From Picosynechococcus sp. PCC 7117 (GTDB lineage: Bacteria > Cyanobacteriota > Cyanobacteriia > Cyanobacteriales > MRBY01), in contig NZ_CP016477.1 in the NCBI RefSeq assembly GCF_001693275.1, forward strand, positions 1,736,001-1,800,000: a DNA stretch of 64,000 nt, read 5' to 3'. A program made the position numbers and the translations under genes. The number at the start of each line of letters is the position of its first letter. Position 1 is the first letter of the stretch. This document shows, piece by piece, positions 1 to 64,000 of this stretch. Under the pieces are notes generated by a model that worked only from the letters and a program-made list of their open reading frames with translations, searched no databases and was not told the DNA's origin.

Positions 1-1
1 G

Positions 2-1333
2 ACCCAGGTGGCGGGCTTAGAAGTAGGAGGGATTCACCAGCGTATTTTTCAAGAATTGGGCGTCGCTTTACCCGAAGCAACGGTTTGTGATCCGGCTTGT
101 GCGGTGTTTTTACCGGGCGAAACAGAACCCATCAACGTTTGGCGTGATGCGGAAAAGTGGGAAGCTGAACGACTCAAACAGTTTCCCACGAGCAAAAATT
201 TTTGGCATTTATTAAAAATTTTATTTGCGGCGAGTTGGCAATTTCAAGGCCGCGATCCGGTGGTGCCACCCCGTAATCCTTGGGATATTTTGCAGTTAAT
301 CAAGGCATTTCGTTTAAATACGTTGATCACAGTTCCCTTTGCTTTGATGACGGTTTTAGACGCGTTGAAATTATGTAATGTTGCCGCAGATCAAAGATTA
401 AAAACTTTTTTGGATTTGCAGTTAAAGCTGTACTCCCAAGTTGATAGTTCCGAAACTGCACTACTCTACGGCGCGACGGCCCTCGCCGTTTCCCAAACGC
501 CCCAAGGTTTATTTCATCTCCAGGGTAGTATGCAAGCCTTGAGCGATCGCCTGATCGAAGCCCTCGAAAAACATGGGGGGAAATTACTCACTCGCCACCG
601 CATTAAGGAAATTAACTTGGGTCAAACCAAGCCTCAATTAACAGTCTTTGATCAGCGTCAAAATGAAATTGTTACACAAGCTTTTGATCATGTAGTCGCG
701 AACACCACGGTTCAAGATTTAATTAAAATTTCAGAGCATCCGCCCAAATCAATTTTTAAAAAAATCTATCAAAAACGCATTGAAAATTTGCCAGATCCAT
801 CGGGAGCTTTTGTCATTTACTTAGGGGTTAAGGAAGCGGCAATTCCCAAAAATTGTCCACCTCACCTGCAATTTCTCTATGATTATGACCAAGCAATTGG
901 CGAGAATAATTCCCTCTTTGTTTCGGTGAGTAAGCCGAATGATGGTCGCGCCCCAGAGGGTCACCGGACGATTATCGCCTCCTCTTTTGTCGATCCGGAT
1001 CCCTGGTTTGGCGAAGGTTATGCCGAACTGAAAGAGCGTTACACCCAGGAGGCGATCGCCAAATTAAATCGCTATTTTGACCTTTCCCCAGAAAATATCA
1101 TTGTTCAAGAAGCCGGAACGCCGCGCACCTTTGCTTTCTATACGGCCCGACACAAAGGCTTTGTTGGCGGTGTGGGACAGCGAATTTCCACCTTTGCGCC
1201 CTTTGGATTCGCCACCAGAACACCGTTTAAAAATGTTTGGCTCGTGGGAGATTCTGTCCATCCGGGAGAAGGTACAGCTGGGGTAAGTTATTCTGCCCTG
1301 ACCGCTGTACGCCAAATTGAACAGGTCAGCTAA
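2..1333 (+). CDS. crtD: CrtD-like carotenoid C-3',4' desaturase (FAD oxidoreductase), 5' end cut by window
   Basis: C-terminal part (about 443 residues) of a CrtI/CrtD/CrtH-family FAD-dependent carotene desaturase. The frame is already open at base 2, so the missing N-terminus holds the dinucleotide-binding GxGxxG motif; the GTG at base 8 is an internal valine, not a real start. The C-terminal FAD-binding signature is clear: a run with V-W-L-V-G-D-S followed by H-P-G-E-G-T-A-G-V. From memory it looks most like the cyanobacterial CrtD group (the Slr1293 type), which desaturates the psi end of monocyclic carotenoids for myxol glycosides. CrtH (carotene isomerase) is the main alternative. Family is certain, substrate is inference. 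Confidence 0.75.
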   Translation, partial: TQVAGLEVGGIHQRIFQELGVALPEATVCDPACAVFLPGETEPINVWRDAEKWEAERLKQFPTSKNFWHLLKILFAASWQFQGRDPVVPPRNPWDILQLIKAFRLNTLITVPFALMTVLDALKLCNVAADQRLKTFLDLQLKLYSQVDSSETALLYGATALAVSQTPQGLFHLQGSMQALSDRLIEALEKHGGKLLTRHRIKEINLGQTKPQLTVFDQRQNEIVTQAFDHVVANTTVQDLIKISEHPPKSIFKKIYQKRIENLPDPSGAFVIYLGVKEAAIPKNCPPHLQFLYDYDQAIGENNSLFVSVSKPNDGRAPEGHRTIIASSFVDPDPWFGEGYAELKERYTQEAIAKLNRYFDLSPENIIVQEAGTPRTFAFYTARHKGFVGGVGQRISTFAPFGFATRTPFKNVWLVGDSVHPGEGTAGVSYSALTAVRQIEQVS

Positions 1334-1365
1334 AAGGCGATCGCCATCGAAATTATCTCTTACTA

Positions 1366-1384
1366 TGTACGGTAGTTCCGTACA
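1366..1384. promoter_or_regulatory. Palindromic operator of the YefM/YoeB pair
   Basis: Perfect 7-bp inverted repeat TGTACGG, 5-bp spacer TAGTT, CCGTACA, lying 24-42 bases before the antitoxin ATG. The TGTAC/GTACA half-sites match the TGTACA core that E. coli YefM binds at its own operator (established for the family), so autoregulation by the antitoxin or antitoxin-toxin complex is the likely role (inference). Confidence 0.7.
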
Positions 1385-1407
1385 TTTATTTTTGAACACA
1401 CACAAGT

Positions 1408-1653
1408 ATGGATACAGTCAGCGTCAATCAATTTCGTGAAAACCTGAAATCTTTTGTGGAGACCGTAATTGCTGATCATCTTCCCCTTAAGGTGACTCGG
1501 CGGAATGGCAAAGATTTTATTGTGATCAGTGCTGAAGATTGGGAGAGAGAGCAGGAAACGCTTTACATATTGCAAAATAACGTTCTCATGCAACAAATTA
1601 AAGACTCCCTCGAAACCCACACGAAACAACAAGGCTATCAACCCAACGCGTAG
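1408..1653 (+). CDS. yefM: Phd/YefM-family antitoxin
   Basis: An 81-residue antitoxin of the Phd/YefM family. It begins D-T-V-S-V-N-Q-F-R-E-N-L, the usual start of the N-terminal DNA-binding fold, and contains the strand with V-T-R-R-N-G-K-D-F-I-V-I-S followed by E-D-W-E, typical of YefM. The polar C-terminal third would wrap the toxin. It precedes the YoeB-type toxin by 7 bases and follows a TGTACGG-N5-CCGTACA palindrome, so the two genes form a self-regulated operon. Small size, partner and operator all agree. Confidence 0.9.
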   Translation: MDTVSVNQFRENLKSFVETVIADHLPLKVTRRNGKDFIVISAEDWEREQETLYILQNNVLMQQIKDSLETHTKQQGYQPNA

Positions 1654-1660
1654 GAAATGG

Positions 1661-1930
1661 ATGAGATCCTTGGTTTTTGAGGGCAATACATGGGAAATCT
1701 ACGAAAAATTGCGCCAGAAAAATCCAACCCTCCACAAATCACTACGTAAAGTACTAAAAGATATGTTGCGAGACGATCCAAGCATTGGCATCGGAAAACC
1801 AGAACCCCTTAAACACAACTTGTCGGGCTTTTGGTCAAGACGTATCAGTCAAAAAGATCGCCTAATTTACAAATTTGATGACCAAGCCGTCTACATCTTT
1901 GCGATTGGTGGGCATTATGAATCGTTCTAG
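1661..1930 (+). CDS. yoeB: YoeB/Txe-family mRNA interferase toxin
   Basis: An 89-residue toxin of the RelE superfamily, YoeB branch, which cleaves mRNA in the ribosomal A site. The YoeB hallmarks are visible: E-P-L-K-H-N-L-S-G-F-W-S-R-R-I, then D-R-L-I-Y-K-F and a C-terminal G-G-H-Y close to the end. The frame is open further upstream, but the ATG at 1661 gives the normal family length and leaves 7 bases after the antitoxin stop. The length is normal and no disruption is seen, so the toxin is probably functional. Confidence 0.9.
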   Translation: MRSLVFEGNTWEIYEKLRQKNPTLHKSLRKVLKDMLRDDPSIGIGKPEPLKHNLSGFWSRRISQKDRLIYKFDDQAVYIFAIGGHYESF

Positions 1931-2020
1931 TGCATTGGACTCAATGAAGAGGCGATCGCCCCTGACCACCCTTGCAGTACCATTTGGTTAAAGAGACGAC
2001 ATTTTTTAGGACAAGTAATC

Positions 2021-2545
2021 GTGAGCGAACAGCCCAACCCCAAAGTATTTTTTGACATCACCATCGGTGGCGAAAGTGCCGGACGCATTGTTTTTGAACT
2101 ACGGGCCGACGTTGCCCCCAAAACCGCTGAAAATTTCCGCGCCCTCTGCACTGGTGAAAAAGGCATCGGCAAACGGGGCAAACCCCTCCATTTCAAAGGC
2201 TCCAAATTTCACCGGGTGATCCCTGAATTCATGTGCCAAGGGGGAGACTTTACCAATGGCAACGGCACCGGCGGTGAATCCATTTATGGAGACACTTTTG
2301 AAGACGAAAGCTTTGAACTGCGCCACAATGTCCCAGGTTTGCTGAGTATGGCGAACCGTGGCCCCAATACCAATGGCTCTCAGTTCTTTATCACCACAAC
2401 CTTAACCCCTTGGCTCAACGGTAAGCACGTGGTCTTCGGTAAGGTTATCGAAGGTATGGATGTGGTCAAAGCTATGGAAGCCCAAGGTTCTGGTAGTGGT
2501 GCCCCGAAACAGGAAATTGCGATCGCCGATTGTGGTGAGCTCTAA
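2021..2545 (+). CDS. Cyclophilin-type peptidyl-prolyl cis-trans isomerase
   Basis: A 174-residue single-domain cyclophilin that speeds cis-trans isomerisation of prolyl bonds. The active-site block [15 protein letters not shown], the N-G-T-G-G turn, the N-G-S-Q-F-F-I-T strand and the Trp in [12 protein letters not shown] match the eukaryote-like CypA type, including the loop around K-G-I-G-K-R-G-K-P that bacterial PpiA/B lack. It starts at GTG. No signal peptide is seen, so it is cytosolic. It stands alone between the toxin-antitoxin pair and urtE. Confidence 0.95.
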
Positions 2546-2661
2546 ATCTGGCAGCGCGGGACGCATTTAAAAAAATACTGCTGTTTTTGTTACGAAATGG
2601 GGGGAGAATTCCTGTCTATGATTAGGGAGCCAATATTCCCCCTTTTTGTTTTTCTGAAACC

Positions 2662-3387
2662 ATGACCCAAGCTAACGATGCCCCAGTTCTGAATGTTTCT
2701 GATCTCAATGTCTATTACGGTGAAAGTCACATTTTGCGGAATGTGGATTTGAATGTGCCCCAAGGGGAGATGGTTTGTCTAATTGGTCGCAATGGCGTCG
2801 GCAAAACAACGCTTCTGAAAACAATTATGGGATTGTTGCCGCCCCGCACCGGAAAACTGCGTTTTATGGGCCAGGAAATTAATTCCCTCGCGACGGATCG
2901 CCGTGCCCGGTCTGGGATTGGCTATGTTCCCCAAGGACGAGAAATTATTCCCCGGGTTACGGTTAAGGAAAATCTCCTCCTCGGCCTAGAAGCTTTACCC
3001 AAGGGCCGTCGCAATAAGAGTAATATTCCCTCAGAAATTTTGAATTTATTCCCAATGCTTAAGGAGATGCTGCACCGGATGGGGGGCGATCTGAGTGGGG
3101 GTCAGCAGCAGCAGTTGGCGATCGCCCGCGCTTTAATGGGTCGACCAAAGTTACTAATCCTAGATGAACCCACCGAAGGAATCCAACCGTCGATCATTTT
3201 AGAAATTGAAGCGGCTGTGAAACAAATTATTGCGGAAACGGGGATTTCAGTGCTTTTAGTCGAGCAACATTTACATTTTGTGCGCCAAGCTGACCGTTAC
3301 TACGCGATGCAGAAAGGGGGCATTGTTGCTTCTGGGAGTACCCATGAGTTAAGTCAGGCCGTGATTCAGGAATTTCTTGCCGTTTAA
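2662..3387 (+). CDS. urtE: Urea ABC transporter ATP-binding subunit UrtE
   Basis: A 241-residue ABC ATPase of the LivF/UrtE class. Walker A is G-R-N-G-V-G-K-T-T, the signature is L-S-G-G-Q-Q-Q-Q, Walker B ends L-L-I-L-D-E-P-T-E-G-I-Q-P, and the switch His lies in V-E-Q-H. The motif G-Y-V-P-Q-G-R-E-I-I-P-R and the ending F-L-A-V match cyanobacterial UrtE rather than the LivF of the N-II amino-acid transporter. UrtE works with UrtA-D in urea uptake; none of these is in the window, so the gene is separated from the rest of its system. No clear NtcA site was found upstream. Confidence 0.85.
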   Translation: MTQANDAPVLNVSDLNVYYGESHILRNVDLNVPQGEMVCLIGRNGVGKTTLLKTIMGLLPPRTGKLRFMGQEINSLATDRRARSGIGYVPQGREIIPRVTVKENLLLGLEALPKGRRNKSNIPSEILNLFPMLKEMLHRMGGDLSGGQQQQLAIARALMGRPKLLILDEPTEGIQPSIILEIEAAVKQIIAETGISVLLVEQHLHFVRQADRYYAMQKGGIVASGSTHELSQAVIQEFLAV

Positions 3388-3396
3388 TTCAGTAAA

Positions 3397-4299
3397 TCAG
3401 TAAACATCCCGCGCCGCCCGATGGAGTAGGGAATGGCGGTATACAAGGTCATGGATATTTTTCGCATAGCCCCCACCAATCACACAGGCCACGGGATAGC
3501 CCGCCGCCAAGCAGGTACTCAACACCAGCCGTTCCCGCCGATACAGACCCGTGTTCGTCATCGCTAATTTGCCGAGGCGATCGCCCACATGGGTGTCCAC
3601 CCCCGCATCGTAAAACACTAAATCCGGCTTCACCTGACTCAAAAGATCTTCTAGATGGTGCGCCAAAATTTGCAGGTAGCCATCGTCGTCCAATCCTTCC
3701 GGTAGGCCGAGGTCTAAATCACTGCGCTGCTTTTGGCTGGGAAAATTCACCTCGCAGTGCATCGAAAAGGTAAATACCGTCGGGTCATCTTGGAAAATAA
3801 ACGCCGTGCCGTCCCCCTGGTGCACATCGAGATCGACGATTAAAATCCGCTGCGCCAAGCCCCGTTGCTGAATTGTCCGGGTGGCGATCGCCAAATCATT
3901 CAAAATACAAAATCCTGACCCATAGCCCGGAAAAGCATGGTGTGTCCCCCCTGCCGTATTACAGGCCAACCCATGCTCTAGGGCCAACTGCGCCGTCAAA
4001 ATCGTTCCTCCCACCGCCGTCAAAGTCCGTTGGACGACCCCCGCACTCCAGGGCAAACCAATGCGCCGTTGGGCCTTTGAGGTCAAGGTTCCCTGGCAAT
4101 AGGCCGTCACATAATCCGGCTCGTGGACAAGTTCTAGCCAGGCTCGATCTGGCAATTGCGGTTGGTAAACTTGCTCCGGTTGAATCACCCCATCCCCCAA
4201 CAGCAACCCATGCAATAACCGGAACTTCGGCATCGGGAAACGATGCTCCTCCGGAATCGGCGTCACATAATCAGGATGATAAACAACCGGAAACCCCAT
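3397..4299 (-). CDS. Histone-deacetylase-family protein (AcuC/class IV type)
   Basis: A 300-residue zinc hydrolase of the arginase/deacetylase fold. The paired histidines in G-G-T-H-H-A, the zinc ligands in D-L-D-V-H-Q-G-D-G-T and D-A-G-V-D-T-H, and the late G-G-G-Y motif are all present, so it should be catalytically competent. Bacterial members remove acetyl groups from lysines, polyamines or small molecules; the substrate cannot be read from sequence. It converges on urtE with only 9 bases between the stop codons and is transcribed away from rbp. Confidence 0.88.
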   Translation of the reverse strand: MGFPVVYHPDYVTPIPEEHRFPMPKFRLLHGLLLGDGVIQPEQVYQPQLPDRAWLELVHEPDYVTAYCQGTLTSKAQRRIGLPWSAGVVQRTLTAVGGTILTAQLALEHGLACNTAGGTHHAFPGYGSGFCILNDLAIATRTIQQRGLAQRILIVDLDVHQGDGTAFIFQDDPTVFTFSMHCEVNFPSQKQRSDLDLGLPEGLDDDGYLQILAHHLEDLLSQVKPDLVFYDAGVDTHVGDRLGKLAMTNTGLYRRERLVLSTCLAAGYPVACVIGGGYAKNIHDLVYRHSLLHRAARDVY

Positions 4300-4434
4300 A
4301 CAATGCCCCCCAAATCAGCAACTTATCCTCCCAGGATTGTAAAGAATTTTTGCAGTGAGAGTCGTAGGATTAACTTTTCCCTGCCCAAGACCCTCAAAAA
4401 TTGAAACATCTGATTAAAAATCAAATCGAGCAGC

Positions 4435-4440
4435 TATAAT
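4435..4440 (+). promoter_or_regulatory. Likely -10 box of the RNA-binding protein gene
   Basis: A perfect TATAAT hexamer 122 bases before the rbp start codon. No convincing -35 box sits at the usual spacing. If used, it gives a leader of roughly 115 bases, typical of cold-inducible rbp genes. Confidence 0.5.
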
Positions 4441-4508
4441 CAAACGTAACAAGATAAGGATTTGATCCAGTTAAGTAAGATTGTCTAAAGTTTTCCTGAC
4501 TGCGTAGC

Positions 4509-4548
4509 TTTCCGAATCTCTGCCCTCTACGATTCTCCGATTCGGAAG
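4509..4548 (+). promoter_or_regulatory. Hairpin in the rbp 5' leader
   Basis: TTCCGAATC (4510-4518) pairs perfectly with GATTCGGAA (4539-4547), with a further T-G pair outside and a 20-base loop. It ends 14 bases before the ATG of the RRM gene. It has no T-run and so is not a terminator; it is placed to control ribosome access or RNA stability. Confidence 0.6.
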
Positions 4549-4562
4549 AATATTCGTTAATT

Positions 4563-4850
4563 ATGTCGATTTACATTGGAAATTTGTCCTATCAGGTTAC
4601 TGATGAGGACCTAAAAGAAACCTTCGCCGAATATGGCAAGGTAAACCGTGTCCAAGTTCCCACTGACCGGGAAACTGGCAGACCGAGAGGATTCGCCTTT
4701 GTGGAAATGTCTAGCGAAGACGAAGAAAATGCGGCCATTGAAGCCCTAGATGGTGCTGAATGGATGGGTCGTGACCTCAAGGTTAACAAAGCAAAACCCC
4801 GTGAAGACCGTCGTCCGGCTTCCCGTGGGGGTGGCCGTAGCCGCTACTAA
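4563..4850 (+). CDS. rbp: RRM-type RNA-binding protein (cyanobacterial Rbp)
   Basis: A 95-residue protein with one RNA-recognition motif (residues 1-80) and a short Arg/Gly-rich tail (R-G-G-G-R-S-R-Y). RNP2 is I-Y-I-G-N-L and RNP1 is R-G-F-A-F-V-E-M, both intact. Cyanobacterial Rbp proteins of this build are abundant, often cold-induced, and bind AU/U-rich RNA (established for the family). The gene is monocistronic, with a long leader containing a strong hairpin and an intrinsic terminator downstream. Leader-based autoregulation is an inference. Confidence 0.95.
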   Translation: MSIYIGNLSYQVTDEDLKETFAEYGKVNRVQVPTDRETGRPRGFAFVEMSSEDEENAAIEALDGAEWMGRDLKVNKAKPREDRRPASRGGGRSRY

Positions 4851-4922
4851 AGCATTTTTCGTAGCATTACTACTCGACACAGCCATTTAGTCTAGCTGTC
4901 GTCACAAATAAATTAATTTGTT

Positions 4923-4951
4923 TCCCACTACTATCGGCAGTGGGATTTTTT
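4923..4951 (+). terminator. Intrinsic terminator after rbp
   Basis: TCCCACT (4923-4929) pairs with AGTGGGA (4939-4945), with a 9-base loop and a run of six T. It separates rbp from the convergent glnA. Confidence 0.8.
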
Positions 4952-4969
4952 GTGGAGCTAGGTTGCCGT

Positions 4970-6391
4970 TTAGCAATCGTAATAAAGGGCAAATTCGTAG
5001 GGATGGGGCCGTAACCGGAGGGGATTCACTTCGGCGTCTAATTTGTACTCAATCCAATTCTCAATGAAATCTGTCGTAAAGACACCGCCCGCCGTTAAAA
5101 AATCATGATCCTGCTGGAGAGCTTCGAGGGCGGCTTCTAGGGAAGCGGGAGTTGAAGGAATTTTGCTCAGTTCCTCTGGGGTCAAATCGTAGATATCGAC
5201 ATCTAGGGGATCACCTGGATCAATGGCGTTTTTAATACCATCAATGCCCGCACAGAGCATCGCCGCAAAGGCTAGATAGGGGTTGGCCGTGGCATCAGGG
5301 CAACGGAATTCAAGGCGTTTGGCTTTGGGGTTTGGCCCAGACAGGGGAATGCGCACCGACGCCGAACGATTTCCTTGGGAATAGGCTAAATTCACCGGAG
5401 CCTCGAAGCCGGGAACAAGACGTTTGTATGAGTTGGTACTGGGATTAGAAAAAGCGAGCAGGGCTGGGGCGTGTTTGAGGATGCCACCAATGTAATGGAG
5501 TGCCAGTTGACTGAGATTGGCGTAGCGATCGCCCCAAAATAGTGGTTGACCTTCTTTCCAGAGGGATTGGTGGGTGTGCATCCCGGAGCCGTTGTCGTTA
5601 AACAGTGGTTTCGGCATAAATGTCACGGTGCGGCCATACTTACGGGCGACATTTTTGATCACATACTTATAGGTCATCAAATAATCTGCGGCCTTGAGGA
5701 GCGTTGCAAAGCGAAACCCTAATTCATTTTGGCCCCCGGTGGCGACTTCGTGGTGGTGCTTTTCGATGGGAACGCCGCATTTCGCCATGGTCAGCAGCAT
5801 TTCTGTGCGCATATCCTGGAGGGTATCCGTTGGTGGTACGGGGAAATACCCCTGTTTGTAGCCCGGTTTGTGGGCGAGATTGCCCCCCGGTTCTTTGCGG
5901 CCTGAATTCCAGCGACCCTCGACGCTATCAACGTAATAAAACCCTTTATTCTCCGTCTGGTCAAAACGCGCATCATCAAACACGAAAAATTCTGCTTCGG
6001 GGCCAAAATAGGCAGTATCGCCCAGGCCAGAGGCTGTGAGATAGTCCACGGCTTTTTGGGCAATGCTGCGGGGATCACGACTGTACCACTCCCCCGTGCG
6101 GGGTTCTTTGATGGAACAAATGAGGCTGAGGGTTTTTTCTTTACAAAATGGATCGATCCAAGCGGTTGTGGGATCAGGCACCATCGCCATGTCAGACTCG
6201 TTAATCGCTTTCCAGCCTCGAATGCTTGAACCGTCAAAGGGCACCCCATCAACAAAGGAAGCTTCGTCCAGTTGATCTTGGTAAAACGAGCAATGTTGCC
6301 AAATGCCTGGCAGATCAACAAACTTGAGGTCAATAATTTGAATATTTTCCTCTTGGATCAGCCGTAAAACATCGGTTGCTGTCTGGGTCAT
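4970..6391 (-). CDS. glnA: Glutamine synthetase type I
   Basis: A 473-residue GSI enzyme that joins ammonium to glutamate using ATP, the entry step of the GS-GOGAT cycle. Diagnostic blocks are F-D-G-S-S-I-R-G-W near residue 50, the metal ligands in [19 protein letters not shown] and [17 protein letters not shown]. The ATG at 6391 gives the standard start M-T-Q-T; an in-frame ATG 7 codons earlier is less likely. Cyanobacterial GSI is controlled by small inactivating factors rather than adenylylation; no gif gene lies in the window. An NtcA-type promoter precedes it (6475-6516). Confidence 0.97.
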
Positions 6392-6474
6392 GGTGGGGTG
6401 CCTCACAAACAATTCTTAATCTTCACTGGTAGGATCCGGCAAGCAATGGGATTCACGCCGACACAGTTCGCTTG

Positions 6475-6516
6475 ATCCTAGAAAGAGTTATGGCAGTTCG
6501 TTGTAGTCTGGGTCAC
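6475..6516 (-). promoter_or_regulatory. NtcA-activated promoter of glnA
   Basis: Read on the minus strand: GTG-ACCCAGAC-TAC (6516-6503), then 22 bases, then TAGGAT (6480-6475). This fits the NtcA-class II layout GTA-N8-TAC, N22-23, TA-N3-T, with one mismatch in the box. The predicted RNA start is near 6468, giving a leader of about 75 bases. NtcA control of glnA is established in several cyanobacteria. Confidence 0.75.
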
Positions 6517-6963
6517 ATCTCCACTGGTTGCGGCCCAGGAACTGTTTACTGTCAGGGTAGGTTAAATTTAAAGCTCCGGGTCAGGCGATCGCCAAAATTT
6601 CACCAAAATATTTACAGAAAGTCGCCCCATCTGGCATGAATAGCCACAGCCTCGGTACAGCTTGGGAAAAACAAAAATCGTCTTTTAGATCTCAGATTTA
6701 GAGCAGTTTTATTATTTTTTTTAAAGAAATGTAATCAATACGGCCCGAAACCTGGGATTATAAATGCCGTATAAAATTACGAAAGAAAACATCCTCTACT
6801 CCTTTGGGCGACGTAAAACAGGCTCGTCCTGGGGTCTTTACCCGAAGGAAAAACCATGTACTTCAGTCATGGGAGTATGTCAATATAAAACGAAGCTTCT
6901 CATCCCCCTGGGATGATCCTTTTCTAAACGCGCTTAATAAAACTGCTGTTCGGAGAAAATTTA
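6517..6963. promoter_or_regulatory. Intergenic region with the apcF leader
   Basis: About 450 bases between the glnA promoter and apcF, with no gene. Visible elements: an isolated HIP1 octamer near 6585; a TATAAA at 6884-6889 as a possible -10 (no clear -35); a tight hairpin TCATCCC (6900-6906), loop CCT, GGGATGA (6910-6916); and a GGAGA ribosome-binding site just before the apcF ATG. The rest is AT-rich and unassigned. The apcF promoter call is tentative. Confidence 0.4.
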
Positions 6964-7473
6964 ATGCGGGACGCTGTTACAAGTCTGATCAGAAATTACG
7001 ATACCACCGGGCGTTACTTTGACCGTGATGCCATCGAGAGCCTCAAAGACTACTTTGCTTCGGGGAATGACCGAATCACCGTTGCGGCGATGATCAATAG
7101 TCAATCTGCGGAGATCGTCAAGGCCGCGGCCAATAGTCTCTTTGAAGCGGTTCCTGAACTGCTCTTAGCTGGGGGCAATGCCTATACGACCCGTCGCTTT
7201 TCTGCTTGCTTGCGGGACATGGACTACTACCTCCGCTATGGCACCTATGCCTTAATTGCTGGGGATATGGACGTTCTCAACGAGCGGGTCCTACAGGGTT
7301 TGAGAGAAACCTATAATTCCCTAGGGGTGCCCATTGCACCAACGGTTCGGGGAATTCAATTCCTCAAGGATGCGATTAAGGAAATGGCGGCGGCGGCTGG
7401 CATTGCGAATACGGCTTTTATTGATGAACCGTTTGACCACATGACCCGTGAACTGAGCGAAGTGGATCTCTAA
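6964..7473 (+). CDS. apcF: Allophycocyanin beta-18 subunit
   Basis: A 169-residue phycobiliprotein. The block R-R-F-S-A-C-L-R-D-M-D-Y-Y-L-R-Y contains Cys82, the single phycocyanobilin attachment site, and the start M-R-D-A-V-T-S-L-I-R-N-Y-D is characteristic of ApcF rather than ApcB. ApcF replaces one beta subunit in the core trimers next to ApcE and helps pass energy to photosystem II. It is separate from the main apc operon, as is usual. It has a long leader with a small hairpin and a strong terminator downstream. Confidence 0.93.
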   Translation: MRDAVTSLIRNYDTTGRYFDRDAIESLKDYFASGNDRITVAAMINSQSAEIVKAAANSLFEAVPELLLAGGNAYTTRRFSACLRDMDYYLRYGTYALIAGDMDVLNERVLQGLRETYNSLGVPIAPTVRGIQFLKDAIKEMAAAAGIANTAFIDEPFDHMTRELSEVDL

Positions 7474-7525
7474 ATTAGTTGACGGCAACTAACTTACACC
7501 AATGGTGGGCTGTCACCTCAGTTCC

Positions 7526-7556
7526 TTGCTCTGACCCTGGTCGGGGCAATTTTTTT
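7526..7556 (+). terminator. Intrinsic terminator after apcF
   Basis: TTGCTCTGAC (7526-7535) pairs with GTCGGGGCAA (7540-7549), including two G-T pairs, with a 4-base loop and a run of seven T. It lies between apcF and the convergent ntcB. Confidence 0.85.
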
Positions 7557-7580
7557 ATGGGTCTTTTTCTAAACCGAGAC

Positions 7581-8498
7581 CTAGGCACTAAGGGTATCGA
7601 GGCGCGGTTGAGAAAGAAGTTGGGTAATGAGACTACAAAAATATTGAATTGGGGGAATCTCTAGGCGATCGCTAGTCGTGACGAGGACAACTTCCCGCAT
7701 ATCCATGGCATCGGGCAGAGGTTTGACCACAAGGGCAGAATCAGTGCGGGCTTCGACGAGGGCAGATTGGGGCAAAAGGGCAATCATATCACCCTGGCGT
7801 ACCAGGCCACGGAAGGCATCGAGGCTATTGAGTTCAACGGTGGCCGTGGGGGCGAGGCCGTGGTTGGCGAGCTGATCTTGCACGTAGCGTTGCATACCGT
7901 AGCCGTCCTTAAAGACCACTTGAGGGTAGCTCGCGATATCGATCCAGCTTAATTTTTCCTTCTGGGCGAGGGGATGATGTCTACTGAGGAGGACTTCAAC
8001 GCTTTCTTTGTAGAGGGGCATCACGACCATATCGGGACTGGCGGTGAGAAAGCGATTATTCATGACAATGGCCACATCCACAAGGCTATCCCGCAGCACT
8101 TTTAGGGCGCGATCGCTGCCGAGGGCGGTGACTCGCAGTTGGGTTTGGGGGTACATCCGACAAAATTGTTGGAGTACGGGCGGCAGATGGTAAGCACAGA
8201 CGGAGTGAATGGCAGCGACGCAGAGTTCCGATTGATTGCCCGCGAGGAGATCGTTGATTTCGGCACGGGCATTGTCCCAACTGCTACAAATTTTGCGGGC
8301 GTAGGGCAGAAACCGTTCCCCCGCCAGGGTGAGTTTAACCTGGGCACTGCGGTGAAAAAGGGGCATCCCGACGGCGGCCTCAAGGCTTTGAATTTGGCGA
8401 CTGACGGTGGATTGGGTGACGCCACATTGCTGGGCTGCTTGACCAAAATTTCCGGTGGCGGCGATCGCCAAAAATGCTTGCAATTGCTCCAGGCGCAT
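7581..8498 (-). CDS. ntcB: LysR-family nitrate-assimilation regulator NtcB
   Basis: A 305-residue LysR-type regulator. The N-terminal helix-turn-helix (residues 1-60) has T-Q-S-T-V-S-R-Q-I-Q-S-L-E, followed by a ligand-binding domain. The blocks A-I-H-S-V-C-A-Y-H-L-P-P-V-L-Q-Q-F and F-K-D-G-Y-G-M-Q-R match NtcB, which activates nitrate/nitrite assimilation genes in response to nitrite (established). CmpR and RbcR are relatives but start differently. Its own promoter carries an NtcA-type site, and it sits 1.2 kb from glnA. Confidence 0.85.
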   Translation of the reverse strand: MRLEQLQAFLAIAATGNFGQAAQQCGVTQSTVSRQIQSLEAAVGMPLFHRSAQVKLTLAGERFLPYARKICSSWDNARAEINDLLAGNQSELCVAAIHSVCAYHLPPVLQQFCRMYPQTQLRVTALGSDRALKVLRDSLVDVAIVMNNRFLTASPDMVVMPLYKESVEVLLSRHHPLAQKEKLSWIDIASYPQVVFKDGYGMQRYVQDQLANHGLAPTATVELNSLDAFRGLVRQGDMIALLPQSALVEARTDSALVVKPLPDAMDMREVVLVTTSDRLEIPPIQYFCSLITQLLSQPRLDTLSA

Positions 8499-8542
8499 GG
8501 GTCATCCCCTTGGTTAAATGTTTTCCTGTCATGTGCCCAATG

Positions 8543-8586
8543 AGTTTACTGCATTGATTTTGGGGCTTTTTGTTCCGGATGTTACA
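8543..8586 (-). promoter_or_regulatory. NtcA-type promoter of ntcB
   Basis: Read on the minus strand: TGTA-ACATCCGG-AACA (8586-8571), then TAAACT (8548-8543) as the -10 box, 23 bases after the GT-N10-AC core. The extended TGTA...ACA flanks are kept, with one mismatch in the right half-site. NtcA regulation of ntcB is known in other cyanobacteria; its use here is inferred from the motif and spacing. Confidence 0.65.
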
Positions 8587-8726
8587 AACCTCAAGAAAGG
8601 AAAAGGGCCAGAACTCAATAATCTGACAAAAATCTGGCAAGTCCTGCGGAAGAATCTATCATGGGGACAATTTGCGCCTGTGTTCAATCCGTGGCCGAGT
8701 GATTTGCCTCGGTTGCATCCCTAACT

Positions 8727-9899
8727 ATGCCCAATATGAATCGCTCTAATCCTGATCCCCTGGCTCCTCTCTCTGACTATTGGGCCACATCGTTCACTAA
8801 TCAGTTAGCCACAGTGAAGGGTTTAGGGGCTTGGTTTGGGTCTGGGTTTGATCCGGCTCGACCACTGACCCGGACTGAGTTTGCCAGGGTGCTAGCCCAA
8901 TGTTTTGATCTGCCACGACCCTGGGGCACTTTTGTGCCGGAATTTCCAGATGTTGCGCGCCAAGACCAAGCGGCGATCGCCCAAGCGGTCTCCATGGGAT
9001 TTTTGACGGGTTATCCCGATGGCACCTTTCGCCCCCAGGCTGTGCTGAAACGGTTTGAAGTGCTAGAAGCGTTGGTACGGGGTTTAGGGTTGAGTCCAGG
9101 GAATCCAGCAGTATTACGGGCTTTTCGAGACTATGCCCAGATTCCTTCGACGGTGATGGGGGCGATCGCCGCTGCAACCCAACACCATTTGGTCGTGACC
9201 CAGCCCAAGGTTGATCTGCGACCCCTCCAGCGGATCACCTGGGGGGAAATGGCCGCTTTTTTGCACCAAGCCTTGGTTTTACAGGGGGAATTACCCGTTT
9301 TGGCTGCGCCTGGATTGGTCGATCCGCTGCCCTATTTGCCGACCTTTAGCGATGTGCAAAACCACTGGGCCAAACCCTTTATCCAGGCGATCGCCAATCT
9401 TGGCTACATTCACGGTTCAGCCCAGGGCCAATTTTTCCCCGATCAACCCCTCAATCGCGCCCAGTTTGCCCTGTGGATCCAGGCCATATTTCACCCTAGT
9501 CCCCGACGGCCCCGGAAACGATTTCTCGATGTGCCGTCCCATTTGCCTGTCGCCGAGGCCATTCAACAGGGATATCAAGGCTGTTTTTTCTCTGGTTTTC
9601 CTGACCATACTTTCCAACCCCAGCAACCCTTATGGCGCGTCCATCTCCTCGTGGCGATCGCCCAGGGTCTGCGTTTACCACCAGGGGACATTGCCCTGAC
9701 AGAACACTACGCAGATCAGGAGGAAATTCCCCCCTATGCCCAGGCAGCGGTGGCGGCGGCTCTCCAGGCAAAAATTGGTGTGCTCCCCCAGGAAAAATTA
9801 ATGCTCAAACCTCAGGCGATCGCCACCCGAGCCGAAGGCCTCGTTTATTGCCACCAGGCTTTGGTTTACGGCCAACGATTACTGCCCCTTACTGAGTGA
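8727..9899 (+). CDS. SLH-domain protein without signal peptide
   Basis: A 390-residue protein made almost wholly of S-layer-homology repeats. Repeat starts are seen as [16 protein letters not shown] and F-L-D-V-P-S-H, each followed by a G-Y/F-x-D-G/H-T-F-x-P turn, plus a weaker fourth unit. SLH domains bind cell-wall polymers or anchor porins. The oddity is the start: the first 30 residues are polar, and no signal peptide or membrane segment is seen, so either the start is wrong or the protein is not exported in the usual way. It overlaps the convergent hisF by 11 bases. Confidence 0.8.
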
Positions 9900-10671
9900 T
9901 TTGGGTTGGGCGCACGGGCACTTGATGCTGTTGGAGGTAGGTCTTAATTTCGGCGACGGTCAGTTGACCATAGTGGAGCAACGAGGCTAAAAGGGCGGCC
10001 TCTGCTTTCCCCGTCGTCAGGGCTTCGTAAATATGCTGGGTGTTGCCGGCTCCCCCAGAGGCAATAACTGGAATTTCGACGGCATTGGCGATCGCCTTGG
10101 TCAGTTCTAGGTCATAACCCGCTTGGGTACCATCAGCATCCATACTCGTCACAAGCAGTTCCCCAGCGCCCCGTTGGGCCATTTCCTTCGCCCAGCCCAG
10201 GGCATCAATGCCGGTATTTTCGCGGCCGCCCCGCACATAAACATCCCAACCCGGATTTGCCGGATCTGGCCGACGCCGGGCGTCAATCGCCACCACAATG
10301 CACTGATTGCCAAACCGTTCCGCCGCTTCATTGATAAAATCCGGGTTCCGCACCGCCGAAGAATTGATACTGACTTTATCGGCCCCGGCCCGCAGGAGGT
10401 TTCTAATCTGGGCCGTGGTACTGATGCCACCGCCGACGGTGAGGGGAATAAAGACCTGTTCTGCGGTTTGGTAGACCACATCGATAATGGTGTCGCGGTC
10501 TTCGTGGGTGGCAGTAATGTCGAGGAAAACCAATTCGTCAGCCCCCGCATCGTTATAAACCTTCGCCAACTCCACCGGATCGCCAGCATCCTTGAGATCG
10601 ACAAAATTCACACCTTTGACAACCCGTCCAGCATTCACATCGAGGCAAGGCAAAATTCGTTTGGCGAGCAT
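9889..10671 (-). CDS. hisF: Imidazole glycerol phosphate synthase, cyclase subunit
   Basis: A 260-residue (beta/alpha)8 barrel that, with HisH, converts PRFAR and glutamine-derived ammonia to imidazole glycerol phosphate and AICAR in histidine synthesis. The catalytic aspartates lie in L-P-C-L-D-V near the start and in V-V-A-I-D-A-R-R mid-protein; the phosphate-binding G-G-I-S and A-S-G-G-A-G loops are intact. HisH is not in the window. The 3' end overlaps the SLH gene. Confidence 0.97.
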
Positions 10672-10877
10672 TTTAAAGGGGGTCTCCTAGGTCGGGGGGC
10701 AAGGTCATATTTTACCCCTTGCTCGCAACACCACAATTGCGATCGCCCCCAAGAAATTAGCAGAAATTTCACGAATCGTTTATTGCGGAAATTAACCGAT
10801 GCAGCGGCTCGGCTTGACCTTGAGAATTTTGCGGTGATTTAAAATGGGCCTGTGCTGTGTTTTGCTGATCAGTTTCT

Positions 10878-11174
10878 ATGCGTGTTGTAGCTCTCCAGGA
10901 TGACATTCTCTGTATTCACCAAGATGATCTGCCCCCCTACAAAAAAGGCGGCTCGGTGGTGCGTAACAGTTATTTTTGGGCGTTGAAATCCATTGCTTGC
11001 TATACGCCACGCCAGGGAGATTGGGAATTTGATCGGGTGGTGTGGGTTGCTTTAGGGCGGATGTTGATGGCTTTTACCACCTCCGGGTACCTCGGCAGTT
11101 CGGAAACAACTTTAGAATTTCCTGAGGCGATCGCCATCCCTGACTCTTTACGCGCCGTTGCCACCTATCTCTAG
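10878..11174 (+). CDS. Conserved-looking hypothetical protein, 98 aa
   Basis: A small soluble protein I do not recognise. It has two Cys, an aromatic-rich centre (Y-F-W-A-L-K, G-D-W-E-F) and no membrane segment or known motif. It has good codon use, contains a HIP1 site in frame, and shares its last 4 bases with the convergent SpoIID-like gene. Because it fills the only space between two opposing genes and looks coding, it is probably real. Confidence 0.65.
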   Translation: MRVVALQDDILCIHQDDLPPYKKGGSVVRNSYFWALKSIACYTPRQGDWEFDRVVWVALGRMLMAFTTSGYLGSSETTLEFPEAIAIPDSLRAVATYL

Positions 11175-12763
11175 GGGGTTTCTCGCCAAAAGACAATGGA
11201 CTCATCCAAGGGTTGGAGGGTGGTGCCAGGATAGTAAAACTGGAGAATCCGCGCCGCTGACCAGCCCAAGTTAGCGAGATTGTAGGAGCCATATTGACTC
11301 ATGCCGACCCCATGGCCGAACCCACCGCCCACAAAGGTATAGCCCGTGAGTTGATTTTGGGGATTGAGGTTGGGTTGTAGGTAAAACAGGGTACTGCGGG
11401 GCGGCCCCAGGGCACTGCGAATTTCATTTTTCAGGAGTTTGACAATGCCCCGGTCGGTGGTGACATCCAACTCCAGGACACGTCCCGAAGGCGATCGCCG
11501 CTTAATCTCTAGTTTTTGTACCGTTTGGATGCCCGCGAGGGGATTTTGGGTGCGCTCTAGATAGGTTTGTAGAGTCGTGGCTAATTCCTGGAGAGTGGCG
11601 GATCTTTCCCAGCGAAAGACAGTCCGCCCCGTTTCGTTAAAGCCTTGGTTGAGGGCGATAAATTTCCGAAAAGCCTGTTCATCGGCGAGGGAGTTGCCTT
11701 TTAGATCCCAAACCGGATTCGGAGAATCAATCACGGCTTTGAGATAAGGCCGCTCTGCCCCATCCCACACATCGCTAAAGGAAGCGGTTACGCCGCCAGT
11801 GGTAGAGGAATACAGGGCATCGACTAATTCGTTGTTGTAGGTGAGCACTAAACCTTTGGTGCGGGTGATCGCCTGGTCAATGCGGGGACTGGTGCCCTGG
11901 AGACCTTTATAAACCTGGCAATGGATCGTGGCACAGAGTTCGTAATCGTCAGCTTCAAAACGCCGTAAATTGCGCAGGGCGTAGGTGCGGGCAATGATTG
12001 TCTGGGCTTCGACGGCATTATCGGGGGCATTGGGGCCAATTTCGTGGGGCACAACACCTCGCAGATACACCTCAATATCGACGTCATTAACAAGGGTAAA
12101 AGTGCCGTAGGCGTTGGGCTGGAGCCTCAGTTCCCCGGCAAAGCGACTTTCTGGGCCGCCATCTTCTTGGACATTAAACAAACCGTTGCGCGAACGGATC
12201 GTCACATTGGCCCGATTGTACCGGTACCCCCCCACCACAAAGGAGGCGATCGCCTTTTCGGTACGCACCGTCGAACTGAGATAAGGGGTGGTGTAACCCT
12301 TCGCTTTTAATTCCTGGAGCAACAACCGCCGGAGGAGAGGCGTTTGGTAGACATCCCGTTTCGCCCACACTTGCCAGCGACCGGGTTGGGTAATTTCTAC
12401 TTCAATGCCGAGGGAACGCCAAAATTTTGCGCTGTCCTCTGCCGTCTCAAAGGTACCCTGGTCACTGAGGACGATATATTCCGCTAATTCCGCCTGGGGC
12501 AAGGGTTGCTGGGCGACCTCTAGGGTGACTTGATTGGTCTGGAGCGTCTGTTGTTGGCCGCCGCTGATAATGTCCGCCTCAAGGCGATCGCCCGGCAGAC
12601 TGGAGATGGTCAAAGTATCGTTTTGCTCTTCTCCGAATCGTTGGACAATGCCCACTTCGATCTCAACGGCATTACCGGGCAAAGCCCCCGGCCCCCATAG
12701 TCCAAGTCCGATCCATAGCCCCAATCCGAGCCACTGCCCCTGAAATTTAGCACTGCGCACCAT
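11171..12763 (-). CDS. SpoIID/LytB-domain protein, exported
   Basis: About 530 residues with an N-terminal signal peptide (basic start, W-L-G-L-G-L-W-I-G-L-G-L core, cleavage near A-L-P-G-N-A) and a C-terminal SpoIID/LytB domain: R-G-V-V-P-H-E-I, A-Q-T-I-I-A-R-T-Y-A-L and G-F-G-H-G-V-G-M-S-Q-Y-G are family hallmarks. SpoIID enzymes cut denuded peptidoglycan glycan strands. Cyanobacteria do not sporulate, so the role is probably general wall turnover or septal remodelling (inference). The ATG at 12763 fits the signal peptide; a TTG 20 codons upstream also exists. Confidence 0.85.
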   Translation of the reverse strand: MVRSAKFQGQWLGLGLWIGLGLWGPGALPGNAVEIEVGIVQRFGEEQNDTLTISSLPGDRLEADIISGGQQQTLQTNQVTLEVAQQPLPQAELAEYIVLSDQGTFETAEDSAKFWRSLGIEVEITQPGRWQVWAKRDVYQTPLLRRLLLQELKAKGYTTPYLSSTVRTEKAIASFVVGGYRYNRANVTIRSRNGLFNVQEDGGPESRFAGELRLQPNAYGTFTLVNDVDIEVYLRGVVPHEIGPNAPDNAVEAQTIIARTYALRNLRRFEADDYELCATIHCQVYKGLQGTSPRIDQAITRTKGLVLTYNNELVDALYSSTTGGVTASFSDVWDGAERPYLKAVIDSPNPVWDLKGNSLADEQAFRKFIALNQGFNETGRTVFRWERSATLQELATTLQTYLERTQNPLAGIQTVQKLEIKRRSPSGRVLELDVTTDRGIVKLLKNEIRSALGPPRSTLFYLQPNLNPQNQLTGYTFVGGGFGHGVGMSQYGSYNLANLGWSAARILQFYYPGTTLQPLDESIVFWRETP

Positions 12764-12825
12764 GGCGAGTCCCCTGACACCTAAAACAATTGATGAAAAT
12801 ATAGACGGCGATCGCCAGCCCAAAG

Positions 12826-15800
12826 TTACGCCACCACCTTACCATTTTCGTCTAGTAAAATTTCCCCAGCCATTAACCGGGCCGCTGCTTCTAGCAAATG
12901 ATCTTCCACATAGGGCTTTGTGAAATAGGCCTTTGCCCCCCGTGCCGCCGCAATTTTCCGGTGTCGTCCGGCCCCGCGCGAGGTCAACATCGCAATGGGA
13001 ATATGGGCCAATTCAGGATATTGTTGAATTTCTTCGAGCAACGCTAAACCATCTAGGCGCGGCATCTCAATATCACAGAACACCAAACTAAAATCGGGAT
13101 TTTCCAACAACTGCTCTAGAGCCTCTTCTCCATCCCGGGCCCGCTCCACATGGTAGCCTGCCTTTTGGAAGGTAATGGCTAACAATTCTCGCACCGTCAC
13201 CGAATCATCCACAATCAAAATCCTTGGGGCCGTTATTTTTACCGACGCATCATCTAGGGGTTCAAAATCGCCCATCCCGTCCCCAGGCTCCGAGACCGTG
13301 GGCTGTTTCGTACTGCCTGGCAGTAACACGTCCCCTTGGCGCATTTTTTGGGCCGCATCCAACAGCACTTCTTCTAAATAGGGTTTCGTGAAATAGGCAC
13401 TCGCCCCCAGTTCAGCGGCCATTTGTCGGTGGCGATCGGCCCCCCTTGATGTCAGCATGGCCACCGGAATTTTTTCTAAATTCGGGTCTTTTTGAATGCG
13501 AGATAATAGCTCCAGGCCATCCATGCGCGGCATCTCAATATCGCAAAAGACCAGTTCACAGGGTAAGCCTCCCCGCAGTTTTTCCCAAGCTTCCTGGCCG
13601 TCCCGGGCTTGCTCAACCCGATAGCCAGCCTTTGTGAAACTCATCGAGAGGAGTTCGCGCACCGTGATCGAATCATCCACAATCAACACAATGGGCTCCG
13701 TTTGTACCATCTCTGGCACTAGCAAGTGTAAGGCTGGATTATCTTGCCAGGTGGTAGCCTTGGCCCTGACCCGTCCCTGGGCCGCAAGTTCAATCAGCTC
13801 TAACACATCAACCACAGGCATAACTGTGCCATCCCCCAGGACTGTCGCTCCGGCGATCGCCGCTGGTTTCGGAATCGGCCCCTCGATCTGTTTAATCACG
13901 ATTTCCTGTTCCCCTAGCACCTGATCCACTTGAATCGCCAGGAGATTGCCCGCACTGCGCAGGATCACAACGGGAATTTGGTCAGGATCCCCAACCCCTC
14001 CATAAATTGAGCCCCGCCCAATTTGTCGTTGGAGCGTCAATAGATTACTGAGGGGATAAACCCGCAATCGAGAATCTCGCCAGCGAATATAACGTCTGCG
14101 GCCTTCCTGTTCCACTTGGTCGAGGGTGTAGGTTTGCATATCTTCAACCCCATCCATAGGCAGAGCAATGCGGGCGTGGCGATTGAGACAAAATAAAGCG
14201 CGGCAGATATTGAGGGTGAGGGGTAGCCGGATGGTAAACGTTGTACCTTTACCCAGGGCGGAGTCAATGGTGATTGTGCCTCGAATACTCCCCAGGGCAG
14301 TGCGGACCACATCCATGCCAACCCCCCGACCAGAAAAGTCATCGGCCTGCGCCTTGGTGGTAAAGCCAGGATGAAAAATAAAATCATAAATATCCTGTTG
14401 ACTGAGATCCGATAATTGATCAGGGGTAATCAGGTTTTTTTCGAGGGCTTTGTGGACGAGGGCTTCAGAATCCATCCCCGCACCATCATCGGCAATGGCA
14501 ATCACAATTTGATTTCCCTGAATATAGGCTTTGAGGGAGACAACCCCCGCCGCAGGCTTACCTTTACTGAGGCGTACTTCCGGGGACTCGATCCCATGGG
14601 TAATGGCGTTGTTGATCAGGTGAGTCAGGGGATCATAGAGCTGCTCTAGGATCATTTTATCAATGAGCACTTCTCGACCTTCGACATTGAGGGAGGCTCG
14701 CTTATTGAGTTTGAGGGAAATTTCTCGGACGGGGCGCACCAGGCGATCGGCTGCTTGGGCGAAGGGAATCATCCGTGATTTAGTCAAGCCTTCCTGGAGC
14801 TGCGTACTGACCTGCCGGAGATTACGGGCAACTTGTTCATTGTCATCGACTAGAAATTCGATATCCGAAGAAGATTCTCGCACCCGCACAATCAGTTCAA
14901 TCATCTCCTGGGAGAGGAGGTGAAAGCCGGTGAACTGATCCATTTCTAGGGGGTCATATTCTTGGGAACGATGACGACCGGGGGCATCCGCCTTATCGGT
15001 GAAACCTGGGGGAAAGTGATATTCACTACTTTGACCACGACTGGCCAGCAGGGAACGCTCCAGGAGAGAACGTTCATAAAGATCTTGCATCTGGCTACCA
15101 ATGTCATTGAGCCGTTGCACTTGGCCCGTGAGATTATCGAGGAATTGCCGGAGTTTTTCTTGGCTTTGTTCGAGGGTATTGCGGTTGACAACGAGTTCTC
15201 CCATCAAGTTACTGAGGTTATCGAGTTGCTTGACGGGAATCCGCATGGTCTGCTCAAAGCTGTTGACCTTTTGGGAGCGTTGACGATTTGTACTAGGGCC
15301 GCTGGTGGTGGTAATGGGAGGCCCTCCCATGGTGTCTGCCTGTTGGAGCAGGGCTTCTAATTCACCAAAGTCCGTCTGTTTGGAAATAGTGATTTGGGGG
15401 CGTTTTTTGGGAGAGGGACTAGGGCTAGGAACACTCGGATTTTGTTCAATGAGTTGAGTGAGGGCTTGCCAGTCAACAGAGTTGGCCGACGAGCTTGGTG
15501 ACACTTCTAGGTATTGACCGAGATCCTCTAGGGGAGGGTAGTAGGTGATCTGACCGTTGGTGACCGGGGAGATCTGGGAGGAAATGGCCTTGGGGCGTTT
15601 GAGGGGCGGGGAAACGGGATCTTCGAGGGGAAAATAAGGTTCGCTCTCGGTGGCGTAAGTTTCTGTGTCGGAGGGTTGGTTGGGATCAGTATCCTGGAGA
15701 AGAGCTTCTAAATCGGCTTCGAGGTCTGCTTCGTTTTGGGACGAGGCTTGCTGAGGCGTTTGGGACTGGGGGGAGGTCACTTCCTCGAAGGCTAAAAGTT

Positions 15801-16020
15801 CTTCAAAGTTATTTGCGAAGCTGATAAATGAAACTTTCGGATCGATCTCCTTGGGAAAATCGGTCGCTGGGGGGGCAGAGGTTTCTGCGTCGAGGTCTTC
15901 AAACAGTTCTAGGAGTTCGTCTTCAAACTCGGAATCTTGATAGTTATGCGCTTCATTATGACTGTTGTTGCTCACTGGTGCCCCCATCCAACGCTGGTCA
16001 AAAAATACAGGAATTGTCAA
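12826..16020 (-). CDS. CheA-like hybrid histidine kinase with two receiver domains, no Hpt
   Basis: A 1064-residue protein. Residues 1-255 are acidic and Ser/Pro-rich with no H-x2-K-G phosphotransfer helix; then come the CheA dimerisation helices (from about 258), the ATPase domain (G-R-G-V-G-M-D-V-V), a CheW-like domain, and two tandem receiver domains, each with an F-C-D-I-E-M-P-R phosphoacceptor block. This is the layout of the C-terminal half of the split PilL/TaxAY3 kinase of Synechocystis (Slr0322, Hik43), which controls pili and motility. A separate Hpt partner must be encoded elsewhere (inference). Start choice is uncertain; an ATG lies 11 codons downstream. Confidence 0.85.
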   Translation of the reverse strand: MTIPVFFDQRWMGAPVSNNSHNEAHNYQDSEFEDELLELFEDLDAETSAPPATDFPKEIDPKVSFISFANNFEELLAFEEVTSPQSQTPQQASSQNEADLEADLEALLQDTDPNQPSDTETYATESEPYFPLEDPVSPPLKRPKAISSQISPVTNGQITYYPPLEDLGQYLEVSPSSSANSVDWQALTQLIEQNPSVPSPSPSPKKRPQITISKQTDFGELEALLQQADTMGGPPITTTSGPSTNRQRSQKVNSFEQTMRIPVKQLDNLSNLMGELVVNRNTLEQSQEKLRQFLDNLTGQVQRLNDIGSQMQDLYERSLLERSLLASRGQSSEYHFPPGFTDKADAPGRHRSQEYDPLEMDQFTGFHLLSQEMIELIVRVRESSSDIEFLVDDNEQVARNLRQVSTQLQEGLTKSRMIPFAQAADRLVRPVREISLKLNKRASLNVEGREVLIDKMILEQLYDPLTHLINNAITHGIESPEVRLSKGKPAAGVVSLKAYIQGNQIVIAIADDGAGMDSEALVHKALEKNLITPDQLSDLSQQDIYDFIFHPGFTTKAQADDFSGRGVGMDVVRTALGSIRGTITIDSALGKGTTFTIRLPLTLNICRALFCLNRHARIALPMDGVEDMQTYTLDQVEQEGRRRYIRWRDSRLRVYPLSNLLTLQRQIGRGSIYGGVGDPDQIPVVILRSAGNLLAIQVDQVLGEQEIVIKQIEGPIPKPAAIAGATVLGDGTVMPVVDVLELIELAAQGRVRAKATTWQDNPALHLLVPEMVQTEPIVLIVDDSITVRELLSMSFTKAGYRVEQARDGQEAWEKLRGGLPCELVFCDIEMPRMDGLELLSRIQKDPNLEKIPVAMLTSRGADRHRQMAAELGASAYFTKPYLEEVLLDAAQKMRQGDVLLPGSTKQPTVSEPGDGMGDFEPLDDASVKITAPRILIVDDSVTVRELLAITFQKAGYHVERARDGEEALEQLLENPDFSLVFCDIEMPRLDGLALLEEIQQYPELAHIPIAMLTSRGAGRHRKIAAARGAKAYFTKPYVEDHLLEAAARLMAGEILLDENGKVVA

Positions 16021-16160
16021 TTACAATCAGGATAACCTAATCTTTCGGGTGGATTACCTAAGGTAAAGTTTTACTGACAGGTTCAAAATCTGCTGTGTAT
16101 TGGTGGCCTGTTATGGTTTAAGAAGAAAGCAACAGTGATGATTTGATTTGAGCATTCACC

Positions 16161-16913
16161 ATGGCTGGACATAGTAAGTGGGCAAATATTAAACGACAAA
16201 AGGCACGGGTTGATGCCAAGAAGGGGAAAACGTTTACTCAGTTATCCCGGGCGATCATTGTTGCGGCGCGCCATGGTCTCCCTGATCCGGCGGGGAATTT
16301 TCAACTCCGTACTGCCATTGAAAAGGCAAAGGCTGCGGGCATCCCCAATGAAAATATCGAACGGGCGATCGCCAAGGGAGCGGGTACCTACAATGATGGC
16401 GAAGCCAATTACGAAGAAATCCGTTACGAAGGCTATGGGGCCGGGGGCGTGGCGATTTTGATCGAAGCCCTCACCGACAACCGCAACCGCACAGCGGCGG
16501 ATTTACGTTCTGCCTTTAGCAAAAATGGTGGCAATTTGGGAGAAACGGGTTGTGTGAGCTGGATGTTTAGCCACAAAGGTGTGGTGACTCTCACGGGCGA
16601 CATTGATGAAGAGGCACTGCTGGAGGCATCTTTGATCGGCGAAGCAGAAGGCTATAGTGCCATCGAAGACAGCGATGAGGTGGAAGTCCTCAGTGCCGTT
16701 GAGAACCTAGAACACCTCAACCAAACCTTGCAGGATGCAGGCTTTACGGTAAAAGAGGCGGAGTTGCGCTGGTTCCCGGAGACAGAAATGAACCTCACCG
16801 ACGAAGTACAGATCCAAACGATCCTCAAAATGATCGACACGATCGAAGCCCTTGATGATGTGCAAACGGTCACCAGTAATTTGGCGATCGCCCCAGCCTT
16901 TGCGACCCTCTAA
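16161..16913 (+). CDS. YebC/PmpR-family regulatory protein
   Basis: A 250-residue member of the YebC/PmpR/TACO1 family, recognised by M-A-G-H-S-K-W-A-N-I-K at the start and by A-K-G-A-G, Y-E-G-Y-G-A-G-G-V-A and N-R-N-R-T blocks. Members act as DNA-binding regulators or as translation factors that relieve ribosome stalling at proline runs; sequence alone does not separate these. Length is normal. Confidence 0.93.
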   Translation: MAGHSKWANIKRQKARVDAKKGKTFTQLSRAIIVAARHGLPDPAGNFQLRTAIEKAKAAGIPNENIERAIAKGAGTYNDGEANYEEIRYEGYGAGGVAILIEALTDNRNRTAADLRSAFSKNGGNLGETGCVSWMFSHKGVVTLTGDIDEEALLEASLIGEAEGYSAIEDSDEVEVLSAVENLEHLNQTLQDAGFTVKEAELRWFPETEMNLTDEVQIQTILKMIDTIEALDDVQTVTSNLAIAPAFATL

Positions 16914-16935
16914 AGGTCATTTGAAAGGTCATTTG
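16912..16935. repeat. 12-bp tandem duplication
   Basis: AAAGGTCATTTG occurs twice back to back directly at the yebC stop codon. An unrelated 11-bp tandem duplication follows at 17000-17021. Confidence 0.85.
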
Positions 16936-16999
16936 AAAATTGAGCCAAAGTGATCCTCTAGCGACAGAGACTTGATTTGAGGACTCCTTTGAGGTTTCA

Positions 17000-17021
17000 G
17001 GGGCGCACAAGGGGCGCACAA
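17000..17021. repeat. 11-bp tandem duplication
   Basis: GGGGCGCACAA occurs twice in tandem, in the spacer before the GAF histidine kinase. Confidence 0.85.
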
Positions 17022-17091
17022 AATATTTCTAGTTTGGGTACCTTGGAGAGAGAAAATAATCTTTTCACAGCAGTAAGGAAATCCTGAAGTG

Positions 17092-18330
17092 ATGCGAACC
17101 CCCGAACCTTTGCCCCATGAAGCAGAACGTCTCAAATCATTGTTCCAACAGGATCTTTTAGATACCCCCCAGGAGCCTGAATTTAATCGCATTGTCAACC
17201 TCGCGGCGCGACTGTTTGGGGTCAAAATCGTTCTGATTTCCCTTGTGGATGATTGTCGGCAGTGGTTTAAGGCGAAGGTCGGCTTAACGGCAACGGAAAC
17301 CCCCCGCAATGTTTCCTTCTGTGGCCATGCGATTCGAGAGGCAGACATTTTTGAAATCCCGGATACCTTGGCCGATGAACGCTTTTGGGACAATCCCCTT
17401 GTTACTGGAAAACCCTACATTCGTTTCTATGCGGGTCATCCCATCCGCTCTGGGGACGGCTATCCCCTGGGTACCCTGTGCTTAATTGATGAACAACCCC
17501 GTAAATTGACGGCCACTGAACGGGAACTGCTGCAAATGCTGGCGCACCAGGTAGAAGATTTGCTCCGTTTGCGCCGTCATCTAAAACGCAAGCAAAACAA
17601 AATTAAGCTGCTCACGGTGCAAGTACAATCCCTAGATCGAAGCAATAACCTCAAGGATCAACTGTTAGCGGTGTTGTCCCACGATCTGCGCAGTCCCCTG
17701 ATTAGTTTCCGGTCGGTGATAGAACTCTTGGCCGCCCAGGCCCTAGAACCAGAGGAGCTAGAAATTTTAATTCCCGAAGTCTGCAACAAGTTTGACCAAA
17801 CGGAAATGAAGGTGATGCAGATGTTGCAATGGGCGCAGCAGCAACTCCAGACAGAAGTGGTTCCCATTGAGATGATCAAAGTCGAGGCGATCGCCGACCA
17901 TGTGTTGCCCTGGTGCCAGGACTGCGCCCAACGAAAAAATGTGACCTTACAAGTTGAAATGGAGCCCCAATTACAAGTCCTAGGCAATTTGGAGCTTATC
18001 GGGGTTGTGCTGCGTAATTTCCTGGGCAATGCGGTGAAATATTCCCGTCATGGTGAAACGATCACCTTGTTCGCGCGCCGGAGTGGTCAATATGTGGAAT
18101 TGGGGGTCAGGGATACGGGGCTGGGAATGAAGCCCGAAACCCTTAAAAAAATTCGTAGCCATAGCTATCAACTGTCAGCCCCAGGCACCGACAATGAGAA
18201 AGGGACTGGCCTGGGGTTATTGCTCTGTCAGACTTACCTCAACCAGATGGGCACTGCCCTAGAGATTGAAAGCCGTTGGATGGAAGGATCGACGTTTTCG
18301 TTTCGCTTGCCGATCGCCCCAAGAGCCTAG
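17092..18330 (+). CDS. GAF-domain sensor histidine kinase
   Basis: About 412 residues. Residues 15-165 form a GAF domain of the kind starting E-x-E-x2-R-x3-L near the N-terminus, with F-C-G-H-A-I and L-C-L-I-D motifs. A short coiled region leads to the HisKA dimerisation domain with the phosphorylated His in V-L-S-H-D-L-R-S-P, and the ATPase domain has N-A-V-K-Y-S and G-T-G-L-G-L-L-L-C. There is no transmembrane segment, so it senses a cytosolic signal. GTG (17089) and ATG (17092) adjoin; ATG is chosen. No response regulator is adjacent. It overlaps dapF by 4 bases at the 3' end. Confidence 0.88.
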
Positions 18331-19172
18331 AGGGTCACTTGACCCTGGAAGCTAATGGCTGCTGGCCCAGTCATATAGATGTGATTGTCTGCCGCTGACC
18401 ATTCGATCTGGAGACAACCCCCCGGTAGTTCTACGGTACAAAGGCGATCGCAATGGCCCGTTAAGACCCCAGCCACCACCGACGCACAGGCCCCTGTCCC
18501 ACAGGCAAGGGTAATCCCCGCGCCCCGTTCCCAGACCCGCATTTTGATGTAGTCGGGACGAACCACTTCAATAAATTCAGTATTAATCCGTTGAGGAAAA
18601 GCCGGGTGGTGCTCAAAATCTTTACCAATGGTCTCTAGGGCGATCGCCGCCACATCTTCGACAAAGGTAATACAGTGGGGATTCCCCATGCTCACACAGG
18701 TCACCGTCCAGGTTTTTCCGGCGACGTCGAGGGGTTGATTCACCGCCTGAGCGTTACTGTCTTTGAGGGTAGTGGGAATATCTGTTGCTGTGAGGATCGG
18801 TTCACCCATATCAACCCGCACCAGTTCGTCGGCTTCTAACCGGGGTCGAATCATGCCTGCTAGGGTATGGATGCTGTAGGTTTTACCGGACGGATTTCCC
18901 CCTTCTAGGTGGTCAATGAAGCGGGCTAGACAACGAATCCCATTGCCGCACATTTCCGGTTCAGAGCCGTCGGAATTAAAAATGCGCATGGTATAGTCGG
19001 CACCAGCCTGGCCTGGCAGAGCGAAAATCACACCGTCGGCACCAATGCCAAAATGGCGATCGCACAGTTGAATGGCTTGCTCCGGGGTAACGAGGGGCGT
19101 CGTTTGCTGGCGATTATCCAGCAGAATAAAATCATTACCCAGACCTTGATATTTCGTAAATTCCAGCACCAT
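18327..19172 (-). CDS. dapF: Diaminopimelate epimerase
   Basis: A 281-residue enzyme converting LL- to meso-diaminopimelate for lysine and peptidoglycan. The two catalytic cysteines are seen in E-M-C-G-N-G-I-R-C and L-A-C-G-T-G-A-C-A, and the start [12 protein letters not shown] is typical. It is divergent from hfq with 41 bases between the start codons, a dapF-hfq neighbourhood I recall from other cyanobacteria. Confidence 0.97.
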
Positions 19173-19213
19173 ACTTGTCGGTTAAGCTAATCAATAAAAG
19201 TTAATTCGCCATT

Positions 19214-19423
19214 ATGACAGAATTTAATACGGGCTATCCGAGTGTGCGTCGCATCCAGAGCTTCGTCAAAGTAAAGGGGGAAGTGGAGATTAAACTCCTT
19301 ACCAATGATGTCATCATTGGCAAAATTTTATGGCAAGATCCCCACTGTCTCTGTGTCGTAGACCGCAGCTCCACTAGGGAATTTATGATTCCTCGCCAGG
19401 CGATCGCCTACGTCAAAGCTTAA
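19214..19423 (+). CDS. hfq: Cyanobacterial Hfq homologue
   Basis: A 69-residue Sm-fold protein. The Sm1-like part is V-E-I-K-L-L-T-N-D-V-I-I-G-K-I-L-W-Q and the Sm2-like part is F-M-I-P-R-Q-A-I-A-Y-V, without the Y/F-K-H motif used for RNA binding by enterobacterial Hfq. Cyanobacterial Hfq of this kind is needed for type IV pilus motility in Synechocystis, acting by binding the PilB ATPase rather than through classical sRNA work (established). Divergent from dapF. Confidence 0.85.
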   Translation: MTEFNTGYPSVRRIQSFVKVKGEVEIKLLTNDVIIGKILWQDPHCLCVVDRSSTREFMIPRQAIAYVKA

Positions 19424-19487
19424 ACTGTCGGTAAACTTTTTCGTCTGCGATCCGTCCCTTTAATCTGTTGACCTAACGCAATTTACC

Positions 19488-20402
19488 ATGACTGTTTCTT
19501 TCCCCCGTTTTCTCCCCCTCGTTGTCAGCCTTGCCCTAGTTGTGGGGTTTTCAGAATCAGCCACCAGCGAACCGCAACTCCAAGTCACAGTCAATCCCAG
19601 CAGTCCCAAACTTGGGGAGAGCATGGCCGTAATCATTGATCCCCCCGGCACCCTCGATCCCCAACAGGCCGATACTTTAACGGTGCGCTTTACTAAAAGT
19701 GGCGCGACCCAGGCCGATACTTACCCTGTTTTCCCTCTCGATCCGGCCGGCGATCGCTACCGAGCTTTAATTCCGACATCTCCCCTCGAACCCCACGGCA
19801 AAACCCTCCTCCAGGTGAGTGATGGCAACGAAACCCGCAACCTCGCCGTTTGGATCCAAGACCGCCGTTTCCCGACCCAACGCATTACCCTTTCTGGCAG
19901 TGGCTCTGGCCCTGCAACCCAATACGAACTTGACCGCGTCGCCGCCCTCAAAGCTATTGTCTCCCCCACAAAACATTGGAATGGCCCTTTCCTGCGGCCG
20001 AATAGTGGTCGCGTTTCAACGATTTTTGGCGTACGGCGCTACTACAATGGCGTTTTTGCCCAAGATTACTACCATCGCGGCATTGACTACGCAGCAGGCT
20101 ATGGTTCTCCGGTGGTTGCGCCTGCCGCCGGTAAAGTGGCCCTGATTGACTTCGAGAAAAATGGTTTTAAAGTACACGGCAATACCGTCGGTATTGACCA
20201 TGGCCAGGGCGTCATTAGCGTTTTCCTACACCTCAACAGTATTCCCAGCAACCTCAAGGAAGGAGATTTTGTCCAAGCAGGTCAAGCGATCGGCACCGTC
20301 GGTTCTAGTGGTGCTTCCACCGGGCCTCACCTCCACTGGGGACTCTATGTCAATGGCGTGGCGATCGATCCGGAACTTTGGCGTAACCAAACGGTTCAAT
20401 AA
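19488..20402 (+). CDS. M23-family metallopeptidase, exported
   Basis: A 304-residue LytM-type peptidoglycan endopeptidase or scaffold. The N-terminal signal peptide (F-L-P-L-V-V-S-L-A-L-V-V-G-F) is followed by a beta-rich linker domain and the C-terminal M23 fold. Zinc ligands are seen in Y-H-R-G-I-D-Y and H-L-H-W, with V-V-A-P-A-A-G-K-V and G-S-S-G-A-S-T-G-P-H between, so the enzyme looks active. It acts in the periplasm on peptide cross-links. Followed by an intrinsic terminator. Confidence 0.92.
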   Translation: MTVSFPRFLPLVVSLALVVGFSESATSEPQLQVTVNPSSPKLGESMAVIIDPPGTLDPQQADTLTVRFTKSGATQADTYPVFPLDPAGDRYRALIPTSPLEPHGKTLLQVSDGNETRNLAVWIQDRRFPTQRITLSGSGSGPATQYELDRVAALKAIVSPTKHWNGPFLRPNSGRVSTIFGVRRYYNGVFAQDYYHRGIDYAAGYGSPVVAPAAGKVALIDFEKNGFKVHGNTVGIDHGQGVISVFLHLNSIPSNLKEGDFVQAGQAIGTVGSSGASTGPHLHWGLYVNGVAIDPELWRNQTVQ

Positions 20403-20517
20403 CCCGATGGTGATTTAGGTCATTTAGCTGAGGACACTGCGTTACTCATCCATGGCTTAAGCGCTCCTGTAAACCGCTCTATCGCCCTTAGATCGCTGAA
20501 AAACTAAGACAAACTAG

Positions 20518-20549
20518 CCTTTGAACCTTCTTTAGTTCAAGGGTTTTTT
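20518..20549 (+). terminator. Intrinsic terminator after the M23 peptidase
   Basis: CCTTTGAAC (20518-20526) pairs with GTTCAAGGG (20535-20543), with one G-T pair, an 8-base loop and six T. It isolates the feo genes from the upstream gene. The remaining 160 bases to feoA are AT-rich with no Fur box I could recognise. Confidence 0.8.
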
Positions 20550-20711
20550 GTTGCGAAAGTGAGGCCTTTGGTGATCGAGGTCTGGACTACCTGGGTCTAG
20601 GTTACAAAAAATTTCACTGATTTAGCGGTATGCAAAAATATTATAAAGTGGTAAATGCAAATATTTTTTATTATTCTCTTCAAAATTAAATCCGCTAAGA
20701 GGACAAACAGC

Positions 20712-20954
20712 ATGACCCTTTTAGACTTGGCTGTTGGGCAAATCGCGCTAGTTCGTGAAATTTCTGATAGTAAATATGGTCAAAGTTTAATTACACGCCT
20801 AGAAGCACTAGGAATTATTCCTGATAAACCCATTCAGGTTTTACGGAAGGCGGCTCTTGGGGGGCCACTCCATTTACGGATTGGTAGTACGACGGAAGTT
20901 GCCATGCGACGGGATGAAGCCCAGCATATTTCTGTGAGCATCGCTGAGGTGTAG
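20712..20954 (+). CDS. feoA: Ferrous iron transport protein A
   Basis: An 80-residue SH3-like protein that assists the FeoB Fe(II) channel. It shows the FeoA pattern L-x2-L-x2-G-x3-G, then L-G-I-I-P, an R-K-A-A-L-G-G-P-L stretch and V-A-M-R-R-D-E-A. The ATG at 20712 follows a purine-rich AAGAGGACA; an in-frame ATG 19 codons upstream would add an unlikely hydrophobic tail. FeoB begins within 4 bases of its stop, so the two are co-transcribed. Confidence 0.93.
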   Translation: MTLLDLAVGQIALVREISDSKYGQSLITRLEALGIIPDKPIQVLRKAALGGPLHLRIGSTTEVAMRRDEAQHISVSIAEV

Positions 20955-20957
20955 TTG

Positions 20958-22805
20958 ATGGTTCACCATTGCCATGCAACCCCGATCAACTCGCAACGGA
21001 AAGATGTGACGCGACGAATTGCCTTCGTGGGGCATCCGAATACGGGGAAATCGACGTTTTTTAATCGGATCACTAAAGCCAATGCGGCGATCGCCAACTG
21101 GCCGGGTTTGACGGTGGACTTATTTCGGGCGGTGATCAAGCTCGATCAAGAGATCGTCGAATGTATTGATTTGCCGGGAATTTATGACCTTAATGGTTAT
21201 TCCGATGACGAGCAGGTGGTACGGCGGTTTTTAGAGGAGTATGCGGTCAATTTGGTGGTGGTGGTGCTGAATGCGGCACAGATTGATCGCCAGTTACGGC
21301 TCCTGTTGCAAATAAAATCCCTCGGTCTGCCGGCGATCGCCGTGTTAAATCTGGCCGACGAAGCGAAACGCTATGGGGTCAAATTTGATGCCACCACAAT
21401 CAGCGAACGGGTCAATGTTCCCGTGTATGCCATTAGTGCCAAATATGGTGAAGGCTGTCCCCGTGTTCTGCAATGCATTACCCGCACGGTTCATGAACAG
21501 GCAGAAGCCTATCGTATTAAGGATTTAAGGCAATCGCTCCATGACCACTACGTCCACAGCGAGGAAGTAGACGCCATCCTTGAAGGGGTATTGCAGATGC
21601 CCTCGCCCACTATCCGCACCTTTACCAATGTACTGGATGGCATTTTGTTGCATTCCGTCTGGGGATTACCGATCTTTTTCACCTCAATGTTTGGGGTCTT
21701 TTGGCTCATCTGGACAGTCGGTTTACCCAGTGCTGATCCGGTGGATGCCGTCACGAGTTGGCTGCAGAAGATCATTTTAGAACCGCTCCTGTCTCCCTTG
21801 CCGACGCTACTCCATGACTTACTACTAGATGGGGTTTGGGCCGGTTTTGCCGCCTTGTTATCATTTGTGCCGTTGGTGGCCATCTTTTTTATCGTGATGA
21901 GTTTCCTCGAAGGCAGTGGCTATCTGTCCAGAGCAGCCTATTTAATGGATTCTCTCATGGGGCGTTTGGGCCTTGATGGTCGCACCTTTGTGCTGCAAAT
22001 GATGGGCTTTGGCTGTAATGTCCCGGCGATTATGGGCACAAGGGTGATGCGGAGTCGGGGGATGCGCCTCTTGGCGATGCTGGTGATTCCTTTCTCCCTC
22101 TGTTCAGCGCGGTTGCAGGTGTTTGTGTTTATTCTCGCAGCGGTAATGCCGGGCTACCAAGGGGCGATCGCCTTATTTGTGTTGTACCTCATGAGTTTTG
22201 TTACCGCCTTTATCGTGGCCGCTTGTTTGAGTCGTTTTAAGTATTTTGCCGTGCGGGATCCCTTTGTTTTAGAACTGCCTCCCTATCGTCTCCCCACCCT
22301 CACCCAAGTCGCCCTGAGAGTATGGGGAGAGATGAAAGAATTTGTAGTACGTCTCTCAACTTTCATGATTATTGGCAGTAGTCTGATTTGGCTGCTTACG
22401 AGCTTTCCAGAAGGCAGTACTGGGCTCGACACCTACGCCGGACAAATTGGCGGCTTATTTCAGCCCATAATGGCCCCCCTCGGTTTTAATCCATTTTTGA
22501 CGATTTCCGTGTTGTTTGGCTTTGTTGCCAAAGAAGTCCAAGTTGCAGCCCTGGCTGTTCTCTATGGCCTAAGTGAAGTCGCCACAGCCCAAGAATTGAG
22601 CAATAGTATTACCTTTGCCCAGGGTTTTAGTTACTGTTTATTTAGTCTTATTTATATGCCCTGTTTGACGACCCTCGGTGCTATTTGGGGTGAGGCAAAG
22701 TCAGTGCGTTATTTACTTATTTCAATCATCCTTCCCTTTGTTACAGCTTGGATCTTTAGTTTTGTTGTTTACCAAAGTTTTCTGTTATTAAATATTGGCA
22801 CTTAA
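20958..22805 (+). CDS. feoB: Ferrous iron transporter FeoB
   Basis: About 615 residues: an N-terminal G domain (G1 G-H-P-N-T-G-K-S-T, G3 D-L-P-G, G4 N-L-A-D), then a helical GDI region and two Gate repeats of membrane helices, including the conserved Cys in M-G-F-G-C-N-V-P-A and the second gate with F-V-A-K-E. It imports Fe(II) across the inner membrane. It is shorter than E. coli FeoB (773) but a natural length for cyanobacteria. The ATG at 20958 follows an in-frame TTG directly after the feoA stop. It leads into the metal cluster at 22991. Confidence 0.95.
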   Translation: MVHHCHATPINSQRKDVTRRIAFVGHPNTGKSTFFNRITKANAAIANWPGLTVDLFRAVIKLDQEIVECIDLPGIYDLNGYSDDEQVVRRFLEEYAVNLVVVVLNAAQIDRQLRLLLQIKSLGLPAIAVLNLADEAKRYGVKFDATTISERVNVPVYAISAKYGEGCPRVLQCITRTVHEQAEAYRIKDLRQSLHDHYVHSEEVDAILEGVLQMPSPTIRTFTNVLDGILLHSVWGLPIFFTSMFGVFWLIWTVGLPSADPVDAVTSWLQKIILEPLLSPLPTLLHDLLLDGVWAGFAALLSFVPLVAIFFIVMSFLEGSGYLSRAAYLMDSLMGRLGLDGRTFVLQMMGFGCNVPAIMGTRVMRSRGMRLLAMLVIPFSLCSARLQVFVFILAAVMPGYQGAIALFVLYLMSFVTAFIVAACLSRFKYFAVRDPFVLELPPYRLPTLTQVALRVWGEMKEFVVRLSTFMIIGSSLIWLLTSFPEGSTGLDTYAGQIGGLFQPIMAPLGFNPFLTISVLFGFVAKEVQVAALAVLYGLSEVATAQELSNSITFAQGFSYCLFSLIYMPCLTTLGAIWGEAKSVRYLLISIILPFVTAWIFSFVVYQSFLLLNIGT

Positions 22806-22990
22806 AATATTTTTTGCGAAATAAAATCAACAAATTGAGTGTATATAAATTCCTGTAAACAACACCAAAAAACTTTTTAAATTCACAGTAAAAATTAATA
22901 AAGGTAAAACTTAGGCCATGCCATAATAAAGACAAGAGCATCAAGCCTCAAAGTAGTTGACCGAAAACGCGGAAATTCTGGAGAAAATCA

Positions 22991-23293
22991 ATGTTAGAAC
23001 AAGTCAAAAGTGCCTACAATCAAACCTTAACTCGTCACGGCACCCTCAAAACCGTCGCCCTTGTTGCAGGGGCTGTGGTATTAGCCCCCGCCGTTGCGTC
23101 GATCCTGAAGCCAGTGGCGAAAGCCTCCATTAAAACAGGGGTGGTTCTCTATCAAAAAACGAAAGGGGCGATCGCCGAAGCTGGAGAACAAGTTGGCGAT
23201 CTTGTCGCCGAAGCCAAGGCAGAAGTTTTAGCGGAACAGGCTGCTAAGCAAGAACTTCCTGCCATCGAAGCCGTACAGGATCACAATGCTTAA
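22991..23293 (+). CDS. DUF5132-type small hydrophobic protein, candidate Fez component
   Basis: A 100-residue protein with one hydrophobic stretch (residues 20-45, V-A-L-V-A-G-A-V-V-L-A-P-A-V-A-S) followed by a basic amphipathic part and an acidic, Ala/Glu-rich helical tail (E-A-G-E-Q-V-G-D-L-V-A-E-A-K-A-E). This is the build of DUF5132 proteins, which are often found beside HMA-domain proteins and P-type ATPases. It has a good GGAGA ribosome-binding site. It is the first gene of the run DUF5132, HMA2, P-ATPase and may be a small membrane partner of that system (inference). Confidence 0.75.
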   Translation: MLEQVKSAYNQTLTRHGTLKTVALVAGAVVLAPAVASILKPVAKASIKTGVVLYQKTKGAIAEAGEQVGDLVAEAKAEVLAEQAAKQELPAIEAVQDHNA

Positions 23294-23344
23294 GACTGAA
23301 ATTTCAGTCTCAATGTTAATTATTGCCATGAAAAGGATAGTGCC

Positions 23345-23890
23345 ATGGTCAGCACAATTACCTCTGTAGAAAATACATCTCAAACCAGCCCCGATTCAGA
23401 AGTGACTCAACTGGCAAATTTTGTCAAAGAGCATGAAGAAATCGAAATGATTTTGCCTGTTTTGTTAGGGTTATTTATTACCAGTCGCCTCCAGTTGCGG
23501 GGGGCAAATGCGCTGTTGGTAAATCTAGGGATTGCCACTGTTTTGCGGCAGGTTTTTAAAGAGTTAAAACATCCCACAGTAAGCCCAGAGAAAAAAACAA
23601 CAGCTCCAGAAATGGATCACAGTGATGTCTTTGGGGATGGGGTAAAAATTGTTCATTCTGTGCCCGGTCGAATTCGTCTCCGGATTGATCAAATTGCCGG
23701 CGATCGCCTTTTTGCGAAACATTTAGAACGGCTGCTGCGGGATGATGACCATGTGCTGGGGGTGCGTTTTAATGCCTCGGCGAGTTCGGTGGCGATCCAA
23801 TATGATGCCGGCTCCTTCTCGGATATGGAATTGGGGCTCCGTCTGATGGATATTCTCAATAAAGCCCGCCTCGGTGAGGCGATCGCCTAA
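23345..23890 (+). CDS. HMA2-like protein with R-rich motif, candidate Fez component
   Basis: A 181-residue protein. Residues 35-75 hold one or two hydrophobic helices; residues 98-175 form a heavy-metal-associated-like ferredoxin fold lacking the C-x2-C metal site. The fold begins with V-H-S-V-P-G-R-I-R-L-R (H104 to R113), matching the H-x3-G-R-x-R-x-R motif that I recall from ferrosome proteins. The next gene, the P-type ATPase, starts 19 bases later and has a related motif. Role is inferred: a membrane-tethered partner that targets or assembles with the ATPase. Confidence 0.8.
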   Translation: MVSTITSVENTSQTSPDSEVTQLANFVKEHEEIEMILPVLLGLFITSRLQLRGANALLVNLGIATVLRQVFKELKHPTVSPEKKTTAPEMDHSDVFGDGVKIVHSVPGRIRLRIDQIAGDRLFAKHLERLLRDDDHVLGVRFNASASSVAIQYDAGSFSDMELGLRLMDILNKARLGEAIA

Positions 23891-23909
23891 GTCAAGCAAT
23901 CGAAAATTA

Positions 23910-26051
23910 ATGACCTCTCTCCAGCTTAGTTCGCAATTCACCTGGGATTTTCCCTTTGACTATAAGATTGTCCACCAACTTGTAGGGCGGCTTCGTTTAA
24001 AGTTAATCGCCTTTCCAGAGAACGGTTACAGTCGCTTATCAGCCTATTTCGCCACACTACCTTGGGTCGAAACCTTTCGGATTAATCCTTGGGCCGCATC
24101 GGTGGTGATTTACTACAGACCCGAACAGTTGCGGGCAGCACCTCTAACCCAAATAACGGCCAGTCCGCCCCCAAAAATCGCTGCTTTGTCCCTCTGGACA
24201 CAAGTGCGGCAATCTAGTTTAACGCTACCCCTCTTTGCAACAGCACTAGGTCTAGCAAGTAATCAGTGGGAAAGTTTGTTGCTCACAAGTTTGGCGCGAT
24301 TAACTTTATTGGGGGCTGGTTTTCCGGTGGCACAGCGGGCGCTCGCCAGCCTTTGGCAAGACCATAAACTTAATATCGACTGCCTAGATTTACTTGCCCT
24401 GATTTTTAGCGGCTGGCAGGGCAAACTCGTCACCCCTGCCTTGGTAATTACCCTCCATGAACTGGGGGATTTAATTCGTGAACAAACCGCCCGCGCCACG
24501 GAACGCACCACCGCCAATTTGATGGATACCATCGGGCGTTGGGCTTGGGTCGAGCGAGAGGGAGAAATTATTCAAATTGAGAGTGATCGGGTCCAAGTCG
24601 GCGAAACGGTCATCGTCTATCCAGGGGAACGGATTCCTGTCGATGGTGTGGTCATTGGTGGCGAAGCGACCGTCGATCAACAGCAACTGACGGGTGAATC
24701 GATGCCCATCGTCGCCCAGGTGGATACAGAAGTCTATGCCGCCACCCTCCTCCGTTCAGGAAAATTACGGATTCGCTGCGAGCGGGTCGGTCACAATACC
24801 AGAGCCGCCCTCAGTGTGGAATTGCTTGAAAAAGCCCCCGTCCACGATACTCGCATGGCAAACTACGCTGCCCAGCTGGCCGATAAACTGATTTTGCCGT
24901 CCCTTGTCCTTGCCAGCGTGGTGTATGGCACGACCCAAGATCCAACCCGGGCTGCCTCGATCCTGACCCTTGATTTTGTCACGGGAGTCCGGGTATCGAT
25001 GCCGACAGCCTTTTTAGGGGCGTTAAACCATACCACCCGCCACGGCATTCTCGTCCGCAGTGGGCGCACCCTGGAACTGTTGGCGGAAATTGACACGATT
25101 GTCTTTGATAAGACGGGGACCCTCACCCAAGGAAAAATCGCCATTGAATCGGTAACACCATGGGGGACTTGGGGCGATCGCCTTTCCCCAGAACGACTCT
25201 TGCAACTGGCAGCCTCTGCCGAGCAACGGATCACCCACCCCGTCGCCGAAGCCATTGTCCACCACGCTCAACAACAGGGTATTGAACTCCTCCCCCGTCA
25301 AGGTTGGGACTATCAGGTGGGATTTGGGATCAAAGCCACCATTGAGGGGCAAACGATTCTCGTCGGTAGTGCAACTTTCCTTGAACAAGAGGGCATTTGT
25401 CCCCTCGTCGATCAGCGAGAAACTAATAATTTTGCGGCATCAGCGATTTATGTCGCCTCTGACCAAGCGTTACTCGGTTGGCTGGCCTATACCGATCCGT
25501 TACGTCCCGAAAGTGCGTCTTTGATTGCGACGCTGCAACATGAGCATCAAATGGCGGTGCATGTGTTGACTGGAGATAGTCACCAACGGGCGCATCAGGT
25601 GGCTCTCGCCCTAAAAATTCCCGCGCACCATGTCCATGCGGAAGCCTTCCCAGAGGATAAGGCGCGGATTGTGCGCAACTTACGGCGGTCTGGTCGGGTA
25701 GTTGCCTTTGTGGGGGATGGTCTGAATGATTCGGTCGCCCTCGCCTATGCGGATGTCTCGATTTCCTTTGCCGATGGTTCGGACATTGCCCGGGAAACGG
25801 CGGATGTAGTCCTAATGAATAATGACTTGGGGACATTACTGGAGGCGATCGCCATTGCGAAGGAAACTCAAGCCCTCATCGAACAAAATACCCTGCTGGT
25901 GGTCGCCCCCAATATGATCGGCTTGGGACTGGCAGCCACGGTGGGGCTGAATCCCCTCTGGGCAACGGTGATCCACAACGGTACGGCGATCGCCGCTGGT
26001 TTGAATAGTCTCCGTCCCCTGCTCCAACACCAATTGGAAACTATGTCCTAA
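23910..26051 (+). CDS. P1B-type metal ATPase without CPx motif (FezB-like)
   Basis: A 713-residue P-type ATPase. The N-terminus has V-H-Q-L-V-G-R-L-R-L-K (H22 to K31) in an HMA-like fold without C-x2-C. The actuator T-G-E-S is at 261-264, the phosphorylated Asp is D400 in D-K-T-G-T, an H-P pair of the P1B nucleotide domain follows (T-H-P-V-A-E-A), and G-D-G-L-N-D is at 602-607. The membrane helix that normally holds C-P-C reads D-F-V-T-G-V-R-V-S-M-P (355-365), so the usual soft-metal ligands are missing. This fits a divergent class such as P1B-6 (FezB of ferrosomes); the transported ion is unproven. The ATG at 23910 is preferred to one 12 codons earlier that overlaps the HMA2 gene. Confidence 0.88.
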   Translation: MTSLQLSSQFTWDFPFDYKIVHQLVGRLRLKLIAFPENGYSRLSAYFATLPWVETFRINPWAASVVIYYRPEQLRAAPLTQITASPPPKIAALSLWTQVRQSSLTLPLFATALGLASNQWESLLLTSLARLTLLGAGFPVAQRALASLWQDHKLNIDCLDLLALIFSGWQGKLVTPALVITLHELGDLIREQTARATERTTANLMDTIGRWAWVEREGEIIQIESDRVQVGETVIVYPGERIPVDGVVIGGEATVDQQQLTGESMPIVAQVDTEVYAATLLRSGKLRIRCERVGHNTRAALSVELLEKAPVHDTRMANYAAQLADKLILPSLVLASVVYGTTQDPTRAASILTLDFVTGVRVSMPTAFLGALNHTTRHGILVRSGRTLELLAEIDTIVFDKTGTLTQGKIAIESVTPWGTWGDRLSPERLLQLAASAEQRITHPVAEAIVHHAQQQGIELLPRQGWDYQVGFGIKATIEGQTILVGSATFLEQEGICPLVDQRETNNFAASAIYVASDQALLGWLAYTDPLRPESASLIATLQHEHQMAVHVLTGDSHQRAHQVALALKIPAHHVHAEAFPEDKARIVRNLRRSGRVVAFVGDGLNDSVALAYADVSISFADGSDIARETADVVLMNNDLGTLLEAIAIAKETQALIEQNTLLVVAPNMIGLGLAATVGLNPLWATVIHNGTAIAAGLNSLRPLLQHQLETMS

Positions 26052-26126
26052 TCGTCTCCAGCGGTTGGGTTGCACAATCAATGGTTATATTCTGACACCA
26101 ACTTAACTTATCTTTGCTTTTTTAAA

Positions 26127-26663
26127 ATGTTCAAAAATCTAGAAATTGCCCTGAACGAAGCCCTCCAAGACGAATACAAAGCCTGCGAAACCTACCGTGT
26201 TGTCATTGAAAAATTTGGAGCAGTGCGCCCTTTTATCAACATTATCGAAGCTGAAAAACGACATATCCGCGCCCTTTTACCCCTTTTTCGTAAATATCAA
26301 CTGCCCATCCCCATTAACCCTTGGGTAAACAAAATCCCTGCCCCCGCAACCCTCCATGAGGCCTGTTTAGCGGGAGTACAAGCGGAAATTGAAAATGGCG
26401 AAATGTACAAAAAACTCCTTGCTCTCAGCGAAGGCTATGACGATGTGCAACGGGTCTTTCGCAATCTGCAACGGGCTTCCCAACAAAATCACCTCCGCAC
26501 CTTCCAACGGGCCGCAGGATTACCGATCAATACCTCACCCCTCGACCCCGAACAGGCAACATTCTATGGACAACGAGGCACAGGGGGAAGGAAAGGGCGG
26601 GGCTTTCGACATGGTCAACGCAGAAGAACTCTGTCTGGCCACTGTGGGACGAGCTGTCGTTAA
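26127..26663 (+). CDS. Ferritin-like (DUF2202-type) protein
   Basis: A 178-residue protein whose first 130 residues form a four-helix ferritin-like bundle: E-A-L-Q-D-E-Y-K-A-C-E-T-Y, then N-I-I-E-A-E-K-R-H-I, then G-V-Q-A-E-I-E-N-G-E-M-Y and A-S-Q-Q-N-H-L. Glu and His residues sit where a di-iron centre is expected, though the last motif has Gln in place of the usual Glu. The tail is Gly/Arg-rich and uses rare AGA/AGG codons. Position after feoAB and the P1B ATPase suggests iron binding or redox work (inference). The ATG at 26127 is chosen because upstream residues are not family-like. Confidence 0.8.
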   Translation: MFKNLEIALNEALQDEYKACETYRVVIEKFGAVRPFINIIEAEKRHIRALLPLFRKYQLPIPINPWVNKIPAPATLHEACLAGVQAEIENGEMYKKLLALSEGYDDVQRVFRNLQRASQQNHLRTFQRAAGLPINTSPLDPEQATFYGQRGTGGRKGRGFRHGQRRRTLSGHCGTSCR

Positions 26664-26871
26664 TGTTTCGGGGGGCGATCGCCTTTGGCTAGCAGTGAAA
26701 TTTTGGAGCTTGAGCCTCTACATTCACTGCCGCCAGGTCAACACCACCCATCTCCAAGGGCTGACCCGCACGGCAACGGTTACCCTGCCCGGTCATGCCT
26801 CGATGACCCATTCCACCACGCCCTCGATGGGGGCCCGATCAAGAACGGTCCGAATTTCTGCAATCAGTTGA
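26566..26871 (+). CDS. Possible small overlapping ORF, 101 aa
   Basis: An ATG-led frame that overlaps the last 98 bases of the ferritin-like gene in another frame and then runs 208 bases beyond it. Between 26566 and 26790 its codon use is more like the neighbours than that of the ferritin tail, and the product (for example D-R-L-W-L-A-V-K-F-W-S-L-S-L-Y) is not obviously a shadow. Its last 79 bases run antisense through the next gene. It may be a real small gene, a frameshifted extension or a remnant. I do not recognise it. Confidence 0.3.
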   Translation: MDNEAQGEGKGGAFDMVNAEELCLATVGRAVVNVSGGDRLWLAVKFWSLSLYIHCRQVNTTHLQGLTRTATVTLPGHASMTHSTTPSMGARSRTVRISAIS

Positions 26872-27110
26872 CGAACCGGTTCCCATGCTTCACCGGGATT
26901 GGTGTCGCACTGGGCTTGATAATTTACCAAGATATCCTCGAGTTGGTTGAGGGTTTGCCCCGTGAGAACAGCCTGCCCGCGATCTAAATGCTTTCCCAAG
27001 GTTAATAGCTCCTCTTCAATCGCTGCGGGGACGCGAATCGTTTTCGTTGCGCCACTCTGCCATGCACTCTTACGACCTGCACCGGGACGCATTCCGCCTC
27101 TACCTCTCAT
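26793..27110 (-). CDS. Small hypothetical protein, possible ribbon-helix-helix type
   Basis: A 105-residue protein starting at an ATG with a perfect AGGAGG site 7 bases upstream. The N-terminus is basic and Gly-rich (R-G-R-G-G-M-R-P-G-A-G-R-K), followed by T-K-T-I-R-V-P-A-A-I-E-E-E-L-L, a strand-helix pattern that recalls ribbon-helix-helix proteins; the rest is helical and acidic. It runs against the flanking iron-island genes. Gene is likely; the DNA-binding idea is weak. Confidence 0.7.
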   Translation of the reverse strand: MRGRGGMRPGAGRKSAWQSGATKTIRVPAAIEEELLTLGKHLDRGQAVLTGQTLNQLEDILVNYQAQCDTNPGEAWEPVRQLIAEIRTVLDRAPIEGVVEWVIEA

Positions 27111-27368
27111 TATCTTTCCTCCTGAAAAATGTGGGAAATCTATTACTTTATCTACCTTCAAGATAGCTCTCTGTTGATTTCGTGTCAATATCTAAAAGTC
27201 TTTAGGGCAAGGGTTTATAGATTTCGTCACAGAATAAAAGTCGCCACTGTTGCCATCTCCAGCCTAATACATTAAATTTCCCTATAAGAGATGCTTCAAT
27301 TGCAAAAACTATGCAATAATAAACCCAGGTTTACCTTGCAAAACTTTCAATGAGGTTCAAATTTAGCC

Positions 27369-27647
27369 ATGTCTTTGATTCACTGGAATAAGTCCGTCCT
27401 CAGTTTGCATCTCAGGGAAATTTTTGAGGATTATCATCGGGGTGATTCAACGGCGCTAACTAGTCTCGGGACGGTGATGTTGGGGGCGATCGCCTTATCG
27501 ACCACCTTCAAATTGGGAAAACCGCTACTAAAACAAGCCATCAAGACCACCCTGACTCTTTCTACAAATCCCCCTTCTTCCCCCGTCTCACTCCGGGCCA
27601 ATCTCGAATCATCCCAGCGTCATCTCCCAAATACTCGTTCCGAATAG
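27369..27647 (+). CDS. Small DUF5132-like hydrophobic protein
   Basis: A 92-residue protein with a hydrophobic helix (residues 30-48, L-G-T-V-M-L-G-A-I-A-L-S) and then K-L-G-K-P-L-L-K-Q-A-I-K-T-T, which mirrors the K-P-V-A-K-A-S-I-K pattern of the DUF5132 protein at 22991. The tail is short and polar with no acidic helix. It looks like a diverged paralogue in the same metal island and is probably membrane-bound. Function unknown. Confidence 0.6.
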   Translation: MSLIHWNKSVLSLHLREIFEDYHRGDSTALTSLGTVMLGAIALSTTFKLGKPLLKQAIKTTLTLSTNPPSSPVSLRANLESSQRHLPNTRSE

Positions 27648-27759
27648 AACATAGATTTTCCTGAAGACGTTACAGAAAAAAGCATCCTTAGCTTCAAATC
27701 ATCGCCAAAAACAAGGGTTGTATCTGGTTCATTTGTTTAAGAAAGATTTTTATTTATCT

Positions 27760-28425
27760 ATGATTACACTAGCCGTTCACCATCGATCTTTCACTTTTGT
27801 CGGTACAGCCAGCAACTTTAAACTGGGCAAACACCAGCGGATTCGACATTTTGACCTCCAGACGGACCATGGCTCCTACCGATTTAAGATTCCGAGCAAA
27901 CTCCACAAACGGCTCCATTTTCAGCTCGAACTCCATAGCAAGCTAGAGGTGCGGGGCATCATTTGGCGTCATCCCAAAAAATCCAAAGAGAAGTTAGAAA
28001 TCCAGCACATCGCTCTCTTGTCAGAGTCTCAAGGCGCAACACCTAATGAGTCCTTTGGCGATCGCCCCCTAGAAACTGCCGATTCAACGGGTAACGAAGA
28101 TACCAACATCGCAGAAAATCCCTGCGCAAAAACCAATGGCCCTCAGAAAATTGTTCTTTGCAAAAAACCCACCTGTTGGAAACGGGGCGGCCAACTCATC
28201 TATGACCGTCTCCAACAAGCGATCCGTGACCAAGACATCGCTGACCAAGTTAGCATCGAAACCACTGGTTGCATGGGCCGCTGTAAAAAAGCGCCTAATC
28301 TGATGGTGATGCCCGACAAACAAAAGTACAGTAACTTTCCTCCCAATGCCGCGGCCGATCTCATCCACCACCATTTTCAAAAACACTTAGATCCACAATT
28401 TCTTGCCTCCGATCAAATTATTTGA
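27760..28425 (+). CDS. Thioredoxin-like [2Fe-2S] ferredoxin-domain protein
   Basis: A 221-residue protein. The C-terminal half (130-210) has the four cysteines of thioredoxin-like [2Fe-2S] ferredoxins: C134-x4-C139 and C171-x3-C175, in contexts V-L-C-K-K-P-T-C and T-G-C-M-G-R-C-K-K-A-P-N. The N-terminal half is beta-rich and basic (I-R-H-F-D-L, R-F-K-I-P, L-E-V-R-G), perhaps a small barrel; a low-complexity acidic linker joins them. The cluster and position next to the ferritin-like and FeoAB genes suggest electron transfer in iron storage or release (inference). The ATG at 27760 is preferred to a TTG 14 codons earlier. Confidence 0.85.
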   Translation: MITLAVHHRSFTFVGTASNFKLGKHQRIRHFDLQTDHGSYRFKIPSKLHKRLHFQLELHSKLEVRGIIWRHPKKSKEKLEIQHIALLSESQGATPNESFGDRPLETADSTGNEDTNIAENPCAKTNGPQKIVLCKKPTCWKRGGQLIYDRLQQAIRDQDIADQVSIETTGCMGRCKKAPNLMVMPDKQKYSNFPPNAAADLIHHHFQKHLDPQFLASDQII

Positions 28426-28852
28426 GTGGATACCAAGATAAAAATAATAAACATTAATCCCAGACTTCGATGAGTTTATGAATGCCACTAACTCTTTATT
28501 CTCAAAACGTCTAGGGTAACCAATGATTTTGATCGAGCATTATTATTTACAGCTATTTCAATGTCTTTTTGTTTGCTTTGACTGATAGCAATTATTTAAA
28601 AGAACAAGTATGAAATAACTTAGATCAGCACAGTAAAAGATAAGTGGCTTTAGAGAGTTTTTGACACAGGCGATATCATATAGACCTGCCTTATTTTTGG
28701 CTTACCAAGTCCTTAACCTCTTGACTCATTCGGCCATCCAACTATCACGAAAAAAAGCCAGAATTAAAGAATTTTTTTCTTTGGCCACTGTGGAATTTTC
28801 CGAAACGACTAACGTATAGTAGAGACCAAGCTAATTCTACATCGGGTGTTCC
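28426..28852. other. AT-rich intergenic region, no gene seen
   Basis: 427 bases with no credible coding frame and no HIP1 site. A TATAGT at 28815-28820, 33 bases before the next ATG, is a possible -10 box for the AarF-like gene. No hairpin with a T-run was found. Confidence 0.5.
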
Positions 28853-30481
28853 ATGGTTTTTTCTCTGACCCAGAGCAGTTCACGCCAGCGGGAAATTATT
28901 GAAATTGTTTTCAGTAATGGTTGGGACTTCATGAAGAGTCTCCTGACTGGTGGTAAAGCCGATAAACCACAGATCCCCCCCCCTGAAGTTTTTCGCAATA
29001 TTCTGGTGGAGCTAGGGCCTTTTTATGTCAAGCTCGGACAGCTTCTGAGCACTAGGCCCGATCTTCTACCCCCGAAATACATTGAGGCCCTCACTGCCCT
29101 CCAAGCCAAAGTCCCCACGGTGCCTTGGTTTGAAATTGAGCAAACCATTCGTCAGCAACTTTCTCAACCCCTCGAAGACGTTTTTCAAGAAATTAACCCC
29201 AACCCCATTGCAGCGGGTTCCATTGCCCAAATCCATCGGGCGGTTCTGCGGAATGGTCAAGCTGTCGCCCTGAAGGTACAACGGCCAGGCATCGATCAAA
29301 TCGTCGCCCAGGACATTGCCCTTATTAAAGGAATTGCAGAACTCGCTGCTCTCACAGAATTTGGCCAAGATTATGATGTGATTGCCCTCGCGAAAGAGTT
29401 TACAAAAGCTGTCCAGGCGGAGCTCGATTTTCGTACTGAAGCAGGTTATACCGATCAGCTCCGGCGCAATTTAGCGAAAAGCAGTTGGTTCGATCAACAA
29501 AAACTGACGATTCCAGAAATTTATTGGGAGCTGACCACCGAAAAGCTGCTGGTCATGGAATGGCTCGACGGAAAACCCCTCCTTGAAGCGGAGGTCACTT
29601 CAGAAAAACAACGTCAAGCAATCACGACAATTTTGTTTCGGGCCTTTTTCCAGCAAATTTTTGTGGATGGTTTTTTCCATGCTGATCCTCACCCCGGTAA
29701 TATTTTCTACCTCGATAGTCAGACGGTGGCGTTAATTGATTGTGGGATGATTGGCCGCCTTGATCCGCGCACCCAGAAGCTACTGACAGAGATGCTACTG
29801 GCCATTGTGGATATGGATGCCCAGAGCTGTGCTCAGTTGACCCTAGAACTATCCGAAGGGGCGCACACGACGAACTTAGCCCGCCTAGAAGCTAACTATG
29901 ATCGCCTGCTGCGTAAATATTACGACCGGAGCTTAACACAATTGAATTTTAGTGAGGTGTTCTATGAAATTTTGCAGGTAGCCCGCAACAATAAGGTTAA
30001 ACTGCCGGGAAATTTGGGTTTGTATGCCAAAAGTCTCGCCAATTTGGAGGGGGTCGCCCGCAGTTTTAATCCAGAGGTTAATTTACTCGATGAAATTAAA
30101 CCCCTGATTACTGATATTTTCCGGCGGCAATTGGTGGGAGACACCCCGTTTCAGACCATGTTCCGCACGGTTCTCGATCTGAAAACCATTTCTTTGCGAT
30201 CGCCGCGCCAGATTGACGTGATTCTCGACCGCCTCAGCTCAGAAACCCTCCAGTGGAATTTAAACCTGCGGGAACTCGACGGCCTGCGCCGCAGCATTGA
30301 CGACTCCGCTAATCGCCTATCCTTCAGTATTGTGGTGGGGTCGTTAATCATGGGAGCCGCGATCATTACCATTTCGCCGAACCGTCAGTTAATGATTGTG
30401 AATGAAATTTTGTTTGCGGCAGCCAGTCTTTTAGGATTGTGGCTAATCATTAGTATTTTGCGGTCAGGACGCCTAAAGTAA
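28853..30481 (+). CDS. ABC1/AarF (UbiB-family) atypical kinase
   Basis: A 542-residue member of the ABC1K/UbiB family. The family K-x-G-Q motif is seen in Y-V-K-L-G-Q-L-L-S-T-R-P-D-L-L-P, the Ala-rich nucleotide loop in I-A-A-G-S-I-A-Q-I-H-R-A, and the catalytic region in F-H-A-D-P-H-P-G-N-I-F with D-C-G-M-I-G-R-L. The C-terminus has two hydrophobic helices, so it is membrane-bound. Members support quinone and prenyl-lipid metabolism; in cyanobacteria and plastids they link to plastoquinone and tocopherol. Exact substrate unknown. Confidence 0.92.
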   Translation: MVFSLTQSSSRQREIIEIVFSNGWDFMKSLLTGGKADKPQIPPPEVFRNILVELGPFYVKLGQLLSTRPDLLPPKYIEALTALQAKVPTVPWFEIEQTIRQQLSQPLEDVFQEINPNPIAAGSIAQIHRAVLRNGQAVALKVQRPGIDQIVAQDIALIKGIAELAALTEFGQDYDVIALAKEFTKAVQAELDFRTEAGYTDQLRRNLAKSSWFDQQKLTIPEIYWELTTEKLLVMEWLDGKPLLEAEVTSEKQRQAITTILFRAFFQQIFVDGFFHADPHPGNIFYLDSQTVALIDCGMIGRLDPRTQKLLTEMLLAIVDMDAQSCAQLTLELSEGAHTTNLARLEANYDRLLRKYYDRSLTQLNFSEVFYEILQVARNNKVKLPGNLGLYAKSLANLEGVARSFNPEVNLLDEIKPLITDIFRRQLVGDTPFQTMFRTVLDLKTISLRSPRQIDVILDRLSSETLQWNLNLRELDGLRRSIDDSANRLSFSIVVGSLIMGAAIITISPNRQLMIVNEILFAAASLLGLWLIISILRSGRLK

Positions 30482-30594
30482 ATATCCCCTGGGTGATGAA
30501 ATCTAAAAAATTGCCCCAGGCAGAACAACCAAAGGATACTATAGAAAATGGCCTTGACCTTTGGCATGAATTATCGCTCTGATTAGAATTCATT

Positions 30595-31332
30595 ATGCTC
30601 TCCACTCTCTTCGCCGACTTCCGCATTATTTTTGAACGAGATCCCGCTGCGCGTAACTGGCTTGAAGTTCTATTTTGCTATCCGGGCCTCCAAGCGCTGT
30701 TGTTTCATCGCGTCTCCCATGCCCTCTATCGCTCTGGTCTGCCGTTTATCCCCCGGTTTCTCTCCCATATCGCCCGCTTTTTAACGGGAATTGAAATTCA
30801 CCCAGGTGCCCGCATTGGCCACGGAGTTTTTATTGACCATGGTATGGGCGTTGTTATTGGTGAAACGGCTATTGTTGGTGACTATTGCTTGATCTACCAA
30901 GGCGTCACCCTCGGCGGTACAGGGAAAGAGATTGGAAAACGCCACCCGACCCTCGGTGAAAATGTCGTCGTTGGTGGGGGAGCTAAGGTACTCGGCAATA
31001 TTGAAATTGGGAATAATGTGCGCATTGGGGCGGGATCAGTGGTTTTACGCCATGTGCCTTCGGATTGCACAGTAGTCGGCATTCCGGGGCGGATCGTCTA
31101 TCGTTCTGGGGTCAAGGTCAATCCTTTGGAACACGGCAGCCTACCCGATTCGGAAGCAACGGTGATTCGTACCCTCTTAGACCGCATTGAAGCCCTAGAA
31201 GAGCAAGTCCAAACTCTCCAAGGTCAACAGCAGCCGGATCTCGTAACAGCCCACCGTCGTCAGAATCACAAAGATAGCTGTCGCTTGTCTGACCGGGAAA
31301 TTCAACAATATTTAGATGGTGCGGGAATTTAA
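30595..31332 (+). CDS. cysE: Serine O-acetyltransferase
   Basis: A 245-residue acetyltransferase making O-acetylserine, the precursor of cysteine. After an alpha-helical N-terminal part come the left-handed beta-helix hexapeptide repeats, with H-P-G-A-R-I-G, G-V-F-I-D-H-G-M-G-V-V-I-G-E-T and G-G-T-G-K-E. The C-terminal 70 residues are helical and charged, longer than in the shortest CysE forms. Followed within 2 bases by the convergent CRR6 gene. Confidence 0.95.
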   Translation: MLSTLFADFRIIFERDPAARNWLEVLFCYPGLQALLFHRVSHALYRSGLPFIPRFLSHIARFLTGIEIHPGARIGHGVFIDHGMGVVIGETAIVGDYCLIYQGVTLGGTGKEIGKRHPTLGENVVVGGGAKVLGNIEIGNNVRIGAGSVVLRHVPSDCTVVGIPGRIVYRSGVKVNPLEHGSLPDSEATVIRTLLDRIEALEEQVQTLQGQQQPDLVTAHRRQNHKDSCRLSDREIQQYLDGAGI

Positions 31333-31333
31333 T

Positions 31334-31807
31334 TTAGCTGAGATCATTTAAAAAGTCGTCGTCTAGTTCGTAGCCTAATAATTGGGCGATCGCCTTTACC
31401 CGTGATTGGGGCTGAATGCCGAATTTCGGTAAAGTTTCGCTGAGACAAAACACTTTATTCATCACAAAAATTTCGAGGGCTTCGGGGTTATATTGAATCC
31501 CTTCGGTGCGATGAAATTGATGGGGCACGAGCATCGCCGTATAACGGCCTAATTCCCCTGCTTTCCAGTCGAGGAGGAACGGAAACCAAGGAAAAATCGC
31601 ATCGAGACGCACAAACCAGAGACGAATTTCTGGGATTTCTGAAAGTTCACGGGGATCATTCGCTTCCTGGGGAAAATCGATCTTTAACTGAAACTTTTGC
31701 TCATGGTCTGCGAGGGCCTCATCGAGCAGGATCGATTGCACCAGGGTTTTCAGGGGGGCCAAATTAAGACTAAGGATGTCGCGTTGGGGAATTTTGATCT
31801 CTGCCAT
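31334..31807 (-). CDS. CRR6-family protein (NDH-1 biogenesis factor)
   Basis: About 157 residues matching, from memory, the CRR6/Slr1097 family (DUF1817), needed to mature the NdhI subunit of photosynthetic NDH-1 in plants and cyanobacteria. It is soluble, with W-F-V-R-L-D-A-I-F-P-W-F-P-F-L-L-D-W and the G-R-Y-T-A-M-L-V-P-H-Q-F-H-R stretch. The ATG at 31807 lies 11 bases after the stop of the ABC ATPase; longer in-frame starts overlap that gene. Apparent third gene of the fur-ABC-CRR6 run. Confidence 0.8.
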   Translation of the reverse strand: MAEIKIPQRDILSLNLAPLKTLVQSILLDEALADHEQKFQLKIDFPQEANDPRELSEIPEIRLWFVRLDAIFPWFPFLLDWKAGELGRYTAMLVPHQFHRTEGIQYNPEALEIFVMNKVFCLSETLPKFGIQPQSRVKAIAQLLGYELDDDFLNDLS

Positions 31808-31818
31808 GGTTGCTTTGG

Positions 31819-32838
31819 TCAACAGTTTTCCCATTGTAAAGCTTGGAGATGGGCGCTGAGTGCTCCAAGGCTCATGAATTGCATTTGGCGATCGCCCTGG
31901 GACAAAAGCCAGCGAGTCGGCTGTTCCTGGAGATCGAGGCGCAATGGACAAGGCGTTTGTACCGCTTCAAAACCCAGACGCGTTAAAGCACGTTCTGTCC
32001 AAGTGGCTGCCAAACCTTGACCGATGAATTGGATCGGCGATCGCCGCTGGTACTGTAACTGAAACTGACCACTCATTTGATCAAAGTAAAAGCGATCGCT
32101 ACTAAAGGTTGTCCCCAAATATCCCTCTAGGGCCAACTCCTCCGGTGTCCCCACCACTAACCTTTGACTGGGGGTAATCAGCCAGAGCTGATCCGCACTC
32201 CGCAGAGCCAAATCGAGGTCATGGGTCGACATCAAAACGGTGCGTCCTTGTTGGTGCGCCAAAAACCGTAGCAGTTGCATCACTTCCACCCGACGGGGCA
32301 CATCGAGATAGGCCGTCGGTTCATCCAGCAACATCAAATCCGTCGCCTGGGCCAAGGCCCGCGCAATCATCGCTTTTTGTCGTTCCCCGTCGCTAATATT
32401 GTTCAGGGGTTGGGCCTGGAGATTTGTCAAACCCACGGCGGCGATCGCCTCCCGGACAATCTGTCGATCCGTTGGCCCCAAACGCCCTTGCCAGTCGGTG
32501 TAGGGATAGCGCCCCAAGGCAACTAATTCCGTAACCGACATCCAGGCGAGATCAACCCGCTCCGTTAAAACCAAGCTGAGGCGTTGGGCGCGCTGGGCCG
32601 CATTGAGTGCCGTCAGTGGTGTACCGTTCAGCCAAACTTGACCCGCTTGGGGAGCTTCAAGACCTGCCAATGTCCGAATCAAGGTTGATTTGCCTGATCC
32701 ATTCGCGCCCACTAAACAAACAAACTGACCCTGGGCGATCGCCAGATTCAAATCCTGAAGCAAGGCACGCCGTTGGTAACCCACCGTTAAATTTTCTGTG
32801 ACCAACAAAGGCGCTTGGGGTTGCAATGTTACCGTCAA
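31819..32838 (-). CDS. FecE/BtuD-type ABC transporter ATPase with C-terminal extension
   Basis: A 339-residue ABC ATPase of the iron-chelate/corrinoid class. Walker A is G-A-N-G-S-G-K-S-T, the signature is I-S-D-G-E-R-Q (usual for FecE/BtuD), Walker B is L-M-L-L-D-E-P-T, and the switch His lies in S-T-H-D-L-D-L. Family members are about 255-265 residues; the extra 75-80 at the C-terminus have no motif I know. No permease or binding protein is in the window. It starts 15 bases after fur, so iron control is plausible. Siderophore, haem or B12 are all possible substrates. Confidence 0.85.
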   Translation of the reverse strand: MTVTLQPQAPLLVTENLTVGYQRRALLQDLNLAIAQGQFVCLVGANGSGKSTLIRTLAGLEAPQAGQVWLNGTPLTALNAAQRAQRLSLVLTERVDLAWMSVTELVALGRYPYTDWQGRLGPTDRQIVREAIAAVGLTNLQAQPLNNISDGERQKAMIARALAQATDLMLLDEPTAYLDVPRRVEVMQLLRFLAHQQGRTVLMSTHDLDLALRSADQLWLITPSQRLVVGTPEELALEGYLGTTFSSDRFYFDQMSGQFQLQYQRRSPIQFIGQGLAATWTERALTRLGFEAVQTPCPLRLDLQEQPTRWLLSQGDRQMQFMSLGALSAHLQALQWENC

Positions 32839-32853
32839 AGGCGATCGCCTCGA

Positions 32854-33366
32854 TTAATGGAGGTGGGTTTGGGCTTTTTCCCGCGAACAGACCCAATCGT
32901 GGGGGAGTGCCGAGGGCCAACCCATCAAGCGAGCCTCCGGACAAATGGTGGTGATCGTTAACTGGCAATCGAGTAACTCGAACCCCTGCTGTTGGCATTG
33001 GGCGATGCTGTGTTTGTTGATCGCGACATCCTCAAACTCAATGGTTTTATTGCACTGGACACAGACTAAATGGTGGTGGTGCGCCTGGGACTGGTTCAGT
33101 TCATAATGCTTATGGCCTTCTGCTAGCTCCAGTTCCCGCAAAATGCCCATGCGAGTCATGAGTTTTACGCTACGGTACACCGTCGAGAGACTAATTTTTT
33201 CCTGTTGCTCCAATAGCTCATTGTGCAAATCTTCAGCGCTGAGGTGTTCACCCTTCGGCAAATTTAGAAAGGTGCGGAGAATTTTTTCCCGCTGGGGCGT
33301 TAACCGCCACCCTTTAGCATTGAGTTCGGTCTTGAGGGCGCTTACGTCGTAGGAAGGTACCAGCAT
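32854..33366 (-). CDS. fur: Fur-family metal-dependent repressor
   Basis: A 170-residue Fur-family regulator. The winged helix has G-W-R-L-T-P-Q-R-E-K-I-L and S-L-S-T-V-Y-R-S-V-K-L-M; the regulatory metal site is the H-H-H-H run (96-99) and the first structural pair is C102-x2-C105. The second C-x2-C of typical Fur is missing: only C142 and a distant C160 are present. The start A-L-K-T-E-L-N-A-K-G-W resembles cyanobacterial FurA; PerR or Zur cannot be excluded. The ATG at 33366 is preferred to a TTG upstream. Likely co-transcribed with the ABC ATPase. Confidence 0.85.
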   Translation of the reverse strand: MLVPSYDVSALKTELNAKGWRLTPQREKILRTFLNLPKGEHLSAEDLHNELLEQQEKISLSTVYRSVKLMTRMGILRELELAEGHKHYELNQSQAHHHHLVCVQCNKTIEFEDVAINKHSIAQCQQQGFELLDCQLTITTICPEARLMGWPSALPHDWVCSREKAQTHLH

Positions 33367-33544
33367 ATTTTTCAACAAGTTCAGCTTATTGACAATAATA
33401 AACGCCCTTTTCTACTTTTGCAACAATCTGGCCTTATTGCGAATAAATACTAACATTCAGGTCACCATCGGCCCCAAAAGGCGATCGCCTGCTGTAATCT
33501 ACGCCAACAAAAATATTGCCCGTTTTTTTATCAACCGAGGACGA

Positions 33545-35032
33545 TTAATCGGCACCCTCTAATAAAATCGTCGGATCAACATATTGCTCAAGGTGATTGG
33601 CGAGGGCTTCGAGGATTGCTTCTTGCCGTTCGTTGAAATTAGCAATACCTGTCGGTAGAGAAGAGAGGCCCCGTTTTTGGCGGAGGGCATTGAGCCAAAA
33701 GCGACACCAGGGGCCATTATTAAACAAACCTTGCAAGTAGACGGCCCAGATGTTTTGACTTTGGTTCACGAGACCCAGGTTTGGGGTTTCAAAGAGTTGG
33801 GTATAACCGCTACTGGGAGCATAGTTCAGGATGTCACAGGGGAGGGTCATGCCGCTCAGGGGAAGATTTGGAAAGGGGAAGCGCGAAAATGTTTCGGCGG
33901 GGAAGAGGGCGGCCTTGGTATGGGGTTGGCTATCAAAGGGCGTTAAACCGAGGGCTGGTTGAAAATCACCACTAGGGAGGGCAATTTTTTTGCTGAGGAG
34001 ATTGGCACCATTGCCGATCCCTAACACCGTGCCGCCTGCATTGACATATTGCTGTAGCTGTTGGGGATAGCCATATTTGTGGAGATAGTCGAGGTCGGCG
34101 ATCGCCTGGCTGGTGTGGGGCACAATCACCGCATCGGGATAACCCAGGGTCTCGGTCGGATTAATAAATTCCAACTGTACCGAAGCCTCACCCATCAGGG
34201 CATCAAAGTCTGCATAGGGACAGAGGTGGGGGAGCTGGATTACCTGCAAGCGCAGTTTATTTTGGGGTAAATTGACAGGGTTATGGGCAGCGGTCGTACA
34301 GAGGCTTTCGGGGTCAAAAGCCAGATTTTGGAGGGGCCGAATATAGCCGAGGACGGGTCGTTTGAGATGTGTTTTGACCCACTGACTGGTTTGGGTTTCT
34401 TGGGGGCGATCGCCTTGCCACTGATTGAAGATTACCCCCCGAATTAGTTGACGATTTTCTGGGGAAAGCCGTTGCCAGAGGCCCCAGAGCTGATTAATGG
34501 CCCCTTCATGGGTGCAGTCGATCAAAATAATACCCGTGACGGGCGTCTCTAAACCCTTGAGAATCTCAAAATTTTGGTCGGTATCGCTGGTGAGGGGATG
34601 GTAAAGACTGTCGCGATAACTATCGAATAGCAGCACATCGTATTTCGGCGGCAATGCCATCAAACATTCTCGAATCAGCGGTCGCGCAATATCGTAATAA
34701 CTATCGTAGTAAGCCGTTCGTTTGACAGTACCAATCCCCCGCCCTTGAATCAGCAGTTGAAATTTGGGCTTTGATTCACCAGGGGGGCTACAGGCTTTTA
34801 GTAAAACTGGGTTGAGATGGGTTGTTGGTTGAATTTTTGCGGCCCACGCTTGCCAAGCCGCTGATTGACTGACTTCTGCGTCGGCACTGACCCGATAACC
34901 TTTTGTGATTTCCGTTTGACTTTGGAAAGGAACAACTCGCAACCCTTGCCGAGTTAGGGAACGGGCCAGCGCCGTAATTAACCATGATTTTCCAGACCGA
35001 CGACTAGGGCTAAAAATGGCGATCGCCCGCAT
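33545..35032 (-). CDS. CobQ-like protein with degenerate glutaminase domain
   Basis: A 495-residue homologue of cobyric acid synthase (CobQ), which amidates cobyrinic acid side chains in B12 synthesis. The N-terminal P-loop (S-R-R-S-G-K-S) and Q-A-W-A-A-K-I-Q-P-T with N-P-V-L-L-K match CobQ. In the C-terminal glutaminase domain, however, the nucleophile motif G-I-C-G-G reads G-I-G-N-G (residues 338-342) and the catalytic His of Y-L-H-G-L-F is Gln434. The frame is intact. It either works with free ammonia, has a new role or is decaying. Strains of the PCC 7002 type need B12, which fits loss of function. Confidence 0.85.
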   Translation of the reverse strand: MRAIAIFSPSRRSGKSWLITALARSLTRQGLRVVPFQSQTEITKGYRVSADAEVSQSAAWQAWAAKIQPTTHLNPVLLKACSPPGESKPKFQLLIQGRGIGTVKRTAYYDSYYDIARPLIRECLMALPPKYDVLLFDSYRDSLYHPLTSDTDQNFEILKGLETPVTGIILIDCTHEGAINQLWGLWQRLSPENRQLIRGVIFNQWQGDRPQETQTSQWVKTHLKRPVLGYIRPLQNLAFDPESLCTTAAHNPVNLPQNKLRLQVIQLPHLCPYADFDALMGEASVQLEFINPTETLGYPDAVIVPHTSQAIADLDYLHKYGYPQQLQQYVNAGGTVLGIGNGANLLSKKIALPSGDFQPALGLTPFDSQPHTKAALFPAETFSRFPFPNLPLSGMTLPCDILNYAPSSGYTQLFETPNLGLVNQSQNIWAVYLQGLFNNGPWCRFWLNALRQKRGLSSLPTGIANFNERQEAILEALANHLEQYVDPTILLEGAD

Positions 35033-35086
35033 GAAGCTTCCTCACATTAAACCGAAAGATAGATGCATAGATTTAGATTGTACAGT

Positions 35087-35491
35087 CTAGACCGAAAACC
35101 GACTCAGCCAACGTTGTAAAGCATTTTGGCACCGAGCCAGCCACGACACCTTTACCGCCTGGGGTGCCGATTGCCATTGGGCCAGCACCTGACGACCCAG
35201 GGGCGTTAAGCGAAAACTATCTGTCAAACCTTGACCATCAACCTCCCGCCGGAGCAATCCCACTTGAATCAGCCACATCATCAACTCTTCCACGGCCCCT
35301 TCCGGCAGCGATCGCCCACTATAACCCGCCCGGAGTCCAGCTTCTCCAGCAATATCAGGGAGCGCCACACTCTGATCTTTCATCGCTGCCAGTAGTTCCC
35401 ACCGGAGCGGTGTGCAAGCAAAAGCCACCAGTGCCCGCTGTATCGTTTTGGGAGCGTATTGAATGGGTTTTGGTGTAAAAACTTGGGTCAT
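35087..35491 (-). CDS. Npun_F0494-like cyanobacterial protein
   Basis: A 134-residue soluble protein, mostly helical, with a winged-helix-like feel: L-M-M-W-L-I-Q-V-G-L-L-R-R-E-V-D-G-Q-G-L-T-D is followed by S-F-R-L-T-P-L-G-R. It resembles a family restricted to cyanobacteria that I recall as Npun_F0494-like; function unknown. The ATG at 35491 (M-T-Q-V-F) is chosen over an upstream in-frame start. It lies 54 bases before the CobQ-like gene on the same strand, so the two may be co-transcribed. Confidence 0.7.
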   Translation of the reverse strand: MTQVFTPKPIQYAPKTIQRALVAFACTPLRWELLAAMKDQSVALPDIAGEAGLRAGYSGRSLPEGAVEELMMWLIQVGLLRREVDGQGLTDSFRLTPLGRQVLAQWQSAPQAVKVSWLARCQNALQRWLSRFSV

Positions 35492-35794
35492 GGCTGGGAG
35501 CAGAGACAATTGCAATCGAACGAAATTCATTAATAAGGTGCATTGTATATCCTTCCCCAAAGTTCTTGACGGCGAATCATCATCGAGGCAAAGCTTGAAA
35601 TTCGTTGAAAGAAACAGACGATGACCCTTTATTCATAGAAATATCCCTTGAAATGAAACCATTTTCTTTGCGAGATACATCGTTTTATTGACTTTTGTTT
35701 TCTTCTCCGAGAACCCGAAAATCATTTGCGAAAATGACACTGACTGAGATCACTTTTGATCACAAACCAGTTTTTTTTGGGAGTAAAAATACCT

Positions 35795-37321
35795 ATGAAA
35801 CTTGCCTATTGGATGTATGCAGGCCCAGCCCACATCGGCACATTACGCATTGCCAGTTCTTTTAAAAATGTCCATGCGATTATGCACGCTCCCCTAGGCG
35901 ACGATTACTTTAATGTGATGCGTTCGATGTTAGAACGGGAACGCAATTTCACCCCTGTCACCGCCAGCATTGTGGATCGGAATGTTCTGGCGCGGGGCTC
36001 CCAAGAAAAAGTTGTTGATAATATTGTCCGCAAGGATCAAGAGGAACGACCCGATCTAATTGTCTTGACCCCCACTTGCACTTCAAGCATTCTCCAGGAA
36101 GACCTCGAAAATTTCGTCGCTCGCGCCCAATTGGATGCCCAGGGTGATGTCATCTTGGCGGATGTGAACCACTACCGGGTCAATGAACTCCAGGCTGGCG
36201 ATCGCACCCTCCAGCAAATTGTCCAGTTTTATATCAATAAAGCAAGAAAAAAAGGTGACTTAGCCACGGAGAAAACCCCGCAACCGTCGGTGAATATTAT
36301 TGGGATTTCGACCCTTGGTTTCCACAACAACCACGACATCCGCGAACTGAAGACTTTGATGGCCGAGTTGGGGATTAGTGTGAATTTAGTAATTCCTGAT
36401 AAGGCTTCTGTCCATGATTTGAAAAAATTGCCCCAGGCCTGGTTTAACCTCGTGCCCTACCGGGAATTGGGCCTGCCCACGGCAAAATATTTAAAACAAG
36501 AATTTGACCAACCCTATGTGGACATTACACCGATGGGCGTTGTGGAAACGGCCCGTTGCATCCGCGCGATCCAGAAGGTGATTAATGACCAGGGAGCCAC
36601 GGCAGATTATGAAGCCTTTATCGAAGAACAAACCCTCCATGTGTCCCAGGCCGCTTGGTTTAGTCGTTCCATTGATTGCCAAAATTTAACGGGCAAAAAG
36701 GCGATCGTCTTTGGGGATAATACCCACGCTGTGGCAATGACGAAAATTCTAGCGCGGGAAATGGGTATCCATGTGGTGCTGGCGGGAACCTATTGTAAAT
36801 ATGATGCTGACTGGTTCCGTCAAGAGGTGAGCGAATACTGTGATGAGATCTTAATTAGCGAAGATCACGGCGAAATTGCTGATGCGATCGCCCGCCTAGA
36901 ACCCGCTGCCATTTTCGGCACCCAGATGGAACGCCACGTGGGTAAGCGGCTGAATATTCCCTGTGGCGTAATCGCCGCCCCGATCCACATCCAAAACTTC
37001 CCCATTGGTTATCGGCCTTTCGTGGGTTATGAGGGCACTAACCAAATCGCGGATCTGGTTTATAACTCCTTTACCCTAGGCATGGAAGACCATTTGCTCG
37101 AAATTTTCGGCGGCCACGATACCAAGGAAGTCATTACCACAACCATGTCGGCCAGTTCTGATCTGAATTGGACAACGGAAGCCCAGGGACAACTGAACAA
37201 AGTCCCCGGATTTGTGCGGGGCAAGGTAAAACGCAACACCGAAAAATATGCCCGCACCCAGGGACTGAGTGAAATTTCCCTGGAAGTGCTCTACGCCGCT
37301 AAGGAGTCTGTCGGTGCTTAA
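35795..37321 (+). CDS. chlB: Light-independent protochlorophyllide reductase subunit B
   Basis: A 508-residue ChlB, the catalytic NB subunit of dark-operative protochlorophyllide reductase, which works with ChlL and ChlN to make chlorophyllide without light. The start [13 protein letters not shown], the T-P-T-C-T-S-S cluster-ligand block and the late [12 protein letters not shown] are diagnostic. The ATG at 35795 has a GGGAG site; an in-frame start 13 codons upstream is less likely. chlL and chlN are not in the window. Confidence 0.97.
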
Positions 37322-37462
37322 TTAACGAGGCCCCCCTGCCCCCAGTTTGGGGGAGATTTAGGGGCAGTTCAAAAGACCGATGAGGTTTGCATAATCGCTA
37401 AGGTCGGGGGAGATCTGCGCTAAAGTGAAAGGCTGATCGCACGCTTGGTTGCTCTTTTTCCC

Positions 37463-38449
37463 ATGCTTAAAGTTGTCTTTTTCGGTACGCCTCAGTTTGC
37501 AGTGCCCTACCTAGAAGCCCTTTTGAATCACCCGGACATTGAAGTGCTGGGGGTCGTTACCCAACCGGATAAGCGGCGGGGTCGGGGTAGTCAACTGATT
37601 CCGTCGGCGGTAAAAAAGGTGGCGATCGCCCATGATCTTCCCGTCTGGCAACCGAAGCGCATTAAAAAAGATCCTGAAACCTTAGCGATTCTCAAAAACC
37701 TTCAGGCCGATGTGTTTGCGGTGGTCGCCTATGGCCAGTTGCTCTCGCCGCAAATTCTCCAGATGCCCCGACTCGGCTGTGTCAATGGCCATGGTTCTCT
37801 GTTGCCGAAATATCGGGGAGCCGCGCCGATCCAGTGGAGCTTAGTCCAGGGAGAAACGGTGACGGGGATGACCACCATGCTCATGGATGAGGGGATGGAT
37901 ACCGGGGCAATGCTCCTCAAGGCTGAAACGCCCATTGATCTTTGGGATAATGCCCATGATTTGGCGGTGAAGTTGGCGACCTCTGGGGCGGCTTTACTGA
38001 CGGAAACCTTAATTCAACTGGCCCAGGGAAACGTCACCCCCATCCCCCAGGAGTCAGACCAAGCAACCTATGCGCCGTTGATTCAGAAAGAAGATTTTCA
38101 GCTAGATTGGCAAAAAGGGGCGATCGCCTTACATAACCAAGTGCGCGGTTTCTATCCCAACTGCCTCACCACCTGCCGCGATAAACCGTTAAAAGTGTTA
38201 GAAACGATCCCCCTCGTACCGGAATGTTTTGCGCAATATCCCGCAGCATACGAACCCCTCAAGGAATTTGTTGGGAATACAGGGAAGGTTGGGGAAATCG
38301 TGGCGATCGCCAAAAAATTTGGCCCCATCATCCAAACGGGGGACGGACTCCTACTGCTCAAACAGGTGCAACCCAGCGGCAAAAAACCCCAGTCCGGTTG
38401 GGATATGGTCAACGGGATGCGCTTAACCATCGGTGAATCTCTAGGCTAG
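37463..38449 (+). CDS. fmt: Methionyl-tRNA formyltransferase
   Basis: A 328-residue enzyme that formylates initiator Met-tRNA with 10-formyl-THF. The catalytic core has [18 protein letters not shown] and the M-D-E-G-M-D-T-G loop, with the C-terminal OB-like tRNA-binding domain after residue 210. Asn, His and Asp of the active site are present. The ATG at 37463 gives the usual start [10 protein letters not shown]. Ends next to a hairpin shared with the convergent protease gene. Confidence 0.97.
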
Positions 38450-38454
38450 AGCGC

Positions 38455-38495
38455 AAAAAAAGTCCCCAGGTTGTGAACCCGGAGACCTTGGGGGA
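38455..38495 (-). terminator. Terminator of the HtrA gene
   Basis: CCCCAGG (38464-38470) pairs with CC-T-TGGGG (38486-38493) with one bulge and a 15-base loop. On the minus strand the stem is followed by a run of seven T (38461-38455), so it ends transcription of the protease gene. Confidence 0.65.
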
Positions 38496-38518
38496 AATTT
38501 CAACTGAAAAAACTGAGC

Positions 38519-39718
38519 TTAGGAAACCCCTTGCATTTGTGCTGTTCTCAAGGTGAGCTCTGAGGTGCGATCGCCCCGGCGGAGTTCTACCTTCAAGCTG
38601 GCATCAACGCCGCTCTGTTCCACGGTTTCCTGGAGTTGTTGGGCATTGGCGATCGCCTTACCGTTGATTTTCGTGATCACATCGCCCCGACGCAGACCCG
38701 CTGTTTCCGCTGGACTACCCGGCACCACACCCAGCACCAGCGCTCCGTTTACTTCCGGTAAGAGCACGATGGAATTGGGGTCGGCATTATTTTCCTTAGC
38801 CATCTCTGGGGTGAGGCTCACCATCCGAATCCCAATGAAGGGGTGGGGCACTTCTTTCCCAGCGGCGAGGGTGGGTTCGAGGGCCTTCGCCTTGTTGATC
38901 GGGATTGCAAATCCAATGCCCATCGCATCCCGGCGGATCGCGGTGTTAATGCCAATCACTTCACCGTCGGCGTTGAGGAGGGGGCCACCGGAGTTACCAG
39001 GGTTAATGGCGGCATCGGTCTGGAGAAAATCGACCCGCTTATCGGGAATCCCTGCCTGGGCCGAAGACCGTTCTAGGGTACTGATAATGCCGAGGGTAAC
39101 AGTATTGTTCAAACCCACTGGATTTCCTACGGCGATCGCCCAGTCACCCACCTGCACAGACCCAGAATCACCGAGGGGAGCCACGGGAATAGATTCATTT
39201 TTGGGGTCAATTTTGACGACGGCCAGATCGGTGACTTCGTCGGTACCCTTTACTTCCCCTTCAAAGCTGCGGCCATCTTTTAGGGTAACAGTAACTCGAT
39301 CAGCGCCGCTCACGACGTGGGCATTGGTGAGGATCACCCCAGACCGATCGGTAATAAACCCAGAGCCTTGTCCGGTAACCACCTGGCGCTGTTCATCGGG
39401 AAATTGCATCCCAAAGCGATCGCCAAAAAACTCCCGAAAAAATGGATCATTCATAAACGGGTCCTGGAAGCGGCGCACCACAGTTTTTTCTGTGTCTAGA
39501 CGCACCACCGCTTGCCCTGTCCTGGTCACCGCATCGGCGACAAAACTTCGACCTGCTGCTACGGGTACCGCTGCCACTTCCTGGGGCGGATTGGTATCAG
39601 CTAAAGGTTGGTTGAGGGTTTGGCTAGAGCCTTGCATTGCCCCGAAGGTAATGGCACAGCCCACACAGAGGGCAACAATGTGGGTTGTAAATCGTTGGAC
39701 AAATTTTGATCGTCTCAT
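38519..39718 (-). CDS. HtrA/Deg-family serine protease
   Basis: A 399-residue Deg protease with an N-terminal hydrophobic signal or anchor (H-I-V-A-L-C-V-G-C-A-I-T-F-G-A), a trypsin-like domain and one PDZ domain (about 300-390). The catalytic triad is visible: His in T-N-A-H-V-V, Asp in T-D-L-A-V-V and Ser in P-G-N-S-G-G-P. One PDZ domain and the length match HhoA/HhoB/HtrA of Synechocystis; I cannot say which. It is expected in the periplasm or thylakoid lumen, handling damaged proteins in heat and light stress. Confidence 0.94.
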   Translation of the reverse strand: MRRSKFVQRFTTHIVALCVGCAITFGAMQGSSQTLNQPLADTNPPQEVAAVPVAAGRSFVADAVTRTGQAVVRLDTEKTVVRRFQDPFMNDPFFREFFGDRFGMQFPDEQRQVVTGQGSGFITDRSGVILTNAHVVSGADRVTVTLKDGRSFEGEVKGTDEVTDLAVVKIDPKNESIPVAPLGDSGSVQVGDWAIAVGNPVGLNNTVTLGIISTLERSSAQAGIPDKRVDFLQTDAAINPGNSGGPLLNADGEVIGINTAIRRDAMGIGFAIPINKAKALEPTLAAGKEVPHPFIGIRMVSLTPEMAKENNADPNSIVLLPEVNGALVLGVVPGSPAETAGLRRGDVITKINGKAIANAQQLQETVEQSGVDASLKVELRRGDRTSELTLRTAQMQGVS

Positions 39719-39930
39719 AGAAGTTTTTCTATCCAGTCTGTATAAAGTTTTAGGATGATGGCCACATCGAGCCGGGCGTTAGGGGGACACCGCAGGAGGT
39801 TTTATCGTCAATCTTAGCAATTGAATTCTCCCGGTTTAGGTGAGGTTTTCCCGCCATTACTAAACCCTGAGTCACAATTTTTGACGTAAATTTGCTGGTT
39901 TTGGTTCACAAAAATGGAGATTGTAATGGC

Positions 39931-40371
39931 TTAACCCAAACCAAGAATCTGTCCTAGATCGTAGGGACATTCCTGGGGAAAGCTGTCTTGGGGTAAACCT
40001 GTTTCTGCCTTTGCCCGTTGCCGTGCCGTGGTGTAGGCAGAGGCTAAAATCTGCTGTAAATAGGGCCGCAAACTCGGAGAATCTTCTAAATCGTCAATAA
40101 TGCGGCGACGGTGCTCAATGATCGTTGACTCCCAGCTACCAGAACGTTTCTCTGCCTGAAAGTCCCACTGCAGTAAGTGCATCAACAAAATGATTAAATT
40201 ACTCTTGAGGCAGTGGCGATCGCGTTTACCCATCGATTCTATTTCATCGATTAGATGTTCCCAATCGACGGCCACATAATCCCGGAGGCGCAATTTTTCG
40301 AGGGTCTGTTGCAGCCAAAGTTGATAATCTTGGTCGTAGGTGATGTCGGGAATCCTAGGCGTTTGAACCAT
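39931..40371 (-). CDS. DUF29 family protein
   Basis: A 146-residue protein of the DUF29 family, common and multi-copy in cyanobacteria. Features are Y-D-Q-D-Y-Q-L-W-L-Q-Q-T-L-E-K-L-R, then D-W-E-H-L-I-D-E-I-E-S-M-G-K-R and the F-P-Q-E-C-P-Y near the end. It is helical and soluble; function unknown. A second family member lies at 56418-56846. Confidence 0.88.
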   Translation of the reverse strand: MVQTPRIPDITYDQDYQLWLQQTLEKLRLRDYVAVDWEHLIDEIESMGKRDRHCLKSNLIILLMHLLQWDFQAEKRSGSWESTIIEHRRRIIDDLEDSPSLRPYLQQILASAYTTARQRAKAETGLPQDSFPQECPYDLGQILGLG

Positions 40372-40428
40372 GGCTAAAAAAGGGGAAATCGCTTAACCCT
40401 AGGGCCATTATAACGATTCCCCAGGCGC

Positions 40429-42474
40429 TTACTGGCCTGCGGCTTCGACCCAATTTTTTAAGGTCGCAACCACAGCATCGAGATTAAGATCTTGGCGATC
40501 GCCTTCTTTGCGGCGCACCACTTCCACCTTGCCATCCTTGAGGGATTTCCCTGTGACAACCCGGAAGGGAATACCAATCAGTTCTGCATCCTTAAACTTC
40601 ACCCCAGCTCGTTCGTTGCGGTCATCAAGGATGGTTTCAACTCCAGCGGCGTTGAGATCGGCATAGAGTTTTTCTGCGGCTGCCATCTGTTCTTCACTCT
40701 TAACATTGGGCACGACTACCACCGCATGGTAGGGGGCGATCGCCACGGGCCAGATAATGCCATTTTCATCGTAGGATTGCTCCACGGCGGCCTGGGCCAG
40801 ACGGGAAACGCCAACCCCATAGCAGCCCATCACCAGGGGTTGTTCTTTACCATTTTCGTCGGTAAAGGTGGCCCCCATAGCCTCGGAATATTTTGTCCCC
40901 AGTTGGAAGATGTGACCCGCTTCGATGCCCCGCGCTGTTTGGAGGATTTGGGTCGGATCATGGACAGCGCGATCGCCGGCCTTTGCTAACCGCACATCCA
41001 CTTGCAATTCAGGCAGTTTAAACTCTGTGCCCCAGTTTGCACCGAGGACGTGGTGATTCGTTTCATCAGCACCCGTGACAAAGTTTTCTAATGTCGCCGC
41101 AGTGTGATCAACCATGCGTAAGAACTTAGGCTGTGTCCAAGTTTCTTCGATGCCCCAAATTTTAAGCCCTAATTTTTGAGCAGCTTTTCCTAGTGGATGC
41201 TGAATAATTTGACGATTTTTATCTCTAAATTCCGACAAACTGTAAGAATTAGCAGAATCGGGTTCTAAAAGATTTAAGACATGATCGATGACTTGTAATA
41301 CTTCTGTTTCTAAGGAACGACCATCATCATCCCGAACATCTTTAGCAATTAGAATCAATTCATTTCGAGTAATTGTCTCAGGAAATAGTGCGATACAATC
41401 ATCTGCTAAAGCTGGGGAAATGTAGCCTAAAGGTAATGCTTTTGCGGCCCATTTTTGTTGGGCATCAGCGTCAGGTACTGTTAAGGAAATGACAGTTTTG
41501 GCATCGTAATTAGACGCTAATTTTGTCAACTCATTCTGTAATTTGACTTCGTTGACATCTTGATCGCCCCGAATTGAGATCAAAGCTAAAACAGTTTTGC
41601 CATTGTTATAAACCACCTGATAAAGGACATTTTTAACGACACAAGTGGGGGAACAATCTAGGAACTTACACAAAGATTCAATGGTGGTTGTATTCGGGGT
41701 TTCGCGCTTTTCAAAACTGTTGAAGGGAGAGGCGATCGCCTCAACGGGCAGAGACACGGCTTTCTCGGTATTGGCGGCGTACTTTTCGTCTTCGGTGTAG
41801 AGAATTTCGTCTTCCCCGGCATCGGCGAGGATCATAAATTCCTGGGAACCAGAACCACCAATGGCCCCAGAGTCTGCTTCTACCGCCCGGAATTGTAAAC
41901 CACAGCGACGCAACATATTACGATACGCCTGATCCATGTCTGCGTAGGTTTTTTTCAGGCATTCCTCGGAAGCATGGAACGAGTAGCCGTCTTTCATGAT
42001 GAATTCCCGCCCGCGCATCAGGCCAAACCGGGGTCGAATTTCATCGCGGAATTTCGTCTGAATCTGGTACAAATGCTGGGGCAACTGCCGATAGGAGCGG
42101 ATCATGTCCTTGGCAATGGTGGTAATCACTTCCTCGTGGGTCGGCCCTAAACCCAACTCTCCATCCAGGCGATCGCGCAGGGAAAACATAATCCCTTCTG
42201 CCTGGGTATAGGTATCCCAACGGCCCGATTCTTGCCAAATTTCTGCGGGTTGCAACTGGGGTAACAGGGTTTCCTGGGCACCGGTGGCATTCATCTCTTC
42301 CCGGACGATCTGGGATACCTTCTGGAGCACGCGCCACATTAACGGTAGATAAGCATAAATCCCCCGCCCAATCCGCCGGATATAGCCGGCCCGCAGCAGG
42401 AGCTTGTGGCTAGGAATCTCCGCATCGGCGGGATCTTCTCGGAGGGTAACGAACAGACTTTGGGAAAGGCGCAT
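40429..42474 (-). CDS. proS: Prolyl-tRNA synthetase with enlarged insertion domain
   Basis: A 681-residue bacterial-type ProRS. Class II motifs are present ([12 protein letters not shown] motif 2 region, G-C-Y-G-V-G-V-S-R motif 3) along with the C-terminal anticodon-binding domain ([10 protein letters not shown]). The editing (INS) domain, which clears Ala-tRNA-Pro, contains about 90 extra residues (roughly 362-451) compared with the 572-residue E. coli enzyme and cyanobacterial forms of about 600. The DNA from 41120 to 41700 is AT-richer and free of HIP1 sites. The ATG at 42474 is the family start. Confidence 0.95.
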
Positions 42475-42915
42475 GGTTATTTTGAGTTTTTCGTGACAGC
42501 TAATGGAATGAACCATCGCCCATTATGGATTACTTGCTGCCATTTTAGAATCGGGGGCCTGATCAGAACGTTGTCGGTAGCCAACTTTTTCCCGGAATAA
42601 ACGAGAGGAATCAGCACATTTAATAATAAATGAAAACAAAAAAATCTCTCTTTTATGTTTCAAAAATTGGTTTCAAGCAAATCGAGCCAAATTTGTCTTC
42701 ACTAGCGCAGACAGTCTTTGGAGAATTCGTTGAAACTTAGATTTCTTGCGGGGTGAACATGGGAATGATGCAGAACAAGATTACTTTTGCTTTAAATTCA
42801 GAACATCTTAAACAAGACAGATAAAAAGCTTAATAATTTAACTACACAATTCTATAGAACTAAATTGCTAGAATTTGGAGGATCAAATTTGCAGGTTAAT
42901 TTTTAAGCTTAAGTT
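42475..42915. other. AT-rich intergenic region, no gene seen
   Basis: 441 bases between the divergent proS and cation-ATPase genes. It is strongly AT-rich from about 42600 on, has no HIP1 site, and shows no credible frame, hairpin terminator or repeat. It must hold the promoters of both flanking genes, but none stands out. Confidence 0.5.
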
Positions 42916-45630
42916 ATGCCAGTGTCATCATCACTTCCTCCCTGCCATACCCAATCAGAGGCCGAATTAATTCAATCCCTAAAGAGCGATGCAGAACGGG
43001 GATTATCGCCAGAGGCAGTGGCCCAGCGTTACGAGCAGTATGGTTGGAATGAATTGAAGTTTCGGGCTGGGAAACCAGCTTGGTTGCGTTTTCTGTTGCA
43101 GTTCCACCAACCGCTTCTATACATCTTAATTATCGCTGGGAGTATTAAAGCGGCTTTGGGTTCCTGGACGAATGCTTGGGTTATCTGGGGAGTCACTTTC
43201 ATTAATGCGGTGATTGGCTATATCCAAGAGGCTAAGGCGGAAGGGGCGATCGCCTCCCTCGCAAAAGCGGTCACCACCGAAGCAATGGTCCTGCGGGAAG
43301 GCAATACCCTGCGGATTCCGTCGCGGGATTTAGTGCCTGGCGATATTGTGCTGTTGGCTTCCGGGGATAAAGTCCCGGCGGATTTGCGGTTGCTCAAGGT
43401 GCGGAACCTCCAAGTTGATGAGTCAGCCCTGACGGGGGAAGCGGTGCCCGTCGAGAAAAAGTTAGGTCTTTTACCCCTAGACACCCCCCTAGGCGATCGC
43501 CGCAATATGGCCTATGCGGGAAGCTTTGTCACCTTTGGTCAGGGCACAGGTATCGTCGTGGCGATCGCCAATCAGACAGAAATGGGGCAGATTTCCCAAT
43601 CCATGGAGAAGCAGGTCAGTTTAACCACACCACTGACCCGAAAATTCACCAAATTTAGCCATTCCCTGCTGTATGTGATTTTGACCCTGGCGACCCTCAC
43701 CTTTGCCATTGGTTGGGGCCGGGGGGGCGATCTCGCCGAGATGTTTGAAGCTGCCGTAGCCCTGGCCGTGAGTGCGATTCCCGAAGGATTACCCGCCGTA
43801 GTGACGATTACTTTGGCGATTGGGGTGAACCGGATGGCCCGCCGCCACGCCATTATTCGTAAATTACCCGCTGTAGAAGCCCTTGGGAGTGCCACGGTGG
43901 TCTGTTCTGATAAAACGGGCACCCTCACGGAAAATCAGATGACCGTCCAGGCGATCTATGCCGGGGATGTTCATTTCAAAGTGAGTGGCAGTGGCTACAG
44001 TCCGAAAGGAGAAGTTTACCTGGCCGCAACCGGTGATGATGGGGATGCCAGCTTTGAAACCTTGCCCCCAGTCCTGGCAGAATGTCTCACCGCAGGGTTG
44101 CTCTGCAACGATTCCCAACTGAAACAAACGGGCGATGATTGGTCTGTGGTGGGCGATCCAACGGAAGGAGCCTTGATTACTGCAGCGGCGAAGGCGGGCC
44201 TCAGTCAGGTGGGTTTAGATGCCCAGCGGCCCCGGCTCGATTCGATTCCCTTTGAGTCGGAATATCAGTATATGGCGACGCTCCATGATGGCACGGGGCG
44301 GACAATCTATGTCAAAGGGTCGGTGGAATCGCTGTTGCGCCGTTGTGAAACGATGTTATTGGACAATGGTCAGGCGATCGCCCTCGATCCTGCGGCCATC
44401 GAAGCAGTGGTAGAGACCATGGCCACCAAAGGGTTACGGGTTCTCGCCTTTGCGAAAAAAGAAGTCAGCAGTCACCAACACAGCGTTGACCATGAGGATC
44501 TCACCACGGGCCTTGAGTTTTTAGGGCTTCAGGGAATGATTGATCCCCCCCGACCGGAGGCGATCGCCGCTGTCCATGCCTGCCAAACAGCAGGAATTAA
44601 CGTCAAGATGATCACCGGTGATCACATTGCCACCGCCAAGGCGATCGCCCAACGCATGGGAATTCGCACCGGAGAAACAGTCATTGCCTTTGAGGGTCAA
44701 GACCTCGAAAAAATGGATCCTCAAAGTCTGGCCGAGGCCGCCGAAACTGGGTCGGTCTTTGCCCGGGTTGCCCCAGCCCAAAAACTTGCCCTCGTCGAAG
44801 CCCTCCAGAAAAAAGGTGATATCGTCGCGATGACTGGCGATGGCGTGAATGATGCCCCAGCCCTCAAACAAGCCGACATTGGCATCGCCATGGGTAAGGG
44901 CGGCACCGAGGTAGCCAGGGAATCCGCTGATATGTTGCTCACCGATGATAATTTTGCCTCCATTGAAGCCGCCGTCGAAGAAGGACGCACCGTTTACCGC
45001 AATCTCCGCAAGGCGATCGCCTTCCTCTTGCCCGTCAATGGCGGTGAATCCATGACAATCTTGATCAGTGTCTTGCTGGCGCGGGATTTGCCCATTCTGT
45101 CTTTGCAGGTGCTGTGGCTGAATATGATCAACTCGATCACCATGACTGTGCCCCTCGCCTTTGAAGCCAAGCCCGCCGGGATTATGCAATCGCCCCCCCG
45201 CAATCCCAACGAACCCCTGATCACCCCCAAGCTGCTGCGACGGATCGGGATTATTTCGATCTTCAACTGGATTCTTATCTTTGGCATTTTTGAATGGATC
45301 AAAACCAGCACTGGCGATCTCGCCCTCGCCCGCACCATGGCGATCCAAGCCCTCGTTGCCGCTCGGATCATCTATCTACTGAGCATCAGTCAACTGGGCC
45401 GTAGCCTCCTTCGCTACATCAGCGGCCAAACAAAAACCATCATCCAAGCCCCGCTCCTGTTGGTTGGCATTGCTGTCGCCGTCGCTTTGCAGGTTGCCTT
45501 TAGTCAATGGGGCCTGATGAATCAACTCTTTCAAACAGCTCCCCTCACCTGGCAACAGGGATTAATCTGTGTACTGCCGATGTTACCGATGATCCCCACG
45601 GCGATCGCCGCTAACTATTTAGACACTTGA
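42916..45630 (+). CDS. P2-type cation-transporting ATPase
   Basis: A 904-residue P-type ATPase of the SERCA/PMR1-related P2 group: N-terminal cation ATPase domain, T-G-E-A actuator motif, I-P-E-G-L-P in M4, phosphorylated Asp in C-S-D-K-T-G-T and G-D-G-V-N-D hinge. In M5 and M6 it reads P-V-N-G-G-E and L-W-L-N-M-I-N-S, so the M6 Asp that binds calcium in SERCA is Asn. The ion may therefore be Ca2+, Na+, K+ or another cation. Ten hydrophobic segments are expected. The start ATG at 42916 gives a normal length. Confidence 0.9.
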   Translation: MPVSSSLPPCHTQSEAELIQSLKSDAERGLSPEAVAQRYEQYGWNELKFRAGKPAWLRFLLQFHQPLLYILIIAGSIKAALGSWTNAWVIWGVTFINAVIGYIQEAKAEGAIASLAKAVTTEAMVLREGNTLRIPSRDLVPGDIVLLASGDKVPADLRLLKVRNLQVDESALTGEAVPVEKKLGLLPLDTPLGDRRNMAYAGSFVTFGQGTGIVVAIANQTEMGQISQSMEKQVSLTTPLTRKFTKFSHSLLYVILTLATLTFAIGWGRGGDLAEMFEAAVALAVSAIPEGLPAVVTITLAIGVNRMARRHAIIRKLPAVEALGSATVVCSDKTGTLTENQMTVQAIYAGDVHFKVSGSGYSPKGEVYLAATGDDGDASFETLPPVLAECLTAGLLCNDSQLKQTGDDWSVVGDPTEGALITAAAKAGLSQVGLDAQRPRLDSIPFESEYQYMATLHDGTGRTIYVKGSVESLLRRCETMLLDNGQAIALDPAAIEAVVETMATKGLRVLAFAKKEVSSHQHSVDHEDLTTGLEFLGLQGMIDPPRPEAIAAVHACQTAGINVKMITGDHIATAKAIAQRMGIRTGETVIAFEGQDLEKMDPQSLAEAAETGSVFARVAPAQKLALVEALQKKGDIVAMTGDGVNDAPALKQADIGIAMGKGGTEVARESADMLLTDDNFASIEAAVEEGRTVYRNLRKAIAFLLPVNGGESMTILISVLLARDLPILSLQVLWLNMINSITMTVPLAFEAKPAGIMQSPPRNPNEPLITPKLLRRIGIISIFNWILIFGIFEWIKTSTGDLALARTMAIQALVAARIIYLLSISQLGRSLLRYISGQTKTIIQAPLLLVGIAVAVALQVAFSQWGLMNQLFQTAPLTWQQGLICVLPMLPMIPTAIAANYLDT

Positions 45631-45655
45631 CCCTGAAGGAAAACCACAAAAATAA

Positions 45656-45681
45656 GGGGAAGATTCTCTGGCTTCCCCCTT
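45656..45681 (+). terminator. Weak terminator-like hairpin
   Basis: GGGGAAG (45656-45662) pairs with CTTCCCC (45672-45678), with a 9-base loop, 26 bases after the ATPase stop codon. There is no T-run, so termination would be inefficient or factor-assisted. Confidence 0.35.
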
Positions 45682-45832
45682 GTCCACCAAAAGCTTCCAC
45701 CGACAGACCCTAGAGCAGATCCCATCGAGATTCCCAAAATCTCCCAGAACTCCCCTGCCACGTATAGAAAGAAACGTCAACTTTTGGGATAATATGAGGC
45801 TTGTTTTCCCAACTGACCCGAGAAAGTTCACT

Positions 45833-47629
45833 ATGCCCTCTAGAGAAATGCCCCGCCGCACCAAGATCGTCGCCACCATTGGCCCTGCGACTAGCAAACC
45901 AGACGTTCTCCGGGAAATCATCGAAGCAGGGGCAACTACTCTACGGCTAAATTTCTCCCATGGTACCCACGATGACCACCAACGCAATATTCGTCTGATT
46001 CGACAAACCGCCTTTGAACTGAACCAACCCGTTGGTATCCTCCAGGATCTCCAGGGGCCAAAAATTCGCCTTGGTCGCTATGAGAGCGACTTTATCACCC
46101 TCAAAAACGGCGATCCCTACATCATCACAAGTCGTGAGGTGCCCTGTACCCAAGAAGTGGGCTACGTCAGCTATGACAAGCTAGCGGAAGAAGTTCCCGA
46201 AGGCTCCACCATCCTCCTCGACGATGGCAAGGTAGAAATGAAGGTCGAACGGGTCGATATTGCCGCAAAAAATCTCCACTGCCGCGTGGTCGTCGGTGGC
46301 AAGCTCTCCAATAACAAAGGGGTCAATTTTCCTGGGGTCTATCTCTCTGTCAAAGCCCTCACCGATAAAGACCGCGAAGATCTCATGTTTGGCCTCGACC
46401 AAGGGGTTGATTGGGTGGCCCTCAGTTTTGTGCGCAATCCCCAAGACGTCCTGGAAATCAAAGAGCTCATCGCCAATGCTGGGAAAAATGTCCCCGTGAT
46501 CGTCAAGATCGAAAAACACGAGGCGATTGAACAGATGGAGGCTATTCTGTCCCTTTCCGATGGTGTTATGGTCGCCCGGGGGGATCTTGGGGTCGAGCTG
46601 CCCGCCGAAGACGTCCCCATTCTCCAGAAAAAACTCATTGCCACTGCCAACCGCTTCGGGATTCCTGTAATTACCGCCACCCAGATGCTCGATAGCATGG
46701 TGAGTAATCCTCGCCCCACCCGCGCCGAAGTTTCCGATGTGGCCAATGCGATTTTAGATGGTACCGATGCGGTGATGCTTTCTAATGAAACTGCTGTGGG
46801 TGAATTCCCCGTAGAAGCCGTGGCAACCATGGCAACCATCGCCAAGCGCATCGAAAAGGAACCCGACGGCATTCAAAAACAACCTTCTGATAAAAAATCG
46901 ATTCCCAATGCTATTTCTGCCGCCGTCAGCCACATTGCTGGACAGTTAGATGCAACGGCGATCATGACCCTCACCAAGTCTGGAGCAACGGCCCGAAACG
47001 TCTCCAAATTTCGCCCAGCAACGCCGATCCTTGCTGTCACCCCCCATGTGGATGTGGCCCGTCGTCTCCAGTTGGTCTGGGGGGCAAAGCCACTCCTTGT
47101 TATGGATTCTCCGTCAACGACCCAAACTTTTAAGGCGGCGATTAATGTGGCCCAGGAGAGCGGTTTTCTCCATGAAGGGGACTTGGTGATCATGACAGCG
47201 GGGACGCTCCAAGGGGTGTCTGGTTCTACAGATCTCATCAAAGTCGAAATGGTGCAGGCGGTGCTCGGAGAAGGCATTGGCATTGGTCAAGGGGCGGCCA
47301 GTGGTCGTGCCCGGGTCGTGAATCAAAGTGAAGATATCAATGATTTTGGCCCAGGAGAAATTCTCGTTGCTCGGTCTACGGATGCGGCCTATGTGGAAAT
47401 GATCCGTAAGGCCAGCGGCATCGTGATCGAAGAACCAAATCAAAATTGTCACGCGGCAACTTTGGGGATGCGGTTGGGTATTCCGGTGATTGTCGGTTTT
47501 AAGGAAGCAACTCAGTTAATTCGGGATGGCTCGATTATCTCCATTGATGCCCGTCGAGGCACTGTTTATTCTGGGGTAAATGTGAGCCTTGGGGATGCTG
47601 TGGGTGGCACCAAAATGTCCCTGGCTTAA
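45833..47629 (+). CDS. pyk: Pyruvate kinase with C-terminal PEP-utiliser-like domain
   Basis: A 598-residue pyruvate kinase, forming pyruvate and ATP from PEP. The TIM barrel has T-K-I-V-A-T-I-G-P-A, the catalytic V-K-I-E-K-H-E, M-V-A-R-G-D-L-G-V-E and T-A-T-Q-M-L-D. After the allosteric C domain (residue about 475) there is an extra PEP-utilising mobile domain (G-R-A-R-V, then E-E-P-N-Q-N-C-H-A-A-T-L-G-M-R-L-G-I-P-V-I-V-G), as in Bacillus-type and Synechocystis Pyk2 enzymes. The ATG at 45833 is preferred to earlier in-frame ATGs. Terminator downstream. Confidence 0.95.
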   Translation: MPSREMPRRTKIVATIGPATSKPDVLREIIEAGATTLRLNFSHGTHDDHQRNIRLIRQTAFELNQPVGILQDLQGPKIRLGRYESDFITLKNGDPYIITSREVPCTQEVGYVSYDKLAEEVPEGSTILLDDGKVEMKVERVDIAAKNLHCRVVVGGKLSNNKGVNFPGVYLSVKALTDKDREDLMFGLDQGVDWVALSFVRNPQDVLEIKELIANAGKNVPVIVKIEKHEAIEQMEAILSLSDGVMVARGDLGVELPAEDVPILQKKLIATANRFGIPVITATQMLDSMVSNPRPTRAEVSDVANAILDGTDAVMLSNETAVGEFPVEAVATMATIAKRIEKEPDGIQKQPSDKKSIPNAISAAVSHIAGQLDATAIMTLTKSGATARNVSKFRPATPILAVTPHVDVARRLQLVWGAKPLLVMDSPSTTQTFKAAINVAQESGFLHEGDLVIMTAGTLQGVSGSTDLIKVEMVQAVLGEGIGIGQGAASGRARVVNQSEDINDFGPGEILVARSTDAAYVEMIRKASGIVIEEPNQNCHAATLGMRLGIPVIVGFKEATQLIRDGSIISIDARRGTVYSGVNVSLGDAVGGTKMSLA

Positions 47630-47667
47630 GCCCAGGCGATCGCAATTATCACTTTTATCATCCGGCG

Positions 47668-47695
47668 GCCCCAACAATGTTTGGGGCAATTTTTT
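47668..47695 (+). terminator. Intrinsic terminator after pyk
   Basis: GCCCCAA (47668-47674) pairs with TTGGGGC (47681-47687), with a 6-base loop, AA and then six T. Confidence 0.85.
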
Positions 47696-47780
47696 GGGGT
47701 TGGAACAATTACGATATCCTAGGGGGTGTGTTGGCGATCGCCATCGAGATCCGCCACGCGATGCATCCTGTGGAGAGATC

Positions 47781-48236
47781 ATGCGGCAACTGAATTTTTT
47801 ATTGTTTTTTGCCCTGTGCTTAGCCCTAGCGCTATTTAGTATCGAAAATACACAACCCGTCGGGATTAACATCATTCCGGGGTTCCAAGCCGAAGCGCCC
47901 CTCTCCATCGAACTCCTGCTGGCGGTGGGCACAGGGGCGATTCTAGCCTGGATGTTTAGCCTGTGGGATCAGTTGCAGCGGCAAATTGAATCATGGAAAG
48001 CCCAACGGGAACTGAAGCTCCAGAGTCAAAAAATTGAGGAATTGGAAAAAGCTTTGGCTGAACTGCAGGCCGCCCAACAAAACGCCGCAGAATCATCGGC
48101 AGAGTCCCCCAGTGCGAGGACCGCATCCACTGCAGACAAAACGGTGCCTGAACCTGAAACTTCTACTGATACGGTGGACACCCAGAAACCCGCTGAAGCA
48201 TCCCCAGAAGAGTCTCAACCTGAGCAAACGGCCTGA
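47781..48236 (+). CDS. LapA-domain (DUF1049) membrane protein
   Basis: A 151-residue protein with two N-terminal membrane helices (L-L-F-F-A-L-C-L-A-L-A-L-F-S and L-L-L-A-V-G-T-G-A-I-L-A-W-M-F), separated by N-T-Q-P-V, as in the LapA/YciS family. Then comes a coiled coil (L-K-L-Q-S-Q-K-I-E-E-L-E-K-A-L-A-E-L) and a disordered Pro/Glu/Thr tail. LapA helps lipopolysaccharide assembly in E. coli; the role here is unproven. A GGAGAG site precedes the ATG. scpA begins 22 bases later and is probably co-transcribed. Confidence 0.85.
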   Translation: MRQLNFLLFFALCLALALFSIENTQPVGINIIPGFQAEAPLSIELLLAVGTGAILAWMFSLWDQLQRQIESWKAQRELKLQSQKIEELEKALAELQAAQQNAAESSAESPSARTASTADKTVPEPETSTDTVDTQKPAEASPEESQPEQTA

Positions 48237-48258
48237 TTTTTGACCCTTTGATGCAACC

Positions 48259-49071
48259 ATGGCCACCCAACCCCAAGCGGCGATCGCCACCCTCATTGAA
48301 CTAGCCCAACAGGGAGAAATTGATCCCTGGGATGTGCAAGTCATCGATGTTATCGATCAGTTTCTCAGTGAACTAGGCCTTGCCGGGGATACAGACCCAA
48401 TACTCAGGGAGGCCGACCTACCCCAGTCGGGTCAAACTTTCTTATGGGCCTCCAAACTTGTCCTCCTCAAGGCCGACACCCTCGAAAGTTTAACGGCCAT
48501 TGAAGCAGAGGTTCAGGAAGAAGAATTCTACGAAGATTGGGACGCAAGCGATACGGAACGACTCCCCCTCAAGCTGGAAAAAAGACTCCGGCGGCGGGCT
48601 ACGGCACCTCCCCCAAAACGGCGGCGGGTCACCCTCCAGGAATTTATTGAGCAAATCCAACAAATTGCCAACGAAATCGAGGATCACACCCCCAAAAAAC
48701 GCCTCAAAACGCCACGTAAACTATCCAATAAAGCGGCCATTAAACAGATTACCCAGTTGGCCCATGATGAAAATCTCACGGAATTAGCCGCCCAGCTAGA
48801 ACAATTTTTCCAGACCCAGATGCCCCCTGATCCAGAAACCCCCGTGGTGTTTGAATTAGACGATTTAATCCGTCAATGGATCGCCTATAAAGAGGCCAAC
48901 GAATTTTTCCCCCAGGAGATCACCGCCAAACAACATCGCCACGAAAAGGTCGGGATCTTTTGGGCTTTGCTTCTGTTGTCGGCTCAATCAAAGGTGGTGC
49001 TTTCCCAGGACGATTTTTATGCGCCGGTACTGGTACGCCCGCTTTATCCAGGGCGACCACAAGGGGATTGA
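48259..49071 (+). CDS. scpA: Segregation and condensation protein A
   Basis: A 270-residue ScpA, the kleisin subunit that bridges SMC heads with ScpB in chromosome condensation. The start A-I-A-T-L-I-E-L-A-Q-Q-G-E-I-D-P-W-D-V-Q-V-I-D-V and the later F-L-W-A-S-K-L-V-L-L-K are the N-terminal kleisin helices; the C-terminal winged helix has F-W-A-L-L-L-L-S. The basic, low-complexity middle (K-K-R-L-K-T-P-R-K) is a linker. smc and scpB are not in the window. Confidence 0.92.
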   Translation: MATQPQAAIATLIELAQQGEIDPWDVQVIDVIDQFLSELGLAGDTDPILREADLPQSGQTFLWASKLVLLKADTLESLTAIEAEVQEEEFYEDWDASDTERLPLKLEKRLRRRATAPPPKRRRVTLQEFIEQIQQIANEIEDHTPKKRLKTPRKLSNKAAIKQITQLAHDENLTELAAQLEQFFQTQMPPDPETPVVFELDDLIRQWIAYKEANEFFPQEITAKQHRHEKVGIFWALLLLSAQSKVVLSQDDFYAPVLVRPLYPGRPQGD

Positions 49072-49075
49072 AACC

Positions 49076-49408
49076 CTAAACCGTAAACGATTTAAGAATC
49101 CAGCCTAATAAAATGCCCACCCCTGTGAACCGAACAATTTGCCAAAAGGGTTCCTGCCACTTGAGCAACTGACTTTCGAGTTGCAGTTCTAACTTCGCGA
49201 TTTCGGCGGCAATGAGGTTGAGTTCTGTTTTGAGGGAGGCTTGTTTTTGGATCGTTTCTGGCTCTGCCTGGAGATTCTCTTGTTCTACTCTAAGTTCTAC
49301 GATGCGGGCTTCGGCGGCCTTAACCTGGGCGTGACGGTCTTTTAGGGCGGCAAGGTCAGCTTCCACTTGGGCGATCGCCTGCTCAAATTCAGTGTGGGAA
49401 AGTGCCAT
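49076..49408 (-). CDS. Small coiled-coil, tail-anchored hypothetical protein
   Basis: A 110-residue protein. Residues 5-80 form an Ala/Glu-rich coiled coil (I-A-Q-V-E-A-D-L-A-A-L-K and similar heptads), and the C-terminus has one membrane helix (F-T-G-V-G-I-L-L-G-W-I-L). The build suggests a tail-anchored membrane protein with a cytosolic rod. No family is recognised. It converges on scpA with 4 bases between stops. GTG and ATG are adjacent; the ATG at 49408 is used. Confidence 0.7.
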   Translation of the reverse strand: MALSHTEFEQAIAQVEADLAALKDRHAQVKAAEARIVELRVEQENLQAEPETIQKQASLKTELNLIAAEIAKLELQLESQLLKWQEPFWQIVRFTGVGILLGWILKSFTV

Positions 49409-49440
49409 CACTCCAAACCCCAGGAACTTTTTTTTGTAAA

Positions 49441-49521
49441 TGCGGACGGAGAGACTCGAACTCTCACGTCTAGGACACTAGAACCTAAATCTAGCGCGTC
49501 TACCAATTCCGCCACGTCCGC
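49441..49521 (-). tRNA. tRNA-Leu (anticodon UAG)
   Basis: An 81-base class II tRNA on the minus strand. The acceptor arms GCGGACG and CGTCCGC pair fully, with A as the discriminator base. The anticodon stem CTAGA/TCTAG encloses TTTAGGT, so the anticodon is TAG. A long variable arm and a GTTCGAGTC T-loop are present. CCA is not encoded. Confidence 0.95.
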
Positions 49522-49653
49522 AAAATTAATTAGCTCAGTAAATATATCACATCCATTTTCCGGCCGACAAGGGGAACCTAAAGTCAGCTTATCCCGTCAT
49601 CAAAAGCCATAGGATCCCCCTAAAATTCACTGTGACGCACGAGAAATTTGAAG

Positions 49654-50433
49654 ATGAGTAAAGGTTTGCACACTCGAACTTGGTTAAAAATCGGTATTGT
49701 CGGCTTAGAAATTTTAGGGTTTGCCGCCAGCAGTGCGATCGCCCAGGTGCCGCCGGACATCGTTGTGGACACAGATTCCAATGCGGGGAATACGCCCGGT
49801 GATGTGATCTACAATTCTGGCGATCACCGTTTTGTGTGTCAGTACGACCAGGGACAATACACCGTAATGTACCAGCCCGAAAGTCGTCCCGGGGAAGTTT
49901 ATCCTTGGGCGATTCCCCGCACCATGGGGGGCGGTTGGAATGCAGAGCGTCGCTGTGAAGAGATTGCCCGCCGCTTGGAACTGTACCGGGGTGATGGTCT
50001 CGTCGAACTCACCACTGGCCGCGAAAATGGTTACGACATCGTTTGTGTGACCACCGAACTGAACCCCACCTGCCAAATCGTCTTTACGGTGCCCCGGGGC
50101 CAAAATGCGATCGCCACACGGGATCAAGTATTCGATAATCTCCTCAGTGCCGATAGCGGTTTCCAAACCCGTGGGGTCAATACCTTCATGGGCACTGGCT
50201 CGACCAATAGCCTCCTGGGACAACTCCAAAGTATTTTTGGCGGCCGCTCTACCTCTTCTACCCCTAGTCCCGTAGCCCAAGGTTACTCAAACAGTGGTAT
50301 TAGCCTCAAGCCCTTCCTCGATCCCGCCGATGGTGGTACCGGAGAATATTTGACCCAGGGTCGCGCGGCAGGCCAGTCGAATCCGAACCCAAGCAACAAT
50401 GGCCTCAGACTCAACACCGATCTCTTCCGTTAG
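49654..50433 (+). CDS. COP23-domain exported protein
   Basis: A 259-residue protein with a signal peptide (I-V-G-L-E-I-L-G-F-A-A-S-S-A-I-A, cleavage before Q-V-P-P) and a COP23-like domain: F-V-C-Q-Y-D-Q-G-Q-Y-T-V-M-Y-Q, A-E-R-R-C-E-E-I-A-R-R-L and C-V-T-T-E-L-N-P-T-C, with four paired-looking cysteines. COP23 was first described as a circadian oscillating membrane-associated protein; molecular function unknown. The Ser/Asn-rich tail is probably disordered. Ends before a HIP1-palindrome terminator. Confidence 0.82.
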   Translation: MSKGLHTRTWLKIGIVGLEILGFAASSAIAQVPPDIVVDTDSNAGNTPGDVIYNSGDHRFVCQYDQGQYTVMYQPESRPGEVYPWAIPRTMGGGWNAERRCEEIARRLELYRGDGLVELTTGRENGYDIVCVTTELNPTCQIVFTVPRGQNAIATRDQVFDNLLSADSGFQTRGVNTFMGTGSTNSLLGQLQSIFGGRSTSSTPSPVAQGYSNSGISLKPFLDPADGGTGEYLTQGRAAGQSNPNPSNNGLRLNTDLFR

Positions 50434-50500
50434 ATCATTTAGCATCTAGGCCCCAGAGCATTTAGTTTTGCCCGTAAGCGTCCTCTACTGTGTAATTTTT

Positions 50501-50526
50501 CCCTAGGCGATCGCCTAGGGTTTTTT
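50501..50526 (+). terminator. Terminator formed by a HIP1 palindrome
   Basis: A perfect 20-bp palindrome, CCCTAGGC-GATC-GCCTAGGG (50501-50520), with the HIP1 octamer at its centre, followed by six T and preceded by five T. As RNA it forms an 8-bp stem with a GATC loop. It ends the COP23 gene. Confidence 0.75.
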
Positions 50527-50720
50527 CTAGTCTTTAATATTTCGATCGTTAACAATCTAGTAAAGCGGGTCGCTGGCTTTTTCGGAATGGGGCAGAACTC
50601 CTTACAATAGAAGGAGGTTTCGTCACGAATCCCCACTGTGTGTGATCAAGGTTTTTGGTCAACTAGAACAGGGTCAAATGACATTGATTCGTCTCGTAGT
50701 CCCAAGGAGCAAGATACATT

Positions 50721-51164
50721 GTGGCCCATAGTTTTTTGTTGGAAGCAGGTCGCTGGACGTTAAATGGTAGTTGGATCGAACGAAATCAGCCCCCCATTCT
50801 CATCCGGGGTAAAACGATTGTTGCTTGGGGCCAAAATAATTGGTTTACGATGGTGACAAAGTTAACGTTTCAAGATGGCGATCGCCCCGAAATTTCCTAT
50901 CAATACAAAGGGCGTTTAGATAGCGGTGAGCGACAATATACCTATGTATTGCAACAAAGTATTTTGGGACGGGTGGAAGGAGAAGGTTGGGTTGGCTCAG
51001 AATCAATCGTTCAGCGATACTGGGTGCTTGGCGATCGCCAACGGCGCAGTGGCTTTGAAATGTTCTACCAGATTAACGACGATGAATATCGCTACTCCGG
51101 GGGCATCCTCGCCGGCCATTACCTCACCAGTACCATTGAAGGGACTCTCCTCCGTCAGCTTTAA
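50721..51164 (+). CDS. Hypothetical beta-rich cyanobacterial protein, 147 aa
   Basis: A soluble protein starting at GTG, 11 bases after AAGGAG. It is rich in Trp, Tyr and charged strands (for example W-T-L-N-G-S-W-I-E-R, E-G-W-V-G-S-E-S-I-V-Q-R-Y-W-V-L-G-D), which suggests a beta-barrel of the lipocalin or FABP sort. I do not recognise a named family, though the look is of a conserved cyanobacterial protein. It lies 69 bases before a Ser/Thr kinase in the same direction. Confidence 0.75.
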   Translation: MAHSFLLEAGRWTLNGSWIERNQPPILIRGKTIVAWGQNNWFTMVTKLTFQDGDRPEISYQYKGRLDSGERQYTYVLQQSILGRVEGEGWVGSESIVQRYWVLGDRQRRSGFEMFYQINDDEYRYSGGILAGHYLTSTIEGTLLRQL

Positions 51165-51233
51165 TAGCTTTAATCTTTTAAGTTTTGTCCGGTCTCCTGT
51201 TGTTTTGATTGTTTTGTTCGTCCACCCCAAACT

Positions 51234-52856
51234 ATGACTACCGATCCCAATATCAATCGCCTTCTCGCCGGCCGTTATCGCTTGGTAGACCTCGTAGGCC
51301 AGGGGGCTATGGGGCGTGTCTACCGGGGTGAAGATACAGTCCTAGGGGGAGTCACGGTCGCCGTAAAGTTTCTAGCCCAGACCTTGCTTAACGACAAAAT
51401 GCGCCAACGCTTTGAGCGGGAGGCAACCATTTGCGCTCTCCTGAGTGAAAAAAGCATCCATATCGTGCGGGTAAAAGACTATGGCGTCGATGACCAGGAT
51501 GTGCCCTTTTATGTCATGGAATATTTAGAGGGGGAAAGTCTAAGCGATATTATTGCCCATGCTACCCTCGGTTTACCGCGTTTTTTTCAAGTCGTGCGGC
51601 AAATATGTTTGGGAATGGAAGCAGCCCACCAAGGGATTACCTTCAAGGGGGAACAATGTTTAATTATTCACCGGGATATTAAACCCAGCAATATTCTGAT
51701 CATGCAGGATGCGTCCCTAGGGGAATTGGTAAAAATTCTGGATTTTGGGATTGCACGCCTCAGCCAAGCCGGAGCCGCCCAGACCCAATCGTTTATGGGC
51801 ACCCTCGCCTACTGTTCTCCAGAGCAAATGGAAGGCAAGGAATTAGACCAACGCTCTGATATCTATAGCCTGGGGATTACGATGTACGAGATGCTCACGG
51901 GGGATATGCCCGTGATGCCTGAAAATAATTCCTTTGGGGGTTGGTACCGGGCACACCATGACACACCACCAATTCCCTTTGATAAAAGTCTGCGGATTCC
52001 GGCTCCTCTGGCTGAAATTATCATGTGTTGTATGGCGAAAAGTCCGCGCGATCGCCCCCAGACCGTCAATGATATTTGGCAAGCCATGGCCCCCATCGCC
52101 AAATATTACGAACAACAAGCCGCAGAAACCAGGAAATCCTTTTTTACCACGTCCCAAAATCTGCAAAATTTCCAAGCAACATCTCCGGTGGCAGGCCCCA
52201 ATGATCCGACCCGGATTAACAATGCCACCACGGCCCCCAGCTTTCGTAATTCAACGGTAAATCGCCAGGGAAGGCCTACAGACAAACTGAATACAACCTT
52301 TAGCGATACCATTTGTGCGGCCCAGTCCTGGCCAGCGGATAAACCCCAAAATAAGATTGTTTTCCCACGGATTTTACCGGCTGAACCGACGGCGATCGCC
52401 AGTCTTTGGGCGATGTTAGAAGCTGAGGAGTTGGGCAAACGCCGTTTTGATACCCGTTACAATCAATTTCTCTTCATTGAGGCCCCCCATCCGATGTTGT
52501 TGTGGATCACGGTGCTGTACAACAGCAGTGAAGGAGCCCGTTGGTTGCCTTGCTATCTGGACTTGAAAACGAAGATCGGCCAACAGATGGCGCGTCTCTT
52601 AGCCAGCCAAGGGAACTATCGAATTCTGCTTTTTGCCTTAGGGCAACCCCAACGGTATTTTCACATTACCCAGGCGACAATTTCCCTGAAGCAACGGGAA
52701 CAGCTTACCCGTTGGGCGGATTTAGGCCAGCGATTGCCTGTCAGTAATCCCGTGGTGAGTAAGCAAACTTTGAAAAAAGAATACGAGAAAAGCAAGGGCA
52801 AAATCTTAATGAAGTTGGCGGCTTCCCGGACGAACAGTAACCTTGGGGGATTTTAA
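51234..52856 (+). CDS. Hanks-type Ser/Thr protein kinase
   Basis: A 540-residue kinase. The kinase domain (12-285) is complete: glycine loop V-G-Q-G-A-M-G-R-V-Y, catalytic Lys in V-A-V-K-F, H-R-D-I-K-P-S-N catalytic loop, D-F-G-I-A-R and S-P-E-Q activation-end motif. A polar linker (300-380) leads to an unknown 150-residue C-terminal domain with no membrane helix, so it is a cytosolic kinase. It resembles the Spk family of cyanobacteria; the substrate is unknown. Confidence 0.93.
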   Translation: MTTDPNINRLLAGRYRLVDLVGQGAMGRVYRGEDTVLGGVTVAVKFLAQTLLNDKMRQRFEREATICALLSEKSIHIVRVKDYGVDDQDVPFYVMEYLEGESLSDIIAHATLGLPRFFQVVRQICLGMEAAHQGITFKGEQCLIIHRDIKPSNILIMQDASLGELVKILDFGIARLSQAGAAQTQSFMGTLAYCSPEQMEGKELDQRSDIYSLGITMYEMLTGDMPVMPENNSFGGWYRAHHDTPPIPFDKSLRIPAPLAEIIMCCMAKSPRDRPQTVNDIWQAMAPIAKYYEQQAAETRKSFFTTSQNLQNFQATSPVAGPNDPTRINNATTAPSFRNSTVNRQGRPTDKLNTTFSDTICAAQSWPADKPQNKIVFPRILPAEPTAIASLWAMLEAEELGKRRFDTRYNQFLFIEAPHPMLLWITVLYNSSEGARWLPCYLDLKTKIGQQMARLLASQGNYRILLFALGQPQRYFHITQATISLKQREQLTRWADLGQRLPVSNPVVSKQTLKKEYEKSKGKILMKLAASRTNSNLGGF

Positions 52857-52897
52857 AGCCATCTCTAATCTTCGTTAAAAAGGCGATTGCCAATCAA

Positions 52898-53464
52898 TCA
52901 TGTTAAATCTAGTACAAGATCTTTGAAGATATTGATACCCAAAATTTTATGAGGTAGAGATAAAGTTTGAGGCTCGCAATCAGCAATATAGAGTTCTGCT
53001 TGTTTTTCCTTGCGATTAACTAATATCCCAAAACTACAACCATTGTCTCGATATTCTTCCATTTTATCCCTTGTTTTTTGGACAGCATCGCTAGGCGAAA
53101 CTAACTCAATGACAAAATCAGGACAGAGGGGAACAAATTTTTCTCGCTGATCGGCTGTTAATGCTTGCCAACGAGATTTTTCAAGCCAAGAAACATCAGG
53201 AGAACGGGTCGCACCATTGGGCAAAATAAAACCCGTTGAGGCATCGAAAACTTCTCCTAATTGATATTTGTGATTCCAGAGTTGTACTTGAAAAATTAGG
53301 TTAGCGTTTTGCCGCCCAGTTTCGCCACCAGTGGGAGGCATAATTACCAATTCTCCTTTAGCTGTACGTTCCAGTTGAAGCTCTGGATTAACCAGACAAA
53401 GTTGCTGAAATTGTTCATTGCTTAAGGTGAAAACGGGTTCTAGCGCAAGGGTCATTGTTGTCAT
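52898..53464 (-). CDS. Uma2-family (DUF820) putative nuclease
   Basis: A 188-residue Uma2/DUF820 protein with the restriction-endonuclease-like fold. The core motif is seen as S-P-D-V-S-W-L, then P-D-F-V-I-E-L-V-S-P-S-D and a later R-D-N-G-C-S-F-G-I-L-V. The family is expanded in cyanobacteria and its function remains unknown despite the nuclease-like fold. A second, diverged member lies at 58364-58912. Confidence 0.92.
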   Translation of the reverse strand: MTTMTLALEPVFTLSNEQFQQLCLVNPELQLERTAKGELVIMPPTGGETGRQNANLIFQVQLWNHKYQLGEVFDASTGFILPNGATRSPDVSWLEKSRWQALTADQREKFVPLCPDFVIELVSPSDAVQKTRDKMEEYRDNGCSFGILVNRKEKQAELYIADCEPQTLSLPHKILGINIFKDLVLDLT

Positions 53465-53513
53465 TAGCCTTACCCACTGGATTTGTACTTTCTATTGTAA
53501 TCAGTTAACTAGA

Positions 53514-55805
53514 TTACGGATGTAAACGACGGGCGATCGCCTCACTCCAATTGGTGGTCATGTCCTCGACAGAAACCGCGATTACAGCCTGATTGTTGAC
53601 GGTAATTTGTAACTGATTGGTGTTGCTCACAGAGCCGATCGCCTGCCAATTGTCCGCCAAAGATTGATTGAGATGGGCTTCAAATTGGGCTTGCTTTTCG
53701 GGAGACACAGAGACAATAATCTCGCCGCAGGTTTCGCCAAACAGGAGGGCATCGAGACGGTCAGTGCCAGCAATCTCAACGGTTGCGCCGAGCTTGCCGC
53801 CGATACAACATTCCGCAAGGGCAACGGCTAAACCACCCTCCGCAAGGTCATGGGCAGAGTTTAACAAGCCAGCGGCGATCGCCTCCCGCACAGTTTTTTG
53901 GACGGCTTTTTCGAGGGCAAAATCCACTTGGGGCGGAATACCCGCGACGGTATTGTGAATTGTATTTAGATATTCCGACCCGCCGAGGGTTGTTGTTGCC
54001 TGAGTACCAAGGAGATAGATTTTATCCCCTGCATTTTGCAAGGCTAAACCACAGACTTTGTTAATATGTTCAACTCGTCCCACCATCCCGATAACAGGAG
54101 TTGGATAAATGGGGGTCGGTTTACCATCACTATCAAGAGTTTCGTTGTAGAGGGAAACATTACCACCCGTGACAGGCGTATCTAATTCCCGACAAGCTTC
54201 CGCAATCCCTTTACAAGCATTTGCCAACTGCCAATAACCCACAGGTTTTTCGGGACTACCAAAGTTTAAATTGTTCGTAATTGCCAAGGGTTCAGCACCA
54301 ACACAACTTAAATTTCTCGCTGCTTCAGCCACTGCCGCCTTTGCCCCTTCCAACGGATTTAAATACACATAACGGGGATTACAATCGGTACAGGCGGCAA
54401 CACCAATAGTTGAGGTGTCGGGTTTGCCATTCACCGGACGAACCCTCACTACTGCGGCATCTGCGCCACCGGGGAAGATTACCGTATTGTTTTGTACTTG
54501 ATGATCGTACTGGCGATAAATCCATTTTTTAGACGCAATAGTTGGCACATCTAACAGGGTTAATAAAATCTCATTCCAAGATTTTTCAGCGATGCCATTC
54601 CCATCACAATTCGGCAAAGAATCCACCGACCAAGCCCAAGCCGTTTGTGCATATTTGGGAGCTTCTGCCATCAATTCCCGATGATAAATGGGCGTATTAT
54701 CTGATAGCGCAGTTGCTTGAACTTCTGCGGCTACTTCACCCTTAAACATGATTTTCACGATGGGTTCCGCAATCACTTCCCCCGCAACAACTGCCTGTAA
54801 ACCCCAACGATGGAAGATATCAATTAACTCCTGTTCCCGTCCTTGGTGGGCAACAAAAAGCATCCGTTCTTGGGATTCCGAGAGTAAATATTCATAGGGA
54901 ACCATGCCCGTTTCTCGCACCGGAATTTTATCGAGATCGAGCAACACACCGACCCCACCTTTAGCCGCCATTTCCGCTGTCGAACAGGTTAAACCCGCCG
55001 CCCCCATATCCTGCGCCGCTGCCACTGCCCCCGTTTTAAAGGCTTCGAGACAGGCTTCAATCAGGGATTTCTCGGTAAAGGGATCCCCCACCTGAACCGC
55101 AGGGCGATCGTCCATGGATTCATCGGTTAATTCGGCACTGGCGAAACTTGCGCCCCCCATGCCATCCCGTCCGGTGGTGGAGCCGACATAGAGAACGGGA
55201 TTACCAATGCCATAGGCTCCCGATTTAATAATTTCCTCGGTTTCCATCAAGCCCAACGCCATCGCATTGACGAGGGGATTGCCAGAATAAGCTTTATCGA
55301 AATAGACTTCACCGCCCACCGTTGGCACACCCACACAGTTTCCATAATGGCTAATCCCTTCCACAACTCCCTGAAAAATGCGGCGAGTTTGGGCATTATC
55401 GAGGGTGCCGAAGCGTAGAGAATTTAACAGGGCAATGGGACGCGCCCCCATCGTGAAGATATCGCGGAGAATGCCGCCGACTCCAGTTGCTGCCCCTTGG
55501 AAGGGTTCGATCGCCGATGGGTGGTTATGGGATTCGATCTTAAAGGCGAGGTGCAGACCATCCCCCATATCGACCACACCCGCATTTTCACCGGGACCCA
55601 CGAGGACGCGATCGCCTTTCGTGGGGAAACCAGACAGCAATGGGCGGGAATTCTTATAACAACAATGTTCCGACCACATCACGCCAAACATCCCCAGTTC
55701 AGCCTTGTTGGGATGGCGACCGAGACGGCTCACAATTTCTTCGTATTCTTCGGGTTTGATGCCTTCAGATGCAATTTCTTCGGGGGTGAAGGGGCAAGTG
55801 GTCAT
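53514..55805 (-). CDS. purL: Phosphoribosylformylglycinamidine synthase II
   Basis: A 763-residue small-type PurL, which makes FGAM from FGAR, ATP and glutamine-derived ammonia in purine synthesis, in complex with PurQ and PurS. Diagnostic blocks: [12 protein letters not shown] near the start, [24 protein letters not shown] and [10 protein letters not shown]. Length is normal for the PurS-dependent form. purQ and purS are not in the window. Confidence 0.97.
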
Positions 55806-55866
55806 AGTTTTACGTCGATTCTTTCTGTAACAGCGTTATTGTAAGGCTTCAGGAGACGAGCGGCAG

Positions 55867-56088
55867 TTAAAGATTGAGGAAGTCTTCTACGGGAATCTGT
55901 GCTTGTTGCAGGATGGCGCGTAATGTTCCCTCTTTAATGGTTTTATGGTGTGGGATTGTTGTAGTGTGTTTTGTCGCTAGATTAAACCAAATTTCATGGT
56001 CACCCTTACCACTGCGATAGAATTCAAAGCCTGCTCGACGGAGCTTTTTGGTGACTTCTCGATAGGAAAATCCTGATAAACGACCCAT
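55867..56088 (-). CDS. hicA: HicA-family mRNA interferase toxin
   Basis: A 73-residue HicA/YcfA-type toxin with a double-stranded-RNA-binding-like fold. The core is L-R-R-A-G-F-E-F-Y-R-S-G-K-G-D-H-E-I-W, and the catalytic His lies in G-D-H-E. T-I-P-H-H-K and I-K-E-G-T-L-R-A-I-L-Q-Q-A complete the family pattern. Its ATG overlaps the antitoxin stop by one base (TAATG), so the pair is translationally coupled. The antitoxin comes first, the reverse of the classic hicAB order. Confidence 0.9.
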   Translation of the reverse strand: MGRLSGFSYREVTKKLRRAGFEFYRSGKGDHEIWFNLATKHTTTIPHHKTIKEGTLRAILQQAQIPVEDFLNL

Positions 56089-56318
56089 TAAACTTCTAAA
56101 ATCAGCGGATATTGGAATGTATTCGGCAAGGCGGGTGGTTGTTCATTCTGTTGATGCAGTTCCAGTAGTATTTTGGCTAAGTCACTGGCAATTTCAATCA
56201 CTTCCTCAATGGTTTGCCCCTCGGCGACTAAACCCTGTACATCCTCACTGGTCGCCAAATAGTAATCCTGCCCTGCTTCGTGAAGTTTCTCGATTTTGAG
56301 ATGAATCAATGTTTTCAT
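56088..56318 (-). CDS. hicB: HicB-family antitoxin
   Basis: A 76-residue HicB-like antitoxin consisting only of the partial RNase H fold (Y-Y-L-A-T-S-E-D-V-Q-G-L-V-A-E-G-Q-T-I-E-E-V-I-E). No C-terminal DNA-binding helix-turn-helix is present, so autoregulation must work differently or need another protein. The ATG at 56318 is preferred to a GTG or other in-frame start upstream of the HIP1 site. Coupled to hicA. Confidence 0.85.
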   Translation of the reverse strand: MKTLIHLKIEKLHEAGQDYYLATSEDVQGLVAEGQTIEEVIEIASDLAKILLELHQQNEQPPALPNTFQYPLILEV

Positions 56319-56417
56319 GAGGCGATCGCCTAATCTCAAGGAATGATTTCACTATTCTACGCGATGCAAATTAGAGTTTATCGTTATGATAACTAGAGAT
56401 GCACTTGCAGGAAATTC

Positions 56418-56846
56418 ATGGAGATAGACAAAGTACTTTATGATCATGACTTTGTGATGTGGATCGAGAAGACTGTTGAACAACTCAAAACCCAAAATTT
56501 CTCGACATTAGATTTAGAGCATTTAATTGATGAGGTAGAATCCTTAGGGAAACGGGAAAAGCGAGAGCTGAAAAATCGCTCAATTACTTTGTTTGAGCAT
56601 CTTTTAAAACGCCACTATGTCCCCATGCCAGAATGTTATCGCGGTTGGGAGGGGACGATTCGCAGAACTCAATCAAAACTTAAAGATTTATTAGCAGATT
56701 CCCCCAGTTTAAGTAATTTACTCGAAGAAATTTATTTAGACTGTTATCAGGAAGCTGCGGCCAATATGCAACTTGAATATGATGTAGATTTTCCCCAAGA
56801 TTATCCTTTTCTTCGTCCCTCACAGAACCTATTGAATCAAGTCTAA
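56418..56846 (+). CDS. DUF29 family protein
   Basis: A 142-residue DUF29 protein with Y-D-H-D-F-V-M-W-I-E-K-T-V-E-Q-L-K, D-L-E-H-L-I-D-E-V-E-S-L-G-K-R-E-K-R-E-L and F-P-Q-D-Y-P-F. It is more AT-rich than the copy at 39931 and clearly diverged from it. Function unknown; the family is a common accessory gene in cyanobacteria. It lies in the accessory patch between hicBA and the Uma2 gene. Confidence 0.9.
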   Translation: MEIDKVLYDHDFVMWIEKTVEQLKTQNFSTLDLEHLIDEVESLGKREKRELKNRSITLFEHLLKRHYVPMPECYRGWEGTIRRTQSKLKDLLADSPSLSNLLEEIYLDCYQEAAANMQLEYDVDFPQDYPFLRPSQNLLNQV

Positions 56847-56880
56847 GTATTGTTGAATTGGATGACAATTTTGTTTTTGT

Positions 56881-56901
56881 AAAGGCGATCGCCTTTTTTT
56901 T
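56881..56901 (+). terminator. Terminator formed by a HIP1 palindrome
   Basis: AAAGGC-GATC-GCCTTT (56881-56896) is a perfect palindrome around HIP1, running into eight T (56894-56901). It lies 34 bases after the DUF29 stop. Confidence 0.7.
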
Positions 56902-57091
56902 GAACCAGTGCCATCAAAAGCAAGCAATTCCGAGCGAACCGAACCCGAAACGGCGGGTTTCACTACCTAATCAGTAAAGTAGCTACTTTACATTTTGTTA
57001 CAATGTAAGCAATGAAAGCGGACAAAAAGGTTTTCAATAGCGCTAAACGTAAGTCTTTTTGGGCCTCAGCAACGATTCGGGAGGTTCATTT

Positions 57092-58222
57092 ATGAACGGC
57101 AATTTTCGTGTGGGGAATTTATTTGGCATCCCCTTCTACATCAATATTTCTTGGTTCATTGTTCTGGTACTCGTCACCCTGAACTTTGGCGGCGGCCTAT
57201 TGTCCCAATTTCCAGGCCTCGGCATTAACGCCTTAATTTTAGGATTGGTAGCAGGTCTGCTCCTGTTCGCCTCTGTGTTACTCCACGAATTAGGCCATAG
57301 TTATGCAGCAATTCGCCAGGGAATTGGCGTCAACTCTATTACTCTATTTCTCTTCGGGGGACTCGCCAACCTTGATGAAGAAGCGAAAACGCCCGGTGGT
57401 GCATTCTGGATTGCTGTAGCAGGGCCGCTTGTGAGTTTGGCTCTCTTTATCGCACTCTTTCTCTTAACAGGTAGTGGTGTGCTGAGTGGGCCGCCAGCGG
57501 CGATCGCCGGATTGTTGGCTTACATCAACCTAATTTTGGCTACCTTTAACATGATTCCAGGTCTTCCCCTTGATGGTGGTAACGTCCTTAAATCTATTGT
57601 CTGGAAATTAACAGGAAATCGTTTCACCGGCACCATCTGGGCTAGCCGTGTTGGTCAGTTTATCGGTTGGACAGCGATCATTCTCGGTGCATTATCTATC
57701 CTTGGTATTTCTAATGTGGGTAGCTTCTGGACGCTGATCATTGGTTGGTTCTTACTTCAAAATGCGGGTCGTTCTGCCCAATCTGCCACCATTCAATCAG
57801 CCCTCTCTGGTTTAACGGCGGCTGATGCAGTGGTTAAAGACAGTCCGATTATCTCCGCAGAAACGACGCTACGGGATTTAGCAAACAGTGCGATTCGCTC
57901 TGGTAACCAGTGGAAACGCTTCCTAGTCCAGGACGAAACAGGTCAACTGCTCGGTGAAGTGCACCTTGATGTTCTTCGCGCCGTACCCACCAATGACTGG
58001 CCCCACAATCAGGTGCGTGATTTCATCAAATCTGTGCCTGCGGAAAATCAAGTCCAGTCTGATCTGTCCCTCCTAGATGTGGCCGCTAAATTGGAACAAC
58101 AAGGTTTACAAGCCCTGGCGGTTATCCAGACCAATGGAACCCTCGTGGGACTGCTAGAAAAATCAGCAATCATTAAACTCCTGCAAAGCGGTCAACAGGA
58201 CGCAAAAATCCAGTCCGCTTAA
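57092..58222 (+). CDS. Site-2 protease (M50) with C-terminal CBS-like domains
   Basis: A 376-residue intramembrane zinc metalloprotease. The H-E-L-G-H motif lies in the second helix (L-L-H-E-L-G-H-S-Y-A-A) and the third ligand in N-M-I-P-G-L-P-L-D-G-G. Six membrane segments are followed by a 120-residue cytosolic part with two CBS-like halves, typical of SpoIVFB-like proteases that release membrane-held regulators. The ATG at 57092 has GGGAGG 7 bases upstream. Substrate unknown; no anti-sigma factor is nearby. Confidence 0.93.
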   Translation: MNGNFRVGNLFGIPFYINISWFIVLVLVTLNFGGGLLSQFPGLGINALILGLVAGLLLFASVLLHELGHSYAAIRQGIGVNSITLFLFGGLANLDEEAKTPGGAFWIAVAGPLVSLALFIALFLLTGSGVLSGPPAAIAGLLAYINLILATFNMIPGLPLDGGNVLKSIVWKLTGNRFTGTIWASRVGQFIGWTAIILGALSILGISNVGSFWTLIIGWFLLQNAGRSAQSATIQSALSGLTAADAVVKDSPIISAETTLRDLANSAIRSGNQWKRFLVQDETGQLLGEVHLDVLRAVPTNDWPHNQVRDFIKSVPAENQVQSDLSLLDVAAKLEQQGLQALAVIQTNGTLVGLLEKSAIIKLLQSGQQDAKIQSA

Positions 58223-58250
58223 TCTCTGACTCAAAACCTAAGATCAACTC

Positions 58251-58295
58251 GGGCGATCGCCTTTTGGGAGCACGAAAATTCCTGGGGCGCTCGCC
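58251..58295. repeat. 45-bp double-HIP1 repeat, copy A
   Basis: A GGGCGATCGCCTTTTGGGA start, a 12-base AT-rich middle, then TTCCTGGGGCGCTCGCC. It matches copy B at 58913-58957; the second HIP1 octamer is mutated here (GCGCTCGC). The pair flanks the Uma2 gene. Confidence 0.8.
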
Positions 58296-58363
58296 CTCAA
58301 TATTTATAAGTGGAGATTAAAGTACCAGCTACAATCAAAACAGAACGCAGAGATTAAACACCG

Positions 58364-58912
58364 ATGACTCTGGCAACCTACAAGTGGACAATAGCAAACT
58401 ACCATCAAGCAATTGAGGCAGGTCTCTTTGTTGATGAAGCGGTGGAGTTACTCCGAGGTAATTTAGTTGTCATGGCGCCAGAGCGAGAACCCCATGCTTA
58501 TTACACCCGTAGTATTAGTCACTATTTACAAGGATTATTGGGCGATCGCGCCTTGGTCAGTGAAGCCCATCCCATTACGTTACCGAATAATTCTGAACCG
58601 GAACCCGATGTGGCGATCGTGCAGCCCTTAGGACGAGAATACCTGAACCATCACCCCTACCCTGAAAATATTTTTTGGCTTATTGAATGTGCCCAAGCCA
58701 CGCTCACAAAAGATTTAACCGAAAAGAAAAGCATTTACGCGGAAGCTGGGATTCAAGAATATTGGGTAATTGACTTGCAGCATCACCAGTTAATCGTCTT
58801 TCAAGATCTCCAAAATGGTTCCTATACGACAAAGCAAACGCTAAAGACAGGCTTAATTTCCCCTCTTCGTTTTCCCGACGTGGCGGTATCTGTTGACAAC
58901 CTGCTTGCATAG
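58364..58912 (+). CDS. Uma2-family (DUF820) putative nuclease
   Basis: A 182-residue Uma2 protein. The core motifs are E-P-D-V-A-I-V, then I-E-C-A-Q-A-T-L and K-S-I-Y-A-E-A-G-I-Q-E-Y-W-V-I-D, as in the most common cyanobacterial subgroup; it is only distantly like the copy at 52898. The stop codon directly abuts a 45-bp repeat also found before the gene. Function unknown. Confidence 0.92.
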   Translation: MTLATYKWTIANYHQAIEAGLFVDEAVELLRGNLVVMAPEREPHAYYTRSISHYLQGLLGDRALVSEAHPITLPNNSEPEPDVAIVQPLGREYLNHHPYPENIFWLIECAQATLTKDLTEKKSIYAEAGIQEYWVIDLQHHQLIVFQDLQNGSYTTKQTLKTGLISPLRFPDVAVSVDNLLA

Positions 58913-58957
58913 GGGCGATCGCCTTTTGGGAAAATAAAAGTTCCTGGGGCGATCGCC
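58913..58957. repeat. 45-bp double-HIP1 repeat, copy B
   Basis: Same build as copy A with both HIP1 octamers intact (GGCGATCGCC at each end). It begins right after the Uma2 stop codon. Confidence 0.8.
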
Positions 58958-59032
58958 TCCCCTCATCTCCCAAGATACGCCAGTGAATTTAATCAAGGAT
59001 AAAATGTATTAACTCTCACAGTGAATGACACA

Positions 59033-59341
59033 ATGACAGAAACGAATTTATTGAAACGCGATTTTGTGCTGAATACCTTGGTGCAGCGTTTAGATAGCAT
59101 TCAGCAAATGGGAGTTAAACATTTAGCTTTGTTTGGTTCTTTTGCGCGTGATGAAGCAGATACAGAAAGTGATTTAGATTTTCTGGTGGAGTTTGAAGCA
59201 GAGTTGACCTTTGACCTCTACATGGATTTAAAGTTTTTTCTGGAAAATTTGTTCAAGCGCAAAGTTGATCTCGTGATTACAGAAGACCTAAAACCTCAAA
59301 TTAAAGACTCTATTCTCCAGCAGGCTATTTATGTCGCGTAG
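59033..59341 (+). CDS. MNT-type nucleotidyltransferase domain protein
   Basis: About 102 residues of the minimal nucleotidyltransferase (MNT) family. The active site is G-S-F-A-R-D-E-A-D-T-E-S-D-L-D-F-L-V-E-F. MNT proteins usually act as antitoxins that modify a HEPN toxin encoded next to them. No HEPN gene follows here; a repeat element and an AT-rich orphan gene do. An in-frame GTG 4 codons upstream (59021) is an equal start choice. Confidence 0.88.
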   Translation: MTETNLLKRDFVLNTLVQRLDSIQQMGVKHLALFGSFARDEADTESDLDFLVEFEAELTFDLYMDLKFFLENLFKRKVDLVITEDLKPQIKDSILQQAIYVA

Positions 59342-59345
59342 CTCT

Positions 59346-59425
59346 GTAGGATATGTTAGCGAAGCGTAACGCATTAATCGCCAACATCAAAAAGGCGCGT
59401 TACATTTTATTAACACACCCTACAA
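59346..59425. repeat. MITE-like inverted-repeat element, copy 1
   Basis: An 80-base element whose arms are imperfect inverted repeats of about 28 bases: the left begins TGTAGG and ends CGTAACGC, the right begins GCGTTACA and ends CCCTACA. Elements with TAACGC/GCGTTA arms are widespread in cyanobacteria. It starts 4 bases after the MNT stop. Confidence 0.75.
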
Positions 59426-59437
59426 GATTGGCTAGCC

Positions 59438-60145
59438 ATGCTATATGCAGTATATTTTGTCAACGAGCTTTCTGACATGAACCAATGGATGAATAATTTA
59501 TTTGAGAAGCAATATCCTTATTTGGTTTTCTTCTTCATTATCTTCCCGATAATCGGATTCTTGGGTAATACAACAAAGAATCTAAACAATATTATTTCTT
59601 TTTGTGAAAAAATCAAACAAACAAAGTTAACCGTTGATATTGACCAAGAAAGATTATTTATCCTCCCTAAAAAAAGCTCTATTGTTATTCAAAATAGTGT
59701 GCTTTTCACTTCAAAGCAAGAGGATCTTTACCTAAAAAAAGTGTCACTATTCAATAGTAAAGCTCCAAGAAAAAAATCATTAAATTCGAAAACTCTTCTA
59801 TACCATCCTGCTGGTAATGGCTCATGGCGTATTGATTTTCAATCACCAACAGATGAAATATTTTTAAAAAAAGCAATCAAGGGATCAATGGAATTGAATA
59901 CAGAAAGTTTCATTGAGTTTCAGGATGATTGGGGGAGTACGCCAGAAAATAAATATGAGCAGAATATTTCTAACTTGAAAATTTCTAAAAATGCGTTTCT
60001 CGAATTGACTTTTATTGTGCAAATTATTTTTGATAAACATAATGAAATACCAGTAGATGATTGGTATTTTTGTTTTGACTATGGGAATAAAAAAGTTGTC
60101 AAGAAACTAACTCCTGAATTAATTAATTTTTCTGAGGAAAATTAG
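59438..60145 (+). CDS. AT-rich orphan membrane protein, 235 aa
   Basis: I do not recognise this protein. It has one membrane helix near residues 28-45 (L-V-F-F-F-I-I-F-P-I-I-G-F-L-G) and a large, Lys/Asn-rich soluble part. Codon use is much more AT-rich than in its neighbours and it lacks HIP1 sites. It starts 12 bases after one copy of an inverted-repeat element, and its TAG stop lies inside the left arm of a second copy, so its native C-terminus may have been replaced. Probably transferred or accessory DNA. A later ATG (residue 14) could be the start. Confidence 0.65.
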   Translation: MLYAVYFVNELSDMNQWMNNLFEKQYPYLVFFFIIFPIIGFLGNTTKNLNNIISFCEKIKQTKLTVDIDQERLFILPKKSSIVIQNSVLFTSKQEDLYLKKVSLFNSKAPRKKSLNSKTLLYHPAGNGSWRIDFQSPTDEIFLKKAIKGSMELNTESFIEFQDDWGSTPENKYEQNISNLKISKNAFLELTFIVQIIFDKHNEIPVDDWYFCFDYGNKKVVKKLTPELINFSEEN

Positions 60146-60211
60146 CAAAGCATAACGCATTGATTTTTCATATTTAAAAAAGCGCGTTGTATTTCATTGA
60201 CGCACCCTGCA
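60143..60211. repeat. MITE-like inverted-repeat element, copy 2
   Basis: Matches copy 1 through TAGCAAAGCATAACGC on the left and GCGCGTTGTATTTCATTGAC with CACCCTGCA on the right; the outermost left arm is eroded. It contains the stop codon of the AT-rich gene. Confidence 0.7.
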
Positions 60212-60368
60212 AGATCTAGTGAAGAGAAGAAATCATAGTAAATTTCGGATATCTATACAGCTCAGCTTTTCTGAAAAGCAGATCGCCGCCCATGTCTCTC
60301 CATAAGGTCTACGGAATGTCACAATAGATGCAGTAAAGTTTGTAAAGCAAAAATTTTCCTGTAAACCC

Positions 60369-63002
60369 ATGTCTAGCGTGCCTCCTGTCCTGAGCGGAAG
60401 TGAAATCCGGTCTAAATTCCTCAACTTCTTCAATGAGCGGCAACACCCCATCCTCCCCAGTGCATCCTTGGTGCCGGAAGACCCAACGGTACTCCTCACC
60501 ATTGCGGGAATGTTGCCGTTTAAGCCGATTTTCCTCGGTCAGCAGGACGCCCCCAGCCCCCGCGCTACTACCTCCCAGAAATGTATCCGCACTAATGACA
60601 TCGAAAATGTGGGCCGCACCGCCCGCCACCATACTTTCTTTGAAATGCTGGGGAATTTTAGCTTCGGGGATTATTTCAAAGAGCAGGCGATCGCCTGGGC
60701 CTGGGAACTCTCTACGGAAGTTTTTCAGCTTGACCCGAAAAATATTGTCGTCAGTGTGTTCCGCGAAGATGACGAAGCCTTTGCACTCTGGCGTGACAAG
60801 GTCGGTGTGAATCCCAAACGCATCATCCGCATGGGAGAAGAAGATAACTTTTGGAAATCCGGGCCAACGGGGCCTTGTGGGCCTTGCTCTGAGCTTTATT
60901 ACGATTTCAAGCCGGAACTTGGCGATGACAACATTGACCTAGAGGACGATACCCGGTTTATCGAGTATTACAACCTCGTCTTTATGCAATATAACCGCGA
61001 CGCCGAGGGTCATTTAACGCCCCTACAAAACAAAAATATCGATACGGGGATGGGCTTGGAGCGCATGGCCCAAATCCTCCAACAGGTGCCCAACAACTAC
61101 GAAACAGATCTGATTTTTCCGATTATTGAAACGGCCGCCAAAGCCGCCGGGATTCACTACGAAAAAGCCGACGAAAAAACAAAGGTTTCCTTAAAAGTGA
61201 TTGGCGACCATGTGCGTTCTGTCGTCCACATGATTGCCGATGGGATTACCGCCTCCAATACAGATCGGGGTTATGTGCTGCGGCGTTTAATTCGACGGGT
61301 GGTGCGTCACGGTCGATTGATCGGCATTGACGGGAATTTTATTAACCAGGTGGCAGAAACAGCGATTCAACTCTCAGAGGCCGCCTACCCCAACACCCGC
61401 GAACGGGAAAGTTTCATTAAACAGGAATTAGAGCGGGAAGAAAACAACTTCCTTAAAACATTAGAGCGGGGCGAAAAACTTCTAGCTGAAATTATTGAAA
61501 AAGAAGACAAAGAAATTTCTGGTGTAGATGCGTTTACGCTATTCGATACCTTTGGGTTCCCCTTTGAACTCACCCAAGAAATTGCCGAAGAGAACGGTTT
61601 AACGGTTGATGCTGAAGGCTACAAAGCGGAGATGAAAAAGCAGCAGGAACGCTCTAAGGCCGCCCACGAAACCATTGACCTCACCGTCCAAGGCAGCCTT
61701 GATGAATTGGCTGAACACATCCATCCCACAGCATTTTTAGGCTACACAGATCTGCAATCCCAGGTCAAAATTGAAGCCGTTCTCGTGGATGGCCACCGGG
61801 TAGAAACCGCCGAAGCCGGGGCAGTGGTGCAACTGATTTGTAACCAAACACCTTTCTACGCGGAATCTGGGGGACAAATTGGCGATCGCGGTTATTTTTC
61901 CGGCGATCAACTCGTCGTCCGCATTAACGATGTCCAGAAAGAGTCGGGTTTCTTTGTCCACCATGGCAAGGTGGAACGGGGCAGTTTAACGGTCGGCGAC
62001 ACAGTCAATGCCACCATTGATCGGGCCTGCCGTCGTCGCGCCCAGGCGAATCACACCGCAACCCATTTATTGCAAGCAGCCCTAAAAAACATTGTGGATG
62101 ACTCCATTTCCCAGGCTGGTTCGTTGGTGGACTTTGATCGCCTGCGGTTTGACTTTAATTGCCCCAGGGCGTTAACTGCTGGTGAATTAACCCAAATTGA
62201 GGCCCAAATCAATACCTGGATTGCCGAAGCCCACGAAGGCCAAGTGGCAGTGATGCCCATTGCTGAGGCCAAAGCGAAGGGTGCCGTGGCCATGTTCGGC
62301 GAAAAGTACGGCGAAGAAGTGCGGGTTGTGGATTTTCCTGGGGTGTCCATGGAGCTTTGTGGTGGCACCCACGTGAAAAATACCGCTGAAATTGGCCTGT
62401 TTAAAATCATTTCCGAAACGGGCATTTCTTCTGGGATCCGCCGCATTGAAGCTGTGGCTGGCCCAGCGGTACTGGAATACCTCAAGGTGCGCGACCAGGT
62501 GGTCAAAGACCTCGGCGATAAATTTAAAGCCAAACCGGAAGAAATCACCGAACGGGTAGAAAATATCCAGGCGGAACTGCGCAACACCCAAAAGGAACTA
62601 GAAAAGGTCAAAGGTGAGCTGGCGATCGCCAAATCCGAAGCCCTCGTGAACCAAGCGGAAACCGTCGGCAAATTTAAGATCCTCGTGGAAAATATGGGCG
62701 ATCTCGATGCCAAGGCCCTCCAAACTGCGGCTGAACGGCTCCAGCAAAAACTGGGTGAGGCAGCAGTGGTCTTGGGGTCAACCCCAGAAGACGGCAAGGT
62801 TTCCCTGGTGGCCGCCTTTAGCGAAGGGATTTACAAAGGCAAAAAAGTACAAGCGGGTAAATTTATCGGCGGCATTGCTAAACTCTGCGGTGGCGGTGGC
62901 GGTGGTCGTCCGAACCTGGCCCAAGCCGGGGGACGGGATGCCAGTAAATTACCCGAAGCTCTCCACACTGCCAAACAGCAACTTCGCGAAACTCTAGGTT
63001 AA
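60369..63002 (+). CDS. alaS: Alanyl-tRNA synthetase
   Basis: An 877-residue AlaRS: catalytic domain ([21 protein letters not shown]), editing domain (H-T-A-T-H-L-L and C-G-G-T-H zinc ligands) and C-terminal DHHA1 domain ending in the glycine-rich G-G-G-G-G-G-R-P. Complete and of normal length. Start ATG at 60369. Followed by an intrinsic terminator. Confidence 0.98.
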
Positions 63003-63021
63003 GCTCACACCCCAATCGTCG

Positions 63022-63051
63022 AGATGGGTCGGATTCTGGCCCATCTTTTTT
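63022..63051 (+). terminator. Intrinsic terminator after alaS
   Basis: AGATGGGTC (63022-63030) pairs with GGCCCATCT (63038-63046), with one G-T pair, a 7-base loop and six T. It lies 20 bases after alaS. Confidence 0.85.
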
Positions 63052-63056
63052 GCTGT

Positions 63057-63458
63057 TTAGGCTGGGTTGAGATAGCGTTCGACCAATAAAATCGCCACGA
63101 TATCGTCAATGGGTCGGGGAGGTAAACGCATTCCCTGGGGAAGCAATCTCTGGAACAAATTGGGCGGATACATCTGCCAATAGCGATCGCGGGCTTCGAG
63201 GGTGCTATTGCGTTCATTTACAAAGGCGATCGCCATGTCTGGGGGCAAAACAGCGGTGAGCTTTTTATGCCATTCTTTAGCCGTCGTTTGATTGCCCATG
63301 ACCACCAGGGAAACACCATACCTTTGGCACCATTCTTTCGCGATGTTGGGCGCTTGATCCGCCGCAATGACGCCATGGTTCAACAATTGCCCTTGGTCAT
63401 CCAGCGCCGCAAGGCCACATTTGTCACGGCCTGGGTCAAACCCAAGATAAACGCTCAT
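63057..63458 (-). CDS. YqgF/RuvX-like resolvase-fold protein
   Basis: A 133-residue RNase H-fold protein. The start Y-L-G-F-D-P-G-R-D-K-C-G-L-A carries the first catalytic Asp of the RuvC/YqgF group; V-V-M-G-N-Q-T-T and F-V-N-E-R-N-S-T supply the next strand and a Glu, and P-I-D-D-I-V-A-I-L-L-V a late Asp. YqgF trims pre-16S rRNA; this is a side branch seen in cyanobacteria, and its substrate is uncertain. It begins 14 bases after the DUF3084 gene on the same strand, so it is the next gene of that operon. Confidence 0.8.
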   Translation of the reverse strand: MSVYLGFDPGRDKCGLAALDDQGQLLNHGVIAADQAPNIAKEWCQRYGVSLVVMGNQTTAKEWHKKLTAVLPPDMAIAFVNERNSTLEARDRYWQMYPPNLFQRLLPQGMRLPPRPIDDIVAILLVERYLNPA

Positions 63459-63472
63459 GTACTCTTCTTATC

Positions 63473-64000
63473 CTATTGTCTGATGACGATTCTACCGTTA
63501 CTGAGGCCCACTAATTCTAAGCGGAGGGGGCCTGCCGTAAAACCATTTTCGATGGCGATCGCCCGAATTTCTGTCACGGGTTCTGGTGCATTATTGAGGG
63601 CTTCGACAAAATTGATAATGTGACCGACATTGCCATCTTTAACCTGGATATCCCCCAGAACCCCGGCTCGCCGCGCTCTAAATTGCGCTGCCCCCAACAG
63701 AAAATCCACTGGACGCCGGGCGGCACTAGGATTTTGCACACTCAGCTCCTCCAGAGACAAAGTGGCAATCACTTCCCCGGCGCGAAAAACCTGCTCATTT
63801 AAAGTCACATCCGCAAACACTTGGACGGAACCTTCCCCCTGGAGGTAGTTCCCCGCTGCCAGGAGGCGCACCACGTAGTCCCGACCATCGGCGATTTGCC
63901 CTAGGAGTTGTTGCACTTGGGCATTGGTAATTTGCACCACCCGCGCCTCAAAGTCAGGATTAACGCCTCCGGTGGCAATGATCGCGTTGCGATTCGCTTC
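63473..64000 (-). CDS. DUF3084 protein, N-terminal part cut by window
   Basis: The last 175 residues of a longer protein; the frame stays open to base 64000, so the GTG at 63940 is internal. The visible part (Y-V-V-R-L-L-A-A-G-N-Y-L-Q-G-E-G, V-F-A-D-V-T-L-N, F-R-A-R-R-A-G-V-L-G) matches, from memory, the C-terminal region of cyanobacterial DUF3084 proteins, which have membrane helices and a coiled coil upstream. Function unknown. The YqgF-like gene follows at once. Confidence 0.75.
   Translation of the reverse strand, partial: EANRNAIIATGGVNPDFEARVVQITNAQVQQLLGQIADGRDYVVRLLAAGNYLQGEGSVQVFADVTLNEQVFRAGEVIATLSLEELSVQNPSAARRPVDFLLGAAQFRARRAGVLGDIQVKDGNVGHIINFVEALNNAPEPVTEIRAIAIENGFTAGPLRLELVGLSNGRIVIRQ

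Follow-up and report, generated by a model that had tools for sequence, protein, structure and literature searches.

A cyanobacterial P1B-6-like ATPase cassette behind feoAB with a probable evolutionary link to ferrosome pumps

Several described systems pair a P1B-type ATPase with small membrane proteins. The closest to the locus studied here are the Fez (ferrosome) clusters, which have FezB as their ATPase and comprise six genes in the Shewanella/Rhodopseudomonas type. According to published work, HN in TM6 is the P1B-6 hallmark (PMC9374683), and the fez genes of C. difficile are reported to be repressed by Fur (PMC12574912). Desulfovibrio FezC is a cytochrome of the DUF4405-like type (PMC10979944), and a role in anaerobiosis has been proposed for ferrosomes (PMC12016538, PMC9160268). 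The mycobacterial zinc efflux platform PacL1-CtpC, with its DUF1490 protein, and pairs of a DUF6110 protein with a P1B-6 ATPase offer further comparisons. P1B-6 ATPases have an S-C motif in TM4, while FrvA and PfeT are P1B-4 iron efflux ATPases with an SPC motif in TM4.

We analysed a stretch of 64,000 nucleotides from Picosynechococcus sp. PCC 7117 (the window; contig NZ_CP016477.1, positions 1,736,001 to 1,800,000), in which a preliminary description had proposed a fez-like cluster. The three genes it named, for a DUF5132 protein, an HMA_2 protein and a P1B ATPase, were found in a row at the described place on the + strand, directly after feoA-feoB (Table 1). The motifs it quoted were also present, VHSVPGRIRLR in the HMA_2 protein and VHQLVGRLRLK near the ATPase N-terminus. 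Genome G081, from the same genus, has identical gene order and 92-96% protein identity across the three cassette genes. Comparison with its feoA homologue (an ORF of 80 aa) places the true feoA start probably at 20712; for the ATPase ORF, an alternative GTG start is open at 23874.

Table 1. Features of the cassette and its surroundings (positions within the window)
Feature	Position	Strand	Evidence
feoA ORF	20655..20954	+	PF04023 FeoA 1.5e-18
feoB, short form, ferrous iron importer	20955..22805	+	TIGR00437 7.4e-175; PF02421, PF07670, PF07664
Intergenic region, 185 bp, feoB end to DUF5132 gene	22806..22990	.	
DUF5132 small membrane protein, E/A-rich tail	22991..23293	+	PF17195 2.7e-16
HMA_2 domain protein with GRIRLR	23345..23890	+	PF19991 7e-8, 33 bits, above cut-off
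GRIRLR motif, HMA_2 protein, first beta hairpin	23666..23683	+	Sequence, AF2 model, Fez-type HMA_2 alignment
P1B-6-like ATPase	23910..26051	+	TIGR01525, 493 bits; trees
GRLRLK motif, ATPase N-terminal HMA_2-like domain	23985..24002	+	Profile match to Fez-type N-domain 99.5%, E 8e-23
TM4 motif DFVTGVRVSMP, D355 to P365; Thr358 at Fez-type Cys position	24972..25004	+	
TM6 HNG, H689 N690 G691; HN = P1B-6 hallmark	25974..25982	+	
Ferritin-like (DUF2202/rubrerythrin-like) protein, 75 bp past ATPase	26127..26663	+	PF09968 1.8e-5
Second small DUF5132-like protein	27369..27647	+	Profile match to DUF5132 95%, E 3.4e-8

The intergenic region behind feoB could possibly hold a promoter of the cassette's own. 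No sigma-70-like match was found on its + strand in a promoter scan that ran at shuffle level (8 found, 8.2 expected); terminator-like sites numbered 15 against 9.0 expected. The best Fur-box match within 20400-27400 (13/19, upstream of the probable feoA start) was no better than those in the rest of the window, the scan having used a generic 19-base consensus. Neither feo nor P-type ATPase is mentioned in the main text of an expression study (PMC4628125).

In a tree of 48 ATPases, all P1B-6-like rows stood apart from copper, zinc, cobalt and other P1B ATPases (100/96), as did the window ATPase with them. The preliminary description had tied its proposal to a position away from the copper and zinc classes, and in this it was borne out; a copper, zinc or cobalt pump was ruled out by the trees. 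The cyanobacterial clade (100/99), together with D. peraridilitoris, was sister to the Fez-type ATPases (100/97), a label that rests on gene content and the genus Shewanella, with no ferrosome-proven strain among the rows and no sequences of Rhodopseudomonas palustris, ferrosome-forming Desulfovibrio, Shewanella putrefaciens or Clostridioides difficile in the trees. The Fez-type clade itself had 99/96, and the DUF6110-linked ATPase of Deinococcus sp. QL22 branched with the Fez-type rows; a node of 100/97 united the cyanobacterial clade, the Fez-type clade and two Deinococcus rows. The window ATPase lay in the cyanobacterial clade and outside the Fez-type (FezB) clade; by its place in the trees it is P1B-6-like, a sister of the Fez-type ATPases and not a member. 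A relative just outside the cyanobacterial clade sits on a Deinococcus plasmid. P1B-4 iron efflux ATPases share with the window pump the Fe(II) transport proposed for it, and two SPC-motif rows (L273 and L253) fell outside the P1B-6-like clade. The 48-ATPase tree took the whole ORF of the G428 ATPase; an earlier tree of 122 rows omitted 41 near-duplicate Fez-type, 20 control, two P2-type and two partial cyanobacterial rows, and loci L083 and L117 lacked a full ATPase ORF. An AF2 model of the ATPase (mean pLDDT 75.9) resembled the P1B structure 7qbz (Z 32.4, rmsd 6.9 over 598) and also 4umv (Z 30.8, rmsd 6.4 over 569).

The intramembrane residues told a similar story of kinship and difference. 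The window ATPase has the HN pair of P1B-6 ATPases in TM6 (H689 N690), a feature it shares with CtpC and with DUF6110-linked ATPases, while the S-C motif of TM4 is missing and the sequence there is DFVTG. It has D160, D355, N668 and HNG in common with the Fez-type ATPases. In a residue table of all collected rows minus two P2-type, plus G428, Azospirillum and the DUF6110-linked Deinococcus row, D160 was found in the window's clade, the Fez-type rows and the DUF6110-linked row and was absent from the CtpC-like, Priestia, Fusobacterium and other P1B rows. The clearest difference was in TM4, where one position was Thr or Ser in 57/57 cyanobacterial rows but Cys, as in the Fez-type motif DYSCALKL, in 83/83 Fez-type rows, for which 198 confirmed stretches had been cut down to the best 80. 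This Cys is partly a selection effect, because 78 of the 80 named-locus rows match a scan pattern that includes it; it also occurs in Vibrio, Cereibacter, Azospirillum, G368 and G428, all found without a Cys-containing pattern, and is retained in the DUF6110-linked ATPase (DISC). Since it is missing throughout the cyanobacterial clade, selectivity may differ.

We compared the two HMA_2 regions with their Fez-type counterparts. Profiles from the window matched Fez-type profiles at 96-99.5%, and in an alignment of 19 sequences, two of them from the window, G, R, R, N, S and Y were invariant around the GRxRxR motif, so that the motif named in the preliminary description is indeed common to both groups. 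The HMA_2-like domain of the ATPase scored below the Pfam cut-off (19.9 against 30 bits), and its motif, of the form GRxRx(R/K), was placed by the Fez-type alignment; in the DUF6110-linked ATPase the N-domain motif had nothing to align. The AF2 model of the separate HMA_2 protein shows N-terminal helices followed by a bb-a-bb-a domain, with pLDDT mostly >90. A fold search with this model gave nothing at E 0.001 or better, the HMA domains of CopZ and PacS-N being among its weak matches. We ruled out that this protein is FezC because FezC of Desulfovibrio is DUF4405-like; no FezC-like (DUF4405) gene was found at the cluster, and the two weak matches in the genome both lie >800 kb away.

The DUF5132 protein remotely matched the YtxH-like protein of Fez-type loci, with a profile score of 38.4, or 30.9 when query and target changed places; none of 40 column shuffles scored above 18.2. 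It had no detectable relation to DUF6110 (two sequences), although both are small membrane partners of an HN-bearing ATPase. No mention of DUF5132 was found in the open-access literature searched. Its layout, a hydrophobic segment followed by an E/A-rich tail, encoded ahead of a P1B-6-like ATPase, resembles that of PacL. In a CtpC-like ATPase of Rhodococcus, moreover, GRIRVH occurs close to the N-terminus and TM6 contains HN. The cassette could thus act as a PacL-CtpC-like efflux platform in the plasma membrane, scaffolded by DUF5132, that protects against an excess of iron or another metal. We regard this as possible but doubtful. Pfam reported DUF5132 alone for the window protein, with no DUF1490 match, and the C-terminal His-rich metal site is lacking; the VAEA stretch shared with PacL scored 23.7 against a shuffle maximum of 23.4, and we rejected a relationship. 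CtpC-like ATPases have CPC in TM4 where the window has DFVTG and occupy a separate branch of the tree, a joint cyanobacterial and CtpC-like clade being rejected (p-AU 0.001). The recurring pairing with an importer, described below, also speaks against simple export.

Measured against the six-gene set of Shewanella/Vibrio-type fez clusters, the window is incomplete. It offers counterparts of the HMA_2 protein, the ATPase and, remotely, the YtxH-like protein; profile comparison found none in the cluster for the Pro/Met-rich membrane protein or the small hydrophobic Fez-type protein. The likeness claimed in the preliminary description therefore holds for the sister-clade ATPase, the HMA_2 regions with their motif and the distant YtxH-like match, and fails for membership of the FezB clade, the TM4 Cys, the full gene set and FezC. 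In gene content the window cluster is not a fez cluster. It could still make a genuine iron store of the ferrosome kind, enclosed by lipid, in which DUF5132 stands in for the YtxH-like protein and further Fez membrane proteins; the three likenesses just named, the feo linkage and the occurrence of Fez-type ATPases in other cyanobacteria point that way. We nevertheless consider it unlikely, given the altered TM4 ligand, at least two of six Fez-type genes without a counterpart, and the anaerobic role proposed for ferrosomes (PMC12016538, PMC9160268). An oxygenic host and the recurring feo linkage also set the cassette apart from the Fez type.

Next to the ATPase, the link to iron comes from feo. 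In 12 of the 55 clade loci the membrane part of FeoB lay ~9 kb away or closer, and every one of these belongs to the 21 top-ranked (L160-L180, ranked after the window's own, with a cut-off picked after seeing the matches). It was missing near the other 43, namely 9 of these 21 and the remaining 34 (L181-L214), which include L209, a broken copy of the same sub-clade without FeoB. The feo-linked loci span 9 genera and 6 families and contain three FeoB architectures. FeoB lay near 1 of 40 control P1B loci; this one, L222, is no true control because its ATPase proved to be Fez-type. The iron link that the preliminary description drew from the feoAB position is strengthened by this recurrence. The neighbourhood might yet be incidental and the pump handle another metal, as the many loci without FeoB and the changed TM4 ligand could suggest; not all feo-linked loci are operons, since the distance to FeoB reaches 8.5 kb. 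We find this rather improbable, because different FeoB architectures recur beside the ATPase in so many genera and so seldom in controls, and because the TM6 His is retained in the feo-linked sub-clade, with N or S in the remaining clade rows.

To see how widely the cassette occurs, we used the window ATPase to search 386 cyanobacterial genomes, the only phylum covered by whole genomes. The clade ATPase was present in 52 (about one in seven), with at least 69 clade matches besides the window's own when at most two candidates per genome were scored; 56 of the 69 lie in the 55 loci compared and 13 outside the locus set. DUF5132 and the ATPase clade occurred together in 48 of the 386 genomes (7.7 expected), and DUF5132 lay ≤5 kb from the ATPase in 35 of 55 clade loci; five additional loci (L215-L219) were chosen for DUF5132 and have no clade ATPase. 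This co-occurrence and proximity, with the gene order of G081, indicate that the arrangement is more than chance. Within the sub-clade, 12 of 22 loci had a second DUF5132-like gene ≤5 kb from the ATPase, as did 0 of the 33 loci outside it. As the clade was seen in cyanobacteria, the one phylum so searched, and PacS is a thylakoid P1B ATPase for copper in these organisms, the ATPase might supply the thylakoid lumen with Fe or Mn destined for photosynthetic proteins. This seems very unlikely to us: an ATPase in just 52 of 386 genomes does not answer a general need, and the plasmid-borne relative just outside the clade belongs to Deinococcus, which has no thylakoids.

Ferritin-like genes lay near the ATPase in only three of the 55 other loci (L160, L164 and L167). 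A protein from the Fez-type locus of G368 shares 54% identity over 128 aa with the window's ferritin-like protein, which counts for an Fe(II)-handling system related to Fez; the low recurrence and the four ferritin-family genes already present in the window's genome count against it. Fez-type ATPases stand beside ferritin in two other cyanobacteria, G368 and G428. Their ATPases support the wider idea of the preliminary description, a lipid-bounded iron store in a cyanobacterium, better than the window cassette does.

On balance we favour, as the probable reading, that the cassette serves Fe(II) handling in cyanobacteria, likely together with the ferritin-like gene, and shares ancestry with the Fez pump. 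Genes, motifs, phylogeny, the recurring feo link and the co-occurrence with DUF5132 are observed; the metal, transport direction and partner roles are what we infer. Against this reading stand the missing TM4 Cys, the clade loci that lack FeoB nearby and the want of a Fur-box match above background. FeoAB would import Fe(II) and the pump pass it onward, moving it out of the cytosol across a membrane by way of the intramembrane Asp, Asn and His-Asn shared with Fez-type ATPases, with Thr replacing their Cys. Both HMA_2 regions, the one at the ATPase N-terminus and the separate protein, have arginine-rich hairpins and may gate the pump or bind partners, and the acidic-tailed DUF5132 protein may stabilise or cluster it, as PacL does for CtpC. 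The Fe(II) might be delivered to a store enclosed by a membrane, to the thylakoid lumen or to the periplasm. A bolder version, which we hold to be more improbable than probable by some way, is a cysteine-free cyanobacterial branch of ferrosome pumps, with a DUF5132 scaffold and recurring Feo coupling, that keeps Fe(II) in a compartment enclosed by a membrane; with a few picocyanobacteria also carrying Fez-type clusters, oxygenic phototrophs would then have two forms.

Cyanobacterial growth is often limited by iron, and ferritins and Dps are regarded as the iron stores of these organisms. No report of ferrosomes in cyanobacteria was found in the open-access literature searched, the two main ferrosome papers lying outside that search. 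As a naturally occurring Cys-to-Thr variant among metal pumps, the clade would be of use for selectivity studies. For membrane-bound iron handling in photosynthesizers that produce oxygen, the cassette is a good lead, though an unproven one. Together with the Fez-type ATPases of two more cyanobacteria, it opens membrane-bounded iron handling in such organisms to direct test.

In the window (bases 1736001-1800000 of contig 1; the genome is 3.43 Mb in six contigs), the genes for a DUF5132 protein, an HMA_2 protein and a P1B ATPase follow feoA and feoB, with a ferritin-like gene behind them. Since the gaps from the DUF5132 gene through the ferritin-like gene are only 51, 19 and 75 bp, the sequence suggests a single transcript over this stretch. 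Gene order was identical in G081, a genome of the same genus. Three ATPases of the window's genome, the window ATPase among them, passed the heavy-metal P1B family cut-off.

Coordinates of features in the window and in three other loci
Feature	Locus	Position	Strand	Remark
Terminator-like hairpin	window	20516-20545		11 pairs, upstream of feoA
feoA then feoB	window		+	upstream of DUF5132 gene (gene order)
feoB-DUF5132 intergenic gap	window			185 bp
DUF5132	window	22991-23293	+
HMA_2 protein	window	23345-23890	+
P1B ATPase	window	23910-26051	+
Ferritin-like gene	window	26127-26663	+
Short ORF	window	26793-27188	-	before 27369; no Pfam match at E 0.01
Second small DUF5132-like gene	window	27369-27647	+	705 bp past ferritin-like gene
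HMA_2-ATPase fusion	L043	9831-11399
Large P2-type-like ATPase, G368	L222	2527-6693	-
Fez-type P1B-6 ATPase, G368	L222	7924-10218		also in L267
psbA-like (photosystem II D1-like) gene, G428	L266	7175-8251		Photo_RC 1.1e-88
Ferritin gene, G428	L266	8377-8904		beside ATPase
Fez-type ATPase ORF, G428	L266	9082-11124	-
Large P2-type-like ATPase, G428	L266	11876-15997	+

Two ATPase trees (n=122 and a careful one of n=48) agreed. The window ATPase was found inside a cyanobacterial clade (support 100/99), which a Deinococcus peraridilitoris plasmid protein joins (100/100). A node at 100/97 unites these with their sister group, the Fez-type ATPases and one Deinococcus ATPase linked to DUF6110. The label Fez-type covers the named-locus ATPases retrieved with a TM4 segment of Vibrio/Cereibacter, their seeds, and the proteins grouping with them from Azospirillum and from two other cyanobacteria, G368 and G428. 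Lower branches of this P1B-6-like group (100/96) are a CtpC-like ATPase of Rhodococcus and those of Priestia and Fusobacterium (84/66). The Cu, Zn and Co pumps and the other P1B pumps fall outside it. A grouping of the cyanobacterial clade with the CtpC-like protein was rejected (p-AU 0.001).

HN in TM6 is described as a P1B6 feature, which CtpC shares, but with CPC in TM4 (PMC9374683). The window ATPase has HNG at H689-G691. His was retained in all 22 scorable rows of the sub-clade nearest the window ATPase, and the other 33 cyanobacterial rows had Asn (30) or Ser (3). The lower-ranked clade loci L181-L214 have no FeoB nearby, and the TM6 His is mostly Asn there, L181 excepted; several genomes (e.g. 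G042, G024, G172) hold one ATPase copy of each kind. Across all aligned rows, position 355 holds Asp in the window (D355), in 56/56 other cyanobacterial and in 83/83 Fez-type rows; CtpC-like and other P1B rows carry Ala, Ser or Thr instead. At position 160 both clades have Asp (in rare cases Glu); this Asp is missing from CtpC-like, Priestia, Fusobacterium and other P1B rows. Position 358 separates the two clades, being Thr or Ser in 57/57 cyanobacterial rows versus Cys in 83/83 Fez-type rows, a count biased because 78 of the 80 named-locus rows (the best 80 of 198 confirmed stretches) match a scan pattern that includes this Cys. It is also found in Vibrio THAF190c and Cereibacter (both retrieved via the window's ATPase), and in Azospirillum, G368, G428, Priestia, Fusobacterium and Deinococcus QL22.

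Profile comparison matched the ATPase N-domain to its Fez-type counterpart (99.5%, E 8e-23); for the HMA_2 protein, the match was to Fez-type HMA_2 proteins (97.4%, E 1.4e-11), and the hairpins line up as VHSVPGRIRLR and HHIPGRVRLK. AF2 modelling of the HMA_2 protein gave a structure that includes a bb-a-bb-a domain, whose first hairpin carries the motif. A fold search with this model gave no match at E 0.001 or better, HMA domains being among the weak matches. The ATPase model (AF2, mean pLDDT 75.9) fits solved structures of P1B pumps (for 7qbz, Z 32.4 with rmsd 6.9 over 598). DUF5132 matched the YtxH-like family of the Fez-type sets (67 columns, score 38.4, reverse run 30.9; 40 column shuffles at most 18.2), and its comparison with the PacL profile scored no higher than shuffles. 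On a Gloeothece verrucosa plasmid (L043), an HMA_2 protein is fused to what appears by inspection to be a degenerate P-type ATPase without DKTGT. The fusion adjoins DUF5132 near an intact clade ATPase and is possibly a pseudo-ATPase partner.

Among 386 cyanobacterial genomes, the ATPase clade (at least 371 bits; next score, after a gap, 281) was present in 52, DUF5132 in 57 and both in 48, with 7.7 expected. DUF5132 was found within 5 kb of the clade ATPase in 35 of the 55 fetched loci and an HMA_2 protein in 28. The second DUF5132-like protein stood beside the ATPase in 12/22 sub-clade loci versus 0/33 others. The FeoB membrane part lay at most ~9 kb away in 12/55 loci (L160, L161, L162, L165, L167, L169, L173, L175, L177, L178, L179, L180), spanning nine genera and six families; the FeoB forms were short, canonical or split. 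The 21 top-ranked loci account for all 12 (0/34 others). Control P1B loci had FeoB in 1/40 cases (Fisher p 0.0065 for all 55 and 1.8e-6 for the 21 chosen post hoc, both without correction for relatedness; 671 kb of control versus 942 kb of clade DNA).

From the gene order, homology, phylogeny, residue pattern and linkage observed, the best reading is an Fe(II) pump cassette fed by FeoAB. FeoAB would import Fe(II), and the ATPase would then move it across a membrane, with metal and direction both presumed. The HMA_2 domain and HMA_2 protein may serve as regulators and DUF5132 as a scaffold. Candidate compartments for the pumped Fe(II) are a ferrosome, the thylakoid lumen or the periplasm.

The preliminary description had proposed a ferrosome cluster. 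Ferrosomes are made by six fez genes in S. putrefaciens. The same is described for R. palustris (PMC12016538). In nearly all of the named loci L050-L107 (Vibrio, Shewanella, Photobacterium, Ferrimonas, enterics, others), the Fez-type ATPase belongs to a six-gene set with a divergent HMA_2 gene, HMA_2, a Pro/Met-rich membrane protein, a small hydrophobic protein and a YtxH-like protein; fewer members were recognised from L108 onward. Against such an organelle in the window's strain, the ATPase lacks the Fez-type Cys, Fez-type genes are missing from the cluster, no Fur box was visible in a scan with a generic 19-base consensus, and the genome already has four ferritin-family genes.

The sole control locus with FeoB, L222 in G368, encodes a Fez-type ATPase (DYCCALKLSMP, HNG). 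Among its neighbours, one Pro-rich protein matches YtxH weakly, and there is also a weak HMA_2 match; the locus further holds ferritin, FeoA, FeoB (8.7 kb from the ATPase), flavodoxin and a ferritin-like protein that shares 54% identity with the one in the window over 128 aa. Among the matches listed for the 386-genome sample, only G368 gave a full-strength Fez-type match, and four other genomes matched at 31-34% via ATPases belonging to the same clade as the window's. When the family of G368 was searched, G428 emerged as the second carrier of a Fez-type ATPase (62% identity; 2/201 genomes). G428 is a single contig, and the end of its psbA-like gene lies 125 bp ahead of the ferritin gene. Both loci also encode a very large P2-type-like ATPase (~1380 aa) that is extended far at its N-terminus; the two proteins are 59% identical. 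In the tree, the G368 and G428 P1B ATPases both group with the Fez-type clade; these two cyanobacteria are therefore the likelier carriers of ferrosomes, if oxygenic phototrophs have any.
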